From: an uncultured Bacteroidota bacterium
GTDB taxonomy: Bacteria > Bacteroidota > Bacteroidia > Flavobacteriales > Flavobacteriaceae
Direction of reading: 5' to 3'
NCBI GenBank assembly: GCA_902526165.1
Contig: CABZKA010000005.1
Location: 1 to 64,000, forward strand
DNA: 64,000 nucleotides
The stretch's first letter is position 1; the number at the start of each line of letters is the position of its first letter. The position numbers were made by a program, and so were the translations under genes. The notes beneath the pieces were generated by a model. It was not told the DNA's origin, searched no databases, and was given only the letters and a program-made list of their open reading frames with translations. Positions 1 through 64,000 of this stretch are shown here, one piece after another.

Positions 1-613
1 CATCAAGATCAATTCTTGATAAGAGTTCAATCAAACACTCAGCACCCATTTTAGCAATAAATTTGTTAGGATCGCTATCATCAAGGAATTGATTTTCAGG
101 GGGTAATTTTTCTATAATATTCAGATACTCCTCTTCAGTTAGGAAATCCATTTTATTCAAAGAATTTCCTTCCTCATCGACAGCCAAACCTGGTTGGACA
201 ACTACATACCTTTCGTAGTAAATTATCATATCAAGTTTTTTACTTGGTAGTCCTAGGAGGTAACCAATTTTATTTGGTAAAGATCTAAAGTACCAAATAT
301 GAGCAACAGGAACTACTAAGTTTATATGACCAACTCTATCCCTTCTTACCTTTTTTTCTGTAACCTCAACACCACATCTATCGCAAACGATACCTTTATA
401 TCTGATTCTTTTATACTTCCCACATGCACATTCGTAATCTTTGACTGGGCCAAAAATTCTTTCACAGAATAAACCATCTCGTTCTGGTTTATGAGTTCGA
501 TAATTAATTGTTTCAGGTTTTAAAACCTCACCACGTGATGCTGAAAGGATAGTCTCAGGTGATGCTAATCCTATCGATATTTTGTTGAATTTTTTAGATT
601 TATTTAATTCCAT
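1..613 (-). CDS. rpoC: DNA-directed RNA polymerase subunit beta' (N-terminal part, runs off window)
   Basis: Reverse-strand translation from ATG at 613: [84 protein letters not shown]..., the RpoC N-terminus with its zinc-binding motif; directly downstream of rpoB. Confidence 0.97.
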
Positions 614-626
614 TATTTAATTTTAT

Positions 627-3600
627 TTATTCCTCTAATCTAATATCAAGCCCTAATCCCTTGAGTTCATGCATTAATACATTAAAAGACTCAGGTAAAT
701 TTGATTCAGGCATTTTCTCTCCTTTAACGATAGACTCATAAGCCTTAGCTCTACCAATCACATCGTCGGACTTTATTGTCAGTATTTCCTGAAGAGTACT
801 GGAAGCACCATATGCCTCTAATGCCCAAACTTCCATTTCTCCAAATCTCTGTCCTCCAAACTGTGCTTTACCACCTAAAGGCTGTTGAGTAATTAATGAG
901 TATGGGCCAATTGATCTAGAATGCATTTTGTCATCAACCATATGTCCAAGTTTTAACATGTAAATAACACCAACAGTTGCAGGTTGATCAAATCTTTCTC
1001 CTGTTCCACCATCATACAAATAAGTGTGACCAAATTTTGGTACACCAGCTTCGTCGGTAAGTGCATTAATTTCATCAATAGTTGCACCATCAAAAATAGG
1101 GGTAGAATACTTCTTATTTAAATTCATACCAGCCCAACCAAGAACAGTTTCGTAGATTTGTCCAATGTTCATTCTAGAAGGTACTCCAAGAGGATTTAAA
1201 ACTATATCAACCGGTGTTCCATCGTCTAAAAAAGGCATATCCTCCTGTCTCACAATTCGAGCAACAATACCTTTATTACCATGTCTTCCAGCCATTTTAT
1301 CTCCTACTTTAAGTTTTCTCTTCTTAGCAATATATACTTTTGCAAGTTTCATAATTCCAGAGGGGAGTTCATCACCAACAGTGATAGTAAACTTCTCTCT
1401 GCGAAGCATACCTTGCAAATCATTTTCTTTGATTTTGTAGTTATGTAAAAGTGTTTTTGCTAAAGAATTGATTTTTTTATCAACACTCCAATTAGCTTGA
1501 GCTAAGTGTGAAAAGTCATCAACCTGATTTAAAACTTTTTGAGTATACTTTTTACCCTTGGGGATTAGCTCCTCACCTAAATCATTAAATATTCCTTGAC
1601 AAGTTTTTCCACTTAACATTGAGTAGAGTTTCTCAACAAGTTTACTTTTCAAATCATCAAAAATTTTATCATATTTTAACTCTAGATTTTTGAGGAGTTC
1701 TTTATCCTCAGTCCTTCTTCTCTTATCTTTGATAGTTCTTGTAAAAAGCTTCTTATCGATAACAATTCCTTTGAGTGATGGAGGAGCTTTTAAAGAAGCA
1801 TCTTTTACATCTCCCGCTTTATCACCAAATATTGCTCTTAAAAGTTTTTCTTCGGGTGTAGGATCTGACTCTCCTTTGGGTGTAATTTTTCCTATTAGAA
1901 TATCACCAGACTTAACTTGAGCACCAACTCTAATCATACCATTTTCATCTAAATCTGAAGTTGCATCCTCACTAACATTAGGAATATCGCTAGTCAATTC
2001 TTCCATTCCTAGCTTTGTATCTCTTACATCAAGAGAATATTCATCAATGTGAATTGAGGTAAAGAAATCTTCCCTAACAACTTTCTCAGAAATTACAATT
2101 GCATCTTCAAAATTGTATCCTTTCCAAGGCATAAAAGCAACTTTCAAATTTCTACCTAATGCTAATTCGCCATTAGATGTTGCATATCCTTCACATAATA
2201 CTTGTCCTTTTTTAACTTTTTCACCTTTCTTAACAATTGGTTTTAAATTAATACATGTACCCTGATTTGTTTTTCTGAATTTTATTAAGTCATAAACTAT
2301 TTCATCGGAATCAAAAGAAACCAACTTCTCGTCACTGGATTTCTCATACTTAATAATAATTTTATCAGAATCAACATATGTAACCAAACCATTAGTTTCT
2401 GCATTTAATAATACTCTTGAGTCGCTTGCGACCTGATTTTCTAGACCGGTACCAACTATTGGACTTTCGGGCTTCATGAGAGGGACAGATTGTCTCATCA
2501 TATTAGATCCCATAAGGGCACGGTTTGCATCGTCATGTTCTAAAAATGGGATGAGAGATGCTGATATTGATGCAATTTGATTTGGCGCAACATCAATATA
2601 ATCCACATCTTTAGGTTCAACAACTGGATAGTCTGCTTCTTGTCTTGCAATTACTTTATCAGCTAATATCTTGCCTTCTTTTGATCTTTCTATGTTGGCT
2701 TGTGTTATCAACTTCCCTTCTTCTTCTTCCGCTGATAAATATTTAAATTCGTTGATATCAATTTTACCATTAACAACTTTTCTGTAGGGTGTCTCAATAA
2801 AACCAAGGTTATTCACCTTAGCAAAAACACTTAAAGAAGAAATTAAGCCAATATTTGGACCTTCAGGTGTCTCTATTGGACACAGTCTGCCATAGTGAGT
2901 ATAATGAACATCTCTTACCTCAAATCCTGCTCTTTCACGTGATAGACCACCAGGTCCTAATGCAGAAAGTCTTCTCTTGTGCGTTAATTCTGCTAGAGGA
3001 TTAGTTTGATCCATAAATTGAGAAAGCTGATTAGTACCAAAAAACGTATTAATGACAGAGGATAATGTTTTTGCATTAATTAAATCAATAGGAGTAAATA
3101 CTTCATTATCCCTCACATTCATTCTCTCGCGAATAGTACGTGCCATTCTTGAGAGACCAACTCCAAATTGACTAGAGAGTTGCTCACCAACAGTTCTAAC
3201 CCTTCTGTTGGATAGATGATCAATATCATCAATTTCAGATTTTGAATTTATTAGTTCTATTAAAAATTTAATAATTGTTATGATATCTTCCTTTGTAAGA
3301 ACTAGGTTTTCCATATCAATATTTAAACCCAGTTTCTTATTCATACGATATCTTCCAACCTCACCAAGATTATATCTTTGGTCGGAGAAAAATAACTTAT
3401 CAATAATTCCACGAGCAGTCTCTTCATCGGGAGGTTCAGCATTTCTCAACTGTCTGTATACATGCTCAACAGCTTCTTTTTCAGTATTAGTTGGATCTTT
3501 TTGTAAAGTGTTGTGTATAATAGAATATTCAGAATTATCATCATCAACCCTATTAATAAGAACGGTTTTAGTGTTAGATTCCAGTATCTTCTCAATATTA

Positions 3601-4430
3601 TCTTTCTCAATAACTGTGTCTCTGTCTAAAATAACTTCATTTCTTTCAATTGATATTACTTCACCTGTATCCTCATCAACAAAATCTTCATACCAAGTAT
3701 TCAATACTCTTGCTGCTAATTTTCTTCCCAAAATCTTTTTTAAACCAGCTTTCGATACTTTTACTTCTTCAGCTAATCCAAATATTTCCAAAATATCTTT
3801 ATCTCTCTCAAAACCAATTGTCCTTAAAAGGGTTGTGACAGGTAATTTCTTTTTTCTATCAATATATGCATACATAACACCATTAATATCGGAGGAAAAT
3901 TCAATCCAAGATCCTTTAAACGGGATAACTCTGGCAGAATAAAGTTTTGTACCGTTAGCATGGAATGATTGGCCAAAAAACACACCTGGAGATCTGTGTA
4001 ATTGAGAGACAACTACTCGTTCAGCGCCATTAATTATAAATGTTCCACTATTTGACATATATGGGATTACTCCTAAATATACATCCTGTACAATTGTTTC
4101 AAAATCTTCATGTTCGGGGTCAGTACAATAAAGCTTTAATCTAGCTTTAAGTGGAACACTGTATGTTAAACCCCTCTCAATACATTCATGTACAGAATAT
4201 CTAGGCGGATCGACGAAGTAATCTATAAATTCAAGAACAAACTGATTTCTTGCATCAGAAATTGGAAAGTTCTCCAAAAAAGTTTTATATAAACCCTCAT
4301 CACTTCTTTCATCAGATTTTGTTTCTAATTGAAAAAAATCTTTAAAAGACTTTACCTGAATATCCAAAAAATCTGGATAATTTGGTATGTCAGAAGCTGT
4401 TGCGAAATTTTTTCTATTGTTGTAAATCAT
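627..4430 (-). CDS. rpoB: DNA-directed RNA polymerase subunit beta
   Basis: 1267 aa ORF with RpoB motifs ([63 protein letters not shown]). Confidence 0.99.
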
Positions 4431-4495
4431 TAATTATAAAGTTTAGTTAAAGAACATTAATACAATACCTAAAAGGTATTTGACAATTGCTTGAA

Positions 4496-4876
4496 TTATT
4501 TTAATTCAACCTCAGCACCAGCCTCTTCAAGGGATTTTTTCATACCCTCGGCTTCGTCCTTACCAATATCTTCTTTGATATTGCTAGGTGCATTGTCTAC
4601 AAGATCCTTAGCTTCTTTTAAACCAAGACCTGTAAGCTCCTTAACTAACTTTACGACTGCAAGCTTTGCTCCACCAGCCGCTTTTAAAACAACTGTAAAC
4701 TCACTTTTTTCCTCAGCTACTTCAGCAACTCCAGCTCCACCAGCTGGGCCAGCAACTGCAACTGCTGCTGCTGCAGGTTCAATGCCGTATTCATCCTTAA
4801 GAATATCAGCCAATTCATTGACTTCTTTAACAGTCAAGTTTACTAGTTTTTCTGCAAAATCTTTTAAATCTGCCAT
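4496..4876 (-). CDS. rplL: 50S ribosomal protein L7/L12
   Basis: 126 aa, Ala-rich hinge and C-terminal [27 protein letters not shown]. Confidence 0.98.
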
Positions 4877-4892
4877 TTTTATTTAATTTAAA

Positions 4893-5417
4893 TTATTTAT
4901 CATCTTTTTCAGAAAGTGTATTAATGACACCACTGAGTTTTGTTCCACTCGACTTGAGAGCGGAAATTAAATTCTGAGCAGGAGACTGAAGAAGTGTTAG
5001 AACTTCACCAATTAACTCCTCCTTAGATTTAATATTTACTAAAGTATCTAGGACATCATCGCCGATGTAAATAGATTCTTCTATGAAAGCACCTTTCAAT
5101 ATGGGCTTTTCAAAATTCTTTCTAAACTTTTTAATAACTTTTGCTGGAGCATTGCCGGTTTCAGAGAACATTAATGCTGTATTCCCAGCTAATTGAGCTT
5201 TTAAATCCCCAAAGTCTTTATCAACATCATCCATTGCTCTGGATAATAAGGTATTTTTTACAACTGATAATTTAATGTTAGATTTAAAACACTCTCTTCT
5301 CAACTTTGAGGTCGACACCGCATCAAGGCCTGAACAATCAGTAATATATATTGTAGATGTGGAGTCAAGTTGAGACTTGATAATATCAATAATATTTTGT
5401 TTTTGATCTTTGTTCAT
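4893..5417 (-). CDS. rplJ: 50S ribosomal protein L10
   Basis: 174 aa; position in rplKAJL-rpoBC and L10-like sequence (VVKNTLLSRAMDD...). Confidence 0.96.
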   Translation of the reverse strand: MNKDQKQNIIDIIKSQLDSTSTIYITDCSGLDAVSTSKLRRECFKSNIKLSVVKNTLLSRAMDDVDKDFGDLKAQLAGNTALMFSETGNAPAKVIKKFRKNFEKPILKGAFIEESIYIGDDVLDTLVNIKSKEELIGEVLTLLQSPAQNLISALKSSGTKLSGVINTLSEKDDK

Positions 5418-5419
5418 TG

Positions 5420-6109
5420 CTAAAAACTATTAGTATCAATTTTAATACCGGGACTCATTGTACTTGACATAAAAATACTTTTCATGTAAATCCCCTTAGA
5501 TGAAGATGGCTTAATCTTTAAAATATTATCAAGAACCTCTTTTGCATTTTGAAATATTTTGTCTGAGCTGAAAGAAACTTTCCCAATAGCAACATGAATT
5601 GTTCCATTTTTATCAACCTTAAAATCAATTTTACCTGCTTTGGTCTCCTCAACAGCTTTTCCAACATTCATAGTTACAGTACCGGTTTTGGGATTAGGCA
5701 TTAGACCTCTAGGACCTAAAATTTTCCCTAGAGGACCAAGTTTCCCCATAACACTGGGCATGGTAATTATAACATCGACATCTGTCCAGCCTTCTTTAAT
5801 TTTGTTTAAGAACTCTTCTAAACCTACGAAATCCGCTCCAGCTTTTTTTGCTTCATCTTCTTTGTCTGGTGTAACCAAAGCAAGAACCTTTACATCTTTT
5901 CCTGTACCGTTTGGCAACGACACAATTCCACGAACGTTTTGGTCTGCCTTTTTTGGATCAACACCAAGGTTAACCGCCAGATCAATGGACGGATCAAACT
6001 TTAATTTTGAAAAGCTTTTTATAACATCTGATGCTTCTTTTAAACTATACATTTTTTCATTATCAAACTTTGTTAATGATTCTTTTCTATTTTTTGTCAA
6101 TTTTGCCAT
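5420..6109 (-). CDS. rplA: 50S ribosomal protein L1
   Basis: 229 aa; [22 protein letters not shown] motif. Confidence 0.98.
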
Positions 6110-6120
6110 TAAAATAAATT

Positions 6121-6558
6121 TTAAAATGGTGATTGTCCTTTTACATTGAGCCCCATGGATCTTGCTGTTCCTGCAACCATTTTCATAGCAGATTCTGTGG
6201 TGAAAGCATTTAAATCTTGCATTTTGTCTTCAGCTATTTTTCTGACCTGATCCCATGTAACAGATGCAACCTTTGACCTGTTAGGCTCTGATGAACCTTT
6301 TTTTACCTTAGCCGCTTCAAGTAGTTGAGCAGCTGCAGGAGGAGTTTTAATTACAAACTCAAATGATTTATCTGCAAATACAGAGATAACTACAGGTACA
6401 ACTTTGCCAGGCTTATCTTGAGTTCTGGAATTAAATTGCTTACAAAATTCCATGATATTGACACCTGCAGCACCTAGAGCAGGTCCAACAGGCGGGGAGG
6501 GATTAGCTGCGCCACCTCTTATCTGCAATTTCAATACCTTTTGTACTTCTTTTGCCAT
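6121..6558 (-). CDS. rplK: 50S ribosomal protein L11
   Basis: 145 aa; [33 protein letters not shown]. Confidence 0.98.
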
Positions 6559-6613
6559 CTTTCTAATTTAAACCCTAAATATGGAAGCTATTAGAGTTAA
6601 TTAACCGTAACAA

Positions 6614-7180
6614 TTATACTTTTTCAACTTGCATGTATGATAACTCTAATGGAGTTTTACGTCCAAAGATTTTTACCATAACCTCTAACTTTCTTTTTTC
6701 TTCTATTACCTTTTCAATATTTCCATTAAAACCATTGAAAGGACCATCTATAACTTTAATATTTTCACCAACAGTAAAAGGAATCGAAATATTTTCACCC
6801 TCCATTGCCAATTCATCAACCTTTCCTAACATTCTACTGACTTCTGTTGTTCTTAATGGAATTGGATCACCACCCTTAGTTTCACCTAAAAAACCTAGGA
6901 TGTTAGGAAATGACCTAATTATGTGAGGAATCTCACCAGTAAGGTTAGCTTTTACCATTATATAGCCAGGGAAATAAACTTTCTCTTTACTAACTTTTTT
7001 ACCATTTCTAATTTGAACTACTTTTTGAGTTGGTACAATAACTTCCTCAACAAAATTTCCCAAATCCATCCTTTTGACTTCGTTGTCAATATAAGTTTTG
7101 ATTTTATTTTCTTGACCGCTTATGGCCCTGACAACATACCATTTTTTATCCTTAATCTCACTCATATTATAAAAAATCAA
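6614..7180 (-). CDS. nusG: Transcription termination/antitermination protein NusG
   Basis: KKWYVVRAISGQENKIK..., KOW-like VIDGPFNGFNGNIEKV; upstream of rplK. True start may be the internal MSEIKD. Confidence 0.96.
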   Translation of the reverse strand: MIFYNMSEIKDKKWYVVRAISGQENKIKTYIDNEVKRMDLGNFVEEVIVPTQKVVQIRNGKKVSKEKVYFPGYIMVKANLTGEIPHIIRSFPNILGFLGETKGGDPIPLRTTEVSRMLGKVDELAMEGENISIPFTVGENIKVIDGPFNGFNGNIEKVIEEKRKLEVMVKIFGRKTPLELSYMQVEKV

Positions 7181-7361
7181 AATAAATTTTAAAAACTTCC
7201 GATAAGATTGTATCAGCTAACCAAATAATTAGAGAAAAAATTACTGAAAAAACGACAACAACAAGTGTCATTTTTTGTAATTCTTGTAGAGGAGTCCATT
7301 TTACATGGTCTCTAAGTTCTCCAAAAGAATCTCTAATATAGTTTACTAAACTTCCCATCAT
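7167..7361 (-). CDS. secE: Preprotein translocase subunit SecE
   Basis: 64 aa single-TM protein (YIRDSFGELRDHVKWTPLQELQKMTLVVVVFSVIFSLIIWLADTI) between tRNA-Trp/tuf and nusG. Confidence 0.93.
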   Translation of the reverse strand: MMGSLVNYIRDSFGELRDHVKWTPLQELQKMTLVVVVFSVIFSLIIWLADTILSEVFKIYFDFL

Positions 7362-7370
7362 TTAATTTTG

Positions 7371-7445
7371 CACGGGTTGAGAGACTCGAACTCCCGACAC
7401 CTGGTTTTGGAGACCAGTGCTCTACCAACTGAGCTAAACCCGTTC
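7371..7445 (-). tRNA. tRNA-Trp (CCA)
   Basis: Reverse complement folds as a tRNA: ACGGGTTTAGCTCAGTTGGTAGAGCACTGGTCTCCAAAACCAGGTGTCGGGAGTTCGAGTCTCTCAACCCGT; anticodon CCA. Confidence 0.95.
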
Positions 7446-7500
7446 GAAGTCTTATCAAACCTACCTAATTCCGAAATAAAAATATCGGCAATTAGACGTA

Positions 7501-8688
7501 TTATTCAATAATTTCTGTTACCTGACCTGCACCTACAGTCCTTCCACCTTCTCTAATCGCAAATCTTAAACCAACGCTACATGCAATTGGAGATATAAGA
7601 TCAACAGTAATAGTAAGGTTGTCACCAGGCATAACCATCTCTACTCCACTAGGAAGTTCAATGTTACCAGTAACATCGGTTGTTCTAACATAAAATTGTG
7701 GTCTATAATTGTTGTGGAATGGGGTATGTCTTCCTCCTTCTTCCTTTTTCAAAATATAAACTTCAGCTTTAAATTTCTTATGTGGTTTAACAGATCCAGG
7801 TTTACATATAACCATTCCTCTACGGATATCAGTTTTCTCAATTCCTCTTAATAGAATTCCAACATTATCACCAGCCTCACCTCTATCTAGTATTTTTCTA
7901 AACATCTCAACCCCAGTAACAGTAGATGCAAGTTTTTCAGCACCCATTCCAATAATATCGACTGCATCACCTGTATTTGAAACACCTGTTTCAATTCTAC
8001 CAGTAGCAACAGTACCTCTACCTGTGATTGAGAAAACATCTTCAATTGGCATTAAAAAATCTTTGTCAACATCTCTTTTGGGTAATTCAATCCAAGAATC
8101 AACTGATTCCATTAATTTGGAAACAGATTCAACCCACTTTGCTTCACCATTTAAAGCTCCCAATGCAGAACCAAGTACTACAGGTCCGTTATCGCCATCA
8201 TATTCATAAAAGCTTAATAATTCTCTAACTTCCATTTCAACTAGCTCCAGTAATTCTTCATCATCTACTTGATCAGCTTTGTTTAGAAATACAACAATTT
8301 TGGGGATACCAACCTGTCTTCCTAGTAGGATGTGTTCTCTTGTTTGGGGCATAGGTCCGTCAGTTGCAGCAACAACAAGTATTGCTCCATCCATTTGAGC
8401 AGCACCAGTTACCATATTTTTTACATAATCTGCGTGACCTGGACAATCTACGTGGGCATAATGTCTAGTTGCAGTTTGATATTCAACGTGAGAGGTGTTA
8501 ATCGTAATACCTCTTTCTTTCTCCTCAGGAGCATTATCAATCTGATCAAAGCTAGTTGATTCAGAAAGTCCTTGATCTGCAAGTACTTTTGTAATAGCTG
8601 CTGTTAGAGTTGTTTTACCGTGATCTACGTGTCCAATTGTACCTATGTTTAAATGAGGTTTGGAACGATCGAAAGTTTCCTTGGCCAT
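7501..8688 (-). CDS. tuf: Elongation factor Tu
   Basis: 395 aa; [44 protein letters not shown]. Confidence 0.99.
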
Positions 8689-8717
8689 AATTTTTAGATT
8701 TTGTTTATAAACGCGCG

Positions 8718-8750
8718 CAAATATAATAATTTTATACTCAAAAAAAACAA
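8718..8750 (-). promoter_or_regulatory. Putative Bacteroidota-type promoter of the tuf operon
   Basis: Minus strand TTG, 22 nt spacer, TATATTTG, matching the TANNTTTG -7 and TTG -33 style of Bacteroidota sigma factor promoters, about 30 nt upstream of the tuf start. Confidence 0.45.
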
Positions 8751-8800
8751 TTTATTTTTTTTTTTAAAAAATTTCCTTTTTAAGAGAGAAATTTGTGTAA

Positions 8801-10120
8801 TTATTCACCGCTTTTTCTAACTATAAATAGACCAGAATTAATATCACTTATTATGATATTTCTACTTTGAAAATATGGATAAACACTCCAAGCACCATTA
8901 AAAAAAGGACTATTTTGACCTTTATTTCCATCATGACCTCCTGGATCTCCCCATCTGTTATTTGAATTTGCAATTCCATGATCATGTGTATCAATTGGAT
9001 ATGTGTCAAAATAACCAACTTCCCTGATTGATTTTTGACCTATGTTTAATATATCAATAACCCTCAGACCAGATGTATAACTGGCCAAATAATATTTTGA
9101 GCCTTTTACGTAGCCATTATGGTCAATTGCATCAGTATCTGAAACATAATCAAAATGTCGAATTGGTTGATCAAGGTTTTGCAAATCAATAATAATTGTT
9201 CTTGTCTTATTGATCAAAGCGCCTGAATTATCAATTTCGTCTAACTCATCACCCATAAGGAGAAATCTATGATCTTCAGTGAGCCAAGACTGGTGTGTAT
9301 ACTGATGGTCATAAAAAAATTCACTTATTAAAATCGGGTTGGATTTATCCGATATGTCTATAAAAACAACCCTGTCCTCATTACTGCCAACATAAATCTC
9401 CTTCCCATTGTGATCTTCATCAGGTCCGTTGTAAATCACAATCTGAGCATCATGAGTATAACCAAATTCAGAATATTCAATTAATAAATTTGGTGACAAT
9501 GGTTCCGAAATATCAACAGCATGAATCCCTCTTGGCGATCTTGATGTTCCTGTGCCAGCTGTATATGCAACACCTGTTTGTGTGTTTATTGCAATATTAT
9601 GCGAATGACCGTAACCTTCGTATACTAAATCAGGTAGAAATTCCTGAATGTCTGTAATATCTATCAATTTTGATAAATCAAAAATCTGCATTCCATGTCC
9701 AGCAGCTTCGCTTACAATAAAAGCATGATCCTTGTAAACTTTTATATCTCTCCATGTACTTGAAAGAGTAGCTGTGGGTATTTTGCCTAAGTAATTTGGA
9801 TTGAAAGGGTCTGAAATATCAATTATAGCTGTTCCGTTATCAAGCCCCATAAGTGCGTATTCCTTGCCAGTCAGTGGGTCAGTCCATCCCCAGCAATCAT
9901 TTCCTGACTCTGAATTCATTTGTTCTAGTGAAACGTGTCCCAATAAATCATATCCATTACATTCAAATTGAACATCTTCTCCATTTATAGTGTAGGTTGA
10001 AAAACCATTTGCACACTCACCAGCAATAGGTGGTTGATCGGATGATTCGTACTTCTCGTAACTGCAAGAAATGATAAAAAAAATTATAAATAAATACCTC
10101 ATTCTTAACAATATATACAA
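8801..10120 (-). CDS. Choice-of-anchor B / LVIVD-repeat family lipoprotein
   Basis: 439 aa; lipoprotein-like IIFFIISCSYEKYES after MRYLF; repeated 'DISDPFNPNYLGKI', 'AVDISEPLSPNLL', 'FIDISDKSNPILISEF' units. Confidence 0.75.
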   Translation of the reverse strand: MYILLRMRYLFIIFFIISCSYEKYESSDQPPIAGECANGFSTYTINGEDVQFECNGYDLLGHVSLEQMNSESGNDCWGWTDPLTGKEYALMGLDNGTAIIDISDPFNPNYLGKIPTATLSSTWRDIKVYKDHAFIVSEAAGHGMQIFDLSKLIDITDIQEFLPDLVYEGYGHSHNIAINTQTGVAYTAGTGTSRSPRGIHAVDISEPLSPNLLIEYSEFGYTHDAQIVIYNGPDEDHNGKEIYVGSNEDRVVFIDISDKSNPILISEFFYDHQYTHQSWLTEDHRFLLMGDELDEIDNSGALINKTRTIIIDLQNLDQPIRHFDYVSDTDAIDHNGYVKGSKYYLASYTSGLRVIDILNIGQKSIREVGYFDTYPIDTHDHGIANSNNRWGDPGGHDGNKGQNSPFFNGAWSVYPYFQSRNIIISDINSGLFIVRKSGE

Positions 10121-10234
10121 TAACTGTGCTGAATATTAATTATTTATAAAATTTGGGAAGTAACTAAATTTTTATATTTTTAGCTTACTTTTTTACTATA
10201 TTAGTTAATTAAGGTATTCCGAAAATATTTAAAT

Positions 10235-11893
10235 ATGAAAAAATTTATTCTGTTAATAATATGTTTGTTTGTAAGCTTCACAGCTTTTTCACAAACAATA
10301 ACATCAGCTTCCTCCGGTAATTGGACCGACGGCTCGACTTGGGTTGGGGGTAATGCACCTGCTAGTGGAAATGATGTAGTTATAGCACACAACGTTACAT
10401 GTAACTCTGTAAAAACTGCAAATTCACTAACAGTCAATGCAGGAGTCACACTGACTGTTGATACATCAGGTAATTTAACAATTACAAATGCAGTCACTGA
10501 TAACGGAACTATTCTAGTCAAAGGTTCAGAAAATTCCTCCGGGAGTTTTATTGCTAAAACAGCTACTGATGTATCTAATCTGTCAGTTCAAGTTTTTGTT
10601 CCTAGAAGTGATGGCAGTACGCCAGATAACTGGAAACTTGTCGGAATTCCAGTCAATGGGGAACAAGTTGGTGATGTCGATGATAACTTAGCGACCAATG
10701 GATCTAAAGTTGGTATAGGTAAATGGGATCATGAGAGTAATTCCTGGGATCTTTACACAACTTCTCAGTCGTTAAGTTACTTACCATCTAACGTTGGTTA
10801 CGAAATGTTGTACAAAGCCTCTGGAGGAGACCAGTTAGTTACTTTTTCTGGATCAATGATTACTACAACCACAAGAGACTCAAGAGAATCCGTTACTAAT
10901 ACGTGGCAGCTTCTAGGCAACCCCTATCCATCATATGTACGGATGTCATCTCAAGCAACTGGAGCTGGTTCTGCGAGCAACGATTATTTTTTCGATACCG
11001 ATAACTTAAATAAGGTAAATGCCTCCTATCAAGCCTTTTACGGCTTTGATGGAAATGCATACGACACATATGCTTACAACAATTCAGATGTTACGCTTTT
11101 GATGCCTGGTGACGCATTTTTTGTCTACTCAGGCGGTTTTAGTACATACACATTTAATGAAGCTATGCAAGTTCACTCATCCGATCAAGGCTTCAGAGGA
11201 AATGTTGTTCCAGGAGGTTCTGATGATGATAACAGAAATGCTGAAATAAAATTTACGATGTCAGATAATTACGGAACATTAAAATATTTAACCATGAAAT
11301 TTGGAGATGACTTTTCTTTAAGTTTAGATCCAGGTGGCGACTTGGGTGCATTTCCATATGGTGAATCCGATATTTATTCAAAGTTAGTTGAGAAAGACAA
11401 TGGTGTTAATTTCACAGTTCAAGCTCTGCCCTATGAGTCAATTGTTGATGTAACTATTCCAATTGGTATTAAATCCGATTCAGGCTTGATGAAACTAGAT
11501 TATAACATAAATACCCTTCCTGAGTACATCGATATGTATTTGGAAGATACTAAGGAAAATACTTTCAAGAAAATCACCGATGGTTTTGAAATCAATTTTG
11601 ATGAAGCTTATGAAGGTTTAGGTAGATTCTACTTACACTTTACTGATCAATTAATTCCAGAACTACCAACTGATGATAATCTAAGAATATACAAAGGATT
11701 AGATTCTGATGTTATGGTTATGGGTTCTGTTGGTAAAAATTACTCTGCTAAAGTGTATGACTACTCAGGTAGATTGATAAAAGAAGTAAACTTCAATCAT
11801 AAAACGAAAATCAATGATTTAGACAGCAAGATGAAGATCTTAAGAATTGAGTCTGAAGAAGGATTAACAATTAAGAAATTTAAATTAAACTAA
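10235..11893 (+). CDS. Secreted surface protein with probable T9SS C-terminal sorting domain
   Basis: 552 aa; signal peptide MKKFILLIICLFVSFTAFSQ, TSASSGNWTDGSTWVGGNAPASGNDVVIAHNVT repeat-like N-terminus, C-terminal VYDYSGRLIKEVNFN...GLTIKKFKLN resembling a T9SS type A tail. Confidence 0.75.
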   Translation: MKKFILLIICLFVSFTAFSQTITSASSGNWTDGSTWVGGNAPASGNDVVIAHNVTCNSVKTANSLTVNAGVTLTVDTSGNLTITNAVTDNGTILVKGSENSSGSFIAKTATDVSNLSVQVFVPRSDGSTPDNWKLVGIPVNGEQVGDVDDNLATNGSKVGIGKWDHESNSWDLYTTSQSLSYLPSNVGYEMLYKASGGDQLVTFSGSMITTTTRDSRESVTNTWQLLGNPYPSYVRMSSQATGAGSASNDYFFDTDNLNKVNASYQAFYGFDGNAYDTYAYNNSDVTLLMPGDAFFVYSGGFSTYTFNEAMQVHSSDQGFRGNVVPGGSDDDNRNAEIKFTMSDNYGTLKYLTMKFGDDFSLSLDPGGDLGAFPYGESDIYSKLVEKDNGVNFTVQALPYESIVDVTIPIGIKSDSGLMKLDYNINTLPEYIDMYLEDTKENTFKKITDGFEINFDEAYEGLGRFYLHFTDQLIPELPTDDNLRIYKGLDSDVMVMGSVGKNYSAKVYDYSGRLIKEVNFNHKTKINDLDSKMKILRIESEEGLTIKKFKLN

Positions 11894-11898
11894 GAATA

Positions 11899-12048
11899 AT
11901 GAAAAAGAAACAAACAAAAATAACTAGAAAAGAAGCTATTAAGAAGTTTGGAAAATACGCTGCTATGACTGCAGTAGGTACTTTCATTGTTCTTAACCCG
12001 CAAAAGAGTGCTGCTCAATCTCCACCTTCACCGGGATGGGGATCGTAG
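11899..12048 (+). CDS. 49-aa small protein with signal-like N-terminus and Pro/Gly/Ser tail; candidate small secreted peptide (not in the supplied ORF track)
   Basis: ATG 5 nt after the upstream stop; translation MKKKQTKITRKEAIKKFGKYAAMTAVGTFIVLNPQKSAAQSPPSPGWGS*; followed by a terminator. Confidence 0.8.
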   Translation: MKKKQTKITRKEAIKKFGKYAAMTAVGTFIVLNPQKSAAQSPPSPGWGS

Positions 12049-12060
12049 GATACTCTAATC

Positions 12061-12096
12061 AAAAAAACCCTTTGCAAATGCAGAGGGTTTTTTTTT
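12061..12096 (+). terminator. Rho-independent terminator after the 49-aa ORF
   Basis: AAACCCTTTGC-AAAT-GCAGAGGGTTT stem (one G-U) followed by a T run. Confidence 0.9.
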
Positions 12097-12145
12097 AAAC
12101 CCTCAAGAAATAATTATAGTAAATTGGATTTGATAAGCACTTCAA

Positions 12146-13222
12146 ATGATCATTAAGAAAAAAATCAATAAAGAAGAAAGTCTTATTTATTTAAAAAAAG
12201 TGAATAAGTTTTTAGTTGTTGGTAAAGAAAATTTAAAATTAATTGATGCTTACTTAAAAAAATCTAAAAATGATTTTGATAGTTATTTAAGGAAGAGTTT
12301 TCCAAAAAAGTTTAGAGCAATAAAAAAAGATCTTCAAAATATTTTCAAAGTTGATAGAAAATCAATTGTGAATCAGAATTTGAAGTTTAAAAAGCCAAAA
12401 AAAACTCATTATTTTAATTTTAGAATTGAGGACAAATATTACAGTATTGAATACAACAACTCCAAAATCATCTCATCAGTACTGGGTTTATTAAACCACC
12501 TTAAAGCCAATGCTAAAACGAATAGCGAGAAGATTCATATATACTCATCAAAAAATTATTGTCAACTTAAGATTAATAATAAAAATATGATTTTTAAAAA
12601 GAATGAAAGTCATATTATCTCTGGAAGAATAATTTCATACCTGACCTCAAACCTACATCAAATCAAATACAAAAGTTGGTCAGGTTTTTTACATGGAACC
12701 ACAGTTTCAAAAAACAATAAAGGAGTAATAATTTTGGGTAAATCTGGAAGTGGAAAAACCTTATCTTCTTCTATATTAATTAAAAATGGTTTTGATCTAG
12801 TCTGCGATGATATGTCTCCGCTCACAAGAGATGGTAAAATAGGTTTTTTTCCAAATGCTCTATCTGTAAAGCCAAGTGGATATAAAAAAATTGATCAATT
12901 AATAGAAAATGATTTTCATGTTTGTGAAACAATTGGTCCAAAAGGTCCTACCAAGTATATTTATCCAAAAAATAATCATTTAAAAGTCAAAAAAATACAA
13001 TGTCAAAAAATTGTTAAAATAAGTTTTAAGAAAAACTCCAAGTTAAAAATTGCTAAAATTGATAATAAAGATCTTTTGATTCATTTTTTGGATGATTCCT
13101 TTATCAATATGAATAATTTATCTGCCAAATCATTTATTAGTTGGTTTTTAAATTGTAAATGTTTTGAAATAACCTATACCAGAGATAATGATCTTCTTAG
13201 AGCTTTGAAAAAAATGGAATAA
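12146..13222 (+). CDS. HPr kinase (HprK)-like P-loop kinase, possible PqqD-like N-terminal region
   Basis: 358 aa; WSGFLHGTTVSKNNKGVIILGKSGSGKTLSSSILIKNGFDLVCDDMSPL matches the Walker A plus 'DD' layout of HprK-related proteins. Confidence 0.75.
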   Translation: MIIKKKINKEESLIYLKKVNKFLVVGKENLKLIDAYLKKSKNDFDSYLRKSFPKKFRAIKKDLQNIFKVDRKSIVNQNLKFKKPKKTHYFNFRIEDKYYSIEYNNSKIISSVLGLLNHLKANAKTNSEKIHIYSSKNYCQLKINNKNMIFKKNESHIISGRIISYLTSNLHQIKYKSWSGFLHGTTVSKNNKGVIILGKSGSGKTLSSSILIKNGFDLVCDDMSPLTRDGKIGFFPNALSVKPSGYKKIDQLIENDFHVCETIGPKGPTKYIYPKNNHLKVKKIQCQKIVKISFKKNSKLKIAKIDNKDLLIHFLDDSFINMNNLSAKSFISWFLNCKCFEITYTRDNDLLRALKKME

Positions 13223-13226
13223 ATTG

Positions 13227-13298
13227 AGCCAATGCCGAGAGTTGAACTCGGGACCTTTTCCTTACCAAGGAAACGCTCTACCCCTGAGCTACATCGGC
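13227..13298 (-). tRNA. tRNA-Thr (GGT)
   Basis: Reverse complement GCCGATGTAGCTCAGGGGTAGAGCGTTTCCTTGGTAAGGAAAAGGTCCCGAGTTCAACTCTCGGCATTGGC; anticodon GGT. Confidence 0.93.
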
Positions 13299-13304
13299 TT
13301 ATTG

Positions 13305-13377
13305 AGCGGAAGACCGGGTTCGAACCGGCGACATTCAGCTTGGAAGGCTGACGCTCTACCAGCTGAGCTACTTCCGC
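13305..13377 (-). tRNA. tRNA-Gly (TCC)
   Basis: Reverse complement GCGGAAGTAGCTCAGCTGGTAGAGCGTCAGCCTTCCAAGCTGAATGTCGCCGGTTCGAACCCGGTCTTCCGC; anticodon TCC. Confidence 0.94.
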
Positions 13378-13391
13378 TTGATAGAGTTTTG

Positions 13392-13474
13392 TGGGGAGAG
13401 CAGGATTCGAACCTGCGAAGGTATAAACCAACAGATTTACAGTCTGTCCTCGTTGGCCGCTTGAGTATCTCCCC
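13392..13474 (-). tRNA. tRNA-Tyr (GTA)
   Basis: Reverse complement with long variable arm; anticodon loop CTGTAAA (GTA). Confidence 0.94.
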
Positions 13475-13479
13475 TAAAG

Positions 13480-13553
13480 AGCCGATGGAGGGACTCGAAC
13501 CCACGACCTGCTGATTACAAATCAGCTGCTCTAGCCAGCTGAGCTACATCGGC
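13480..13553 (-). tRNA. tRNA-Thr (TGT)
   Basis: Reverse complement GCCGATGTAGCTCAGCTGGCTAGAGCAGCTGATTTGTAATCAGCAGGTCGTGGGTTCGAGTCCCTCCATCGGC; anticodon TGT. Confidence 0.94.
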
Positions 13554-13645
13554 GATTTAGGACAGCAAATGTATATAATTTAATCGAAAAAAATTAACTT
13601 TATGGTTCAGTTAATTTTTATTTTAATTTCTATTATTAGCCTATT

Positions 13646-14179
13646 ATGCCAAAAAAAAAATTTGAGAACAAAACTGTTTTCCTTGATGAAATTCCTGACT
13701 TTGAAAATAGCGAAAACACCAAACTAGAAAAGGATTATATAAAAGTAATCTACGCAAACATATTTATAATATTTTCTTTATTAACGATTGGAGCATTAAT
13801 AGCAACATTAAGTTTTGATCTCTATGCAAAAGGAATATACTATATCATTTGGCTAATATCTTACTTTTTATTTTGGATTATAATTTTAATTTACTACATA
13901 GCTAGTTTTAAAAAGAGAAGCTATAGCTTCAGAGACCATGATGTGGTCTACAATTATGGAGTTATTTACCAAACTAAGGTTTTAATACCTTTTAACAGAA
14001 TTCAGCATATTGCTCTTCACCAAGGACTTTTTTCAAGAATGTATGGACTTGCCTCACTTCAGTTTTATACAGCTGGAGGAGCTACAACTGACATCAACAT
14101 TAAGGGGTTGAAACTTGATACTGCCCAAAAGTTCAAAACTTTTGTTTCAGAAAAAATTGAAAAAATTGACAAAAAGTGA
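13646..14179 (+). CDS. Bacterial PH (bPH2/YdbS-like) domain membrane protein
   Basis: Two TM segments followed by YSFRDHDVVYNYGVIYQTKVLIPFNRIQHIALHQGLFSRMYGLASLQFYTAGG. Confidence 0.8.
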   Translation: MPKKKFENKTVFLDEIPDFENSENTKLEKDYIKVIYANIFIIFSLLTIGALIATLSFDLYAKGIYYIIWLISYFLFWIIILIYYIASFKKRSYSFRDHDVVYNYGVIYQTKVLIPFNRIQHIALHQGLFSRMYGLASLQFYTAGGATTDINIKGLKLDTAQKFKTFVSEKIEKIDKK

Positions 14180-15666
14180 ATAAGGAAATAATTGAAAAAT
14201 ATTCAGTTTTTAGAAAACAGTCAAAAGTAGGAGCTTTGGTTTTTTTATTTGACTCAATAAGAAAAAATGCAGTAAACTTTTTATTTATACTTGTACCTAC
14301 TGGATTTGATTTAGTAGTGTTCATTATTGTATCGATGATCTTTGTTTTGATTATGGGTATTTATGCCTATATCAAATACTATTATTTTGAATACAGTTTT
14401 GATTTTGAAAGGTCAGAGTTTTTGATAAAGAAAGGTTGGCTGAAAAAAACTAAATTATCAGTACCGTTTGAAAAAATTCAACAGGTTAATATAAATCAAA
14501 ACATAATTCACAAAGTTTTTAGTTTGTACGAGATTCAAATGGATACAGCAGGGTCGAAAGATACTGAAGTTGATATCAAAGCGGTTTCAAGAAAAATTGC
14601 AGAAGATTTTAAAGAAATATCCGAGACAATCAAAAAAAGTATTTCAAAAAATATTGATAATAATATAAGCGATATAAAACAGGAAGAGTCATTGGAAATT
14701 GATCTACTTACCCTAGTTAAGACAGGATTGACATCGCAATACTTTGAGACACTCGGTGCAATGATTGCTCTATTTTTTGTTGGACTTGGTTTTTTGAATG
14801 ATTTAGAGATTGACTACGCTCCTGCAATTGTTGATTTTTATTACGAAGCTGATTTTAATGTACTTGCAATTTCAATTGTAATCTTCATTGTGATATATAT
14901 AGTGTTGATGGTTAACCTATGTCTTACTTTAATTAAATATTACGGATATAAAGCACTTAAAAAATTACAAAATCTGGAGGTGAAATATGGCTTGATTCAA
15001 ACAAAATCAATTCTTCTTTCCCCAATAAAAGTACAAGAATTTAGATCCACACAAAATTGGATTCAAAAAAAAATAAATCTTCGCAATGTTAGAATTAGTC
15101 AAGCTTCCAGTATGAATGTGGCCGCTCCAAACAGACGAAATATTGTAGATGTTCCTGGATGCTCAAATGAACAAAAGAATAAATTATTTGATTTTATATA
15201 TGACAATAAAATTAGTGATGAGATTGTTGTGAGGCCTAGTATTCGAAAATTTTTGATTAATTTTTCATTATTTGCTTTACTACCCACAATTATTTTTATT
15301 CTACTGCACAATAACATTTCAATTTTAGATAATGCTTATTTCTTAAATTTCACATTTTTTTATTTCGTAGTCTCATCATTTGCAGCATGGAGATTTTATA
15401 GAAATAGTATTCTTTTCTATTCTGAAAATTTCATAAGAATTCAATCTGGCTTTTGGGATATTAAAACCAAAACAATTGAAAATTATAAAATTCAGTCTGT
15501 GATGCTTTATCAAGCATTTTGGCATAAGAGATTTAATTTAGGTGGTATAATTTTACTTACAGCAGGTGGTATGTCATACATAACAACATGTAATTTTGAG
15601 TTGCTAAAAAAAATCACCAATAATGTTATTTACAAAGTTGAAATATCGAAAAAAAGATGGATGTAA
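14176..15666 (+). CDS. PH domain-containing membrane protein (YdbT-like), paired with the upstream YdbS-like gene
   Basis: 496 aa; repeated bPH2-like blocks (FLIKKGWLKKTKLSVPFEKIQQVNINQNIIHKVFSLYEIQMDTAGS; FIRIQSGFWDIKTKTIENYKIQSVML); 4-nt overlap with previous gene. Confidence 0.78.
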   Translation: MNKEIIEKYSVFRKQSKVGALVFLFDSIRKNAVNFLFILVPTGFDLVVFIIVSMIFVLIMGIYAYIKYYYFEYSFDFERSEFLIKKGWLKKTKLSVPFEKIQQVNINQNIIHKVFSLYEIQMDTAGSKDTEVDIKAVSRKIAEDFKEISETIKKSISKNIDNNISDIKQEESLEIDLLTLVKTGLTSQYFETLGAMIALFFVGLGFLNDLEIDYAPAIVDFYYEADFNVLAISIVIFIVIYIVLMVNLCLTLIKYYGYKALKKLQNLEVKYGLIQTKSILLSPIKVQEFRSTQNWIQKKINLRNVRISQASSMNVAAPNRRNIVDVPGCSNEQKNKLFDFIYDNKISDEIVVRPSIRKFLINFSLFALLPTIIFILLHNNISILDNAYFLNFTFFYFVVSSFAAWRFYRNSILFYSENFIRIQSGFWDIKTKTIENYKIQSVMLYQAFWHKRFNLGGIILLTAGGMSYITTCNFELLKKITNNVIYKVEISKKRWM

Positions 15667-16524
15667 TTAAATTTCTCTGGGATGACTCCTTTTGTAATCA
15701 CTAATAATTTTTGGCATTTTAATTTTGGTATAAATCTGTGTTGATGATAGAGAGCTATGACCTAAAATTTCTTTAATAGAATTTATATCTGCTCCATTAT
15801 TTAATAGATGTGTTGCAAAAGTATGTCTTAAAACGTGTGGGCTTAATTTAACTTTTGTAGATACTTTTCTGAAATATTTCTTTATAATTCTATATACAGT
15901 TGATTTACTTATCATATCACCATCTTTTGATGAAAACAGGTATTTAGATTTATTTTTTAAAAGGTATTTTTCAATTGAAAGTTTAAGAGATGGAAGAATG
16001 GGAACCAATCTTTCTTTATTTCTTTTTCCTTTAATCTTAATCAACTTATTTTCAAAATTAATGTCTGAAACTTTTATATTAATTAGTTCTTCTCTTCTAA
16101 TGCCTGTTGAATATAATAATTCGATAACCAATTTATCTCTGTCATTTGCACCATAATTAGAAAAATTTTTAAAAATTTCATCGAGTTCTTTCTCTGTAAA
16201 CGGTTCTACTAACTTTCCATTAGTCTTTAAATTTTTGTGACCTTTTAATGGTGATTTACTTATACTGCCTGTTCTTACTAAAAAATTAAAATAAGATTTC
16301 AGCGAGGATGTTTTTCTATTAATTGTAACTGGCGATATTTTTGTTTCGGATAACTCAACAATCCATTGTCGAATGAATGAGTAGTTCAAGTCATTATCAA
16401 TTTTGGTGTTATTATTTTCTAGAAATTTTAGAAAACCTCTAATATCGTTATCGTACGAATTTATGGTATGAACTGAGTATTTCCTTTCAAAACTTAAGTA
16501 GTTTAAAAATTTATCGAGATACAT
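15667..16524 (-). CDS. xerC: Tyrosine recombinase XerC-like
   Basis: 285 aa; ELLYSTGIRREELINIKVSDI, LSPHVLRHTFATHLLNNGADINSIKEILGHSSLSSTQIYT catalytic residues. Confidence 0.93.
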   Translation of the reverse strand: MYLDKFLNYLSFERKYSVHTINSYDNDIRGFLKFLENNNTKIDNDLNYSFIRQWIVELSETKISPVTINRKTSSLKSYFNFLVRTGSISKSPLKGHKNLKTNGKLVEPFTEKELDEIFKNFSNYGANDRDKLVIELLYSTGIRREELINIKVSDINFENKLIKIKGKRNKERLVPILPSLKLSIEKYLLKNKSKYLFSSKDGDMISKSTVYRIIKKYFRKVSTKVKLSPHVLRHTFATHLLNNGADINSIKEILGHSSLSSTQIYTKIKMPKIISDYKRSHPREI

Positions 16525-16567
16525 ATATCAATATAAGTATCAAACAAAAATAATGATAATAAATTTT

Positions 16568-16762
16568 TTATTGGTTTTCGATATCTTTCAATCTTTGAAC
16601 GTAGGAAGCTTTTATGAGTTTGTCACGCTGCCTGACGGAGGGTTTAATGTAGGCTTGCCTTTCCCTTAAAGACTTTAATTTACCAGTGCGATCAAACTTT
16701 CTCTTGAACCTTTTAAGAGCTCTATCTATGCTTTCGCCTTCTTTAACGGGTATAATCAACAT
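16568..16762 (-). CDS. rpsU: 30S ribosomal protein S21
   Basis: 64 aa; MLIIPVKEGESIDRALKRFKRKFDRTGKLKSLRERQAYIKPSVRQR. Confidence 0.97.
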   Translation of the reverse strand: MLIIPVKEGESIDRALKRFKRKFDRTGKLKSLRERQAYIKPSVRQRDKLIKASYVQRLKDIENQ

Positions 16763-16812
16763 AATTTTCTTATTCGTGGGGCAAATATAACATTAATGAA
16801 GAAATATTAAAT

Positions 16813-17967
16813 TTATTTGGACAAAATTTTTCTTGAGATAACGAGCTTTTGAATTTCACTAGTTCCCTCTCCAATAGTGCAAAGTTTGGAGTCTCTTAGA
16901 AACTTTTCCACGGGAAAATCTTTTATGTATCCATAGCCACCAAAAATTTGAACGGAATCATTTGCAACTTTAACACATAGCTCGGAGGAGTGGAGTTTAC
17001 ACATAGCGCTCAGGGTTGTTACAGGTTCTGAAGTCATTATAGCATCACAAGCTCTTTCAGTTAAAAGCTCTGAAGCTTGAATTTCGGTAGCCATTTCAGC
17101 TAATTTGAATGATATTGCTTGAAATGAACTAATTGGTTTCCCAAATTGCACCCTCTCCCTTGAATATTTTAAAGCAGCACTGTAGGCTCCATTTGCAATT
17201 CCTAAAGAAAGAGCCGCTATGGAAATTCTTCCTCCATCTAAAATCTTCATTGATTGTTTGAATCCATCTCCAACTTCACCAAGTCTATTTGAGTCATCAA
17301 TAATACAATCTGAGAAAATCATTTCAGCAGTTTCAGATGCCCTCATCCCTAGTTTATTTTCTTTTCTTCCAGATGTTAGACCCATGTTTCCTCTCTCAAT
17401 TATAAAAGCAGTAGAATTATTTTTTTCACCAACGGGTCCTGTTCGAAAAATTGCTACAGCCAAGTCTCCAGACTTACCGTGGGTGATAAAATTTTTAGTA
17501 CCATTTAAAACCCATTTATTTCCTTTTTTTACTGCAGTTGATGCCATTTTCCCTGAATCTGATCCAGTGTTAGGCTCAGTGAGTGCCCATGCCCCAATCA
17601 TTTTTCCAGTGGCAAGCAATTTGAGATATTTTTTGTGATGTTCGTTAGAACCAAACTTATAAATATGATTGGTACACAATGAGTTGTGTGCAGCGATTGA
17701 AAGCCCAATTGATGGGTCAACTCTGGAAATTTCATCAATTATAGCAACATATTCATGATATCCAAGTCCGGATCCCCCATATTCTTCTGGCACCAGAATA
17801 CCCATGAAACCATACTCACCAGCTTTTTGTAAAACTTCTTTTGGAAAGTGTTGACTTTCGTCCCAATCCATCACATATGGTTTGATATATTGTAGTGCAA
17901 AATCTCTTGCACTTTCACGAATTAAATTGATTGAACTAGTGTTTCTTGTTTTTGTAATAATACTCAT
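16813..17967 (-). CDS. Acyl-CoA dehydrogenase family protein
   Basis: 384 aa; GAWALTEPNTGSDSGKM, QIFGGYGYIKDFPVEKFLRDSKLCTIGEGTSEIQKLVISR. Confidence 0.95.
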   Translation of the reverse strand: MSIITKTRNTSSINLIRESARDFALQYIKPYVMDWDESQHFPKEVLQKAGEYGFMGILVPEEYGGSGLGYHEYVAIIDEISRVDPSIGLSIAAHNSLCTNHIYKFGSNEHHKKYLKLLATGKMIGAWALTEPNTGSDSGKMASTAVKKGNKWVLNGTKNFITHGKSGDLAVAIFRTGPVGEKNNSTAFIIERGNMGLTSGRKENKLGMRASETAEMIFSDCIIDDSNRLGEVGDGFKQSMKILDGGRISIAALSLGIANGAYSAALKYSRERVQFGKPISSFQAISFKLAEMATEIQASELLTERACDAIMTSEPVTTLSAMCKLHSSELCVKVANDSVQIFGGYGYIKDFPVEKFLRDSKLCTIGEGTSEIQKLVISRKILSK

Positions 17968-17997
17968 ATCAAATTTTTTTACAAATTAAATGCCAAA

Positions 17998-19527
17998 TTA
18001 AACTTTCGATTCTTTTATTACTTTTAAATATTTATTTAGTTGTTCTCTTACAACTGGGAATAAGAAATATAAACCAATCATGTTAGGAAAAACCATTGCA
18101 AAAATCATAGCATCAGAGAAAGCCCAAATTGAGTTCATACTTGCTGCTGAGCCAATAATTATGAAGGCTAAAAACATAAATTTGTAAACCATATCCGCAA
18201 CTTTTCCTTTGCCAAATAGATATTTCCATGACTGAATTCCATAGTAAGACCAAGATATCATTGTGGAAACGGCAAATAATACAACTGCAGTTGTTAAAAA
18301 ATATTCCGAGCCAGGGATGTATTGATCAAATGCTTTTTGAGTAATTCCAGCTCCTTCATACATCACACCATCAATCATTACTCCACCTTCACCACCATAT
18401 AAAAATACACCAGAAGAATTAAAAATTATAATAACTAGTGCTGTCATTGTACAAATAACAACAGTATCAATAAAAGGTTCCAATAATGCAACAAGACCCT
18501 CAGATGCAGCGTATTTTGTTTTTACTGCTGAATGAGCAATCGAAGCAGATCCTGCACCAGCCTCATTTGAAAATGCTGCCCTTTGAAAACCAATCATTAA
18601 AACGCCAATTATTCCCCCTACTCCAATAGCTGTTGGATTAAATGCCTCAGTAATAATTAGTTTGAAAGCATCATCAATAAAACTAAAGTTAGACCCTATT
18701 ATATACAGACAAGCTAAAATGTAAAGAAGAGCCATGAACGGAACAACTTTCTCAGTAACCGATGCAATTCTTTTAATACCACCTATTATAATAATTCCAA
18801 CTAAAATTGCTAAAATTAATCCAATCATAGCGCCAGCAAAAGTTGAGTCATAACCAAGGAGATCCTTTAATACAATGGCAGCTTGGTTTGATTGGGCGGC
18901 ATTACCACCTCCAAATGATCCACCAATACAGCAAATGGCAAATATTACGGCAGCAACTTTCCCTAGTTTTTCAAATCCTTTCTCTTTCAATCCTTTGGTT
19001 AAATAATACATTGGACCACCATAAACTACTCCATCTTTATCAACATCTCGGTAGTGAACTCCAAGGGTACACTCAACAAATTTTGTAGACATCCCAATCA
19101 GACCACAAACTATCATCCAAAAAGTTGCACCTGGGCCTCCCACAGCAATAGCTAAAGCAACACCCGCAATATTACCATTACCAACTGTTCCTGAAACAGC
19201 GGTGGCAAGGGCTTGAAAATGGGATACCTCACCGTCTTTACTACTTGATTCAGTTTTTTCTAGATTATCATATTTGCCTCTTACTACGTTTATTGCGGTT
19301 ATAAAATATCTAACATTTGGAAAAAGAAAAACTAACGTAAAGAAAAGAGCACTACCAACCAGTAGATAAATGACAAAAGGGTAATCCCCAATGGGGTAAA
19401 AAACATATTTACTAAATATATCTGAGATGGGTTGAAATGCTTCGTCAATGCGTTGATCAAGTCCCTTTTCCTGTAAAAAATTAAAATAATTAATAATATT
19501 AAGCAGTTGTATAATTATATAATTCAT
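17998..19527 (-). CDS. Alanine/glycine:cation symporter (AGCS) family protein
   Basis: 509 aa; ATAVSGTVGNGNIAGVALAIAVGGPGATFWMIVCGLIGMSTKFVECTLG, AFSNEAGAGSASIAHSAVKT. Confidence 0.95.
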   Translation of the reverse strand: MNYIIIQLLNIINYFNFLQEKGLDQRIDEAFQPISDIFSKYVFYPIGDYPFVIYLLVGSALFFTLVFLFPNVRYFITAINVVRGKYDNLEKTESSSKDGEVSHFQALATAVSGTVGNGNIAGVALAIAVGGPGATFWMIVCGLIGMSTKFVECTLGVHYRDVDKDGVVYGGPMYYLTKGLKEKGFEKLGKVAAVIFAICCIGGSFGGGNAAQSNQAAIVLKDLLGYDSTFAGAMIGLILAILVGIIIIGGIKRIASVTEKVVPFMALLYILACLYIIGSNFSFIDDAFKLIITEAFNPTAIGVGGIIGVLMIGFQRAAFSNEAGAGSASIAHSAVKTKYAASEGLVALLEPFIDTVVICTMTALVIIIFNSSGVFLYGGEGGVMIDGVMYEGAGITQKAFDQYIPGSEYFLTTAVVLFAVSTMISWSYYGIQSWKYLFGKGKVADMVYKFMFLAFIIIGSAASMNSIWAFSDAMIFAMVFPNMIGLYFLFPVVREQLNKYLKVIKESKV

Positions 19528-19537
19528 AGTAAGTTAT

Positions 19538-19765
19538 TTAGAGATCAAATACTGAAGTTCTCTTCGAATATAACATATCTTTTATTCTCATCCAAAAAGC
19601 AAGCACAAGATAAAAGAGAAACCCCAAACCTAGACTAAAAAAACTGCTGTATATAAAAAAAAGCCTAACATGTTTTGATTTGATACCCAAAAAATCTGCA
19701 AGTCTTGAGCAAACCCTAAAGCCATACTTTTCTAAAAAGTACCTAAGTTTATTTAACCGTATCAT
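19538..19765 (-). CDS. PspC-like small membrane protein
   Basis: 75 aa; GFRVCSRLADFLGIKSKHVRLFFIYSSFFSLGLGFLFYLVLAFWM. Confidence 0.7.
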   Translation of the reverse strand: MIRLNKLRYFLEKYGFRVCSRLADFLGIKSKHVRLFFIYSSFFSLGLGFLFYLVLAFWMRIKDMLYSKRTSVFDL

Positions 19766-20072
19766 TCCCTTTTTCTATCCAGTCCTCTATACCCCCTTCA
19801 AGATTAAACAGTTTATTAAATCCATATTGTTGCATAATTTCACAAGCCATCTGGCTTCTTTTTCCAGATTTACAATAAATAAAGTAAGATTTTGACAAAT
19901 CAAATTCATTAATTTTTTTCAAAAACCCTTGAGGATTGTAAATATCTATGTTTATTGAATTTGATATATGATATTCATTGTATTCATTTGGCGTTCTAAC
20001 ATCAATACAAATTGCATCAGGGTTTTCTGACAACTTTTTTTTCCAGTTTTGAGTATCTATATTGATATTCAT
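19749..20072 (-). CDS. Rhodanese-like domain protein
   Basis: 107 aa; CIDVRTPNEYNEYHISNSINIDIY...YFIYCKSGKRSQMACEIMQQYGF...LEGGIEDW with active-site Cys. Confidence 0.92.
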   Translation of the reverse strand: MNINIDTQNWKKKLSENPDAICIDVRTPNEYNEYHISNSINIDIYNPQGFLKKINEFDLSKSYFIYCKSGKRSQMACEIMQQYGFNKLFNLEGGIEDWIEKGNDTVK

Positions 20073-20123
20073 ATCTCTGTTAATCTTGTAATTTTATAAA
20101 AATAATTTTTAATATGAAAATAA

Positions 20124-20195
20124 ATGAAAAATAACTATATTCGATGTGTGAAAAATTTATTTAAAAATATCTGGTGGCAAGTTAGTAAAAACTAG
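20124..20195 (+). CDS. Candidate trp leader peptide (tandem Trp codons)
   Basis: MKNNYIRCVKNLFKNIWWQVSKN*; in-frame alternative GTG start at 20148; tandem TGG codons at 20172-20177, upstream of a terminator and trpE. Confidence 0.75.
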   Translation: MKNNYIRCVKNLFKNIWWQVSKN

Positions 20196-20227
20196 CGCAG
20201 CATTGATTTTTTTTAAATTTTAATTAT

Positions 20228-20258
20228 AGACTTGTCAATGTGACAAGTCTTTTTTTTT
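20228..20258 (+). terminator. trp attenuator terminator hairpin
   Basis: AGACTTGTCA-ATG-TGACAAGTCT perfect 10-bp stem followed by TTTTTTTT, ending at the trpE start codon. Confidence 0.92.
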
Positions 20259-21656
20259 ATGTACAGATTAAATGCAAATATTAAAAAGTTAATTGTAGAT
20301 ACTGATACACCAGTAAGCATCTACTTGAAACTTCGTGATTATTATCCAAACTCAATTCTATTGGAAAGCAGTGATTATGGTGCGAAAGACAATAGCTATG
20401 CTTATGTGTGCTGTAACCCTATTGCTGAATTCGATGTAAAAAACAATATGATTAGAACCTCTTTTCCTGATAATAAATCAGAAAAAAAATCAATTGATGA
20501 AAATTGTGACTTACTAATTGAATTAAAATCATTCATGCAAAAGTTTGATTTAAAATGTGACATAAATTCTAATAATAATTTTATTACAAAGGCAATATTT
20601 GGATATCAAAGCTATAGCTCAGTTGAATATTTTGAGAAAATAGAACTTGAAAATTCCTACGGAGAAGATGAAATTCCAATAATGAAATATAGACTTTACG
20701 AAAATATTATAGTTATAAATACATTTAATAATGAAGCACATGTAATCTCATATAACAACGACAAAAAAATAATTAAGAAAATAATTGGTCTAATAAAATC
20801 TAAAAAAATAAATCAATTTAAGTTTAAAACTAATAGTAAACTGGAATCTAACATTGATGATGAAGAGTATAAAAATATGGTTGAAATGGGGATTAAACAT
20901 TGTATGAGAGGCGATGTTTTTCAGATCGTTTTATCAAGAAAATTTTATCAAGATTTTAGTGGAGATGAATTTACAGTTTACAGACATTTAAGGTCTATCA
21001 ACCCCTCCCCCTATTTGTTTTACTTTGATTACGGTGACTTTAAAATATTTGGAAGTTCACCTGAGGCTCAACTAATTATAAATGATAATAAGGCTGAAAT
21101 ACATCCAATCGCAGGAACTTTCAAAAGAACTGGAAACGATAAAGACGATAAAAGAAAAGCGACAAAATTATTCAAGGATAACAAAGAAAATAGTGAACAC
21201 ATGATGCTAGTTGATCTTGCAAGGAATGATCTTAGCAGATCGTGTTCTAATGTTAAAGTAGAAAAAGATAGGGAAATACAATTTTATTCTCATGTCATTC
21301 ACCTAGTTTCTAAAGTTACTGGCAAACTCAAAGTTGATAGCAACAAAATAATAGGAGAAACATTTCCAGCTGGGACACTGACAGGTGCCCCTAAGCACAT
21401 GGCAATGCAACTAATTGAAAAGTATGAGAGTTCAAAAAGATCATTTTATGGTGGAGCAATTGGTTTTATTAGTTTTGATTATAATTATAATCATGCCATA
21501 ATAATTAGATCTTTTTTAAGTAAAAATAAAAAATTATATTTTCAAGCAGGTGCTGGAATTGTATCCAAATCTTCAAAAACAAATGAATTAAATGAAGTCT
21601 ACAATAAAGTTAGGGCTTTGAAAAAATCAATAGAACAAGCAGAGAATTATGAATAA
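20259..21656 (+). CDS. trpE: Anthranilate synthase component I
   Basis: 465 aa; HPIAGTFKRTG, ENSEHMMLVDLARNDLSR, GTLTGAPKHMAMQLI. Confidence 0.97.
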   Translation: MYRLNANIKKLIVDTDTPVSIYLKLRDYYPNSILLESSDYGAKDNSYAYVCCNPIAEFDVKNNMIRTSFPDNKSEKKSIDENCDLLIELKSFMQKFDLKCDINSNNNFITKAIFGYQSYSSVEYFEKIELENSYGEDEIPIMKYRLYENIIVINTFNNEAHVISYNNDKKIIKKIIGLIKSKKINQFKFKTNSKLESNIDDEEYKNMVEMGIKHCMRGDVFQIVLSRKFYQDFSGDEFTVYRHLRSINPSPYLFYFDYGDFKIFGSSPEAQLIINDNKAEIHPIAGTFKRTGNDKDDKRKATKLFKDNKENSEHMMLVDLARNDLSRSCSNVKVEKDREIQFYSHVIHLVSKVTGKLKVDSNKIIGETFPAGTLTGAPKHMAMQLIEKYESSKRSFYGGAIGFISFDYNYNHAIIIRSFLSKNKKLYFQAGAGIVSKSSKTNELNEVYNKVRALKKSIEQAENYE

Positions 21657-22212
21657 AAAAGTATTAGTTATTGATAATTACGACTCTTTTACCTACAACT
21701 TGGTGCACTACATGGAAGACCTTGATTATGAAGTTAGTGTTGTAAGAAATGATGAATTTTCAATGGATTTTGTAGAAAAATTTGATAAAATATTAATTTC
21801 TCCCGGCCCTGGTATTCCAGACGAAGCTGGTCAAACAAAAGAGTTAATAAAAAGATTCTACTCAACAAAAAGCATAATGGGAGTTTGCCTAGGCCACCAA
21901 GCTATTGGAGAGGTTTTTGGAGGAAAACTTAAAAATTTGGATAGTGTTTTTCACGGTGTTGCAACAGATATTAAAATAGTTTCAGAGGACAAAGTTTTTA
22001 AAAATATTCCAAAGAAAATTAAAGTAGGAAGATATCACTCATGGGTTGTTGAAAAACTAAATGATAATTTAGAAGTTTTAGCTTCTGATAATGATGGAAA
22101 TATAATGGCATTGAGACATAAGGATTATAAAGTCTGGGGTGTGCAATTTCACCCTGAATCTATATTGACAGAATATGGTAAGGATATTTTAAAAAACTGG
22201 TTAGAGTTATAA
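21649..22212 (+). CDS. trpG: Anthranilate synthase component II (glutamine amidotransferase)
   Basis: 187 aa; VIDNYDSFTYNLVHY, ISPGPGIPDEAG, MGVCLGHQAIGE, GVQFHPES. Confidence 0.97.
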   Translation: MNKKVLVIDNYDSFTYNLVHYMEDLDYEVSVVRNDEFSMDFVEKFDKILISPGPGIPDEAGQTKELIKRFYSTKSIMGVCLGHQAIGEVFGGKLKNLDSVFHGVATDIKIVSEDKVFKNIPKKIKVGRYHSWVVEKLNDNLEVLASDNDGNIMALRHKDYKVWGVQFHPESILTEYGKDILKNWLEL

Positions 22213-23207
22213 TGAAAAAAATTTTAGAAAGATTATTCAATCACAGCTACTTGAGCTATGAAGAATCAAAAAAGATTCTGAAAGAAATCTCATCAAATAA
22301 ATATAATGATAGTCAAGTTGCATCGTTCTTAACAATATTTAAAATGAGAAATCCCTCTGTACAAGAAATTGAAGGTTTTAGAGATGCTCTTTTGGATTTG
22401 TGTATCAAAATAGATTTAGGTTCAGATTTTCAAACAATTGATTTGTGTGGTACTGGAGGAGATGGTAAAAACACATTTAATATATCAACGATTTCATCTT
22501 TCGTAGTGGCTGGTGCTGGATATAAGGTTACAAAGCACGGTAATTATGGGGTTTCATCAAATTGTGGCTCTAGTGATGTTTTGGAATATCTTGGTGTTAG
22601 ATTATCAAACGATCAGGATTACCTAAAAAAATGTTTAGATGAAGGAGGTTTTTGCTATTTACATGCTCCACTTTTTCATCCTGCCATGAAAAATGTAGCT
22701 AGAGTTAGAAAAGATTTAAAATTTAAAACATTCTTTAATATATTGGGACCATTAGTTAACCCTTGTCAACCTAAAAATCAAATAAGTGGGGTTTACAACC
22801 TTGAAATCGCAAGGTTGTATGGTTACGTTTTTGAAAATACTAATAAAAATTATTCAATAATTCATTCTTTGGATGGATATGATGAGATTTCCTTGACCAA
22901 TGATTTTAAATTATTATCAAGGAATAATTCGTCAATCAATTCACCTGATCACTTTGGTTTTGATAAAATAAATCCTAAAGAAATTGAAGGCGGAATAAAG
23001 ATTAAAGATTCTGTAGATATTTTTATAAAAATACTTGAAAATAAAGCAACAAAAAGTCAAACCAATGTTGTTTTAGCAAATTCAGCAATTGCAATACAAA
23101 CAATAACAGACAAGGAAATTGGTGAATGCTTATCGATTGCAAAAGAATCAATCGAATCAGGAAATGCACTAAATAGTCTAAAAAAAGTTCAGATTTTAAG
23201 TTTATGA
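22212..23207 (+). CDS. trpD: Anthranilate phosphoribosyltransferase
   Basis: 331 aa; DLCGTGGDGKNTFNISTISSFVVAGAGYKVTKHGNYGVSSNCGSSDVLEYLG. Confidence 0.97.
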   Translation: MKKILERLFNHSYLSYEESKKILKEISSNKYNDSQVASFLTIFKMRNPSVQEIEGFRDALLDLCIKIDLGSDFQTIDLCGTGGDGKNTFNISTISSFVVAGAGYKVTKHGNYGVSSNCGSSDVLEYLGVRLSNDQDYLKKCLDEGGFCYLHAPLFHPAMKNVARVRKDLKFKTFFNILGPLVNPCQPKNQISGVYNLEIARLYGYVFENTNKNYSIIHSLDGYDEISLTNDFKLLSRNNSSINSPDHFGFDKINPKEIEGGIKIKDSVDIFIKILENKATKSQTNVVLANSAIAIQTITDKEIGECLSIAKESIESGNALNSLKKVQILSL

Positions 23208-23995
23208 ATATACTCTCAAAAATAGTATCAAAAAGAAAAGAGGAAACCAATCTGCAAAAAAAGATAAGAGGTCTTGATGAAATTAAATCATCTGAAAGTT
23301 TTCACAGACAAACTTATTCACTTTCCAAAAAAATAAAAGAAAGTGAAATTTCAATTATTGCTGAACATAAAAGAAAATCACCGTCAAAAAAAGAAATAAA
23401 TTTTCAAACCCCTAGCAGCAAAATAATAAAGGGATATGAGAAAAATGGAGCCTCTGGAATATCAGTTTTAACCGAAAAAAACTTTTTTTCAGGTTCTGAA
23501 AATGATCTTATTCTTGCTCGTAAACTTACTGATCTACCAATATTAAGAAAGGATTTTATAGTTGATGAATACCAAGTGTTTGAATCTAAGTATTTAGGTG
23601 CTGATGCAATCTTATTAATTGCAACATGCTTGACAGACAAAGAAATAATCAAACTTTCAGAATTAGCTAAAGAATTAGATTTAGATGTTCTGGTGGAAAT
23701 TCATTCAAAAGACGAACTAAAAAAAGTTTGTATTGATAGCGTGGATATAATCGGAGTTAATAATAGAAATTTAAAAGATTTTTCTGTTAACATAGAAAAT
23801 AGTATCGAGATTGGAAAAGAAATACCTGAATCATTTGTTAAAATATCTGAAAGTGGTTTATATAAATTTGAGGAACTGAAAAGATTAATTGATTTTGGTT
23901 ATGATGGGTTTTTAATTGGAGAATTATTTATGAGGGAGATTGATCCGGGATATAAATTGGGTAATCTAATAAATCAAATAAAAGGTGAAAGTTAA
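23204..23995 (+). CDS. trpC: Indole-3-glycerol phosphate synthase
   Basis: 263 aa; IIAEHKRKSPSK, LPILRKDFIVDEYQV, IIGVNNRNLKDF, ISESGL. Confidence 0.97.
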   Translation: MNILSKIVSKRKEETNLQKKIRGLDEIKSSESFHRQTYSLSKKIKESEISIIAEHKRKSPSKKEINFQTPSSKIIKGYEKNGASGISVLTEKNFFSGSENDLILARKLTDLPILRKDFIVDEYQVFESKYLGADAILLIATCLTDKEIIKLSELAKELDLDVLVEIHSKDELKKVCIDSVDIIGVNNRNLKDFSVNIENSIEIGKEIPESFVKISESGLYKFEELKRLIDFGYDGFLIGELFMREIDPGYKLGNLINQIKGES

Positions 23996-24593
23996 GGTTT
24001 GTGGATTAAATAATAAGTCCGACTTATCAAGTCTCAGTAAACTAAATATTGATTTTTTTGGTTTTATTTTTTATGAGAAATCCCCAAGATTTTTTTTTAA
24101 TCATCCCGTTGATATGGATAAAGACTTAAATAGTGTTGGTATTTTTGTAAATGAATCAATAGAAAAAATTTTTGAGATTGTCGAATCGTTATCACTTAAA
24201 TACGTACAACTACACGGAGATGAAGACGTGAAATATTGCAAACAGATTCAAAAAAAATGTAGAGTAATAAAAGTATTTAGAGTTGATGAGAAAATTAGTA
24301 TTGATTTAATTAAGAAGTTTTATAATTGCTGTGATATGATACTTTTTGATACTTTCACAAAAAAGTATGGTGGAAGCGGTAAAAAGTTTGATTGGGATAT
24401 TTTATTAAAAAATAAAATTGAAAAAAGATTTATCCTCAGTGGTGGTATTGATTTTGATGATGTTGAAAAAATAAAGTATTTAAAAGAGAAGAATAGTTTT
24501 TTTTATGGCATTGATTTAAATAGCAAATTTGAAGTTGGTCCTGGAAAAAAGAATATTAAAAAAATTAAGGAATTTTTAAAAAAATTGATATGA
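23985..24593 (+). CDS. trpF: Phosphoribosylanthranilate isomerase
   Basis: 202 aa; [38 protein letters not shown] start overlapping trpC. Confidence 0.95.
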
Positions 24594-25774
24594 TAAATTA
24601 CAATGTAGATAAAAAAGGTTTTTATGGGGATTTTGGTGGGGCATTCGTTCCTGAAATGCTTTATCCCAATTTAAATGAACTGACTTTAAATTATATCAAA
24701 GTTTCAAAATCAAAATCGTTTAAGAAAAAATTTGATCAATTATTAAAAGATTATGTTGGTAGACCAACTCCGCTATATTTTGCACAATCACTTTCAGAGA
24801 AATTTAAATGTAAAGTCTATTTGAAAAGAGAAGATTTGTGTCATACCGGAGCACATAAGATAAATAATACAATAGGTCAAATTCTTCTTGCCAAAGAATT
24901 AGGGAAAAAAAGAATTATTGCTGAAACTGGCGCAGGACAACATGGTGTTGCAACAGCAACTGTGTGTGCATTACTAGGTTTTAAATGCATTATTTATATG
25001 GGTGAAGTTGATATCAAGAGACAATCTCCAAATGTAGCTAGAATGAAAATGTTAGGTGCAGAAGTCAGACCAGCAAAATCTGGAAGCAGAACGTTAAAGG
25101 ACGCAACAAACGAAGCAATAAGAGATTGGATTAGCAACCCAGTTGATACGCATTACATAATCGGGTCTGTTGTTGGTCCTCATCCTTTTCCCGATATGGT
25201 TGCAAGATTTCAGTCAGTTATTGGTTATGAAACTATTAATCAACTGCAAGAATTAGAAAATCAATCTAAACCTGATTATGTGATAGCCTGTGTTGGAGGT
25301 GGTAGTAATGCAGCAGGTATTTTTTATCCATTTTTAAATGATAAAAATGTTAAAATTATATGTGTTGAAGCTGCTGGTAAAGGTGTTAATACTGGAAAAA
25401 GTGCAGCAACATCAATTTTAGGAAAAGAGGGGATAATTCATGGATCAAAAACATTACTAATGCAAACAAATGATGGTCAAATTACTGAACCTTACTCAAT
25501 TTCAGCAGGGCTTGACTATCCAGGAATTGGCCCAATGCACGCCAATCTTTATAAAAGCGGCAGAGGGGAATTTTTTTCAGTAACTGACAAAAAAGCAATG
25601 GAATGGGGATTGTTACTTTCTCAGATGGAAGGAATCATACCAGCGATTGAAACTGCACATGCATTTGCTGTTTTAGATCAAAAAAAATTCAAGAAGGATG
25701 ATATAGTTGTATTTAATTGCTCAGGACGAGGTGATAAAGACTTAGATACATTTATTGAATATTTCAAATTATGA
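24590..25774 (+). CDS. trpB: Tryptophan synthase beta subunit
   Basis: 394 aa; [49 protein letters not shown]. Confidence 0.98.
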
Positions 25775-27345
25775 AACATCTAACATCTCTAATATTTTGT
25801 TTGACATTATTTTTTTTCTCATGTGATAATAATAAAGTAACCCACAACAACGAAGATTTAAATGTACTATTCATTATGACAGATGACCTAAACTGTGATT
25901 TGGGATCATATGGTCATCCACAAGTTATTAGTCCCAATATAGATGAACTAGCTGAGAATGGAGTGTTATTTTTAAACGCTCACAATCAATTTCCATTATG
26001 TGGTCCATCTAGAACCTCACTAATGACTGGAATGTATTCAAATCAAACTAAGCATACAAAGCTTGATGTAGATGTTCGTCAAACAATACCCGATGTCATT
26101 ACTTTAGGTCAACGCTTTAAACAAAGAGGCTACACATCTGTAAGAATTGGAAAAATATATCATTATGGTAATCCAGGAACTATTGGTACATCTGGGGCAC
26201 AAGATGATATTAGTACTTGGACATATACAATTAATCCCTACGGTCGAGATAAGGAAGAAGAATACAAAATAAAGACACTCAAACCTAGGCAATACGGTGG
26301 AACATTGAGTTGGCTGGCTGCTGATGGGGAAGACGAGGAACAAACTGATGGTATTGGTGCTTCTGAGGCCATTGAACAATTAGAAAAGTTTTCAAAAAAT
26401 GGAAAAAAGTTTTTTTTAGCAGTTGGAATGTATAGACCTCATACTCCATTTGTTGCTCCAAAAAAATATTTTGATATGTATGATCAAAATAAAATGGAAA
26501 TAACTTACTCTGGCAGTTCAGATGAGTATCTAAGCACACTTCCTGAACCAGCTCGAGCTTCAGTAAGATGGAAGAAAGACCAAATTAAACTAAACTACCC
26601 TGAACATAATCAACTTGCCAAAGAAATAAAGGAAGCTTATTACGCAACAACAACATTTGTTGATGCTCAAATTGGAAGAATATTAAAGAAACTAAAAAAA
26701 ACTGGTCTTGATAAAAATACTATAGTTGTTTTTACATCAGACCATGGATATCATTTGGGTGAACATGGTCATTGGCAAAAACAAACCTTATTTGAAAATT
26801 CAACTAGAGTACCATTGATATTTTCTGGACCAAAGGTTCCAACTGGATTAGTCTCTAACTCACCTGTTGAACTTATTGATATATATCCAACATTGACAGA
26901 CCTTAGTAAAATTGAAACCCCATCTCATGTTGTTGGTAAAAGTTTAGTACCCATATTTAAAGAAAGTGATTTTAAAGTTAGGGAGAGTGCACTTACAAGA
27001 TGGAAGGCCTCTCAACATAAAAAAAAATTTGAAGGTTACAGTATAAAAACAGATAGATATAGACTTACAATGTGGGGCGAGAATGGCAGTGATGGTTTTG
27101 AGCTTTACGACCACCAAAATGACCCTGAGGAATTGATCAATCTTGCAAATACGATTGAAAATAAATTAATATTGGATTCATTGAAAGATCATATCAAATT
27201 TCGAATTAGTGATGCAATGAAAATACCACCTGGATTAGGCCGTCAATTTGAAGAAAGACCATTACACAAGGAGGTAAACTACACGCCAGGTGATATTCAC
27301 AATATTCAAGGTAAAAGAATTTATATAAAACCATCTGATGAATAG
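25771..27345 (+). CDS. Sulfatase, iduronate-2-sulfatase-like, probable lipoprotein
   Basis: 524 aa; lipobox-like [30 protein letters not shown], Cys-type sulfatase signature [36 protein letters not shown]. Confidence 0.93.
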
Positions 27346-28102
27346 AATTAATAGAGTATTTGAAAAAGATGGGGCTATTATGTCCATTTATTTTACTGCT
27401 GGTTTTCCAAAAAAAAATGATACCCTTTCAATCATTAAAGAATTGGATTCCGCTGGAGTTGGAATGATTGAAATAGGGCTCCCTTTTAGCGATCCTCTCG
27501 CAGATGGACCAACGATTCAAAAAAGTTCAACGGTTGCATTAAATAATGGCATGAACACGAGCTTATTATTTGAGCAATTAAAGGATTTGAGAAAAATCAC
27601 AGATGTTCCGGTTGTTATCATGGGCTATTTCAATCCGATATTGCAATTCGGAATTAAAAAATTTTGTAAGTCATGTAAAGAAGTGGGAGTTGATGGTCTA
27701 ATAATACCTGATCTACCAGTTGATATTTATAACGATAAGTACCAAAAAACATTTAAAAGTTACGGATTACTAAACATGTTTTTAATTACACCTCAGACTT
27801 CACAAGAAAGAATAGTATATATAGATAAAATTTCCGAAGGTTTTATTTATATGGTTAGTAGCTACAATGTAACAGGTGCTATTGATTCATTTGATTCCTT
27901 CCAAAAAAAATATTTTAAAAGAATTAATTCGATGAAGTTAAAATCTCCTCTTTTAGTTGGATTTGGCATCAGTAATAAAGATACTTTTATTGATGCTGGT
28001 AAATATAGTCGTGGAGCAATTATCGGCTCTGCTTATATAAATTGGATTTCAGAGAATGGTATTTGCAAAACTTCAGATTTTATAAAAAGCCTGAAAGATT
28101 AA
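27338..28102 (+). CDS. trpA: Tryptophan synthase alpha subunit
   Basis: 254 aa; YFTAGFPKKNDTLSIIKELDSAGVGMIEIGLPFSDPLADGPTIQ. Confidence 0.97.
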   Translation: MNRINRVFEKDGAIMSIYFTAGFPKKNDTLSIIKELDSAGVGMIEIGLPFSDPLADGPTIQKSSTVALNNGMNTSLLFEQLKDLRKITDVPVVIMGYFNPILQFGIKKFCKSCKEVGVDGLIIPDLPVDIYNDKYQKTFKSYGLLNMFLITPQTSQERIVYIDKISEGFIYMVSSYNVTGAIDSFDSFQKKYFKRINSMKLKSPLLVGFGISNKDTFIDAGKYSRGAIIGSAYINWISENGICKTSDFIKSLKD

Positions 28103-28864
28103 CTACCTAGTAAATACAGGTTGATTTCTAACTGTTGTCTCATTTTCATTAAAAATATACCCTCCATAGTTAAAAGACAATAAATTGTCATAATTATCAA
28201 TTAGATGGTCAGCAACATAACGTACCATCATTCCTCTAGCTTTTTTTGCATAGAATGATATTATTTTTAGTTTACCATTTTTAAAATCTTTAAAAATGGG
28301 TGAAATTATTACCGAGTTAATTTTAGATTTATCAATTGCAGAAAAATATTCATTACTAGCTAAATTCAATAAAAATTCAGACGAAAGCAATTCATCAGAT
28401 AAAAATTTTGTTATATCATTGGACCAATATTCATAGAGGTTTGAAGAACCATTAATACTGATTTTTGTACCCATTTCGAGCCTGTAAGGTTGAATCAAAT
28501 CCAATGGTTTTAAAACTCCGTAAAGACCAGATATAATTCTGAGATTATTTTGTAAAAAATCAATTTTTTTGACATCTAGGGTTTTAACATCTAATCCCTC
28601 ATAGACGTCTCCATTGAAAGCGAAAATTGCAGGTCTTGAATTATCATCATTGTGATTTCTAGAAAATTTTAAATTTCTTTTCCAATTTAAGTCAGAAAGC
28701 TTTTCAGATATAGACTGTAACTTCATTAGATCGCTGGGTGATTTTTGCTTTAAAATTGAGTTTATAGCCAAGGTTTTTTCTAAAAATTTTGGCACTGAAA
28801 CATTTTGGGAATTAAGTTCACTATCAAAGTCTAAAGACTTGGCTGGAGATATAATAATTTTCAT
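28103..28864 (-). CDS. yaaA: YaaA family (peroxide stress) protein
   Basis: 253 aa; MKIIISPAKSLDF, FNGDVYEGLD, LRIISGLYGVLKPLDLIQPYRLEMG. Confidence 0.95.
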   Translation of the reverse strand: MKIIISPAKSLDFDSELNSQNVSVPKFLEKTLAINSILKQKSPSDLMKLQSISEKLSDLNWKRNLKFSRNHNDDNSRPAIFAFNGDVYEGLDVKTLDVKKIDFLQNNLRIISGLYGVLKPLDLIQPYRLEMGTKISINGSSNLYEYWSNDITKFLSDELLSSEFLLNLASNEYFSAIDKSKINSVIISPIFKDFKNGKLKIISFYAKKARGMMVRYVADHLIDNYDNLLSFNYGGYIFNENETTVRNQPVFTR

Positions 28865-28873
28865 TAGTCAAAA

Positions 28874-29905
28874 TTAAATATTTTTTGAATAATTTTTCCA
28901 CTTTTCATAGCATAATGAAAAATCGTCTGGAAGTTCAGACTCAAAAAATATTTTTTCTTCGCTTTCAGGGTGATTAAAACCCAAGGTCTTGGCATGCAGA
29001 GCTTGTCTGGGTAATAGTTTGAATGCATTTTCTACAAATTGCTTATACTTTGAAAAAATTGTGCCCTTCAAAATTCTATCACCTCCGTATCTGGCATCAT
29101 TAAATATTGGATGACCGATATGCTTCATATGAGCTCTGATTTGGTGTGTACGCCCAGTTTCTAATTCACACTCCACCAAGGATACATAGCCAAGATCATC
29201 AATCACTTTGTAGTGTGTTATTGATCTTTTACCAATTGTAGAATCAGCGGGTACTGACATAATCATTCTGTTTTTTTTATCTCTTGCAAGTGGTTCATCA
29301 ATAGTTCCGCTTTTATTTAATAAGCTGCCCCAAACCAGCGCAACATATTTTCTTTTGATTGATTTTGAAAGAAACTGTTTTGAAAGATTGGTTAATGCCT
29401 TATTAGTTTTTGCTATCACCAATAACCCACTTGTATCCTTATCAATCCTATGGACAAGACCAGGTCTACCATCTACGTTTTTAGGTAGGTTTTCGAAATG
29501 ATGAATAAGTCCATTTAATAAAGTTCCCTTATAGTTTCCATGTCCAGGATGAACAACTAAATTTGGTGGTTTGTTTACAATAATAATATGATCATCTTCA
29601 TAGGCTAAATCTAGCTTTATGTCTTCTGCAATTATCAGGTTTTCATAAGGTGGATGATGGAACATAACCCTAACATTATCTTTTGGTTTAACCTTGTAAT
29701 TTTGTTTTACAGGCTTATTGTTGACAATTATAAAACCTTGTTTTGCAGCTTGCTGAATCTTATTACGTGTGGCATTTTCAATTCTATTCATCAGAAATTT
29801 ATCTACCCTGAGTGGATTTTGGCCGATATCAGCATCAAAAGAAAAATGCTCGAACAAATCATCAAAATAATCTTGAATATTTGGGCTATCTGTTTCCATT
29901 TCCAA
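28874..29905 (-). CDS. rluD: RluA/RluD family 23S rRNA pseudouridine synthase
   Basis: 343 aa; S4-like N-terminus, GLVHRIDKDTSGLLVIAKT, ETGRTHQIRAHMKHIGHPI. Confidence 0.93.
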   Translation of the reverse strand: MEMETDSPNIQDYFDDLFEHFSFDADIGQNPLRVDKFLMNRIENATRNKIQQAAKQGFIIVNNKPVKQNYKVKPKDNVRVMFHHPPYENLIIAEDIKLDLAYEDDHIIIVNKPPNLVVHPGHGNYKGTLLNGLIHHFENLPKNVDGRPGLVHRIDKDTSGLLVIAKTNKALTNLSKQFLSKSIKRKYVALVWGSLLNKSGTIDEPLARDKKNRMIMSVPADSTIGKRSITHYKVIDDLGYVSLVECELETGRTHQIRAHMKHIGHPIFNDARYGGDRILKGTIFSKYKQFVENAFKLLPRQALHAKTLGFNHPESEEKIFFESELPDDFSLCYEKWKNYSKNI

Positions 29906-30428
29906 GAACTAGGTCTATTTTAGATTTCTTTGGAATTAATTGTCCTGAGCTGATTATAGTATCATTAAATTTTACCTCCAAAACTACATCTTTGCCAATA
30001 TTATCCACATACTCAATATTTCCGAGCTCCAAATCAAGAGCATTAATTAATGATATAGCAGCTCTCTTGGTCAACTGAATCAACTCTGGAAATATTACAT
30101 TTGAAAAATCAGACGGGTTAATAGTCAAATATATTTTTCTATTTTTTTTAACCTCTTTGCCCATCAAGGGTGTTTGACTTACCACCGTATTGGGACTAAT
30201 TTCAGGATCATAAAAAATAGAATCAGAAACCTCAAACTTTAGTTTTTTTTCACTGAGAATCTTTTCTACTTCATATATGTTTAGGCCATATAAATCAGGA
30301 ACTTTTATATAATTAGTTTGACCTGTATAAAAAAATAGAAAAATTATTGAAAAAAGTACAATTAATGCAAAAATCACAACAGAGATAAAAAGTTGTTTTA
30401 TAAAGATTCTGCTATATAAAAACTTCAT
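29886..30428 (-). CDS. PASTA domain-containing membrane protein
   Basis: 180 aa; N-terminal TM and KVPDLYGLNIYEVEKILSEKKLKFEVSDS...VVSQTPLMGKEVKKNRKIYLTIN. Confidence 0.88.
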   Translation of the reverse strand: MKFLYSRIFIKQLFISVVIFALIVLFSIIFLFFYTGQTNYIKVPDLYGLNIYEVEKILSEKKLKFEVSDSIFYDPEISPNTVVSQTPLMGKEVKKNRKIYLTINPSDFSNVIFPELIQLTKRAAISLINALDLELGNIEYVDNIGKDVVLEVKFNDTIISSGQLIPKKSKIDLVLGNGNR

Positions 30429-30468
30429 AGGTTATAAGAACAAATATATATAAATAAGTATCTTTAAA

Positions 30469-31461
30469 ATGTCCAGTAAAATAAAAAGATTGAAAAAAAA
30501 TGTAGCTGTTTTGATGGGTGGTTACTCTGAGGAGTTTAAAATTTCAATTAAAAGTGGAAATAATATTTTTGAAAATATTGACACAGAATTATTTAACCCA
30601 TACAAAGTAATTATTGAAAAAAATAATTGGTGGGTGAAATATAACGGAATCGATTATTCTATTGATGAAACTGATTTTAGTTTTAAAATTGATAAAAACA
30701 AAATTGAATTTGATGTGGTTTTCAATATTATACACGGAACACCTGGTGAGGATGGTCTCATTCAGAAATATTTTGATGGAATTGATATGCCATACACAGG
30801 TCCCAACGTAAATAATGCTAAAATAACTTTTAACAAAAATGAGTGCATTGATTTTGCAAAAAAATTAGGTTTAAATTGTGCTAAATCAATTTTCATCAGC
30901 AATAATCAAATATTTAATTTTGAGGTTTTTAATAAAATGAAGTTTCCTTTGTTTGTAAAAACAAATAATTCAGGAAGTAGTTTTGGAGTAACCAAGGTTT
31001 TTGACAAAGATGAATTAAAAAAAAATATTGAGAATCTGCTTGGCTCGGGTAATGGAATTTTAATTGAGGAAAGCCTGAACGGCATTGAAGTTTCAGTTGG
31101 ATTAATGAAATACGAAAATGAAATCAAAGTATTTGGGATTAGTGAAATTATAACAGAAAATGATTTTTTTGATTATGAAGCGAAATATATGGGAAAAAGT
31201 AGTGAAATCACTCCTGCGCGAATAACTAATGAAATTAGTATTATTGTAAGAACATCTGCCAAACTTATTTATGAAAACCTTAAACTATCCGGTTTTGCAA
31301 GAATAGATTTTATAATTGTTAATGACATTCCTTATTTTTTGGAATTAAATTCGATTCCAGGAATGAGTGATGAAAGTATTTTCCCAAAACAAGTAAGACT
31401 TTCTAAACTAAAGTTGAAAGATTTAGTATCATACATGATTAACAATGCTTTAAATAGTTAA
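30469..31461 (+). CDS. ddl: D-alanine--D-alanine ligase
   Basis: 330 aa; VLMGGYSEEFKISIKSG, NIIHGTPGEDGLIQ, FLELNSIPGMSDES. Confidence 0.96.
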   Translation: MSSKIKRLKKNVAVLMGGYSEEFKISIKSGNNIFENIDTELFNPYKVIIEKNNWWVKYNGIDYSIDETDFSFKIDKNKIEFDVVFNIIHGTPGEDGLIQKYFDGIDMPYTGPNVNNAKITFNKNECIDFAKKLGLNCAKSIFISNNQIFNFEVFNKMKFPLFVKTNNSGSSFGVTKVFDKDELKKNIENLLGSGNGILIEESLNGIEVSVGLMKYENEIKVFGISEIITENDFFDYEAKYMGKSSEITPARITNEISIIVRTSAKLIYENLKLSGFARIDFIIVNDIPYFLELNSIPGMSDESIFPKQVRLSKLKLKDLVSYMINNALNS

Positions 31462-31471
31462 ATTTGTATTT

Positions 31472-31948
31472 GTGAAAAGAGCCATTTTTCCGGGGACTTT
31501 CGACCCATTTACGTTAGGACACTTTGATATTTTAAAGAGAAGTAAAATATTATTCGATGAAATTATTGTTGGCATCGGTAAAAATAGTGAGAAGAAGACC
31601 ATGTTTACTTTGGAGGAGAGAATGGAATTTATCAAAGGAGTTGTTAAAGATGATAAGAAAATTAAAGTATTGAGCTATGATGGATTAACAATTGATTTTT
31701 GTGAGAAAGTAGATGCAAAATTTATAGTGAGAGGAGTAAGAAATACCGGTGATTTTGAATTCGAAAAGGCAATTGCTAGAACAAATAGGTTTCTTTCAAA
31801 AATTGAAACAATTTTTATACTAACATCAGCAAAAACATCTTTCATTAGCAGCAGTATTGTTAGAGATTTGATTAATAATAATGGAGAGTTCAGTAAATTG
31901 GTTCCCCAATCTGTTTCTAATTTTGTTTTAAAAAATCTGTTAAAATAA
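31472..31948 (+). CDS. coaD: Phosphopantetheine adenylyltransferase
   Basis: 158 aa, GTG start; AIFPGTFDPFTLGHFDILKRS, FIVRGVRNTGDFEFE, TSFISSSIVRDL. Confidence 0.96.
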   Translation: MKRAIFPGTFDPFTLGHFDILKRSKILFDEIIVGIGKNSEKKTMFTLEERMEFIKGVVKDDKKIKVLSYDGLTIDFCEKVDAKFIVRGVRNTGDFEFEKAIARTNRFLSKIETIFILTSAKTSFISSSIVRDLINNNGEFSKLVPQSVSNFVLKNLLK

Positions 31949-32513
31949 TAGAAATATTACCATAGGTTTTTTTCTTTATTTTCTTTGCATCATCAAACGT
32001 TTTCCATTTTACAGACTTTATTCCTTCGCTGAGCTGGGGTTTTAATTTACCCTTAAAATTTGATGACATTAAAAACCATGATGTTTCCTTCAAAAAATAA
32101 TTTTTATTGTTTCTAACAATATGAAAGGTATTTGAAAAAAATTTATCAATTTTAAGCTTATCTATTCCTGTTTCTTCAATAACTTCTCGAACTGCAGTTT
32201 CTTTAATTGATTCACCCTTTTCTGCTTTGCCTTTAGGCAAATCCCATTTCCCTCGTCTATATATGAATAAGATTTGATTTTTATCGTTCTTTACAATTCC
32301 ACCTGATGCAAAAATTACTTTTATCTTGGATTTAAAGACTTTTAATAATTCAGATTTTTTAGGGTGATATAAAAAAATTTTTTTATGTTTTCTTACTTTT
32401 TTTAAAATTTCATTGAGTGTTATACTTGATAGTAAAAACGAATTTTCCAAAGTCAATGATTTATTTTTTGAGCTTAAAATAATTGAAAGATTATTAATAA
32501 AAACTTTATACAT
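31917..32513 (-). CDS. NUDIX hydrolase
   Basis: 198 aa; Nudix box GKAEKGESIKETAVREVIEETGI. Confidence 0.93.
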   Translation of the reverse strand: MYKVFINNLSIILSSKNKSLTLENSFLLSSITLNEILKKVRKHKKIFLYHPKKSELLKVFKSKIKVIFASGGIVKNDKNQILFIYRRGKWDLPKGKAEKGESIKETAVREVIEETGIDKLKIDKFFSNTFHIVRNNKNYFLKETSWFLMSSNFKGKLKPQLSEGIKSVKWKTFDDAKKIKKKTYGNISIILTDFLKQN

Positions 32514-32520
32514 TTGTTAA

Positions 32521-33159
32521 GTGATTTTAGATGAAGACATTGCCAAAAAAACTTCTGAACTTCTACTACAAATTAATGCAATAAAATTTAATCACAAAAA
32601 CCCTTTTACATGGGCTTCAGGTTGGAAATCTCCAATTTACTGTGATAATAGAATAATATTGTCATACCCTGAGATTCGCAAATACATTTCTAAAGAGCTT
32701 TCGGCTATAGTTTCAATTAAATACCCCGAAACTGAATTGATTGCTGGAGTTGCTACAGGTGCAATAGGAATTGGTATTTTGGTTGCTGAGGAGCTTAATA
32801 AACCTTTTGTATATGTTCGAGCAAACCCAAAGGTTCATGGTAGAAAAAATAGTATAGAAGGACATTTTGAAGAAGGTGCTAAAGTTGTTGTAATTGAAGA
32901 TTTAATTAGTACAGGGGGGAGTAGTTTAAAAGCTTGCAACTCATTAAAAAATGAGGAACTTAAACTTTTGGGAATGGTAAGTATTTTTAATTATGATTTT
33001 GATTTATCAAAAAAAAATTTTTTAGAACATAATATTGATCATTTTTCGCTTTCATCTCTCACTCACTTACTAAATTATGCTGAAAACAAAAAGTTCTTTA
33101 ATTCTGATGAAATGAAGCATATCCTTAAATGGAGAGATGATCCCGCAAATTGGATATAA
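32521..33159 (+). CDS. pyrE: Orotate phosphoribosyltransferase
   Basis: 212 aa, GTG start; FTWASGWKSPIYCDNR, VVVIEDLISTGGSSL. Confidence 0.95.
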   Translation: MILDEDIAKKTSELLLQINAIKFNHKNPFTWASGWKSPIYCDNRIILSYPEIRKYISKELSAIVSIKYPETELIAGVATGAIGIGILVAEELNKPFVYVRANPKVHGRKNSIEGHFEEGAKVVVIEDLISTGGSSLKACNSLKNEELKLLGMVSIFNYDFDLSKKNFLEHNIDHFSLSSLTHLLNYAENKKFFNSDEMKHILKWRDDPANWI

Positions 33160-33162
33160 TAG

Positions 33163-33564
33163 ATGAAAATTATAAGAGAAGTAGAAGGTTTAGAAAATAA
33201 CATTAATTCTTTAATAAACTTCTTCAATGAAATAAAAAATTTTGAAAAAATTTTTGCGGAGGATGTTGCTAGTTTTGAGGTTTTAAATGAAAATACATTC
33301 AGAATAAAGATTGGAAGTTTTCCTAATATATCCTTAATTCATAAAAGAACAACACGTGATTCATTTTCATTAAAATCTAGGTCGGATAATTTTGATTTTG
33401 AAATACTCATTAATTTATCAGAAATTAACATAACTACTACAAAATGTCAAATAATTTTTTGTGGCAATTTTTCTACTATGATTGAAATGATGGCAAAAAA
33501 ACCACTTGAAAATTTTCTTAACAACATTACAAGGAAGATAGAAGGTTTAGAGTTGAGTAATTAA
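33163..33564 (+). CDS. SRPBCC-like small protein
   Basis: 133 aa; length, position after pyrE and overall pattern resemble the flavobacterial SRPBCC-family gene; no sharp motif. Confidence 0.5.
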   Translation: MKIIREVEGLENNINSLINFFNEIKNFEKIFAEDVASFEVLNENTFRIKIGSFPNISLIHKRTTRDSFSLKSRSDNFDFEILINLSEINITTTKCQIIFCGNFSTMIEMMAKKPLENFLNNITRKIEGLELSN

Positions 33565-34275
33565 TTTGATTTGACCATTATCAAAATATTTAATTTGTTT
33601 ATCTATCTGGACTTTTAATCTATAATCATCACTAATTCCAAGAACCAGACCTTCAACAACTTTATTACCAATCTGAAATTTTTGTGTTTTTCTTAAGCCA
33701 TATAAATTAAAAGTAAATTTTTTAACTAATTCATCTTTGGAAAGGTTTTTTATTTGGAGCTCTAGTAAAGAAAACTTTTTAATAAATTCTTTGAATAATT
33801 TATTTAGGTCAAAACTCTCATTTTTTAATATTTTCATCGACGTTGCACCTGTGATTAAATCAAAATCTATTTGATTTACATTTAAACCAATACCAATTAC
33901 TGAGTCAACAATTTTATTTCTAAAAAAACTATTTTCAATTAAAATACCTGCAATTTTTTTATTTCCTGACATAATGTCGTTAGGCCATTTAATTTTTAAT
34001 TTGGGAATGTCATAATGTTTTAAAATATCTAAAACAGCCAATGATGTAAATAAATTTGTTTTAAATAATATTTCATCAGATGTTTTTTCAATTTTATTGT
34101 AGAATGAAATACAGATGTTTTTGTAGGGTTGACTAGACCAAATTTTTTCTCTCTGCCCTTTACCGTTGGTCTGATTAAAAGAATAAACTACTAATGAATT
34201 TTGGCTAAACAAAGATTTGTTTAATTTTATGTATTCATTTGTTGAATCGATGGCATTAAGTTTGATTAATTTCAT
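33547..34275 (-). CDS. birA: Biotin--[acetyl-CoA-carboxylase] ligase
   Basis: 242 aa; NQTNGKGQREKIWSSQPYKNICISF, KIKWPNDIMSGNKKIAGILIE, VIGIGLNVNQ. Confidence 0.94.
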   Translation of the reverse strand: MKLIKLNAIDSTNEYIKLNKSLFSQNSLVVYSFNQTNGKGQREKIWSSQPYKNICISFYNKIEKTSDEILFKTNLFTSLAVLDILKHYDIPKLKIKWPNDIMSGNKKIAGILIENSFFRNKIVDSVIGIGLNVNQIDFDLITGATSMKILKNESFDLNKLFKEFIKKFSLLELQIKNLSKDELVKKFTFNLYGLRKTQKFQIGNKVVEGLVLGISDDYRLKVQIDKQIKYFDNGQIKLITQL

Positions 34276-34289
34276 CCTGCAATATTTAA

Positions 34290-34640
34290 ATGCAAATTAA
34301 AAATAAAACAGTTAAAAATATTATCAGAGGAATCGAAAATGTTAAAGGCGAGAATATTAATATTATAGATTTTACAAAACTTGAGAATGTTGATTTTCAG
34401 TATTTCGTAATATGTGATTGTCAATCAAACATTCAGGTAAATGCAATATCAAATTCAGTTAAAAAAACAGTGAGTAAAGAATTAAAAGAAAAACCATTGA
34501 ATATTGAAGGTCTTGAAAATAAAAATTGGGTATTGATGGACTATATTGATGTTATTGTTCATATTTTTAAGAAAGAATTTAGAGAAACCTATCAATTAGA
34601 AAAACTTTGGGGTGATGCAGAGTTAATTAATATTAAGTAA
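34290..34640 (+). CDS. rsfS: Ribosome silencing factor
   Basis: 116 aa; NIIDFTKLENVDFQYFVICDCQSNIQVNAI...GLENKNWVLMDYIDVIVHIFKKEFRETYQLEKLWGDAE. Confidence 0.95.
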   Translation: MQIKNKTVKNIIRGIENVKGENINIIDFTKLENVDFQYFVICDCQSNIQVNAISNSVKKTVSKELKEKPLNIEGLENKNWVLMDYIDVIVHIFKKEFRETYQLEKLWGDAELINIK

Positions 34641-36569
34641 ATGGATAAGAAAAAAAATAAAATTAGCAATCAAAATAATTCAAACTATTGGATTTATGGA
34701 CTTATAGTTTCAATATTCATAATATTTTCATACTTCGGAAATTCGAATAATTTTAGCTCAGTGAAAAAAATTAACATTACTACCTTTGAAAAATATCTTA
34801 ACTCCGGAGATATATCCAACGTAATAATCATTAATAAAACTCTCGCTGAAATTACATTGTCTGAAGGTGCGCTTGTAAGCGATGTTCACAGACAAGTTTC
34901 AAAGTCAAATTTCCTTGGTCAAAAAAACAGCTTAGGTCCTCATTACACCTGTGAGGTTGGAGATCTTGAACTTTTCCAACGTAAACTTGAAAATGCTCAA
35001 AATAGCGGATTGGTTATTGGTTACGAATTTAGGACTGTTGAAAACAAATGGCTAGATGTCTTGTTAGGATTATTACCACTTATAATTTTGATAGGCTTAT
35101 GGATATATTTTATGAGAAGGATGGCAGGCGGTGGAGCCGGTGGAGCTGGTTCTCAAATTTTTAGTATAGGAAAATCCAAAGCAAAACTCTTTGATGAAAA
35201 AAGTGATGTTAAAGTTAGTTTTAAAGACGTAGCGGGTCTCGAAGGAGCGAAAGAAGAAGTTAAAGAAATAGTTGATTTTCTTAAAAACCCAACAAAATAT
35301 ACTAAACTCGGTGGAAAAATACCCAAGGGTGCACTTTTAGTAGGTTTACCTGGTACTGGAAAAACTCTTTTAGCTAAAGCTGTTGCTGGAGAAGCTAAAG
35401 TTCCATTCTTCTCACTTTCAGGTTCTGATTTTGTAGAGATGTTTGTTGGGGTTGGTGCTTCTCGAGTTAGAGATCTTTTTAAACAAGCTAAAGACAAATC
35501 ACCGGCAATAATTTTCATTGATGAAATAGATGCAATCGGACGTGCTAGAGGTAAAAATAATATAACTGGCTCTAATGACGAGCGAGAAAATACACTGAAT
35601 CAACTCTTAACTGAAATGGATGGATTTGGTACAAATACAAATGTAATTGTGATGGCAGCTACTAACAGGGCTGATGTCCTAGACAAGGCATTGATGAGAG
35701 CTGGAAGATTTGACAGACAAATTTATGTTGACCTCCCTGACGTTAGAGAAAGAAAAGAAATATTTGATGTTCATCTAAAACCTTTAAAAATGGCTCGTGA
35801 TTTAGATATCGATTTTTTAGCGAAACAAACCCCCGGTTTTTCTGGAGCCGATATTGCAAATGTTTGTAATGAGGCTGCACTAATAGCTGCCAGAAAGTCA
35901 AAAAAATCTGTTGGAAGACAAGATTTTCTGGATGCAGTTGATAGAATTGTGGGTGGATTAGAAAAGAAAAATAAAATTATATCCCCGAAAGAAAAAGAAA
36001 CAATTGCCTACCACGAAGCAGGTCATGCAACAGTGAGCTGGATGCTTGAACACGCTGCTCCACTTGTAAAAGTAACCATAGTTCCGAGAGGAAGATCATT
36101 GGGTGCTGCATGGTACCTTCCTGAAGAAAGACAAATTGTAAGAACTGAGCAAATTCTTGATGAAATGTGCGCAGCGCTTGGAGGTAGAGCCGCTGAAAAA
36201 ATTATATTCAATAAGATTTCAACAGGCGCACTAAGTGACCTCGAAAAAGTAACAAAACAAGCCAGATCAATGGTTACTGTATATGGATTAAATGATAAAA
36301 TCGGCAACCTTACATATTATGACTCAAGTGGTCAAAATGAATATGGATTTACAAAGCCTTACAGCGATACTACGGCACAGGTTATTGACAAAGAAATTTC
36401 TAATATTATTGAGTCTCAATTTAAAAGAGCTCTTGCCCTATTAAAAAAGCATAAAAAGAAACTAATTCATCTTGCCGATTACTTGCTGGAAAAAGAAGTG
36501 ATTTTTAAGGAAGATTTAATTAGGATATTTGGTGAAAGACCTTTTAAGGAAATTCCAGTTAAAAAATAA
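34641..36569 (+). CDS. ftsH: ATP-dependent zinc metalloprotease FtsH
   Basis: 642 aa; [48 protein letters not shown]. Confidence 0.98.
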
Positions 36570-36630
36570 ACTCATATCATTTTATTGATTTTTTGATTGT
36601 ATAAATTTATCTTTATAGTAAATCATTTTT

Positions 36631-37245
36631 TTGAAAAATTTCTTTTCATCTCTTTTCAATAAAAAACCATCAAAAAACGATGATAACAAAGAGGAGGAAT
36701 ATAAGTATCTCCCAAAAAAAGATGAAATTGTTGAAAATAAGTTTACAGTAAATTTTAGTAATAATGGGGGGAAATTCCTTTATGCCTCTAATCTAGATGA
36801 ATCAACCGAATTCTTCTCAAAGATAATTGAAGAGAATAGCTGGTCAAGCTCGAGCATATTGTGCTTTAATGAAAATATTATTAATCAGTATGTTTTAGAT
36901 TTCAAATATGAAACAAACAAAGCAAACCTAAATTCAGTAATATTCATTACTGATTGTGAATTTCTTGTTGCAAAGGACGGTAGTATTTTAGTTAGTGCAA
37001 ATCAAGTAGAATCACATAAAATCAAAGATTTACCTAATAATATAATTGTTCTTGCTAAAACTAGTCAACTGTCTCAAACTGTAAGTAAAGGTTTAGAGGG
37101 TATAAGGCATAAATATTCTAATAACTTACCCTCCAATATTACTTCAATCAAAAACTTCAAAAGAGGTGAGGATAATGATTTAAACTTTCTTACATACGGA
37201 AGCAGTGCAAAAAATTTATATCTAATTCTTTTAGAGAATTTATAA
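36631..37245 (+). CDS. LUD (LutC/YkgG-like) domain protein
   Basis: 204 aa, TTG start; SVIFITDCEFLVAKDGSILVSANQ..., conserved position between ftsH and cdsA in Flavobacteriia. Confidence 0.65.
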   Translation: MKNFFSSLFNKKPSKNDDNKEEEYKYLPKKDEIVENKFTVNFSNNGGKFLYASNLDESTEFFSKIIEENSWSSSSILCFNENIINQYVLDFKYETNKANLNSVIFITDCEFLVAKDGSILVSANQVESHKIKDLPNNIIVLAKTSQLSQTVSKGLEGIRHKYSNNLPSNITSIKNFKRGEDNDLNFLTYGSSAKNLYLILLENL

Positions 37246-38129
37246 TGAAAGACTTAAAATTAAGATCTATATCATCAATTTTTTATGTTCTTATTATGTT
37301 ATCTGCCTTAATTCATCCGGTTAGTTTCATGATTGTTATGTATATATCTGCAATAATAGTTTTAGTTGAATACGGAAGAGTGTTGAGAAAAGATCCTGAA
37401 CACTTAGATTTTCTAAAAAGATGGAACCAAGATTACATTCCATTTATGAGCACTGAATTTTTTCCAATATTCATGGTTACTTTGTGGGGATTACTGCCAC
37501 TAATTGGTCCGGCATTGAGTTTGCCTAATATCGAGGAAGCTTATGTGGTTTACTACATATTCATAATCCTTTATTTAATTTTTTATCCGTTTCTTTTATT
37601 ATTTCTTATTTCCAAAAGAAAATTTTACGGCCATTTTACCACTAAGGCTTGGCCGTTATTTGTGTTAATATTACCTCTTATTTTATTAATTTCCTCTCCT
37701 TCTCTTAATATTGATTTCAAAAAATTTCAGATGTATATGATTGCCTACTTAGTATTAATATGGGGAATAGATTCCTCAGGATATTTTATTGGGCTAAAAT
37801 TTGGGAAAAAGAAATTATATGAGTCTGTTTCACCAAAAAAAACAATTGAGGGTGTTTATGGATCAATTATTTATACACTTATTTTTGGATTTTATTTGGG
37901 TCAATTCTTTCAAATTGATAGTTTGTTAGCAATAGTCTCGTCTTTAATGATGTGTTTTTTTGGAATTATGGGAGATTTAATTCAATCAAAAATAAAAAGA
38001 CAATTAAAAGTAAAGGATTTTGGAAATTGGATTAAAGGTCACGGTGGTTTATTCGATCGATTAGATAGCATAATATTTTCATTTCCATTTTTTTTATTGA
38101 TCATAATAATTTTTGAAAATGTTTCATAA
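37245..38129 (+). CDS. cdsA: Phosphatidate cytidylyltransferase
   Basis: 294 aa; multi-TM; WGIDSSGYFIGLKFGKKKLYESVSPKKTIEGVYGS, KVKDFGNWIKGHGGLFDRLDSI. Confidence 0.95.
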   Translation: MKDLKLRSISSIFYVLIMLSALIHPVSFMIVMYISAIIVLVEYGRVLRKDPEHLDFLKRWNQDYIPFMSTEFFPIFMVTLWGLLPLIGPALSLPNIEEAYVVYYIFIILYLIFYPFLLLFLISKRKFYGHFTTKAWPLFVLILPLILLISSPSLNIDFKKFQMYMIAYLVLIWGIDSSGYFIGLKFGKKKLYESVSPKKTIEGVYGSIIYTLIFGFYLGQFFQIDSLLAIVSSLMMCFFGIMGDLIQSKIKRQLKVKDFGNWIKGHGGLFDRLDSIIFSFPFFLLIIIIFENVS

Positions 38130-38769
38130 AGAAGGTCATACAATAATTGTAATTTTATTAACTGCTGTAATTGCAGATATATTATTGTTAGAATATTTTT
38201 TAGATGATGGTTTTTTAAAAATATTTTTACAACTACTATCTCTATCCATTTTGATACTTATTTTACAGTTTTTTAGAAACCCAAAGAGAAAAACAAAATT
38301 GAATCAACATCATATAATCTCACCTGTTGATGGTAAAGTGGTAAATATTCAAAATGTATATGAAAAGGAATATTTCAAAGATGAAAGAATTATAATTTCT
38401 ATTTTTATGTCTCCACTTGATGTTCATGTTACTAGATATCCAATTGGTGGAGTGGTTAACTATAGTAAATATCACCCCGGTGAATACCTTGTTGCGTGGC
38501 ATCCAAAATCATCTGAAAAGAATGAAAGAACAACAATAGTTGTTGAAAATAAAATTTTTGGTGAAATTTTATATAGACAAATTGCCGGTGCACTTGCGAG
38601 AAGAATAGTCAACTATGCTGAAGTTGGTCAAAAGGTAGTTCAAGGGACAGATGCAGGGTTTATTAAGTTCGGGTCAAGGGTAGATATTTTTGTGCCAGTT
38701 GATAAGAAAATCAATGTAAAATTAAACCAACACTTAAAAGGCGGTGAGGATGTTATCGTGGAGTCTTAA
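38113..38769 (+). CDS. psd: Phosphatidylserine decarboxylase family protein
   Basis: 218 aa; ISPVDGKVVNI, SIFMSPLDVHVTRYPIGGVV, GFIKFGSRVDIFVP. Confidence 0.94.
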   Translation: MKMFHKEGHTIIVILLTAVIADILLLEYFLDDGFLKIFLQLLSLSILILILQFFRNPKRKTKLNQHHIISPVDGKVVNIQNVYEKEYFKDERIIISIFMSPLDVHVTRYPIGGVVNYSKYHPGEYLVAWHPKSSEKNERTTIVVENKIFGEILYRQIAGALARRIVNYAEVGQKVVQGTDAGFIKFGSRVDIFVPVDKKINVKLNQHLKGGEDVIVES

Positions 38770-41390
38770 TTATTTTGTTTTTTAATTCCCTCCTCCAAAA
38801 TTTTGATTTTCGATTTTACATCCTCTAGTTTTTTTCTTTCTTTTTGAATAACCTCATTTGGTGCATTTGAAACGAAATTTTTATTTGATAACTTTTTTTC
38901 CAGAATATTTTTAAAGCCTAGATTATAATTTAATTCTTCTTTTAATTTATCAAAATCTATTTCATTAAAAGTTTTATCCTTCTGATCTACGACATAACCA
39001 AACTTACCAACTAAAAAGGAAGTATCTGAATCTTTACCTTCTAGTTGTTTTTTTATTAAATCACAATTTGTCAGTTTCTTAACAATCCCAATCTGATTAT
39101 CTATTAAATCATTCTCAAAATAAATTTTTAAAACATCTTTGAAAGAGAGGGAATTTTCTTTTTTAAAGTGTCTTATTTTTGAAACAATTTCGAGTGAATA
39201 ATTAACATTTTCTAAAATCTCTGAATCGAATTTTGTTGTTTGTAGCCAATTTGATTTTCTAATGTTGAAATTTTTGTTTGTGACTATTTGGTCCGTAATC
39301 TCCGAACTAATAAAAGGCATAAATGGGTGTATTAAAGTCAATAATTTTTCAAGAAAAATAAGGGTTAAGTGTTTATGTTTTTTTGAAATTCCTTTTCCAA
39401 ATTCAGGTTTTATAATTTCTAAATAAATTGAGCAAAAGTCATCCCAAAAAAGTTTGTAGAGTGTCATTAAAGCCTCAGATATTTTAAAATTTTTAAATGA
39501 TTCATTAATTGAAATAACTTTCTTATTCAAATTTTCATTAAACCATTTGATGGCGAATTCATTGTTATATTTACTTTGATGACTGTCATCAATTTTTAAA
39601 CCATCAATTAGCCTGAAGGCATTCCAAATTTTATTTGAAAAATTTTTTCCTTGATTGCATAAAGTTTCGTCAAATAGTAAGTCATTTCCAGCAGGGGCAC
39701 AAAACAACAAACCAACTCGAACTCCATCAGCACCATATTTTTTTATAAGAATTTCTGGATCAGGTGAATTGCCTAATTGTTTTGACATTTTTCTACCTTT
39801 TTTATCTCTGACTAAGCCAGTGAAATAAACGTTCCTGAAAGGGATTTCTTGACGTAAATAATTTCCAGAAATAATCATTCTTGCTACCCAAAAAAATATA
39901 ATATCAGGTCCTGTTACGAGGTCAGAAGTTGGGTAATAATAATTTATTTCAGAGTTAGTGGGATTTCTTATGCCATCAAAAACACTAATTGGCCATAACC
40001 ACGAGGAAAACCATGTATCTAAAACATCTTCATCTTGGACGATTTCATCTGGAACTATGTTCTTTATATTATATTTTTCCTCAAAAAGCTTTATGGCTTC
40101 AGATTCAGACAAGCAAACAACATATTTTGATTTATCTTCTTTTAAATAGAATACTGGTACTCGGTGCCCCCAATATAACTGACGAGAAATATTCCAATCT
40201 CTGATATTTTCAAGCCAATTTTTATATGTTTTTACATATTTCTTAGGATAAAATTGAATATCTCCATTTAGGACCAGCTCTAAAGCTGGCTTGGATAATT
40301 TTTTCATCTTCACGAACCATTGAGTAGAAAGTTTAGGTTCAACCACACAACTAGTCCTTTCAGATAGAGCGATATTGTGAGTATAATTCTCTGACCTATC
40401 CAATAATCCTTTTTCATCAAGCTCACTGATTATTTTTTTTCTTACAGAAAATCTATCTAATGATTTATAATGCATTCCGTATTCATTTAGAGAAGCATCA
40501 TCATTAAAAATATCTATTATGTCCAAATTATTCCTTAAACCTATTTCAAAATCTTTCTCACTGTGAGCAGGAGTTACTTTTAGACAACCTGTTCCAAATT
40601 CTAAATCGACACTATTGTCACTCACAATTGGAACAACCCTATTAATTAATGGAACGATTAATTTTTTACCAATAAGTTTTCTGTATCTATTATCATTTGG
40701 ATTTACTGCAACAGCAGTGTCACCAAAAATTGTTTCAGGCCTAGTTGTAGCAACCAATAAAAAATCTTCTGAACTTTCAAGTTTGTATTTTAAGTAAAAA
40801 AGTTTAGCTGTTTTTTCTTTATAAATAACTTCTTCATTGGATAGGGTAGTTTTTGCCTTAGGATCCCAATTAACAATTTTTTTATCTCTATATAAATAAC
40901 CGTCATCATAAAGTTTAATAAACATATTCTGAACAGATTCATACATGTCCTGATCTAGGGTAAACTTTGTTTTTGACCAATCACAGGAACAACCTATTTT
41001 TTTGAGCTGGTTTAAAATGATTCCTCCATGTTTATTTGTCCAATCCCAAGCATGCTGTATAAACTCATCCCTACTTAAGTCGTGTTTTTTTATGCCCATT
41101 TCTTTCAGCTTATTAACTACTTTAGCCTCAGTCGCTATAGATGCATGATCTGTTCCAGGGACCCAGCATGCATTGTATCCACTTAATCGTGCTTTTCTAA
41201 TTAAAATATCTTGAATTGAGTTATTCAACATGTGACCCATATGCAAAATGCCAGTAACATTAGGTGGAGGTATGAGAATTGTATAGGGTGTCTCATCGTT
41301 TGGGTCAGATTTGAAAAAATCTTCTTTTTCCCATTTTACTAACCATTTATTTTCAATTAATAATGGATCGTAAATTTTTTCAATTCCCAT
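38766..41390 (-). CDS. valS: Valyl-tRNA synthetase
   Basis: 874 aa; PPPNVTGILHMGHMLNNSIQDILIR, GTDHASIATE, GRKMSKQLGNSPDP. Confidence 0.98.
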   Translation of the reverse strand: MGIEKIYDPLLIENKWLVKWEKEDFFKSDPNDETPYTILIPPPNVTGILHMGHMLNNSIQDILIRKARLSGYNACWVPGTDHASIATEAKVVNKLKEMGIKKHDLSRDEFIQHAWDWTNKHGGIILNQLKKIGCSCDWSKTKFTLDQDMYESVQNMFIKLYDDGYLYRDKKIVNWDPKAKTTLSNEEVIYKEKTAKLFYLKYKLESSEDFLLVATTRPETIFGDTAVAVNPNDNRYRKLIGKKLIVPLINRVVPIVSDNSVDLEFGTGCLKVTPAHSEKDFEIGLRNNLDIIDIFNDDASLNEYGMHYKSLDRFSVRKKIISELDEKGLLDRSENYTHNIALSERTSCVVEPKLSTQWFVKMKKLSKPALELVLNGDIQFYPKKYVKTYKNWLENIRDWNISRQLYWGHRVPVFYLKEDKSKYVVCLSESEAIKLFEEKYNIKNIVPDEIVQDEDVLDTWFSSWLWPISVFDGIRNPTNSEINYYYPTSDLVTGPDIIFFWVARMIISGNYLRQEIPFRNVYFTGLVRDKKGRKMSKQLGNSPDPEILIKKYGADGVRVGLLFCAPAGNDLLFDETLCNQGKNFSNKIWNAFRLIDGLKIDDSHQSKYNNEFAIKWFNENLNKKVISINESFKNFKISEALMTLYKLFWDDFCSIYLEIIKPEFGKGISKKHKHLTLIFLEKLLTLIHPFMPFISSEITDQIVTNKNFNIRKSNWLQTTKFDSEILENVNYSLEIVSKIRHFKKENSLSFKDVLKIYFENDLIDNQIGIVKKLTNCDLIKKQLEGKDSDTSFLVGKFGYVVDQKDKTFNEIDFDKLKEELNYNLGFKNILEKKLSNKNFVSNAPNEVIQKERKKLEDVKSKIKILEEGIKKQNN

Positions 41391-41486
41391 TTAAATATTT
41401 TTAGCAAAAGTAACTAACTACAGAGAATTATTAAAAGTATAGTTATTTTTTTGTAAAAGAGTTAAATTTGTATAAATTCAAATGAT

Positions 41487-41900
41487 ATGAAAATCACACT
41501 TAGATTAACAACATTAATTTTTTGCTTCTTTTCAGTTTTAAATTTAGCACAGAAAAAACAAGCTGACATTAAATTTGAAACCAATTCTATTGATTATGGA
41601 CAAATTGATTATGAATCTGATGGAACAAAAGTCTTCAAATTTAAAAATATTGGTGATGCGCCGCTGGTTTTTACAAGGATTTCATCGTCATGTGGATGTA
41701 CGATTCCAAAAAAACCAGAAAAACCAATAGAACCGGGTGCTGAAGGTCAAATTGAAGTTAATTACGATACTAAGAGGGTTGGAATTTTTCGAAAAGCTGT
41801 GACTGTAAATTCAAATGCAAAAACCCCTACCGTGATTTTAAGAATTATGGGTGAAGTTTTAGAAGAAAAGGAAGAGGAAGATGATGGACAAATGAATTAG
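41487..41900 (+). CDS. DUF1573 domain-containing secreted protein
   Basis: 137 aa; signal peptide; FKFKNIGDAPLVFTRISSSCGCTIPKKPEKPIEPGAEGQIEVNYDT. Confidence 0.9.
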   Translation: MKITLRLTTLIFCFFSVLNLAQKKQADIKFETNSIDYGQIDYESDGTKVFKFKNIGDAPLVFTRISSSCGCTIPKKPEKPIEPGAEGQIEVNYDTKRVGIFRKAVTVNSNAKTPTVILRIMGEVLEEKEEEDDGQMN

Positions 41901-41926
41901 TAAATCTCCAATTTTAATCATAATTT

Positions 41927-42934
41927 TTGAAAAAAAATGTTTCTTTAAAAGCATATAATTCCTTCGGAGTTGATGTGATTTCAAAAGAGTTTTATGAAGT
42001 TTATTCTGAAGATGAGGTCTTAAAAACACTGAACTCATTAAAAGATAGAAAAGTTTTTATTCTTGGTGGGGGTTCAAATATTTTGTTTATCAATAATATC
42101 CAAACCCCTATTATCAATGTAAAAATTAAGGGAATAAAAATTATCTCAGAAAATAATAATCATGTTAGTATTTCAATTGGAGCTGGCGAAATATGGAACG
42201 ATTTTGTGAAATGGGCAATATCAAAAAACCTTGGTGGAGTCGAAAATTTGATATCAATTCCTGGATATGTTGGCGGTGCTCCAATTCAAAATATTGGTGC
42301 TTACGGGGTAGAAATTAAAAATGTTTTTGTCTCTTGTTCAGGGTATTTTATTGACACATTAGAAAAAAAAGAGTTCAAAATAAATGATTGTCAATTTTCT
42401 TATCGATCCTCAATTTTTAAAAGATCGTTAAAAAATAAGTTCATTATAACAGAAGTTGTTCTCAAGTTATCAAAAAATAACCATAAGATTAATAAAACCT
42501 ACAAAAGCTTAAATGATGTCATAAAAAGTAAAAAGGTAAAGGATCCTACAATTAAAGATATTGCAGAAATAGTAAAAGATATTAGAAAAGATAAATTACC
42601 AGATCCATCATTAATAGGTAATTCAGGCAGTTTTTTCAAAAACCCAATTGTATCTCTGGATACTTTGACCAAACTTAAGGAAAGGTTTTCAGAAATAGTT
42701 TTTTATAAAGAAAACGGGGTAAAATATAAATTATCGGCGGCTTGGCTCATTGAAAATTGTGGTTTTAAAAATATCAGAGAAAAAAATGTTAGTGTGTATA
42801 AGAATCAAGCATTGGTAATCATAAATCTTGGTAATGCAACTGGCAAAGAAATATATTCATTTTCAGAAAAAATAAAATCCAAGGTTTTAGAAAAATTTGA
42901 TATCTTGCTTGAAGAAGAGGTTAACATCATTTAA
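41927..42934 (+). CDS. murB: UDP-N-acetylmuramate dehydrogenase
   Basis: 335 aa, TTG start; LGGGSNILF, LGGVENLISIPGYVGGAPIQNIGAYG, GNSGSFFKNP. Confidence 0.96.
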   Translation: MKKNVSLKAYNSFGVDVISKEFYEVYSEDEVLKTLNSLKDRKVFILGGGSNILFINNIQTPIINVKIKGIKIISENNNHVSISIGAGEIWNDFVKWAISKNLGGVENLISIPGYVGGAPIQNIGAYGVEIKNVFVSCSGYFIDTLEKKEFKINDCQFSYRSSIFKRSLKNKFIITEVVLKLSKNNHKINKTYKSLNDVIKSKKVKDPTIKDIAEIVKDIRKDKLPDPSLIGNSGSFFKNPIVSLDTLTKLKERFSEIVFYKENGVKYKLSAAWLIENCGFKNIREKNVSVYKNQALVIINLGNATGKEIYSFSEKIKSKVLEKFDILLEEEVNII

Positions 42935-42937
42935 TTC

Positions 42938-43144
42938 ATGGAACTATTTTTTATATCAATTATTCTATTAACTATTGCTTTCGCAGGAATTTCAATCAAA
43001 ATAATTTTTAAAAAAGACGGTAAGTTTTCAGGAACATGTGCATCAAATAATCCATTTTTAAATAAAGAGGGTAAGCCCTGTAGTTTGTGTGGAAAACTTC
43101 CAGAGGAAAATGATTGCAAGAAATCCAATTTAAATTTGAATTGA
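42938..43144 (+). CDS. Small Cys-containing membrane-anchored protein
   Basis: 68 aa; N-terminal TM then GTCASNNPFLNKEGKPCSLCGKLPEENDCKK; located directly before a sigma factor gene. Confidence 0.7.
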   Translation: MELFFISIILLTIAFAGISIKIIFKKDGKFSGTCASNNPFLNKEGKPCSLCGKLPEENDCKKSNLNLN

Positions 43145-43149
43145 TGTAA

Positions 43150-43662
43150 ATGAGTTCAAATTTTGATGAAAAAAAAACTCCTTTTAATAAGTTGTTGAAT
43201 GAAAACTGGGATTATGTTTACAATTACATACTGAAAAAAACATCAAATGAGTTCGTTTCTGAAGAAATTACGATTCAAACATTTTCAAAGGCTTTTCAAA
43301 AAATAAAACTTTATGACAAAAAGTTTTTATTTAAAACATGGTTGATTTCAATTGCAAAAAATACTTATTCAGACCAATTAAGAAAAAAGAAAACAATAAT
43401 TGATGATTATGAAAATATTGAAAAACATAATTTGTCAAGAAGTCCAGAAGAAGATTTTATTGAAAAAGAGAGCTTTGATGGACTAAAGGAAAAAATAAAT
43501 CAATTAAAACCTAATTATAAAGAAGTTTTAAAATACAGGTATTTTGATGACCTATCGATTAAGGAAATTTCTGATAAGCTCAAACAACCTATCAACACAA
43601 TTAAGATTAAAATTTTTAGAGCAAAAAAACTTTTGATTGAAAAAATCAAAAATAATGATTGA
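43150..43662 (+). CDS. RNA polymerase sigma-70 factor, ECF-type
   Basis: 170 aa; KTWLISIAKNTYSDQLRKKK (region 2) and LKPNYKEVLKYRYFDDLSIKEISDKLKQPINTIKIKIFRAKKLL (region 4). Confidence 0.92.
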   Translation: MSSNFDEKKTPFNKLLNENWDYVYNYILKKTSNEFVSEEITIQTFSKAFQKIKLYDKKFLFKTWLISIAKNTYSDQLRKKKTIIDDYENIEKHNLSRSPEEDFIEKESFDGLKEKINQLKPNYKEVLKYRYFDDLSIKEISDKLKQPINTIKIKIFRAKKLLIEKIKNND

Positions 43663-44866
43663 TAAAGTTAAGAAACTGGGGCCTGGTTTATTATTTGCAG
43701 GGGCTGCCATAGGAGTTTCCCATCTTGTTCAATCAACCAAGGCAGGTGCAGAATTTGGTTTTGGGTTAATTTGGGCATTACTGTTATGTAATTTTTTTAA
43801 ATATCCATTTTTTTCATTTGGGACTAAATACGCTATTTCAACAGGTGAAACCTTATTGCAAGGTTATAAAAAAATTGGCAACTACGTACTATACATTTAT
43901 TTAATGCTATCAATTGTTACAATTTTTACAATCCAAGCGGCTGTAACAATAGTAACTGCAGGATTGGCAGTTGAACTTTTTGGTTTTACAACAAATATAA
44001 CCATGATGTCGTTGTGCATTTTAATTCTTTGTATTGTAATTCTTACATTTGGAAAATATAAATTACTTGATAATTTTATAAAAGTAGTTATAGTAATTTT
44101 AGTCTTATCAACATTGCTTGCGGTAGGTTTTGCATGTAATAATAATCCTGGAGATATAATAACCAATCAAATATTTCCAATCGAAGCTTCAGGAATAGTT
44201 TTTTTAGTTGCTTTCATGGGCTGGATGCCTGCTCCTTTAGATATTTCAATTTGGCAATCCATCTGGACCAAAGAAAAGGTAAAATTGAACAATAGAATGG
44301 ACCACAAATCAGCATTATTTGATTTCAATGTAGGTTATATTACAACTGTATTAATCGGTTTATGCTTTATTTTACTGGGTGCTTTTGTTATGTTTGGGTC
44401 AGGACAATCATTTTCAAATAATGGATCTGAATTTGCTAATCAACTGATACAATTATATACAATCAACTTAGGAGATAATGTTAAAATTTTGATTTCAATT
44501 GCTGCATTCACAACAATGCTTAGCACCACTATAACTTGTTTAGATGCCTCCCCAAGAGCTATGAGTCAAACATTAAGATTACTAAACTTTAAGAAATTTA
44601 GTGGATACAATAGATGGATATTAATTATAGCAACAATGACAATGATAATTTTTGTATTTTTCGAATCGGAAATGGGCAACTTAATCAAAATAGCAACTAT
44701 TCTTTCATTTGTAACTGCACCTATTTATGCAATTATGAATTATTCTCTTGTGAATAGTAAATTTATGCCAGAAAAGTATAAACTTTCAAAATCAATGAAA
44801 CTATATTCGTTTTCAGGTATAGTTTTTTTAACAATCTTTTCAATTTGGTATATAACTTTAGTATAA
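43655..44866 (+). CDS. Nramp family divalent metal transporter
   Basis: ORF trimmed to ATG at 43655; KLGPGLLFAGAAIGVSHLVQSTKAGAEFGFGLIW, GWMPAPLDISIWQSIW. Confidence 0.88.
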   Translation: MIDKVKKLGPGLLFAGAAIGVSHLVQSTKAGAEFGFGLIWALLLCNFFKYPFFSFGTKYAISTGETLLQGYKKIGNYVLYIYLMLSIVTIFTIQAAVTIVTAGLAVELFGFTTNITMMSLCILILCIVILTFGKYKLLDNFIKVVIVILVLSTLLAVGFACNNNPGDIITNQIFPIEASGIVFLVAFMGWMPAPLDISIWQSIWTKEKVKLNNRMDHKSALFDFNVGYITTVLIGLCFILLGAFVMFGSGQSFSNNGSEFANQLIQLYTINLGDNVKILISIAAFTTMLSTTITCLDASPRAMSQTLRLLNFKKFSGYNRWILIIATMTMIIFVFFESEMGNLIKIATILSFVTAPIYAIMNYSLVNSKFMPEKYKLSKSMKLYSFSGIVFLTIFSIWYITLV

Positions 44867-44914
44867 ATTTTGATTATATAGTTATATATTTGTAAACTCT
44901 TAAGTAAAGATAGA

Positions 44915-45853
44915 TTGAACACAAAAATATTAGATAATAAAGTAAAAGAAAGTTGGAGTCGTATCGATTTAAAGAAAACTAATAAAATCATTTCAAAGCA
45001 GAGATCGGATTTCAAAAAAAAACCTGACTGGATAAGAGTAAAATTACCCACAGGCAAAAAATATTCAGAAATCAGAGGTTTAGTTGATAAGTATAAATTA
45101 AATACCATATGCTCATCGGGTAGTTGTCCAAATATGGGCGAGTGCTGGGGAGAGGGTACAGCCACATTTATGATTTTAGGTAACATTTGCACGAGATCTT
45201 GTGGGTTTTGTGGAGTTAAAACTGGAAAACCAGAAACAGTTGACTGGGAGGAGCCTGAAAAAGTTGCAAAATCAATTTCTGTTATGAAAATTAAACATGC
45301 TGTAATAACATCTGTTGATCGTGATGATTTACATGATCAAGGTTCAATAATTTGGGCCGAAACAGTGAAAAGCGTTAGGAGACTCAACCCGAATACAACC
45401 ATGGAGACCTTAATTCCAGACTTCCAAGGTGTTGAGAGACTTTTAGACAGAATTATTGAAGCAAATCCTGAAGTTATTTCTCACAATATTGAAACAGTTA
45501 GAAGACTAACTCGTGAAGTTAGAATTCAGGCTAAATACGATAGAAGTATGACCGTTCTTAAATACCTAAAAGATAATGGTGCGAAAAGAACTAAATCTGG
45601 AATTATGCTCGGATTGGGGGAGAAAGAATTTGAAGTTATGGAAACGCTGCGTGACCTGCGAAGAGCAGATGTCGATGTGGTCACTATTGGACAATATTTA
45701 CAGCCCAGTAAAAATCATTTGCCCGTCAAGGAATTTATTGAACCAACAAAATTTAATTTTTATAAGGATTTTGCAAAAGATCTAGGCTTTATACATGTAG
45801 AAAGTGGGCCACTTGTAAGATCATCTTACAAAGCGAAAAAACACGTCAATTGA
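44915..45853 (+). CDS. lipA: Lipoyl synthase
   Basis: 312 aa, TTG start; CSSGSCPNMGECWGEGTATFMILGNICTRSCGFCGVKTGKP. Confidence 0.98.
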   Translation: MNTKILDNKVKESWSRIDLKKTNKIISKQRSDFKKKPDWIRVKLPTGKKYSEIRGLVDKYKLNTICSSGSCPNMGECWGEGTATFMILGNICTRSCGFCGVKTGKPETVDWEEPEKVAKSISVMKIKHAVITSVDRDDLHDQGSIIWAETVKSVRRLNPNTTMETLIPDFQGVERLLDRIIEANPEVISHNIETVRRLTREVRIQAKYDRSMTVLKYLKDNGAKRTKSGIMLGLGEKEFEVMETLRDLRRADVDVVTIGQYLQPSKNHLPVKEFIEPTKFNFYKDFAKDLGFIHVESGPLVRSSYKAKKHVN

Positions 45854-46856
45854 AATTTAATTTATTTGAGATTAGATTTACTAAATCATTTGATTTTCCA
45901 AAGAAATCTATCTTAATTTCTATATAAAACAAATTTTTAAAATCATGAATCGACATAATTTTAAAGTAGTCCTTCTCGGTTGTTAATATTATTTTATCTC
46001 TGCCATACCTTAAAATTTCTCTAATATCATTTTGATTATAATTGTGATGATCGTTATATGTTAAGTGTTTGAATTTTAATTTTTTCGATTTTAAATGTCT
46101 TGTTAATGGTTTACTATCTGCAATTCCTGTTATTAATAGGAAATCAGAATTTAAGTCTGAAATATGAATATTTTTTTTCCCTTTTAAAATATCTTCATAA
46201 ATAATTTTACTAAACAAAATTCTTTGATTACTCAAGGGTTTAATTTTTTTTACAATATTTTCTTTCAGTAATGATGTTAAATTATTGGGGCATTTAGTAA
46301 TTATAATGAGATTTGCTCTTTTAAAACCATTTCTTGGTTCCCTTAAATTACCGAAAGGGAAAATATAATCATTGTAAAATGGTTCTTCAAACTTTGTTAA
46401 AAGTATATTTAACTTACACTTAATTCTTCTGTGCTGCATCGCATCATCAAGTATCAGAATATCATCAGCACTAAAATTTTTTGAAATTTTATCAATTGCG
46501 AATAACCGATCTTCGCAAGCAAAAACATTTACATTTTTATATGCTTGTTTTATCATAAAATTTTCGTCTCCAACATCATTTACATGAGAGCCTGCCAAAA
46601 CCTCCACTAGACCGTTTGTCTTTCTTTTGTAACCTCTGCTCAATACTGAGATGTTTATTTTTTTGGGAAATCTCTCAATTAAAAATTTTACTAATGGTGT
46701 TTTACCTGTTCCACCCATTGATAAATTTCCAATACAAATTGTATTTATTTTGGTTTCGTGAACCTTTAGGAAATTAGCAGAATATAAAAAACTTCTAGTT
46801 AGTTGAAATAGAAAATTTAATATTGCAACTGGAAAGAGTATTTTTCTAATTAACAT
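45846..46856 (-). CDS. lpxK: Tetraacyldisaccharide 4'-kinase
   Basis: 336 aa; CIGNLSMGGTGKTPLVKFLIE, LSRGYKRKTNG, DDAMQHRRIK. Confidence 0.95.
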   Translation of the reverse strand: MLIRKILFPVAILNFLFQLTRSFLYSANFLKVHETKINTICIGNLSMGGTGKTPLVKFLIERFPKKINISVLSRGYKRKTNGLVEVLAGSHVNDVGDENFMIKQAYKNVNVFACEDRLFAIDKISKNFSADDILILDDAMQHRRIKCKLNILLTKFEEPFYNDYIFPFGNLREPRNGFKRANLIIITKCPNNLTSLLKENIVKKIKPLSNQRILFSKIIYEDILKGKKNIHISDLNSDFLLITGIADSKPLTRHLKSKKLKFKHLTYNDHHNYNQNDIREILRYGRDKIILTTEKDYFKIMSIHDFKNLFYIEIKIDFFGKSNDLVNLISNKLNFN

Positions 46857-46883
46857 CTAATGGCGAAAATATAAATTTTATAT

Positions 46884-47681
46884 TTGATAAAAAATTTGGT
46901 GTTACTTTCAAAAATTATAAAAATATTGGATGATTGGTGCCCACTTTCTGATGCTGAGGAGTTTGATAATGTTGGGCTTTTGGTTGGTGAATTAAAATCT
47001 GAAATTACCAAAGCTGTAATAACACTCGATATAACTGATAACGTCATTGATGAATGTATTTCAAATGGAGCAAACTTAATTATAAGTTTTCATCCTTTAT
47101 TTATAGCAGATCCAAAAACCAACGAAACGGATGAAAGGATAAATAAGTATATAATTAGGTGTTTAAAAAATAACATTAATGTTTATTGCATACATACTAA
47201 CTTGGATAACAATCCATTAGGAACTAGTTATCAACTTGGTAAAATTCTAAGCTTAAAAAATCAAGAAATACTGGTTAATAATGAAAATAATAATTTAAAA
47301 GGAATGGGGAGTATTGGTTCAATGAGTCATTCCATAAATGACTACAATTTTCTGGAATTTTTAAAAGATAAATTAAATTTAAAATATTTGAGACACTCCA
47401 AACTATTAGATAAAAAAATTAAAAAAGTAGCTATACTAGCGGGCTCTGGGAGTTTTGCAATTGACAATGCAATTTTTAAAAAAGCTGATTGTTTTATTTC
47501 CGCAGACTTTAAATACCACGATTTTTTTAAGCCTAATAAAAAAATATTAATAATCGACATTGGACACCATGAAAGTGAAAGACACATAAAAGAGACTATT
47601 TTAAATTATCTTAACAAAAAAATTCCTAAGTTTGCGTGCATTATTGCAAAAAGTAAAACAAATCCTGTAAATTATTTTTAA
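46884..47681 (+). CDS. Nif3-like dinuclear metal center protein
   Basis: 265 aa; AEEFDNVGLLVGE, ISFHPLFIA, VYCIHTNLDNNPLGTSYQLG, IDIGHHESE. Confidence 0.93.
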   Translation: MIKNLVLLSKIIKILDDWCPLSDAEEFDNVGLLVGELKSEITKAVITLDITDNVIDECISNGANLIISFHPLFIADPKTNETDERINKYIIRCLKNNINVYCIHTNLDNNPLGTSYQLGKILSLKNQEILVNNENNNLKGMGSIGSMSHSINDYNFLEFLKDKLNLKYLRHSKLLDKKIKKVAILAGSGSFAIDNAIFKKADCFISADFKYHDFFKPNKKILIIDIGHHESERHIKETILNYLNKKIPKFACIIAKSKTNPVNYF

Positions 47682-47682
47682 T

Positions 47683-48462
47683 ATGGCTAAAAAAGTTGAG
47701 TATTCAGTCGAAGAGAAATTAAGAGCAATGTATGATTTGCAATTAATTGATTCACGCATAGATAAAATCAAAAGTGTAAGAGGAGAACTTCCACTCGAAG
47801 TTGAAGATTTAGAAGATGAAGTGGAAGGTTTAGACTTCAGAATGAATAAGATAAATGAAGAATTAACAGAGATTGAAAATGTTATTAAAGAAAAATTAAA
47901 TAAAATTGAAGAAGCTAGAGGAATGATAAGTAAATACAATGATCAACAAAAAAATGTTAGAAATAATAGGGCTTTTGAGTCTCTTAGTAAAGAAATAGAA
48001 TATCAAGAATTAGAAATTCAATACTCCGAAAAGCAGATCAATGCGTCAAAGTCTGAAATTGAAGAGAAAAAAGAAAAATTGAATGAAACATCAAACCTCA
48101 GAGATGAGAGAAAAACTCATTTAGATCACAAAAAAGAGGAATTAAATAGCATTATGAAAGAAACTGAAAAAGAAGAAAGTGCATTAATTAAAAAATCTGA
48201 AGAATTTGAGAAAAAAATTGATGATGCCCTACTTGTCTCATATAAAAAAATTCGCTCAAGTGTGAAAAATGGTCTTGCAATTGTCCCTGTCGAAAGAGGG
48301 GCGTCTGCTGGTTCATTCTTTGTGATTCCTCCTCAAGTTCAGTTAGATATAGCATCAAGGAAAAAATTCATAACTGATGAGTATAGCGGAAGAATACTAG
48401 TCGATAAAGATTTGGCTAATGATGAAGAGAAAAAAATGGAGAAGATTTTTAGTTCTATCTAA
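47683..48462 (+). CDS. Coiled-coil protein of the C4-type zinc ribbon (DUF164-like) family lacking cysteines
   Basis: 259 aa coiled coil; C-terminal VPVERGASAGSFFVIPPQVQLDIASRKKFITDEYSGRILVD; directly downstream of nif3-like gene. Confidence 0.8.
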   Translation: MAKKVEYSVEEKLRAMYDLQLIDSRIDKIKSVRGELPLEVEDLEDEVEGLDFRMNKINEELTEIENVIKEKLNKIEEARGMISKYNDQQKNVRNNRAFESLSKEIEYQELEIQYSEKQINASKSEIEEKKEKLNETSNLRDERKTHLDHKKEELNSIMKETEKEESALIKKSEEFEKKIDDALLVSYKKIRSSVKNGLAIVPVERGASAGSFFVIPPQVQLDIASRKKFITDEYSGRILVDKDLANDEEKKMEKIFSSI

Positions 48463-50065
48463 CAACAAACGCTTTGCTTAGCGTAGGTCCACCTACCAAA
48501 TTTATTCTATAAAAATATTGTCCTGCTGATAGTTTACCATTTTTATCATGACTTAAAGAAAACTGATGTTCACCCCTAATTAAGTCTCCACTAAAAATGG
48601 TATTTACATGCCTACCTAAAATATCAAAGGTTTTAATATTTACTTTATGAGTTTGTTGAATTCTTAAGTTTAGGCTAACTCTTTGATCATAGTTTGCATA
48701 TATTGGAGCATGATAATTCAATAAATTATCATAATCAACAACATCTTTATCCTGACATCCAAATCCTAGGCCTAATAAATCATACTCATTTCCAAGCATA
48801 GCTGCATTGATGAAATTTGAATCACCACACAACCAATCAGTTAATACAGTTTGGTAAATTGATCTAAAATCAACAGTATTATACATATTTCCTCTTCTGT
48901 TCAGATTTGATAAGCTTGGGTGGCTACCAATAAAACCACTTCCTTTTAATGGAGAGCCAAAAAGCATTACTGGAGCAGCAGATCCGTGATCTGTTCCTTC
49001 AGAACCATTTTCACCAACTCTTCTTCCAAATTCTGAGAAGGTCATTGATAATACTTTTGAGTCAAAACCATCTTCTGCCAAATCATCATAAAATGATTTC
49101 ACAGCAGATGATAAACTAGATAATAGGTATTGATGAGTTAAAGCTTGATTTCCATGAGTGTCAAAACCACCAATTGAAACCATATAAATTTTTGAACCTA
49201 AACCACCTTTAATCAGTTTAGCAACAAGCCTAAGTTGTTTATCTAAGCCTTCTTGAGTCTCATACCCATTAAAATCAGTTGAAGATTTGAATGCATCATT
49301 GATAACCTTTGCATAATCGTAAGTTGTATTACTAACTCTTCTTAAAAATTCCAATTGGTCACCATGTGTACAATCAGGAAGATTTTGAGTTGAATAAAAT
49401 TCACCTCTCTCAGCGACTCTTTCCAGCCTAGACTCATTAGCAACAGCAAAAGCATAATTTCTAGAAGCTCCATTAAAAATCAGGTTTGCATTACTTCCAA
49501 TTTGAACAGCAACTGGTTTTTCAGGTGGATTTGTTGTATAATCGAAGTATTTTTCATCATAATATCTACCGAGCCAGCCGGAGGATACCATGTCGCTTTT
49601 GTTAGTTGATCCAGTTGCCCAATAATCAGACGAAGTAAAATGCGATAAATTTTGCCCATCGTAACCTACACCATTAACCACTCTCATTTTGCCATTTTCC
49701 CAAAAACTAGATAAATTACGCATATGATCAGGCATTGAAAAATCATCACTTAATCTAATTAAATTATTTTTAGGAATATGAATTGATGGTCTTTTGGAAA
49801 CATACGTGTCATAATCATAAAGTGGGATAATCGTGTTTAACCCGTCATTACCTCCTTTAAGTCTAATTAAAACCAAAACTCTGTCCGATAAAGAGTCAGA
49901 CAAAGCATTAGTTAAAAAATTGGAGTTAAGAACAGAAATATTAGTATTTCCTAGTGAAATAGAACCTGCACCGGCAATCCCTAAGACTTTGAGAAACCCT
50001 CTTCTGTCCCATCTTGAATGCTCTTCCCTATGCTTTTTTGAATCTAAATAGTTCTTTTTACTCAT
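48455..50065 (-). CDS. DUF1501 domain protein with Tat-like signal and T9SS-like C-terminal tail
   Basis: 536 aa; WDRRGFLKVLGIAGAG, RLKGGNDGLNTIIPLYD, TFSEFGRRVGENGSEGTDHGSAAPVMLFG; C-terminal FDILGRHVNTIFSGDL...LSAGQYFYRINLVGG. Confidence 0.9.
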   Translation of the reverse strand: MSKKNYLDSKKHREEHSRWDRRGFLKVLGIAGAGSISLGNTNISVLNSNFLTNALSDSLSDRVLVLIRLKGGNDGLNTIIPLYDYDTYVSKRPSIHIPKNNLIRLSDDFSMPDHMRNLSSFWENGKMRVVNGVGYDGQNLSHFTSSDYWATGSTNKSDMVSSGWLGRYYDEKYFDYTTNPPEKPVAVQIGSNANLIFNGASRNYAFAVANESRLERVAERGEFYSTQNLPDCTHGDQLEFLRRVSNTTYDYAKVINDAFKSSTDFNGYETQEGLDKQLRLVAKLIKGGLGSKIYMVSIGGFDTHGNQALTHQYLLSSLSSAVKSFYDDLAEDGFDSKVLSMTFSEFGRRVGENGSEGTDHGSAAPVMLFGSPLKGSGFIGSHPSLSNLNRRGNMYNTVDFRSIYQTVLTDWLCGDSNFINAAMLGNEYDLLGLGFGCQDKDVVDYDNLLNYHAPIYANYDQRVSLNLRIQQTHKVNIKTFDILGRHVNTIFSGDLIRGEHQFSLSHDKNGKLSAGQYFYRINLVGGPTLSKAFVVR

Positions 50066-51516
50066 TTTAGTTGATATTCGGGAAGTTTGACAAAAAATAA
50101 TATCAATGCATAAACTTGATTGGGTGCATAAGTTTCATTTAACGTCCATCCTCCACCATTGAAATAATCATCGGGGACATCACCTTTAAAAGCAGCTAAA
50201 GCATCATTCAACTCGTCATCCATCATTTCATAGTTGCAAAACATATATTTATTGATTTTTTTAACTATTTCAATCGGATTAGTTTCATCAATTCCAACTA
50301 TACTTAATGCATAATCTCTGAACTGTTCTTTATTTTTAATCCAGTATCTAGATAACAAATAATCCGAAAATTCCCATCTCATAGGAAGTGTCCCTGTGGA
50401 GATCCAATCATGGTTTTCTTGCCATCCTGCAACATCAATTGGGTTAAGAATTTCTTGACCCATATCACTACATCTAGCTCTTAAATAATTAAATAAATTA
50501 TCATTGAAGTTATCAGGCTTTTCAAAATTAAACTCCTTTTCAATTTGGACCATTAGATCAACAGGGCTTTTAATTAGTACATTACTTGCAAAAGAATTAA
50601 AAAAGTGCTCACTTTTAAATAGTTTTCTGTAAAGTGGTTCTAATTCAAAATTATTGTCTTTGAAATAATTTGAAAGCTCATTGATGATATCATTATTAAC
50701 ATCAGGACTAACAAAATGTTTGTATATTTTTCTAACAATAAATTCTGAAATTAAATCACTTTTTTCTTCAAACAAAATATTAATTACGTCGTCATAATTC
50801 CAATTACCAGTTCTTCCAAAAATGGTTTTTTCTCCACCATCAAACCTATTCGGATTAAAGTATATTGGCCCACCGTCCTGTCTGTTATTGTAGCCAGTTA
50901 AAGCTCTAGCAGTCTCAGTGATATCATCTTGGGTATAACCATTGCCTTCTCCTAATGTAAACAATTCATAAAGCTCCCTTGCATAATTTTCATTGGGAGC
51001 ATTATTTCTATTTTCATAGCCATTCAAATACATAAGCATCGCATCATCAAGGCCAATTATCGAAACAAAATTTTTAAAATTACCAAAAACATTAGCTTGT
51101 AAATTGTTATAATATCTGAAAGTATATGCAGGATTGTTATACATATAGTACTCAGTCACAAAATGATTACTCCAAAATAATGTAAGTCGATCACGCATAC
51201 CATTTTTTAAAAAATCATCAAACATAATTCTTTGGTGATTTCTAAAAAAAGGGCCTCTGTTTCCACCTGCATTTCTGAAATCCGTATTGGTCCAGTTTGC
51301 CCAACCGGGATCAGGTGTTAAAGGTAAATTTTTAGCATTATCAATTAACTGATCTATTAGTTCTTCAGGACTCAGAGATAATTTAGATTGTATATCAGAG
51401 TGTTTTATTCCAAATCCTAGTCGTCTATTGACAAGCAAAATTTTTGAAATATCCCAAGGATTTTCATCACTAGGAACAAAGGTAGATAAGGTCCCATTAT
51501 TACAGCTCACAACCAT
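50062..51516 (-). CDS. DUF1800 domain protein
   Basis: 484 aa; NRRLGFGIKHSDI, NENYARELYELFTLGEGNGYTQDDITETARALTGY; overlaps the DUF1501 gene by 4 nt. Confidence 0.92.
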   Translation of the reverse strand: MVVSCNNGTLSTFVPSDENPWDISKILLVNRRLGFGIKHSDIQSKLSLSPEELIDQLIDNAKNLPLTPDPGWANWTNTDFRNAGGNRGPFFRNHQRIMFDDFLKNGMRDRLTLFWSNHFVTEYYMYNNPAYTFRYYNNLQANVFGNFKNFVSIIGLDDAMLMYLNGYENRNNAPNENYARELYELFTLGEGNGYTQDDITETARALTGYNNRQDGGPIYFNPNRFDGGEKTIFGRTGNWNYDDVINILFEEKSDLISEFIVRKIYKHFVSPDVNNDIINELSNYFKDNNFELEPLYRKLFKSEHFFNSFASNVLIKSPVDLMVQIEKEFNFEKPDNFNDNLFNYLRARCSDMGQEILNPIDVAGWQENHDWISTGTLPMRWEFSDYLLSRYWIKNKEQFRDYALSIVGIDETNPIEIVKKINKYMFCNYEMMDDELNDALAAFKGDVPDDYFNGGGWTLNETYAPNQVYALILFFVKLPEYQLK

Positions 51517-51550
51517 AATTCAAATATCCGAATTTTTTTTTAATTACTTA

Positions 51551-52501
51551 TTAATCAGAAACTTGTTTAAGTATAAAATTTACAATATCGTTAACCTCTT
51601 CACTTTTAATTCCTAACTGCGGAGCGAAAACATAGTTTGTTAGAGATAGGGAGTCAGCCCTTTGCTTCAAATACTTTGCATGCATTGGATGATGATTAAA
51701 ACTGGAAATTGTTTTGGGTGTTATGTCGCCATAATTACCAATAAATAATGCAGGGTCAGATGAATCCATAAAATTAAAATAATCAATCGACTGTTGATAT
51801 TTTTCTAGTTTATAGTTAACTAACCACTTTTCTACATCGATTCCAGGGTATTTTAAAAATCTTTTGATCATAATATCAAATATTTTATCTGGCATATTTA
51901 TCATTTTTTTCCAGTTTTCACTGTTAAATGAATGGGCACCATTTATAGCAATTATTCCTTTAACACTGGTTGATTCTCTTAAAACTCTATTTTCATTTTC
52001 ATCTTCAGCCATATCATCGGACAAACCCAACCAGAGAACAGAATTTGCGCCTGATGAAACTCCCCAGATAATGACCTTATCTCTGTTTATATTAAAATTT
52101 AAGTGATTGTACTTTAAAAACTGCAAAGCCAACTTTGCATCATTTAGGGAAGATAATAAGCCATCATTATTATTTAAAAAGCTATAATTAATTGTAGCAA
52201 ATGCAATTTTATTTCTCAAAATACGTCTAACTCTAACTATATTATTTTTTTTATACGAACTTTCTTTATTTCCACCTTTATAACCCCCAGCATGCAAAAA
52301 AATAACAAGTGGTGTTTTTATTTTTGATTTTGGTATTAGAAGATCCAGTTTATTTCTTTTTTTATCTCCATATTCTAAATTCTGAAAAAATCTAACATCC
52401 TCATTTTTAATTAATGAATCAATGAAAATATCATCAACTTGAGCTGATGCAAAACAGAATGATATTGCAAAAAGAAAATACTTACAATTGTTTAAAATCA
52501 T
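51551..52501 (-). CDS. Secreted alpha/beta hydrolase (esterase-like)
   Basis: 316 aa; signal peptide; LVIFLHAGGYKGGNKESSYK, VIIWGVSSGANSVLW (GxSxG). Confidence 0.82.
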   Translation of the reverse strand: MILNNCKYFLFAISFCFASAQVDDIFIDSLIKNEDVRFFQNLEYGDKKRNKLDLLIPKSKIKTPLVIFLHAGGYKGGNKESSYKKNNIVRVRRILRNKIAFATINYSFLNNNDGLLSSLNDAKLALQFLKYNHLNFNINRDKVIIWGVSSGANSVLWLGLSDDMAEDENENRVLRESTSVKGIIAINGAHSFNSENWKKMINMPDKIFDIMIKRFLKYPGIDVEKWLVNYKLEKYQQSIDYFNFMDSSDPALFIGNYGDITPKTISSFNHHPMHAKYLKQRADSLSLTNYVFAPQLGIKSEEVNDIVNFILKQVSD

Positions 52502-52519
52502 AATTTTAATATAAGGATT

Positions 52520-52996
52520 TTATATTGAAAGACTCATAAAATATAAAATTGTAGGAATAAAAAAAATTCCACAAAAAATATCAAAATATTTATGTTCTTT
52601 TGATATTGAGTGCCAAAATGCAATCAATATAAGAGGGGTTTGAAAAAACATCCTAACAAGTGCTTTATTTTGAGATATTTCGTAAACAGATTGAGCTTCT
52701 GTTGATTGAAAAAGAAATATATTAGCCGGGAAAACTAAAATCAAAAGAAAAATCAATCCAATTCCTGCAATTTTTCTTGTCTTTTTGAAGATTAGTAATA
52801 GACCAAAAATGATTTCAAACAATCCAGAAATATATACTAATACTAAATGATACGGCAAATAGTCTGGAACAATTACCAAAAAAAAATCTGGATTTACAAA
52901 ATGGTTAATACCAATATTAATATAAAGGACAGACATTATGTAAATAGTAATAAATTTAAATTTCTGAGGAAAATTAATTTTATTTTCGAAAAACAT
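52520..52996 (-). CDS. DoxX-like membrane protein
   Basis: Trimmed to internal Met (MFFENKINFPQKF); four TM segments, INHFVNPDFFLVIVPDYLPYHLVLVYISGLFEIIFGLLLIF. Confidence 0.75.
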   Translation of the reverse strand: MFFENKINFPQKFKFITIYIMSVLYINIGINHFVNPDFFLVIVPDYLPYHLVLVYISGLFEIIFGLLLIFKKTRKIAGIGLIFLLILVFPANIFLFQSTEAQSVYEISQNKALVRMFFQTPLILIAFWHSISKEHKYFDIFCGIFFIPTILYFMSLSI

Positions 52997-53015
52997 TATT
53001 CTTATATTTAAGTGA

Positions 53016-54203
53016 ATGATTTTTAAAATTAACTCATATATTTTAATTACATTACTTTTTTTAAGTAACATCCTGTATACTCAAAATATTATTGTTGAGG
53101 GATCGGTTGTTGATGAGTTTGATTATGAAGTTCCTTTTGCTGCAGTTGGTATTCTAAAAAAAAATATTGGGACCACCTCCACTATGGAAGGTACATTTTC
53201 ATTTTTAGTAACTGTAAACGAACTAGATAATGAACTTGAGATTTCATCTATAGGATTCGAAACACTAAAAATTAATGTAAGGGAATTTATTAATCGAAAA
53301 AACAAAAAAATAATTTTAAAAGAAAAACTAACTGCTCTTGACGAAGTGGTTGTTAAAGCCCCAATCAATTATGTGAATCAAGCTATTAAACTTTTGAAAG
53401 TAAATACAATCAGTAAATCTCATCAATTGAATATTTTATATCGAAGATGGGATGTGGAAGAAAATAAATGTCGTTTTTTTTTAGAGCATTTTATTAAAGC
53501 AATTGATCAAGGACCTAATTCAAATATAGTAAGAGCAAGTGTCGAAAATATTAGGAAATCATCAGATTATAGATTTGTAAAAAATCAATCTCAGTTTCAT
53601 CCACTTAGGTATACGGAGTGGAGTAATCCGTTAAGAAAAGGAATAAGAACTAAAAGTTATAATTGGAAAAAAATTGGTAATTCATCATATGATGGAGAGG
53701 ATGTTCTAATCTTTGAAGGTATTGACAAGGAAGAGGCTAAAATAACTTTGTACATTGGATATGAATCATATAAAATTTATAGACTTGAATATGAAAGAGA
53801 TCCTAATGTAGGCAGGTATGCTAATAGTATTTGGATTTATAAAAAAAATATTTCTGGTAAATTATATTTAAGCTATATGACAAGAGAATGGGTCGGGGCG
53901 CGGAGGCTTCCAGAAAATGTAAAGAGGACAATGATTAGTTCAGGTCAAAAAGTAAAAGAGTTTTACCCGGTATCTTTTAGACATGAGCTGTTTGTAACTA
54001 AACTTATAGAAGAAAAATCAAAATTTGACAATTTCCTAGATATGGAACAAAAAGATATGTCGTTATACAGAGTGCCATATAACAAATTTTTCTGGCAAAA
54101 TTTCAGTGTTCCTCCAAAAACGAAAGTTTACAAGGATAACATAAAGGAACTGGAATCACTATACGGCGTTCCTATTGAAAAACAATTTCTTTACTCTAAT
54201 TAG
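53016..54203 (+). CDS. Carboxypeptidase-like regulatory domain protein (secreted)
   Basis: 395 aa; signal peptide, IIVEGSVVDEFDYEVPFAAVGILKKNIGTTSTMEGTFSFLV...LDEVVVKAP. Confidence 0.82.
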   Translation: MIFKINSYILITLLFLSNILYTQNIIVEGSVVDEFDYEVPFAAVGILKKNIGTTSTMEGTFSFLVTVNELDNELEISSIGFETLKINVREFINRKNKKIILKEKLTALDEVVVKAPINYVNQAIKLLKVNTISKSHQLNILYRRWDVEENKCRFFLEHFIKAIDQGPNSNIVRASVENIRKSSDYRFVKNQSQFHPLRYTEWSNPLRKGIRTKSYNWKKIGNSSYDGEDVLIFEGIDKEEAKITLYIGYESYKIYRLEYERDPNVGRYANSIWIYKKNISGKLYLSYMTREWVGARRLPENVKRTMISSGQKVKEFYPVSFRHELFVTKLIEEKSKFDNFLDMEQKDMSLYRVPYNKFFWQNFSVPPKTKVYKDNIKELESLYGVPIEKQFLYSN

Positions 54204-54219
54204 AATTTTCGAATAAAAA

Positions 54220-54272
54220 AATCCTTTGATTACTATTTACTTATAACAAGCTTTTTGCTTCACCAAAGGATT
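54220..54272 (-). terminator. Probable terminator downstream of tRNA-Val
   Basis: AATCCTTTG (54220-54228) / CAAAGGATT (54264-54272) inverted repeat; read on the minus strand it ends in a T run (complement of AAAAAAA at 54214-54220). Confidence 0.6.
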
Positions 54273-54280
54273 ATTCACTG

Positions 54281-54355
54281 TGGGCGCTGAGGGATTCGAA
54301 CCCCCGACCCCTTGGGTGTAAACCAAGTGCTCTGAACCAACTGAGCTAAGCGCCC
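54281..54355 (-). tRNA. tRNA-Val (TAC)
   Basis: Reverse complement GGGCGCTTAGCTCAGTTGGTTCAGAGCACTTGGTTTACACCCAAGGGGTCGGGGGTTCGAATCCCTCAGCGCCC; anticodon TAC. Confidence 0.95.
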
Positions 54356-54379
54356 TTAGGATGGCCAAATATAGTATAA

Positions 54380-55576
54380 TTATATATACTGATATAGGTC
54401 AGAAAAAAGAAAAGTAGAGCCTGTGACAAGTATAGAATCATTTTCATCAGAATCTTCAATTGCAGCATTTAAAGCATCATTAATGTTTTCAAACAACGAG
54501 TACTTTAGCCCCATTTTTATTGCCTCATTATCAATTTTATATATTGACAATGATCTATCAGATTTAACAGGGCAGAAATAATATCTAAAATTAATTGGTA
54601 GAATCTTTATAATATCAATTTGATCTTTTTTTTCCAATGTTCCGAATACTACTTTAGAATAATTTTTCAATTCTGACAATGATATTTTTAATGCTGAAAT
54701 ATTATGTCCCACATCAAATATAATTTTAGGTTTTTTGCTAATCAACTCCCATCTAGCATAAATCTTTGTATTTTCCTTAATATTCAAAACTCCATTAAGA
54801 ATATCATTTTTTTCAATCCCAAGCTTTAGAATGTCTACGGCTTTTAGTGCAAGTGAAATATTCTTTTGAACAAAGGGTCCGCTCATGTCACTTTTGTATT
54901 CTTGTGATATTTTTGAAAAGTAAATTGGAGCAGATTTTTTATCTGCTTCGATGTTGAATAAATTTATGATTTTTGGATTTTTTTCTCCTATGACAATAGG
55001 CCTATTGTGTTTAATTATTCCTGCTTTTTCTCTGGCAATTTCCTCCAAACTATTTCCTAGAAATTCTTTGTGGTCATAACCTATATTGGTTATAACAGAA
55101 ATGACCGGGTCAACAACATTTGTTGCATCTAATCTGCCACCTAAACCAACCTCAAGTATTGTATAATCAACTTTTTTTGTTGCAAAATAATCTACTGCCA
55201 TTGCAAAAGAAATTTCAAAATATGTAAGACCCAATTCTTCAATTTTTAAATTGTTAATCCTAATAAACTCCAATATAAAATCTTTTTCAATAAAGTTTTT
55301 TCCAATTCTAATTCTTTCCCTGTAATCTTTGATATGTGGAGACGTAAAAGCACCTATTTTATATCCTGATTCCTGTAATATAGATGAAATAATACTACAA
55401 GTAGAACCTTTACCATTGGTACCGCCAACATGAATAATTTTTAATTTTGAATGAGGATTATCTAAGTGTGAAAGGAAAGCTTTTATTCCATCTAATTTAA
55501 ACGCGTAATTTTTATTGTTTCTATCAAATGATAATGGGATAGTATTGAGCCATTCTATGGACTCTTCATAATTCAT
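54380..55576 (-). CDS. folC: Folylpolyglutamate synthase/dihydrofolate synthase
   Basis: 398 aa; IIHVGGTNGKGSTCSIISSILQESGYKIGAFTSPHI, LEVGLGGRLDATNVV. Confidence 0.96.
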   Translation of the reverse strand: MNYEESIEWLNTIPLSFDRNNKNYAFKLDGIKAFLSHLDNPHSKLKIIHVGGTNGKGSTCSIISSILQESGYKIGAFTSPHIKDYRERIRIGKNFIEKDFILEFIRINNLKIEELGLTYFEISFAMAVDYFATKKVDYTILEVGLGGRLDATNVVDPVISVITNIGYDHKEFLGNSLEEIAREKAGIIKHNRPIVIGEKNPKIINLFNIEADKKSAPIYFSKISQEYKSDMSGPFVQKNISLALKAVDILKLGIEKNDILNGVLNIKENTKIYARWELISKKPKIIFDVGHNISALKISLSELKNYSKVVFGTLEKKDQIDIIKILPINFRYYFCPVKSDRSLSIYKIDNEAIKMGLKYSLFENINDALNAAIEDSDENDSILVTGSTFLFSDLYQYI

Positions 55577-56901
55577 TAAAGGACGAAATCTCTAAGAAAA
55601 ATAAAAGTTAAGAAACCAGCTATGTAACCAATAAAGGCTAAGAAAGCAATTTTTTTGAGATACCATATAAAGTCAATTTTTTCCATTCCCATTGCAACGA
55701 CACCGGCAGCTGATCCAATAATAACCATACTTCCACCAGTACCTGCAGCATAAGCTATTCCATGCCACAGAGGATCGTCAACCGCCTCTCCAAACATTCC
55801 CATTGAAGCTGCTACAAGAGGAACATTATCAATGGCTGCTGAAAGAAAACCTAAAATAAAAACTACAATATCTAGTCCCTTGAACAGAAACCAATCAACA
55901 TTTTCAAAAGTTAAAACCATAGTTTGACCCACCTCAAATACAATTCCTAGAGCTTCTAACCCACCTACAGCCATAAGGATTCCTAAGAAAAATAAAATAC
56001 TTGGCATTTCAATTTTAGTTAAAGCGTGATGTACAGGACTGTGATGTACAGAGCTTGCAGGTTCCAATAACATATAATTATATATTTCACCAATTGTTGC
56101 TACGAAGGCTAAAGATAACATCATACCTACATAAGGAGGTAAGCCTGTAGCTACCTTAAAAAAAGGTACAAATAGTATTGACAAAAGACCTATAATTAAA
56201 ATTTTTGAACCAAATTTATTTTCAGATTCTTTTGATACAATTGGGTTAATTTCACCTTGAAAGACTTTATATCGAGAAACAACGTAAGTCGGTATTAACA
56301 TACAAACAAGAGAAGGAATGATCAAATATTTTAGTAGAGCAATGGGTGTAACCTTTTTACCAATCCATAGCATAGTTGTTGTTATATCACCGATAGGAGA
56401 CCATGCGCCACCTGCATTTGCGGCAACAATAATCATTCCGGCATACCACAATTTTAAATTTCTGTCTTTTAGTATCTTTTGTAAAATAGTTACAAGTACT
56501 ATTGTTGCTGTAAGGTTATCAATTATTGCAGATAAAAAGAAAGCAAGAAAACATATAATCCACAATATTTTTATCTTACTTTTTGTTTTGATGAGGTTTT
56601 TAATCGTTGAAAAACCATTAAAGAAATCTATAATTTCCACAATCGTCATTGCACCAATTAAAAAAATTAGAATTTCAGCCGTGTGGCCCAAGAAATAGTT
56701 TATAACCTTTTCAAGTTTATTTGGAACCAAGCTTTTTGTAGCTGGGTCTATATCATAAACAGTTAAACCAAAAAATGAAATAATAGCCCATATGAGAGCC
56801 ATCATTACAAGTGCAGGAACTAATTTGTCTATTTTAAGTGAGTGCTCAAAGGCAATCGCCAAATAACCCAGAATAAATATGATTATAATCGCTGTTTCCA
56901 T
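55576..56901 (-). CDS. nhaD: Na+/H+ antiporter NhaD family
   Basis: 441 aa; multi-TM; IDNLTATIVLVTIL, NAGGAWSPIGDITTTMLWI, AAIDNVPLVAASMGMF. Confidence 0.93.
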   Translation of the reverse strand: METAIIIIFILGYLAIAFEHSLKIDKLVPALVMMALIWAIISFFGLTVYDIDPATKSLVPNKLEKVINYFLGHTAEILIFLIGAMTIVEIIDFFNGFSTIKNLIKTKSKIKILWIICFLAFFLSAIIDNLTATIVLVTILQKILKDRNLKLWYAGMIIVAANAGGAWSPIGDITTTMLWIGKKVTPIALLKYLIIPSLVCMLIPTYVVSRYKVFQGEINPIVSKESENKFGSKILIIGLLSILFVPFFKVATGLPPYVGMMLSLAFVATIGEIYNYMLLEPASSVHHSPVHHALTKIEMPSILFFLGILMAVGGLEALGIVFEVGQTMVLTFENVDWFLFKGLDIVVFILGFLSAAIDNVPLVAASMGMFGEAVDDPLWHGIAYAAGTGGSMVIIGSAAGVVAMGMEKIDFIWYLKKIAFLAFIGYIAGFLTFIFLRDFVL

Positions 56902-57078
56902 TTAATTTTTTGTTTTAGAATTCTCAATAATTGAACCAAAATATGTAAAAAAAATAAAAATTGATAGTATATTTTAAAAAGTTAATATTTATTGGACATT
57001 GGATTGATTATTGATTAAAATTAATTCCTACAGGATTAATTAATGCATAAATTAGTAAGTCCTTATAAAATTTGAGTT

Positions 57079-60000
57079 TTGAAAGAACAAGGTCTTTATA
57101 ATCCATCGTTTGAGCATGAAAACTGTGGTGCCGGCTTCATATGCAGCCTGGAGGGAAAGAAGACAAATGATATCATTTCTAAGGCTCTCAATATCTTAAC
57201 TTGTCTTGAGCACAGAGGGGCGGTTAGTTCTGATGGAAGGACTGGAGATGGAGCTGGAATATTGATAGAAATACCCAATAATTTTTTTAAAAAAGAATGT
57301 AAGTTTGAACTTCCGGAATTCAAAGAATATGCTGTAGGTATGGTTTTTCTCCCCCCTAAAAAGAACCAACTCAACTATTGTGTTGACATTTTTGAAGAAG
57401 AAATTAAAAGACAAGGCTTAAATATTTTAGGATGGAGAGATGTTCCTGTTAATTCAAAAGTTGTTGGAGCAATTGCATCACAATCTCAACCTAATATAAA
57501 ACAAGTATTTATTGGTAAAATAGATTCAAATCAGACTGAAAAAGATTTTTTATTAAAACTATATGTTGCGAGAAAAATTGCGGAAAATAAAATTTATCAA
57601 TCCAAATTATCTCAAAAAAGTTTTTTCTATTTTTCTAGTTTACATAACAAGACAATAATTTATAAAGGACTCTTAGTCCCAGAGGATATTGAAAGATTTT
57701 ACATTGATTTAAAAAACCCAATGCTAGTAACTCGACTTGCTTTGGTTCATCAGAGATTCTCAACCAATACTTTTCCAACTTGGGATCTTGCTCAACCATT
57801 CAGATATATGTGTCACAATGGTGAAATTAATACGCTAAAGGGTAATATTAACAGAATGGTTTCTAGGCAAGAGTTAATGGATTCTGATTTAATTGATAAA
57901 AGTGATTTAAAAAAAGTTTTTCCAATAATTTTAGAAGGAAAATCAGATTCAGCATCAATGGATATGGTTTTAGAGCTGTTGTTAATGACTGGTAGAAGTT
58001 TGCCTGAAGTCATGATGATACTTGTGCCTGAAGCTTGGGAAAAACACAAGACCATGTCATCATCCAAAAAAGCATTTTATCAATTTAATAGTTGTTTAAT
58101 GGAGCCTTGGGATGGACCAGCATCAATACCGTTTACGGATGGTGATTACATTGGTGCATTATTGGACAGAAATGGATTGAGACCATCTCGATACTCTGTC
58201 ACTCACGACGGATATGTAATAATGTCATCTGAAACAGGTGTTGTAGACATTGAACCTGAAAATATTAAAATGCATGGAAGACTAGAGCCAGGAAAAATGT
58301 TTTTGGTTAATATGAATGAGGGAAGAATTGTAGAAGATGATGAAATTAAAAACTCAATTGTAAAAAAACACCCCTACAGTAAATGGGTAAAATCAAATGT
58401 TTTGCCACTTAGTAAAGTTCCTTACAGAATAAAAAAAACAGTAAAAGAAAAATTAAATTTTGAAACTAGATTAAAAGTCTTTGGTTACACAAAAGAAGAT
58501 TTTAAAACCATTATTTTACCCATGTGTAATAATGGTAAAGAAGCTATTGGTTCAATGGGAACTGATACACCACTTGCAGTTTTGTCAAAAAAACCACAAC
58601 TTATTTACAATTATTTCAAACAACTTTTTGCTCAGGTTACAAATCCACCCCTTGATGGGATAAGAGAAGAAATAATTACTGACACCAGTTTATCATTAGG
58701 AAGTGACTATAATATATTTGATTTAATTCCTGACCACGCCAAAAAACTCAAAATTAATAATCCAATCATTTCAAATGGTGACCTTGAAAAAATCAAGCAT
58801 ATTGATCATGAAGATTTCAAGGCATGTTCAATAAATGTCAATTATGAAATTAGTAAAGGTCACAATGGTCTTGAGAAAGCATTGGACAAAATTGTTGATA
58901 AAGTTGAAAAGAAAATCGATACAGGTCATAATATCATTATACTAAGTGACAGAAAAACATCTAAAAAATACGCTCCTATACCAATTTTACTTGTTTGCTC
59001 ATATGTACACCACAGCTTGATAAAAAGAAAAAAACGATCAAAATTTGGAATCGTTATTGAATCAGCTGAGCCAAGAGAACCACATCATTTCTCTATGCTT
59101 TTTGGTTATGGAGCCAGTGCAATAAACCCATACATGGTCAATGAAATAATTGAATATCACCACAAACTTGGTTTTTTAAACAACCAAAAACTTGATGAAT
59201 CGATAACTAATTTCAATAAAGCTATTGCAAAGGGTATACTTAAAGTCATGAACAAAATCGGCATATCAACACTACATTCCTACCGGGGAGCACAAATTTT
59301 TGAAGCCTTGGGCTTGAGGAAAAAGTTTGTATCCAAGTACTTTAATAATACTCCCTCTAGAATTGAAGGTGCAGGTTTATATGTTTTAGAAAAAGAAGTT
59401 TCAGCCAGAATGGAATATGCTTTTAAGAGTGAAAAAGATATTTCAAGTATGAAAACAGGTGGTGACTACAGATGGAGAAGAGATGGAGAAGCACACATGT
59501 TAAATCCTTTTACAATATCAAAACTTCAACAGGCTGTAAGAGAAGAGAAATATGATACGTATAAAGCTTATGCTGAAAAAATCAACAAACAAAGTGAACA
59601 ATTCATGACAATCAGAGGGCTTTTAAAGTTTGAAGAATTTGACCCCATTTCAATTGAAGAGGTTGAACCATGGACTGAAATCGTTAAAAGATTCAAAACC
59701 GGAGCCATGTCATACGGCTCAATTAGTAAAGAAGCCCACGAAAACTTAGCAATTGCAATGAATAGAATTGGAGGAAAAAGTAATTCAGGTGAAGGTGGAG
59801 AAGATTCGAATCGATTTAAAAAACTAAACAACGGAGACTCAAAAAATAGCTCAATTAAACAAGTTGCGTCTGGAAGATTTGGTGTTAGTTCTAATTATCT
59901 AACAAATGCTTCTGAAATTCAAATTAAAATGGCTCAAGGCGCTAAGCCTGGTGAGGGTGGACAACTTCCTGGACCTAAAGTCAATCCACTAATAGCAAAA

Positions 60001-61581
60001 GTTAGAAATTCTACACCCTATGTAGGTTTAATTTCCCCCCCTCCTCATCATGACATATATTCAATTGAGGATTTAGCTCAGCTCATATATGATCTGAAAA
60101 ATGCAAATAGGAAGGCTAGAATCAACGTAAAATTAGTATCTGAGGTTGGCGTTGGAACAATTGCTGCTGGTGTTGCAAAGGCAAAAGCTGATGTAATATT
60201 AATTTCAGGTTATGATGGTGGAACTGGGGCATCGCCACTAACATCACTAAAGCACGCAGGTTTACCGTGGGAGCTGGGAATTGCAGAAGCTCAACAAACA
60301 CTTGTATTAAATGACTTGAGAGGAAGAGTTGTTGTTGAATGTGACGGTCAAATGAAAACTGGAAGAGATGTTGCTATCGCATGTCTTCTTGGTGCTGAAG
60401 AATTTGGATTCTCGACAGCTCCACTTGTTGCATCAGGATGTATCATGATGAGAGCTTGCCACTTAAATACGTGTCCAGTAGGAATTGCAACTCAAGATCC
60501 TGAATTAAGAAAAAATTTCAAAGGCAAGCCTGAGCACGTTATAAATTTCATGTATTTCGTTGCCCAAGAATTAAGAGAAATAATGGCCAATTTAGGTTTT
60601 AGGACAATTAATGAAATGGTTGGTCAAAGTCAAAAACTTGTTATGACTGACGCTGTTGAATACTATAAAGCTAGAGGAATAAATTTGTCTAAGGTATTGT
60701 ACAAGCCAAATGTTAGCGAAAATATTCCTGTTAGAAATGTGACTAACCAAGATCACAATTTAACATCTGTGATTGATTTTAAAATTTTAAAAAATTCTAG
60801 GTTGGCCATCGAGAAAAAAATTAAGATGAGTCTTGATTATAAGATAAGAAATACTGACAGAACTGTAGGTGCGATCATAAGTAACGAGATTTCAAAAAAA
60901 TATGGTGAAAAAGGGCTTCCAAAGGGGACATTGAAATTAAACTTTACAGGTGCTGCTGGTCAAAGTTTTGGAGCATTTGCAACCAAAGGTCTTGAAATGA
61001 AAATTGAAGGTAATACGAATGATTATTTTGGAAAAGGTCTTTCAGGTGCTACGCTTATTGTTAAAGTACCAAATAAATCTACTTTTAAATCCAATGAAAA
61101 TGTTATAACTGGAAATGTTGCCCTTTACGGAGCTACATCAGGAGAAGCATACATAAATGGAATAGCAGGTGAAAGATTCTGTGTCAGAAATTCGGGAGCA
61201 ACAGCTGTTGTTGAAGGTGTCGGAGATCATGGATGTGAATACATGACAGGTGGAATAGCACTAATTTTAGGAAAAATTGGAAGAAACTTTGCCGCTGGAA
61301 TGAGTGGAGGAATTGCATACATTTATAAATCAGAAAAAAATTATAGTATTGACAATTTCAATATGGAAATGGTAGAGTTTGAAAAGCTAAATAGTCAAGA
61401 CTTTGATATAATTAAAGAATTATTAGAAAAACACTACTCACACACACACAGTGGTATTGCTGAAGAAATAATTTTAAATTGGAACAAATCAAAAAATATG
61501 TTTGTTAAAATAATGCCAACGGAGTATAAAATGGCTTTGGAAAAAATGGCCCAAACCAAAATAAATGAAATAATAAGCTAA
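57079..61581 (+). CDS. gltB: Glutamate synthase large subunit
   Basis: 1500 aa, TTG start; HENCGAGFICSLEG, VHQRFSTNTFPTWDLAQPFRYMCHNGEINT, ISGYDGGTGASPLTSLKHAGLPWELG. Confidence 0.98.
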   Translation: MKEQGLYNPSFEHENCGAGFICSLEGKKTNDIISKALNILTCLEHRGAVSSDGRTGDGAGILIEIPNNFFKKECKFELPEFKEYAVGMVFLPPKKNQLNYCVDIFEEEIKRQGLNILGWRDVPVNSKVVGAIASQSQPNIKQVFIGKIDSNQTEKDFLLKLYVARKIAENKIYQSKLSQKSFFYFSSLHNKTIIYKGLLVPEDIERFYIDLKNPMLVTRLALVHQRFSTNTFPTWDLAQPFRYMCHNGEINTLKGNINRMVSRQELMDSDLIDKSDLKKVFPIILEGKSDSASMDMVLELLLMTGRSLPEVMMILVPEAWEKHKTMSSSKKAFYQFNSCLMEPWDGPASIPFTDGDYIGALLDRNGLRPSRYSVTHDGYVIMSSETGVVDIEPENIKMHGRLEPGKMFLVNMNEGRIVEDDEIKNSIVKKHPYSKWVKSNVLPLSKVPYRIKKTVKEKLNFETRLKVFGYTKEDFKTIILPMCNNGKEAIGSMGTDTPLAVLSKKPQLIYNYFKQLFAQVTNPPLDGIREEIITDTSLSLGSDYNIFDLIPDHAKKLKINNPIISNGDLEKIKHIDHEDFKACSINVNYEISKGHNGLEKALDKIVDKVEKKIDTGHNIIILSDRKTSKKYAPIPILLVCSYVHHSLIKRKKRSKFGIVIESAEPREPHHFSMLFGYGASAINPYMVNEIIEYHHKLGFLNNQKLDESITNFNKAIAKGILKVMNKIGISTLHSYRGAQIFEALGLRKKFVSKYFNNTPSRIEGAGLYVLEKEVSARMEYAFKSEKDISSMKTGGDYRWRRDGEAHMLNPFTISKLQQAVREEKYDTYKAYAEKINKQSEQFMTIRGLLKFEEFDPISIEEVEPWTEIVKRFKTGAMSYGSISKEAHENLAIAMNRIGGKSNSGEGGEDSNRFKKLNNGDSKNSSIKQVASGRFGVSSNYLTNASEIQIKMAQGAKPGEGGQLPGPKVNPLIAKVRNSTPYVGLISPPPHHDIYSIEDLAQLIYDLKNANRKARINVKLVSEVGVGTIAAGVAKAKADVILISGYDGGTGASPLTSLKHAGLPWELGIAEAQQTLVLNDLRGRVVVECDGQMKTGRDVAIACLLGAEEFGFSTAPLVASGCIMMRACHLNTCPVGIATQDPELRKNFKGKPEHVINFMYFVAQELREIMANLGFRTINEMVGQSQKLVMTDAVEYYKARGINLSKVLYKPNVSENIPVRNVTNQDHNLTSVIDFKILKNSRLAIEKKIKMSLDYKIRNTDRTVGAIISNEISKKYGEKGLPKGTLKLNFTGAAGQSFGAFATKGLEMKIEGNTNDYFGKGLSGATLIVKVPNKSTFKSNENVITGNVALYGATSGEAYINGIAGERFCVRNSGATAVVEGVGDHGCEYMTGGIALILGKIGRNFAAGMSGGIAYIYKSEKNYSIDNFNMEMVEFEKLNSQDFDIIKELLEKHYSHTHSGIAEEIILNWNKSKNMFVKIMPTEYKMALEKMAQTKINEIIS

Positions 61582-61583
61582 TC

Positions 61584-63047
61584 ATGGGTAAACTTAGAGG
61601 CTTTGTTGAGTATGAAAGGATGGTTGAAGGTTACGTCCCAGTTCAAAAAAGAATAAAAAATTTCAAAGAATTTACAATCAAACCAAAAGATGATGATCTG
61701 ATAAAGCAAGGCGGACGGTGTATGGATTGTGGAGTACCATTTTGTCACAGTGGTTGCCCACTAGGTAATTTAATTCCTGACTTTAATGATGCGGTTTACA
61801 ATAGAAACTGGAAAGAAGCTCTTAAAATCTTACATTCAACTAATAATTTCCCTGAATTTACAGGTAGACTGTGTCCTGCGCCGTGTGAATCAGCTTGTGT
61901 TCTTGGTCTTATAAATCCCCCTGTATCCATTGAACTGATTGAAAAATATATTGTTGAGAGAGGTTTTAAAGAGGGGTGGATTCAACCTATTAAACCAAAG
62001 AGACGAACCGGGAAAAAAATAGCTATTGTAGGTTCAGGTCCAGCAGGTCTTGCTGCTGCACAACAACTAAGCAGAGCAGGGCATTTAGTTACTGTTTATG
62101 AGAGAGATTCAAAAATAGGTGGACTTTTAAGATATGGTATTCCAGATTTTAAGCTCGAGAAATCAATTATAGATAGAAGAATTGAAATTTTAACTCTCGA
62201 AGGAATTAAATTCAAAACCAATACAGAAATTGGAATTGATGTGCCAATCAAGAAATTAAAAAAGGATAACGATATTGTTTTATTATGTGGCGGTGCTACT
62301 TTGATGAGAAATTTACCAATACCTGGTCATGAGTTAAATGGAATAGTCCAGGCCATGAGGTTTTTGAAAAGACAAAATCAAGTTATTAGTGAAAATTTCA
62401 GTAAAGTTGAAGAGCTAAATGCAAAAAATAAAAATGTAATAGTTATAGGTGGTGGTGATACAGGATCTGATTGTATTGGAACATCAAATAGACAAGGTGC
62501 AAAATCAGTATTAAATTTTGAGATTTTACCAAAACCAAGTAAACAACGTACTGTTGAAAATCCATGGCCATATTGGCCTTTTACTCTAAAAACTAGCTCT
62601 TCTCATGAAGAGGGAAGTAAAAGACAATGGTCGATTTTAACTAAAGAGTTTATAGATGATGGTTATGGAAATGTCAAAGCATTAAAAACGGTTGAGGTTG
62701 AGTGGATAAAAAAATCAAATGAAAGACCGAGATTAGTTGAAATTGAAGGATCTGAAAAAACATGGCCTTGTGATTTAGTATTATTAGCTCTTGGATTTAC
62801 AGGTCCAGATAAGGAAATAATCAATGACTTAAAATTAAATTCAGACAATACCTCAAAACCATTTACAACTAAATATCAAACATCTGATAAAAAAGTTTTT
62901 GCTGCTGGTGATTTAAGAAGAGGGCAATCTCTTATTGTGTGGGCCATCTCAGAGGGCAGAGAGGCAGCATATGAAATAGATAAATTTTTGATGGGCTCGA
63001 CAGAACTTACTTCTAAAGTTCACGGAGACTTACCATCAGTTAAATAA
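61584..63047 (+). CDS. gltD: Glutamate synthase small subunit
   Basis: 487 aa; GGRCMDCGVPFCHSGCPLGNLIPDFND, VGSGPAGLAAAQQLSRAGHLVTVYERD. Confidence 0.98.
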   Translation: MGKLRGFVEYERMVEGYVPVQKRIKNFKEFTIKPKDDDLIKQGGRCMDCGVPFCHSGCPLGNLIPDFNDAVYNRNWKEALKILHSTNNFPEFTGRLCPAPCESACVLGLINPPVSIELIEKYIVERGFKEGWIQPIKPKRRTGKKIAIVGSGPAGLAAAQQLSRAGHLVTVYERDSKIGGLLRYGIPDFKLEKSIIDRRIEILTLEGIKFKTNTEIGIDVPIKKLKKDNDIVLLCGGATLMRNLPIPGHELNGIVQAMRFLKRQNQVISENFSKVEELNAKNKNVIVIGGGDTGSDCIGTSNRQGAKSVLNFEILPKPSKQRTVENPWPYWPFTLKTSSSHEEGSKRQWSILTKEFIDDGYGNVKALKTVEVEWIKKSNERPRLVEIEGSEKTWPCDLVLLALGFTGPDKEIINDLKLNSDNTSKPFTTKYQTSDKKVFAAGDLRRGQSLIVWAISEGREAAYEIDKFLMGSTELTSKVHGDLPSVK

Positions 63048-64000
63048 ATTCCACTTAAATCCAAATCTTACCCCAAAATCTCTGTATACACTTTCTGGTG
63101 TTGAATAAAAGCTATTACCGCTTATGGATGAATTTATATGTTCGGCAATTATAAATATTTTTGTTTGTCTAATTTTTGCATTGAAGAAAAAATCAAACAA
63201 GGGAAACCCTCCTATTTTCTTTTGACTCTGTACATGAAAAGCTGATATTATCGGGTTGTACTCATTTGCAAAGAATTTTGAAAATATTTTAAAATTAATG
63301 CCTGTTTGTATTGATAAAGTATTTTTAAAAATCCTTTCTTTAAAATACAAGGTATTCCTGGAAATAAACTGAGGAAGATTTAAAATATTATCATTTTGAT
63401 TGACAACTTGGTACATTATTGAGTTATCAATTGTCCATTTACCGAAATTTAGGGATCTTTTGATACGTAAACTTGAATACTGAATTTTTCTGTCGTAATG
63501 ATTTAAAATAGGTGCCATGATTTGTTGTGAATTTGAATCAACTGAAACATAGAAAAAATCATCAATGATAGAGTGGTTTAAATCAATATCACCAAAAGTT
63601 GAATTTGAAATTTTTAAATCGACTGATTTATTTTCAACAAGTTTCAATGATTGTATCCAATTAATATTTTCATAGTTACTAGTAAAGTTTTCATAAATTA
63701 AACCAGGATGTTTCTGTTTTACAGAAATTGATAGGCTAAATGAATTATTTTCTGAAAATTCTCTTTTAACTTTTGCAATAAAATTATTACCCAATTGATC
63801 ACCCTTTATTTTTTGTTCCAAATCAATCGATAAATCATAATTAAATATTTTTTTAAATGCCTTAACTGAAAATGAGGTAAAGTTTTTTGAAAAAACTTTA
63901 CTATCTATACTATTATCAACTTTAAAATAATTTAAGTTATAATTATTTAACTGTAAAAGTAATCTTTCAAAAAATAAATTATCCTTCAATAAACCAAAGC
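63036..64000 (-). CDS. Putative porin/outer-membrane protein (probably runs past the window edge)
   Basis: Beta-strand-like alternating sequence ending in aromatic FGVRFGFKWNLFN; first Met in window at 63989 but frame appears open to the window end. Confidence 0.55.
   Translation of the reverse strand, partial: FGLLKDNLFFERLLLQLNNYNLNYFKVDNSIDSKVFSKNFTSFSVKAFKKIFNYDLSIDLEQKIKGDQLGNNFIAKVKREFSENNSFSLSISVKQKHPGLIYENFTSNYENINWIQSLKLVENKSVDLKISNSTFGDIDLNHSIIDDFFYVSVDSNSQQIMAPILNHYDRKIQYSSLRIKRSLNFGKWTIDNSIMYQVVNQNDNILNLPQFISRNTLYFKERIFKNTLSIQTGINFKIFSKFFANEYNPIISAFHVQSQKKIGGFPLFDFFFNAKIRQTKIFIIAEHINSSISGNSFYSTPESVYRDFGVRFGFKWNLFN

Follow-up and report, generated by a model that had tools for sequence, protein, structure and literature searches.

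In the phosphorylated lasso peptide clusters, the linear precursor receives a phosphate on a Ser from the kinase K, and the nucleotidyltransferase N leads to a hexose on this phosphate (PMC8498205, PMC9266682). A His-Lys-Asp-Asp set is essential in these kinases (PMC9266682), and the structure of TbiB1, a lasso-peptide RiPP recognition element (RRE), includes its leader peptide (5v1u/5v1v). In the study of gliding, RemA of Flavobacterium johnsoniae is known as an adhesin and RemZ as a substrate of the T9SS that is caught in the translocon (PMC10994853). If our reading of the locus described here is true, it joins two unconnected fields, leader-guided peptide modification (RiPPs) and the T9SS/gliding-adhesin system, through four co-occurring parts: a short peptide, an RRE-kinase, a nucleotidyltransferase and a RemA-type module. 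Our literature search found no paper on such a combination of peptide, kinase, nucleotidyltransferase and RemA module, and nothing relevant on small T9SS partners or on HPr-kinase-type enzymes with T9SS.

The window, by which we mean the whole stretch of 64,000 nucleotides that was analysed, carries the following features, given with coordinates and strand.

10235..11893, + strand: T9SS cargo of 552 aa, with a Sec-type signal peptide, a G8-like N-terminal part and a divergent type A CTD
10826..11890, + strand: RemA/RemZ-type C-terminal module of about 350 aa (profile match E 4.9e-94)
11899..12048, + strand: peptide gene, ATG start, 49 aa, precursor-like, MKKKQTKITRKEAIKKFGKYAAMTAVGTFIVLNPQKSAAQSPPSPGWGS (ORF listing, family alignment, pN/pS)
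11923..11943, + strand: Tat-like motif TRKEAIK, with RK for RR, opening the conserved leader core (motif counts)
12016..12045, + strand: predicted mature tail QSPPSPGWGS, after an SAA/Q signal-peptidase site
12064..12096, + strand: intrinsic terminator in the peptide-kinase gap, a hairpin plus T run
12146..13222, + strand: HprK-like kinase of 358 aa (HprK_rel_A E 2e-12, Hpr_kinase_C E 3e-6)
kinase residues about 1-75, + strand: RRE-like N-terminal domain, much diverged in the window copy and modelled in a relative

The 49-aa ORF reported in the earlier note is present with the sequence given there, and it does begin 5 nt past the stop of the T9SS-like gene (upstream ORF 10235-11893); the terminator that the note had placed 3′ of it has a hairpin of -16 kcal/mol and, after it, a T run. 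A second copy in the same genome, 80% identical, also lies behind a cargo gene. A family scan of GTDB genomes found relatives at 65 loci, mostly in Polaribacter, Tenacibaculum, Winogradskyella and Lutibacter together with marine single-cell and metagenome Bacteroidota. Comparison with close relatives shows mainly synonymous substitutions (6 against 1 non-synonymous at L003, 9 against 1 at L032), and pN/pS is 0.33 overall for 77 members and 0.19 for pooled close pairs. The short ORF is conserved and its pN/pS is not neutral; the lack of conservation that the earlier note had named as counting against its proposal did not occur. Purifying selection on the peptides, a conserved family without a name, is strong, which establishes their coding conservation. 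By segment, pN/pS is 0.19 in the leader core, 0.65 in the tail and 0.70 in the N-terminal extension, and the low value of the leader with the higher value of the tail indicates a conserved leader and a variable core, as in a RiPP precursor. Signal peptides are usually less conserved than this leader core. Searches with the peptide found no matching model in Pfam or NCBIfam, and a comparison with PHROGs gave marginal matches only (E 0.04 or worse). We also observed peptide copies duplicated on their own in L059 and G500.

The conserved part of the peptide reads (I)TRKEA(I/L)KK-GKYAALTAxGTFxILNPxKAxA, and it is followed by a short tail of the form Ser-Pro...Pro-Gly..., for example SPPSPGWGS, SPEAPGTGF or SPPDPGGNPFD, in which Ser41 is nearly invariant across the family; most tails have no C-terminal Ser. 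The leader had been called Tat-like from the window copy alone, and the family bears this out: the motif (I)TRKEA(I/L) has RK where Tat has RR, with RK in nearly all members and RR in none, and the weak non-family matches of the leader profile, phylum-wide, are in six cases out of six the N-terminal Tat-like signals of longer proteins. The proposed SAA/Q-type cleavage is likewise in keeping with a nearly universal AxA pattern ahead of the tail (Ala at -1 in 80/89 members, Ala or Ser at -3 in 86/89), for a predicted tail of QSPPSPGWGS. TatC was found in 197 of 201 genomes, the source genome among them; being nearly universal, the presence or absence of Tat does not discriminate, and the use of Tat is uncertain because the leader has RK and not RR. 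Of the two roles that had been put forward for the peptide, that of a precursor-type short peptide stands, given the leader and the AxA site, and that of a lipid-associated factor is not supported, as there is no lipobox Cys.

The upstream gene had been described as T9SS-like, and this is borne out by its relatives, 40 of 43 of which match Por_Secre_tail; the CTD of the window cargo itself scores below the Pfam and NCBIfam cut-offs. In a profile search of the PDB, the module matches the C-terminal 345 aa of RemA (8gl6, E 2e-40) and of RemZ (8gl8, E 1e-37). The module of a relative was modelled as Ig/FN3-like domains with a terminal CTD that superposes on the CTDs of RemZ, RemA and NucA. The suggestion that the peptide is coupled to a surface-protein gene gains much from the wider family: in 62 of the 67 loci with enough sequence to test, a cargo with this module directly precedes the peptide on the same strand, ending no more than 700 nt upstream, with a gap that is usually 5-80 nt. 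This gene order is established. The N-terminal parts of the cargo vary between loci, and the C-terminal module is constant in the upstream partners. The module subfamily is found at E <1e-58 in 21 genomes, a set nearly identical to the peptide genomes, and nearly all other genomes score E 1e-50 or weaker; the sampled genomes carrying only the general RemA/RemZ-like module are without the peptide. SprA was present in all 16 genomes checked. As one genome (G159) has up to nine module proteins alongside a single peptide, the peptide is not needed one-to-one per module, and when a read-through fusion of peptide and module was modelled, the peptide had a pLDDT of about 50-58 and did not dock.

Several loci show unusual arrangements of the cargo gene. 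Directly upstream of the peptide in G124 (L154 2164-2397) and G137 (L156 1951-2085) are collapsed cargo ORFs of 77 and 44 aa, which retain only the signal peptide and the last CTD strands, as though an internal deletion had removed the rest of the cargo and spared the peptide. At L034 (3913-8256) the cargo-plus-peptide cassette occurs as a tandem duplicate ahead of one kinase gene. Contigs break at the module or peptide gene in G056 (C15 and C22), G068 (C29) and G151 (end of C1), which is expected because the modules are repeated and near-identical, and copy counts from draft genomes probably fall short of the true ones.

The kinase gene, which the earlier note had overlooked, is the recurrent downstream gene by neighbour clustering. 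Its catalytic set, His183, Lys204 (in the Walker A motif GKSGSGKT) and Asp221-Asp222, is invariant in 20 kinase sequences, so that the catalytic residues are established as intact. The family matches HprK_rel_A (TIGR04352) at E 1e-12 to 1e-20 and 47-70 bits, under the 200-bit cut-off. When a Tenacibaculum kinase was modelled with AlphaFold2 as a read-through with its peptide, a b-b-b-a-a-a domain with a pLDDT of 82-94 preceded the kinase domain. Foldseek matched this N-terminal domain to the RRE of TbiB1 (5v1u/5v1v; probability 1.0, target TM 0.68, 2.3 A, 71 columns) and the rest of the model to HprK/P and PEPCK superfamily folds. We regard the folds of the kinase and of the RRE-like domain as established as far as the model of a relative goes, and the N-terminal domain is accordingly described here as modelled to resemble a RiPP recognition element. 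Profile searches with its sequence give weak scores that stay under the cut-off (PF05402, PqqD, E 0.02-0.08; NF050069, 4.5e-4), and a PDB sequence search with the domain gave noise only; the match came from fold comparison alone. The peptide in the fused model had a pLDDT below 50 and was undocked. A hairpin and T run similar to that of the window lie in 12 of the 17 peptide-kinase gaps examined, which suggests that precursor and enzyme may differ in expression level. The kinase is single copy whether a genome has one or nine modules and one or six peptides. In G040 (C1:3440265-3441363) it is apparently frame-shifted into two overlapping pieces, with an intact peptide and nucleotidyltransferase adjoining. 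Further along in the window (13646-15666), downstream of a tRNA cluster, are two adjacent, co-directional membrane-protein ORFs of 177 and 496 aa, possibly a PH-domain pair.

In many loci the kinase is followed by a nucleotidyltransferase of the NTP_transf_5 type (PF14907), with matches over the cut-off at E 5e-30 and 3e-40 and an invariant GDID (GDxD motif). In the source genome this gene is unlinked. Its sole copy, which also has GDID, lies on another contig than the peptide-kinase locus (C1:56146-57099; L162 5126-6181), reversed within an apparent exopolysaccharide gene cluster, and the placement in L164 and L168 is similar.

In a set of 201 genomes with each genus represented once, the peptide was found in 20 and the kinase in 20, with 19 common to both, and the nucleotidyltransferase in 18, all within the kinase set. 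A naive hypergeometric calculation, uncorrected for phylogeny, gives 2e-24 for the overlap of peptide and kinase. The two mismatches are G049, where the kinase is at a contig edge and the assembly is 82% complete, and G137, which is 84% complete. In phylum-wide samples, clear matches to the peptide and to the kinase fell in the same five genomes. Co-occurrence at the genome level is thus established, and linkage alone cannot explain it, because the genes are apart in the source genome and in G124, G151, G285 and G500, the last four having the kinase far from the peptides. In the distant genus Gaoshiqia (Gaoshiqia sediminis, L095 2403-5261) the kinase and nucleotidyltransferase are divergent from a 101-aa peptide with no T9SS module adjoining; the leader of this peptide is conserved and its tail is unrelated and Asn/Gln/Gly-rich. 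This arrangement suggests that the three genes have a longer history or are mobile, and that the peptide tail is fully changeable.

We favor the explanation that the 49-aa ORF encodes a precursor that is modified by the kinase under guidance of its leader, exported, cleaved, and active together with RemA/RemZ-type T9SS cargo, and we put the probability of this at roughly 0.62. The leader (residues about 7-39) would have two roles, as a handle for the RRE-like domain of the dedicated HprK-like kinase and as a Tat-like signal. The kinase would phosphorylate the Ser/Pro/Gly-rich tail in the cytoplasm, most likely on Ser41, or on the C-terminal Ser49 in the source species, and the NTP_transf_5 enzyme could then put a nucleotide or sugar onto the phosphate, as the pseudomycoidin K and N pair does. 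The modified precursor would be exported, a step for which a Tat-like route would suit the modified tail but is uncertain, and signal peptidase I would cut at the AxA site to free about 10 residues, QSPPSPGWGS. The freed peptide may act in the envelope alongside the T9SS cargo bearing the RemA/RemZ-type module, a role suggested by gene order and co-occurrence. Coding conservation, co-occurrence beyond linkage, the RRE-like fold, the catalytic residues, the Gaoshiqia trio, the AxA site, the Tat-like profile matches and the presence of TatC all speak for this modified precursor, which is weakened by the undocked peptide, the RRE scores below cut-off, the RK motif, the tails that mostly lack a C-terminal Ser, the uneven ratio of modules to peptides and co-occurrence counts that are uncorrected for phylogeny.

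Alternatively, the peptide could be exported unmodified, as a small periplasmic or membrane partner (a chaperone or assembly factor) of the RemA-type cargo, with the enzymes of the same regulon acting on another target, such as a glycan, a lipid or the cargo. The tightest physical link in the system is indeed that between peptide and cargo module (the 62 of 67 loci), in G285 and G500 peptide and modules have been duplicated together, and no docking was seen in the kinase fusion model. We nevertheless consider it unlikely, while taking it seriously, since both enzymes co-occur with the peptide also where their genes are unlinked, the kinase bears an RRE-like domain, the known role of which is leader binding, and the Gaoshiqia trio has no adjoining module gene. 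The unusual conservation of the leader core, at the value given above, would also fit a leader that is not a signal at all, the peptide being a cofactor in the cytoplasm or inner membrane that would switch on the kinase by binding to the RRE, much like a sensor of the status of the envelope or the T9SS; its one hydrophobic segment and the single-copy kinase agree with this. A nearly universal AxA followed by a Ser/Pro/Gly-rich tail is better suited to cleavage and export, and we find the cofactor quite improbable.

The types of kinase, nucleotidyltransferase and RRE-like domain match those of phosphorylated lasso clusters, and it was therefore considered whether the product is a lasso peptide or a RiPP natural product cyclised in some other way. 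The lasso cluster was rejected, as the B2 protease (PF13471) is in none of 18 peptide-bearing genomes; nor is there a cyclase (C, asparagine-synthetase-like) among the recurrent neighbours within 5 kb, or a plausible Gly1...Asp/Glu7-9 core, which leaves a cyclised product very improbable. That the ORF is a non-functional relic or arose by chance behind the cargo gene might be argued from its very small size and from copies without an obvious start (the second copy at L083). The substitution pattern refutes this, with purifying selection evident from pN/pS, and the occurrence in many genera, the paralogues and the strict gene order leave it scarcely credible.

Returning to the modified and exported precursor, we point out one further idea, offered only because the parts co-occur. 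In Porphyromonas, T9SS type A cargo is described as tethered via a seryl-sugar linker on A-LPS (PMC13086638), and by analogy an exported phospho- or glyco-peptide might serve as an anchor, linking group or mobile fastener for RemA-type T9SS adhesins. We think this doubtful; if true, it would represent a new way to attach or tune surface adhesins. The four parts of the system as a whole occur in cultured genera such as Polaribacter, Tenacibaculum, Winogradskyella and Lutibacter, which makes the modified-precursor reading directly testable.

Among described systems, the phosphorylated and phosphoglycosylated lasso clusters (paeninodin PadeK, ThcoK, pseudomycoidin PsmK-PsmN) likewise have a short precursor, an HprK-like kinase with His-Lys-Asp-Asp and a nucleotidyltransferase partner, and their B1-type RRE fold resembles the N-terminal domain modelled here; the PF14907 assignment was made for the nucleotidyltransferase of the peptide system, to which PsmN is likened as a nucleotidyltransferase partner. 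Unlike those clusters, the peptide system has no B2 protease and no lasso core, its RRE-like domain is fused to the kinase, and it has a Tat-like leader with a signal-peptidase site and a link to T9SS adhesins; the known lasso-kinase substrates have a C-terminal Ser, which the tails here are usually without. HprK-related kinase A (TIGR04352) is the NCBIfam model that the kinase domain matches best, in the C-terminal half of that model, but the kinase described here scores far under the 200-bit cut-off, has an extra N-terminal RRE-like domain and has other neighbours. The cargo module of about 350 aa aligns over its full length with RemA and RemZ of F. johnsoniae and forms a distinct subfamily. 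The Tat signals of Bacteroidota enzymes share with the peptide a common (S/T)R-K/R-x-A-I/L-K motif, a hydrophobic core and an AxA site, whereas the peptide has RK for RR, about 10 residues after the site and an unusually conserved signal.
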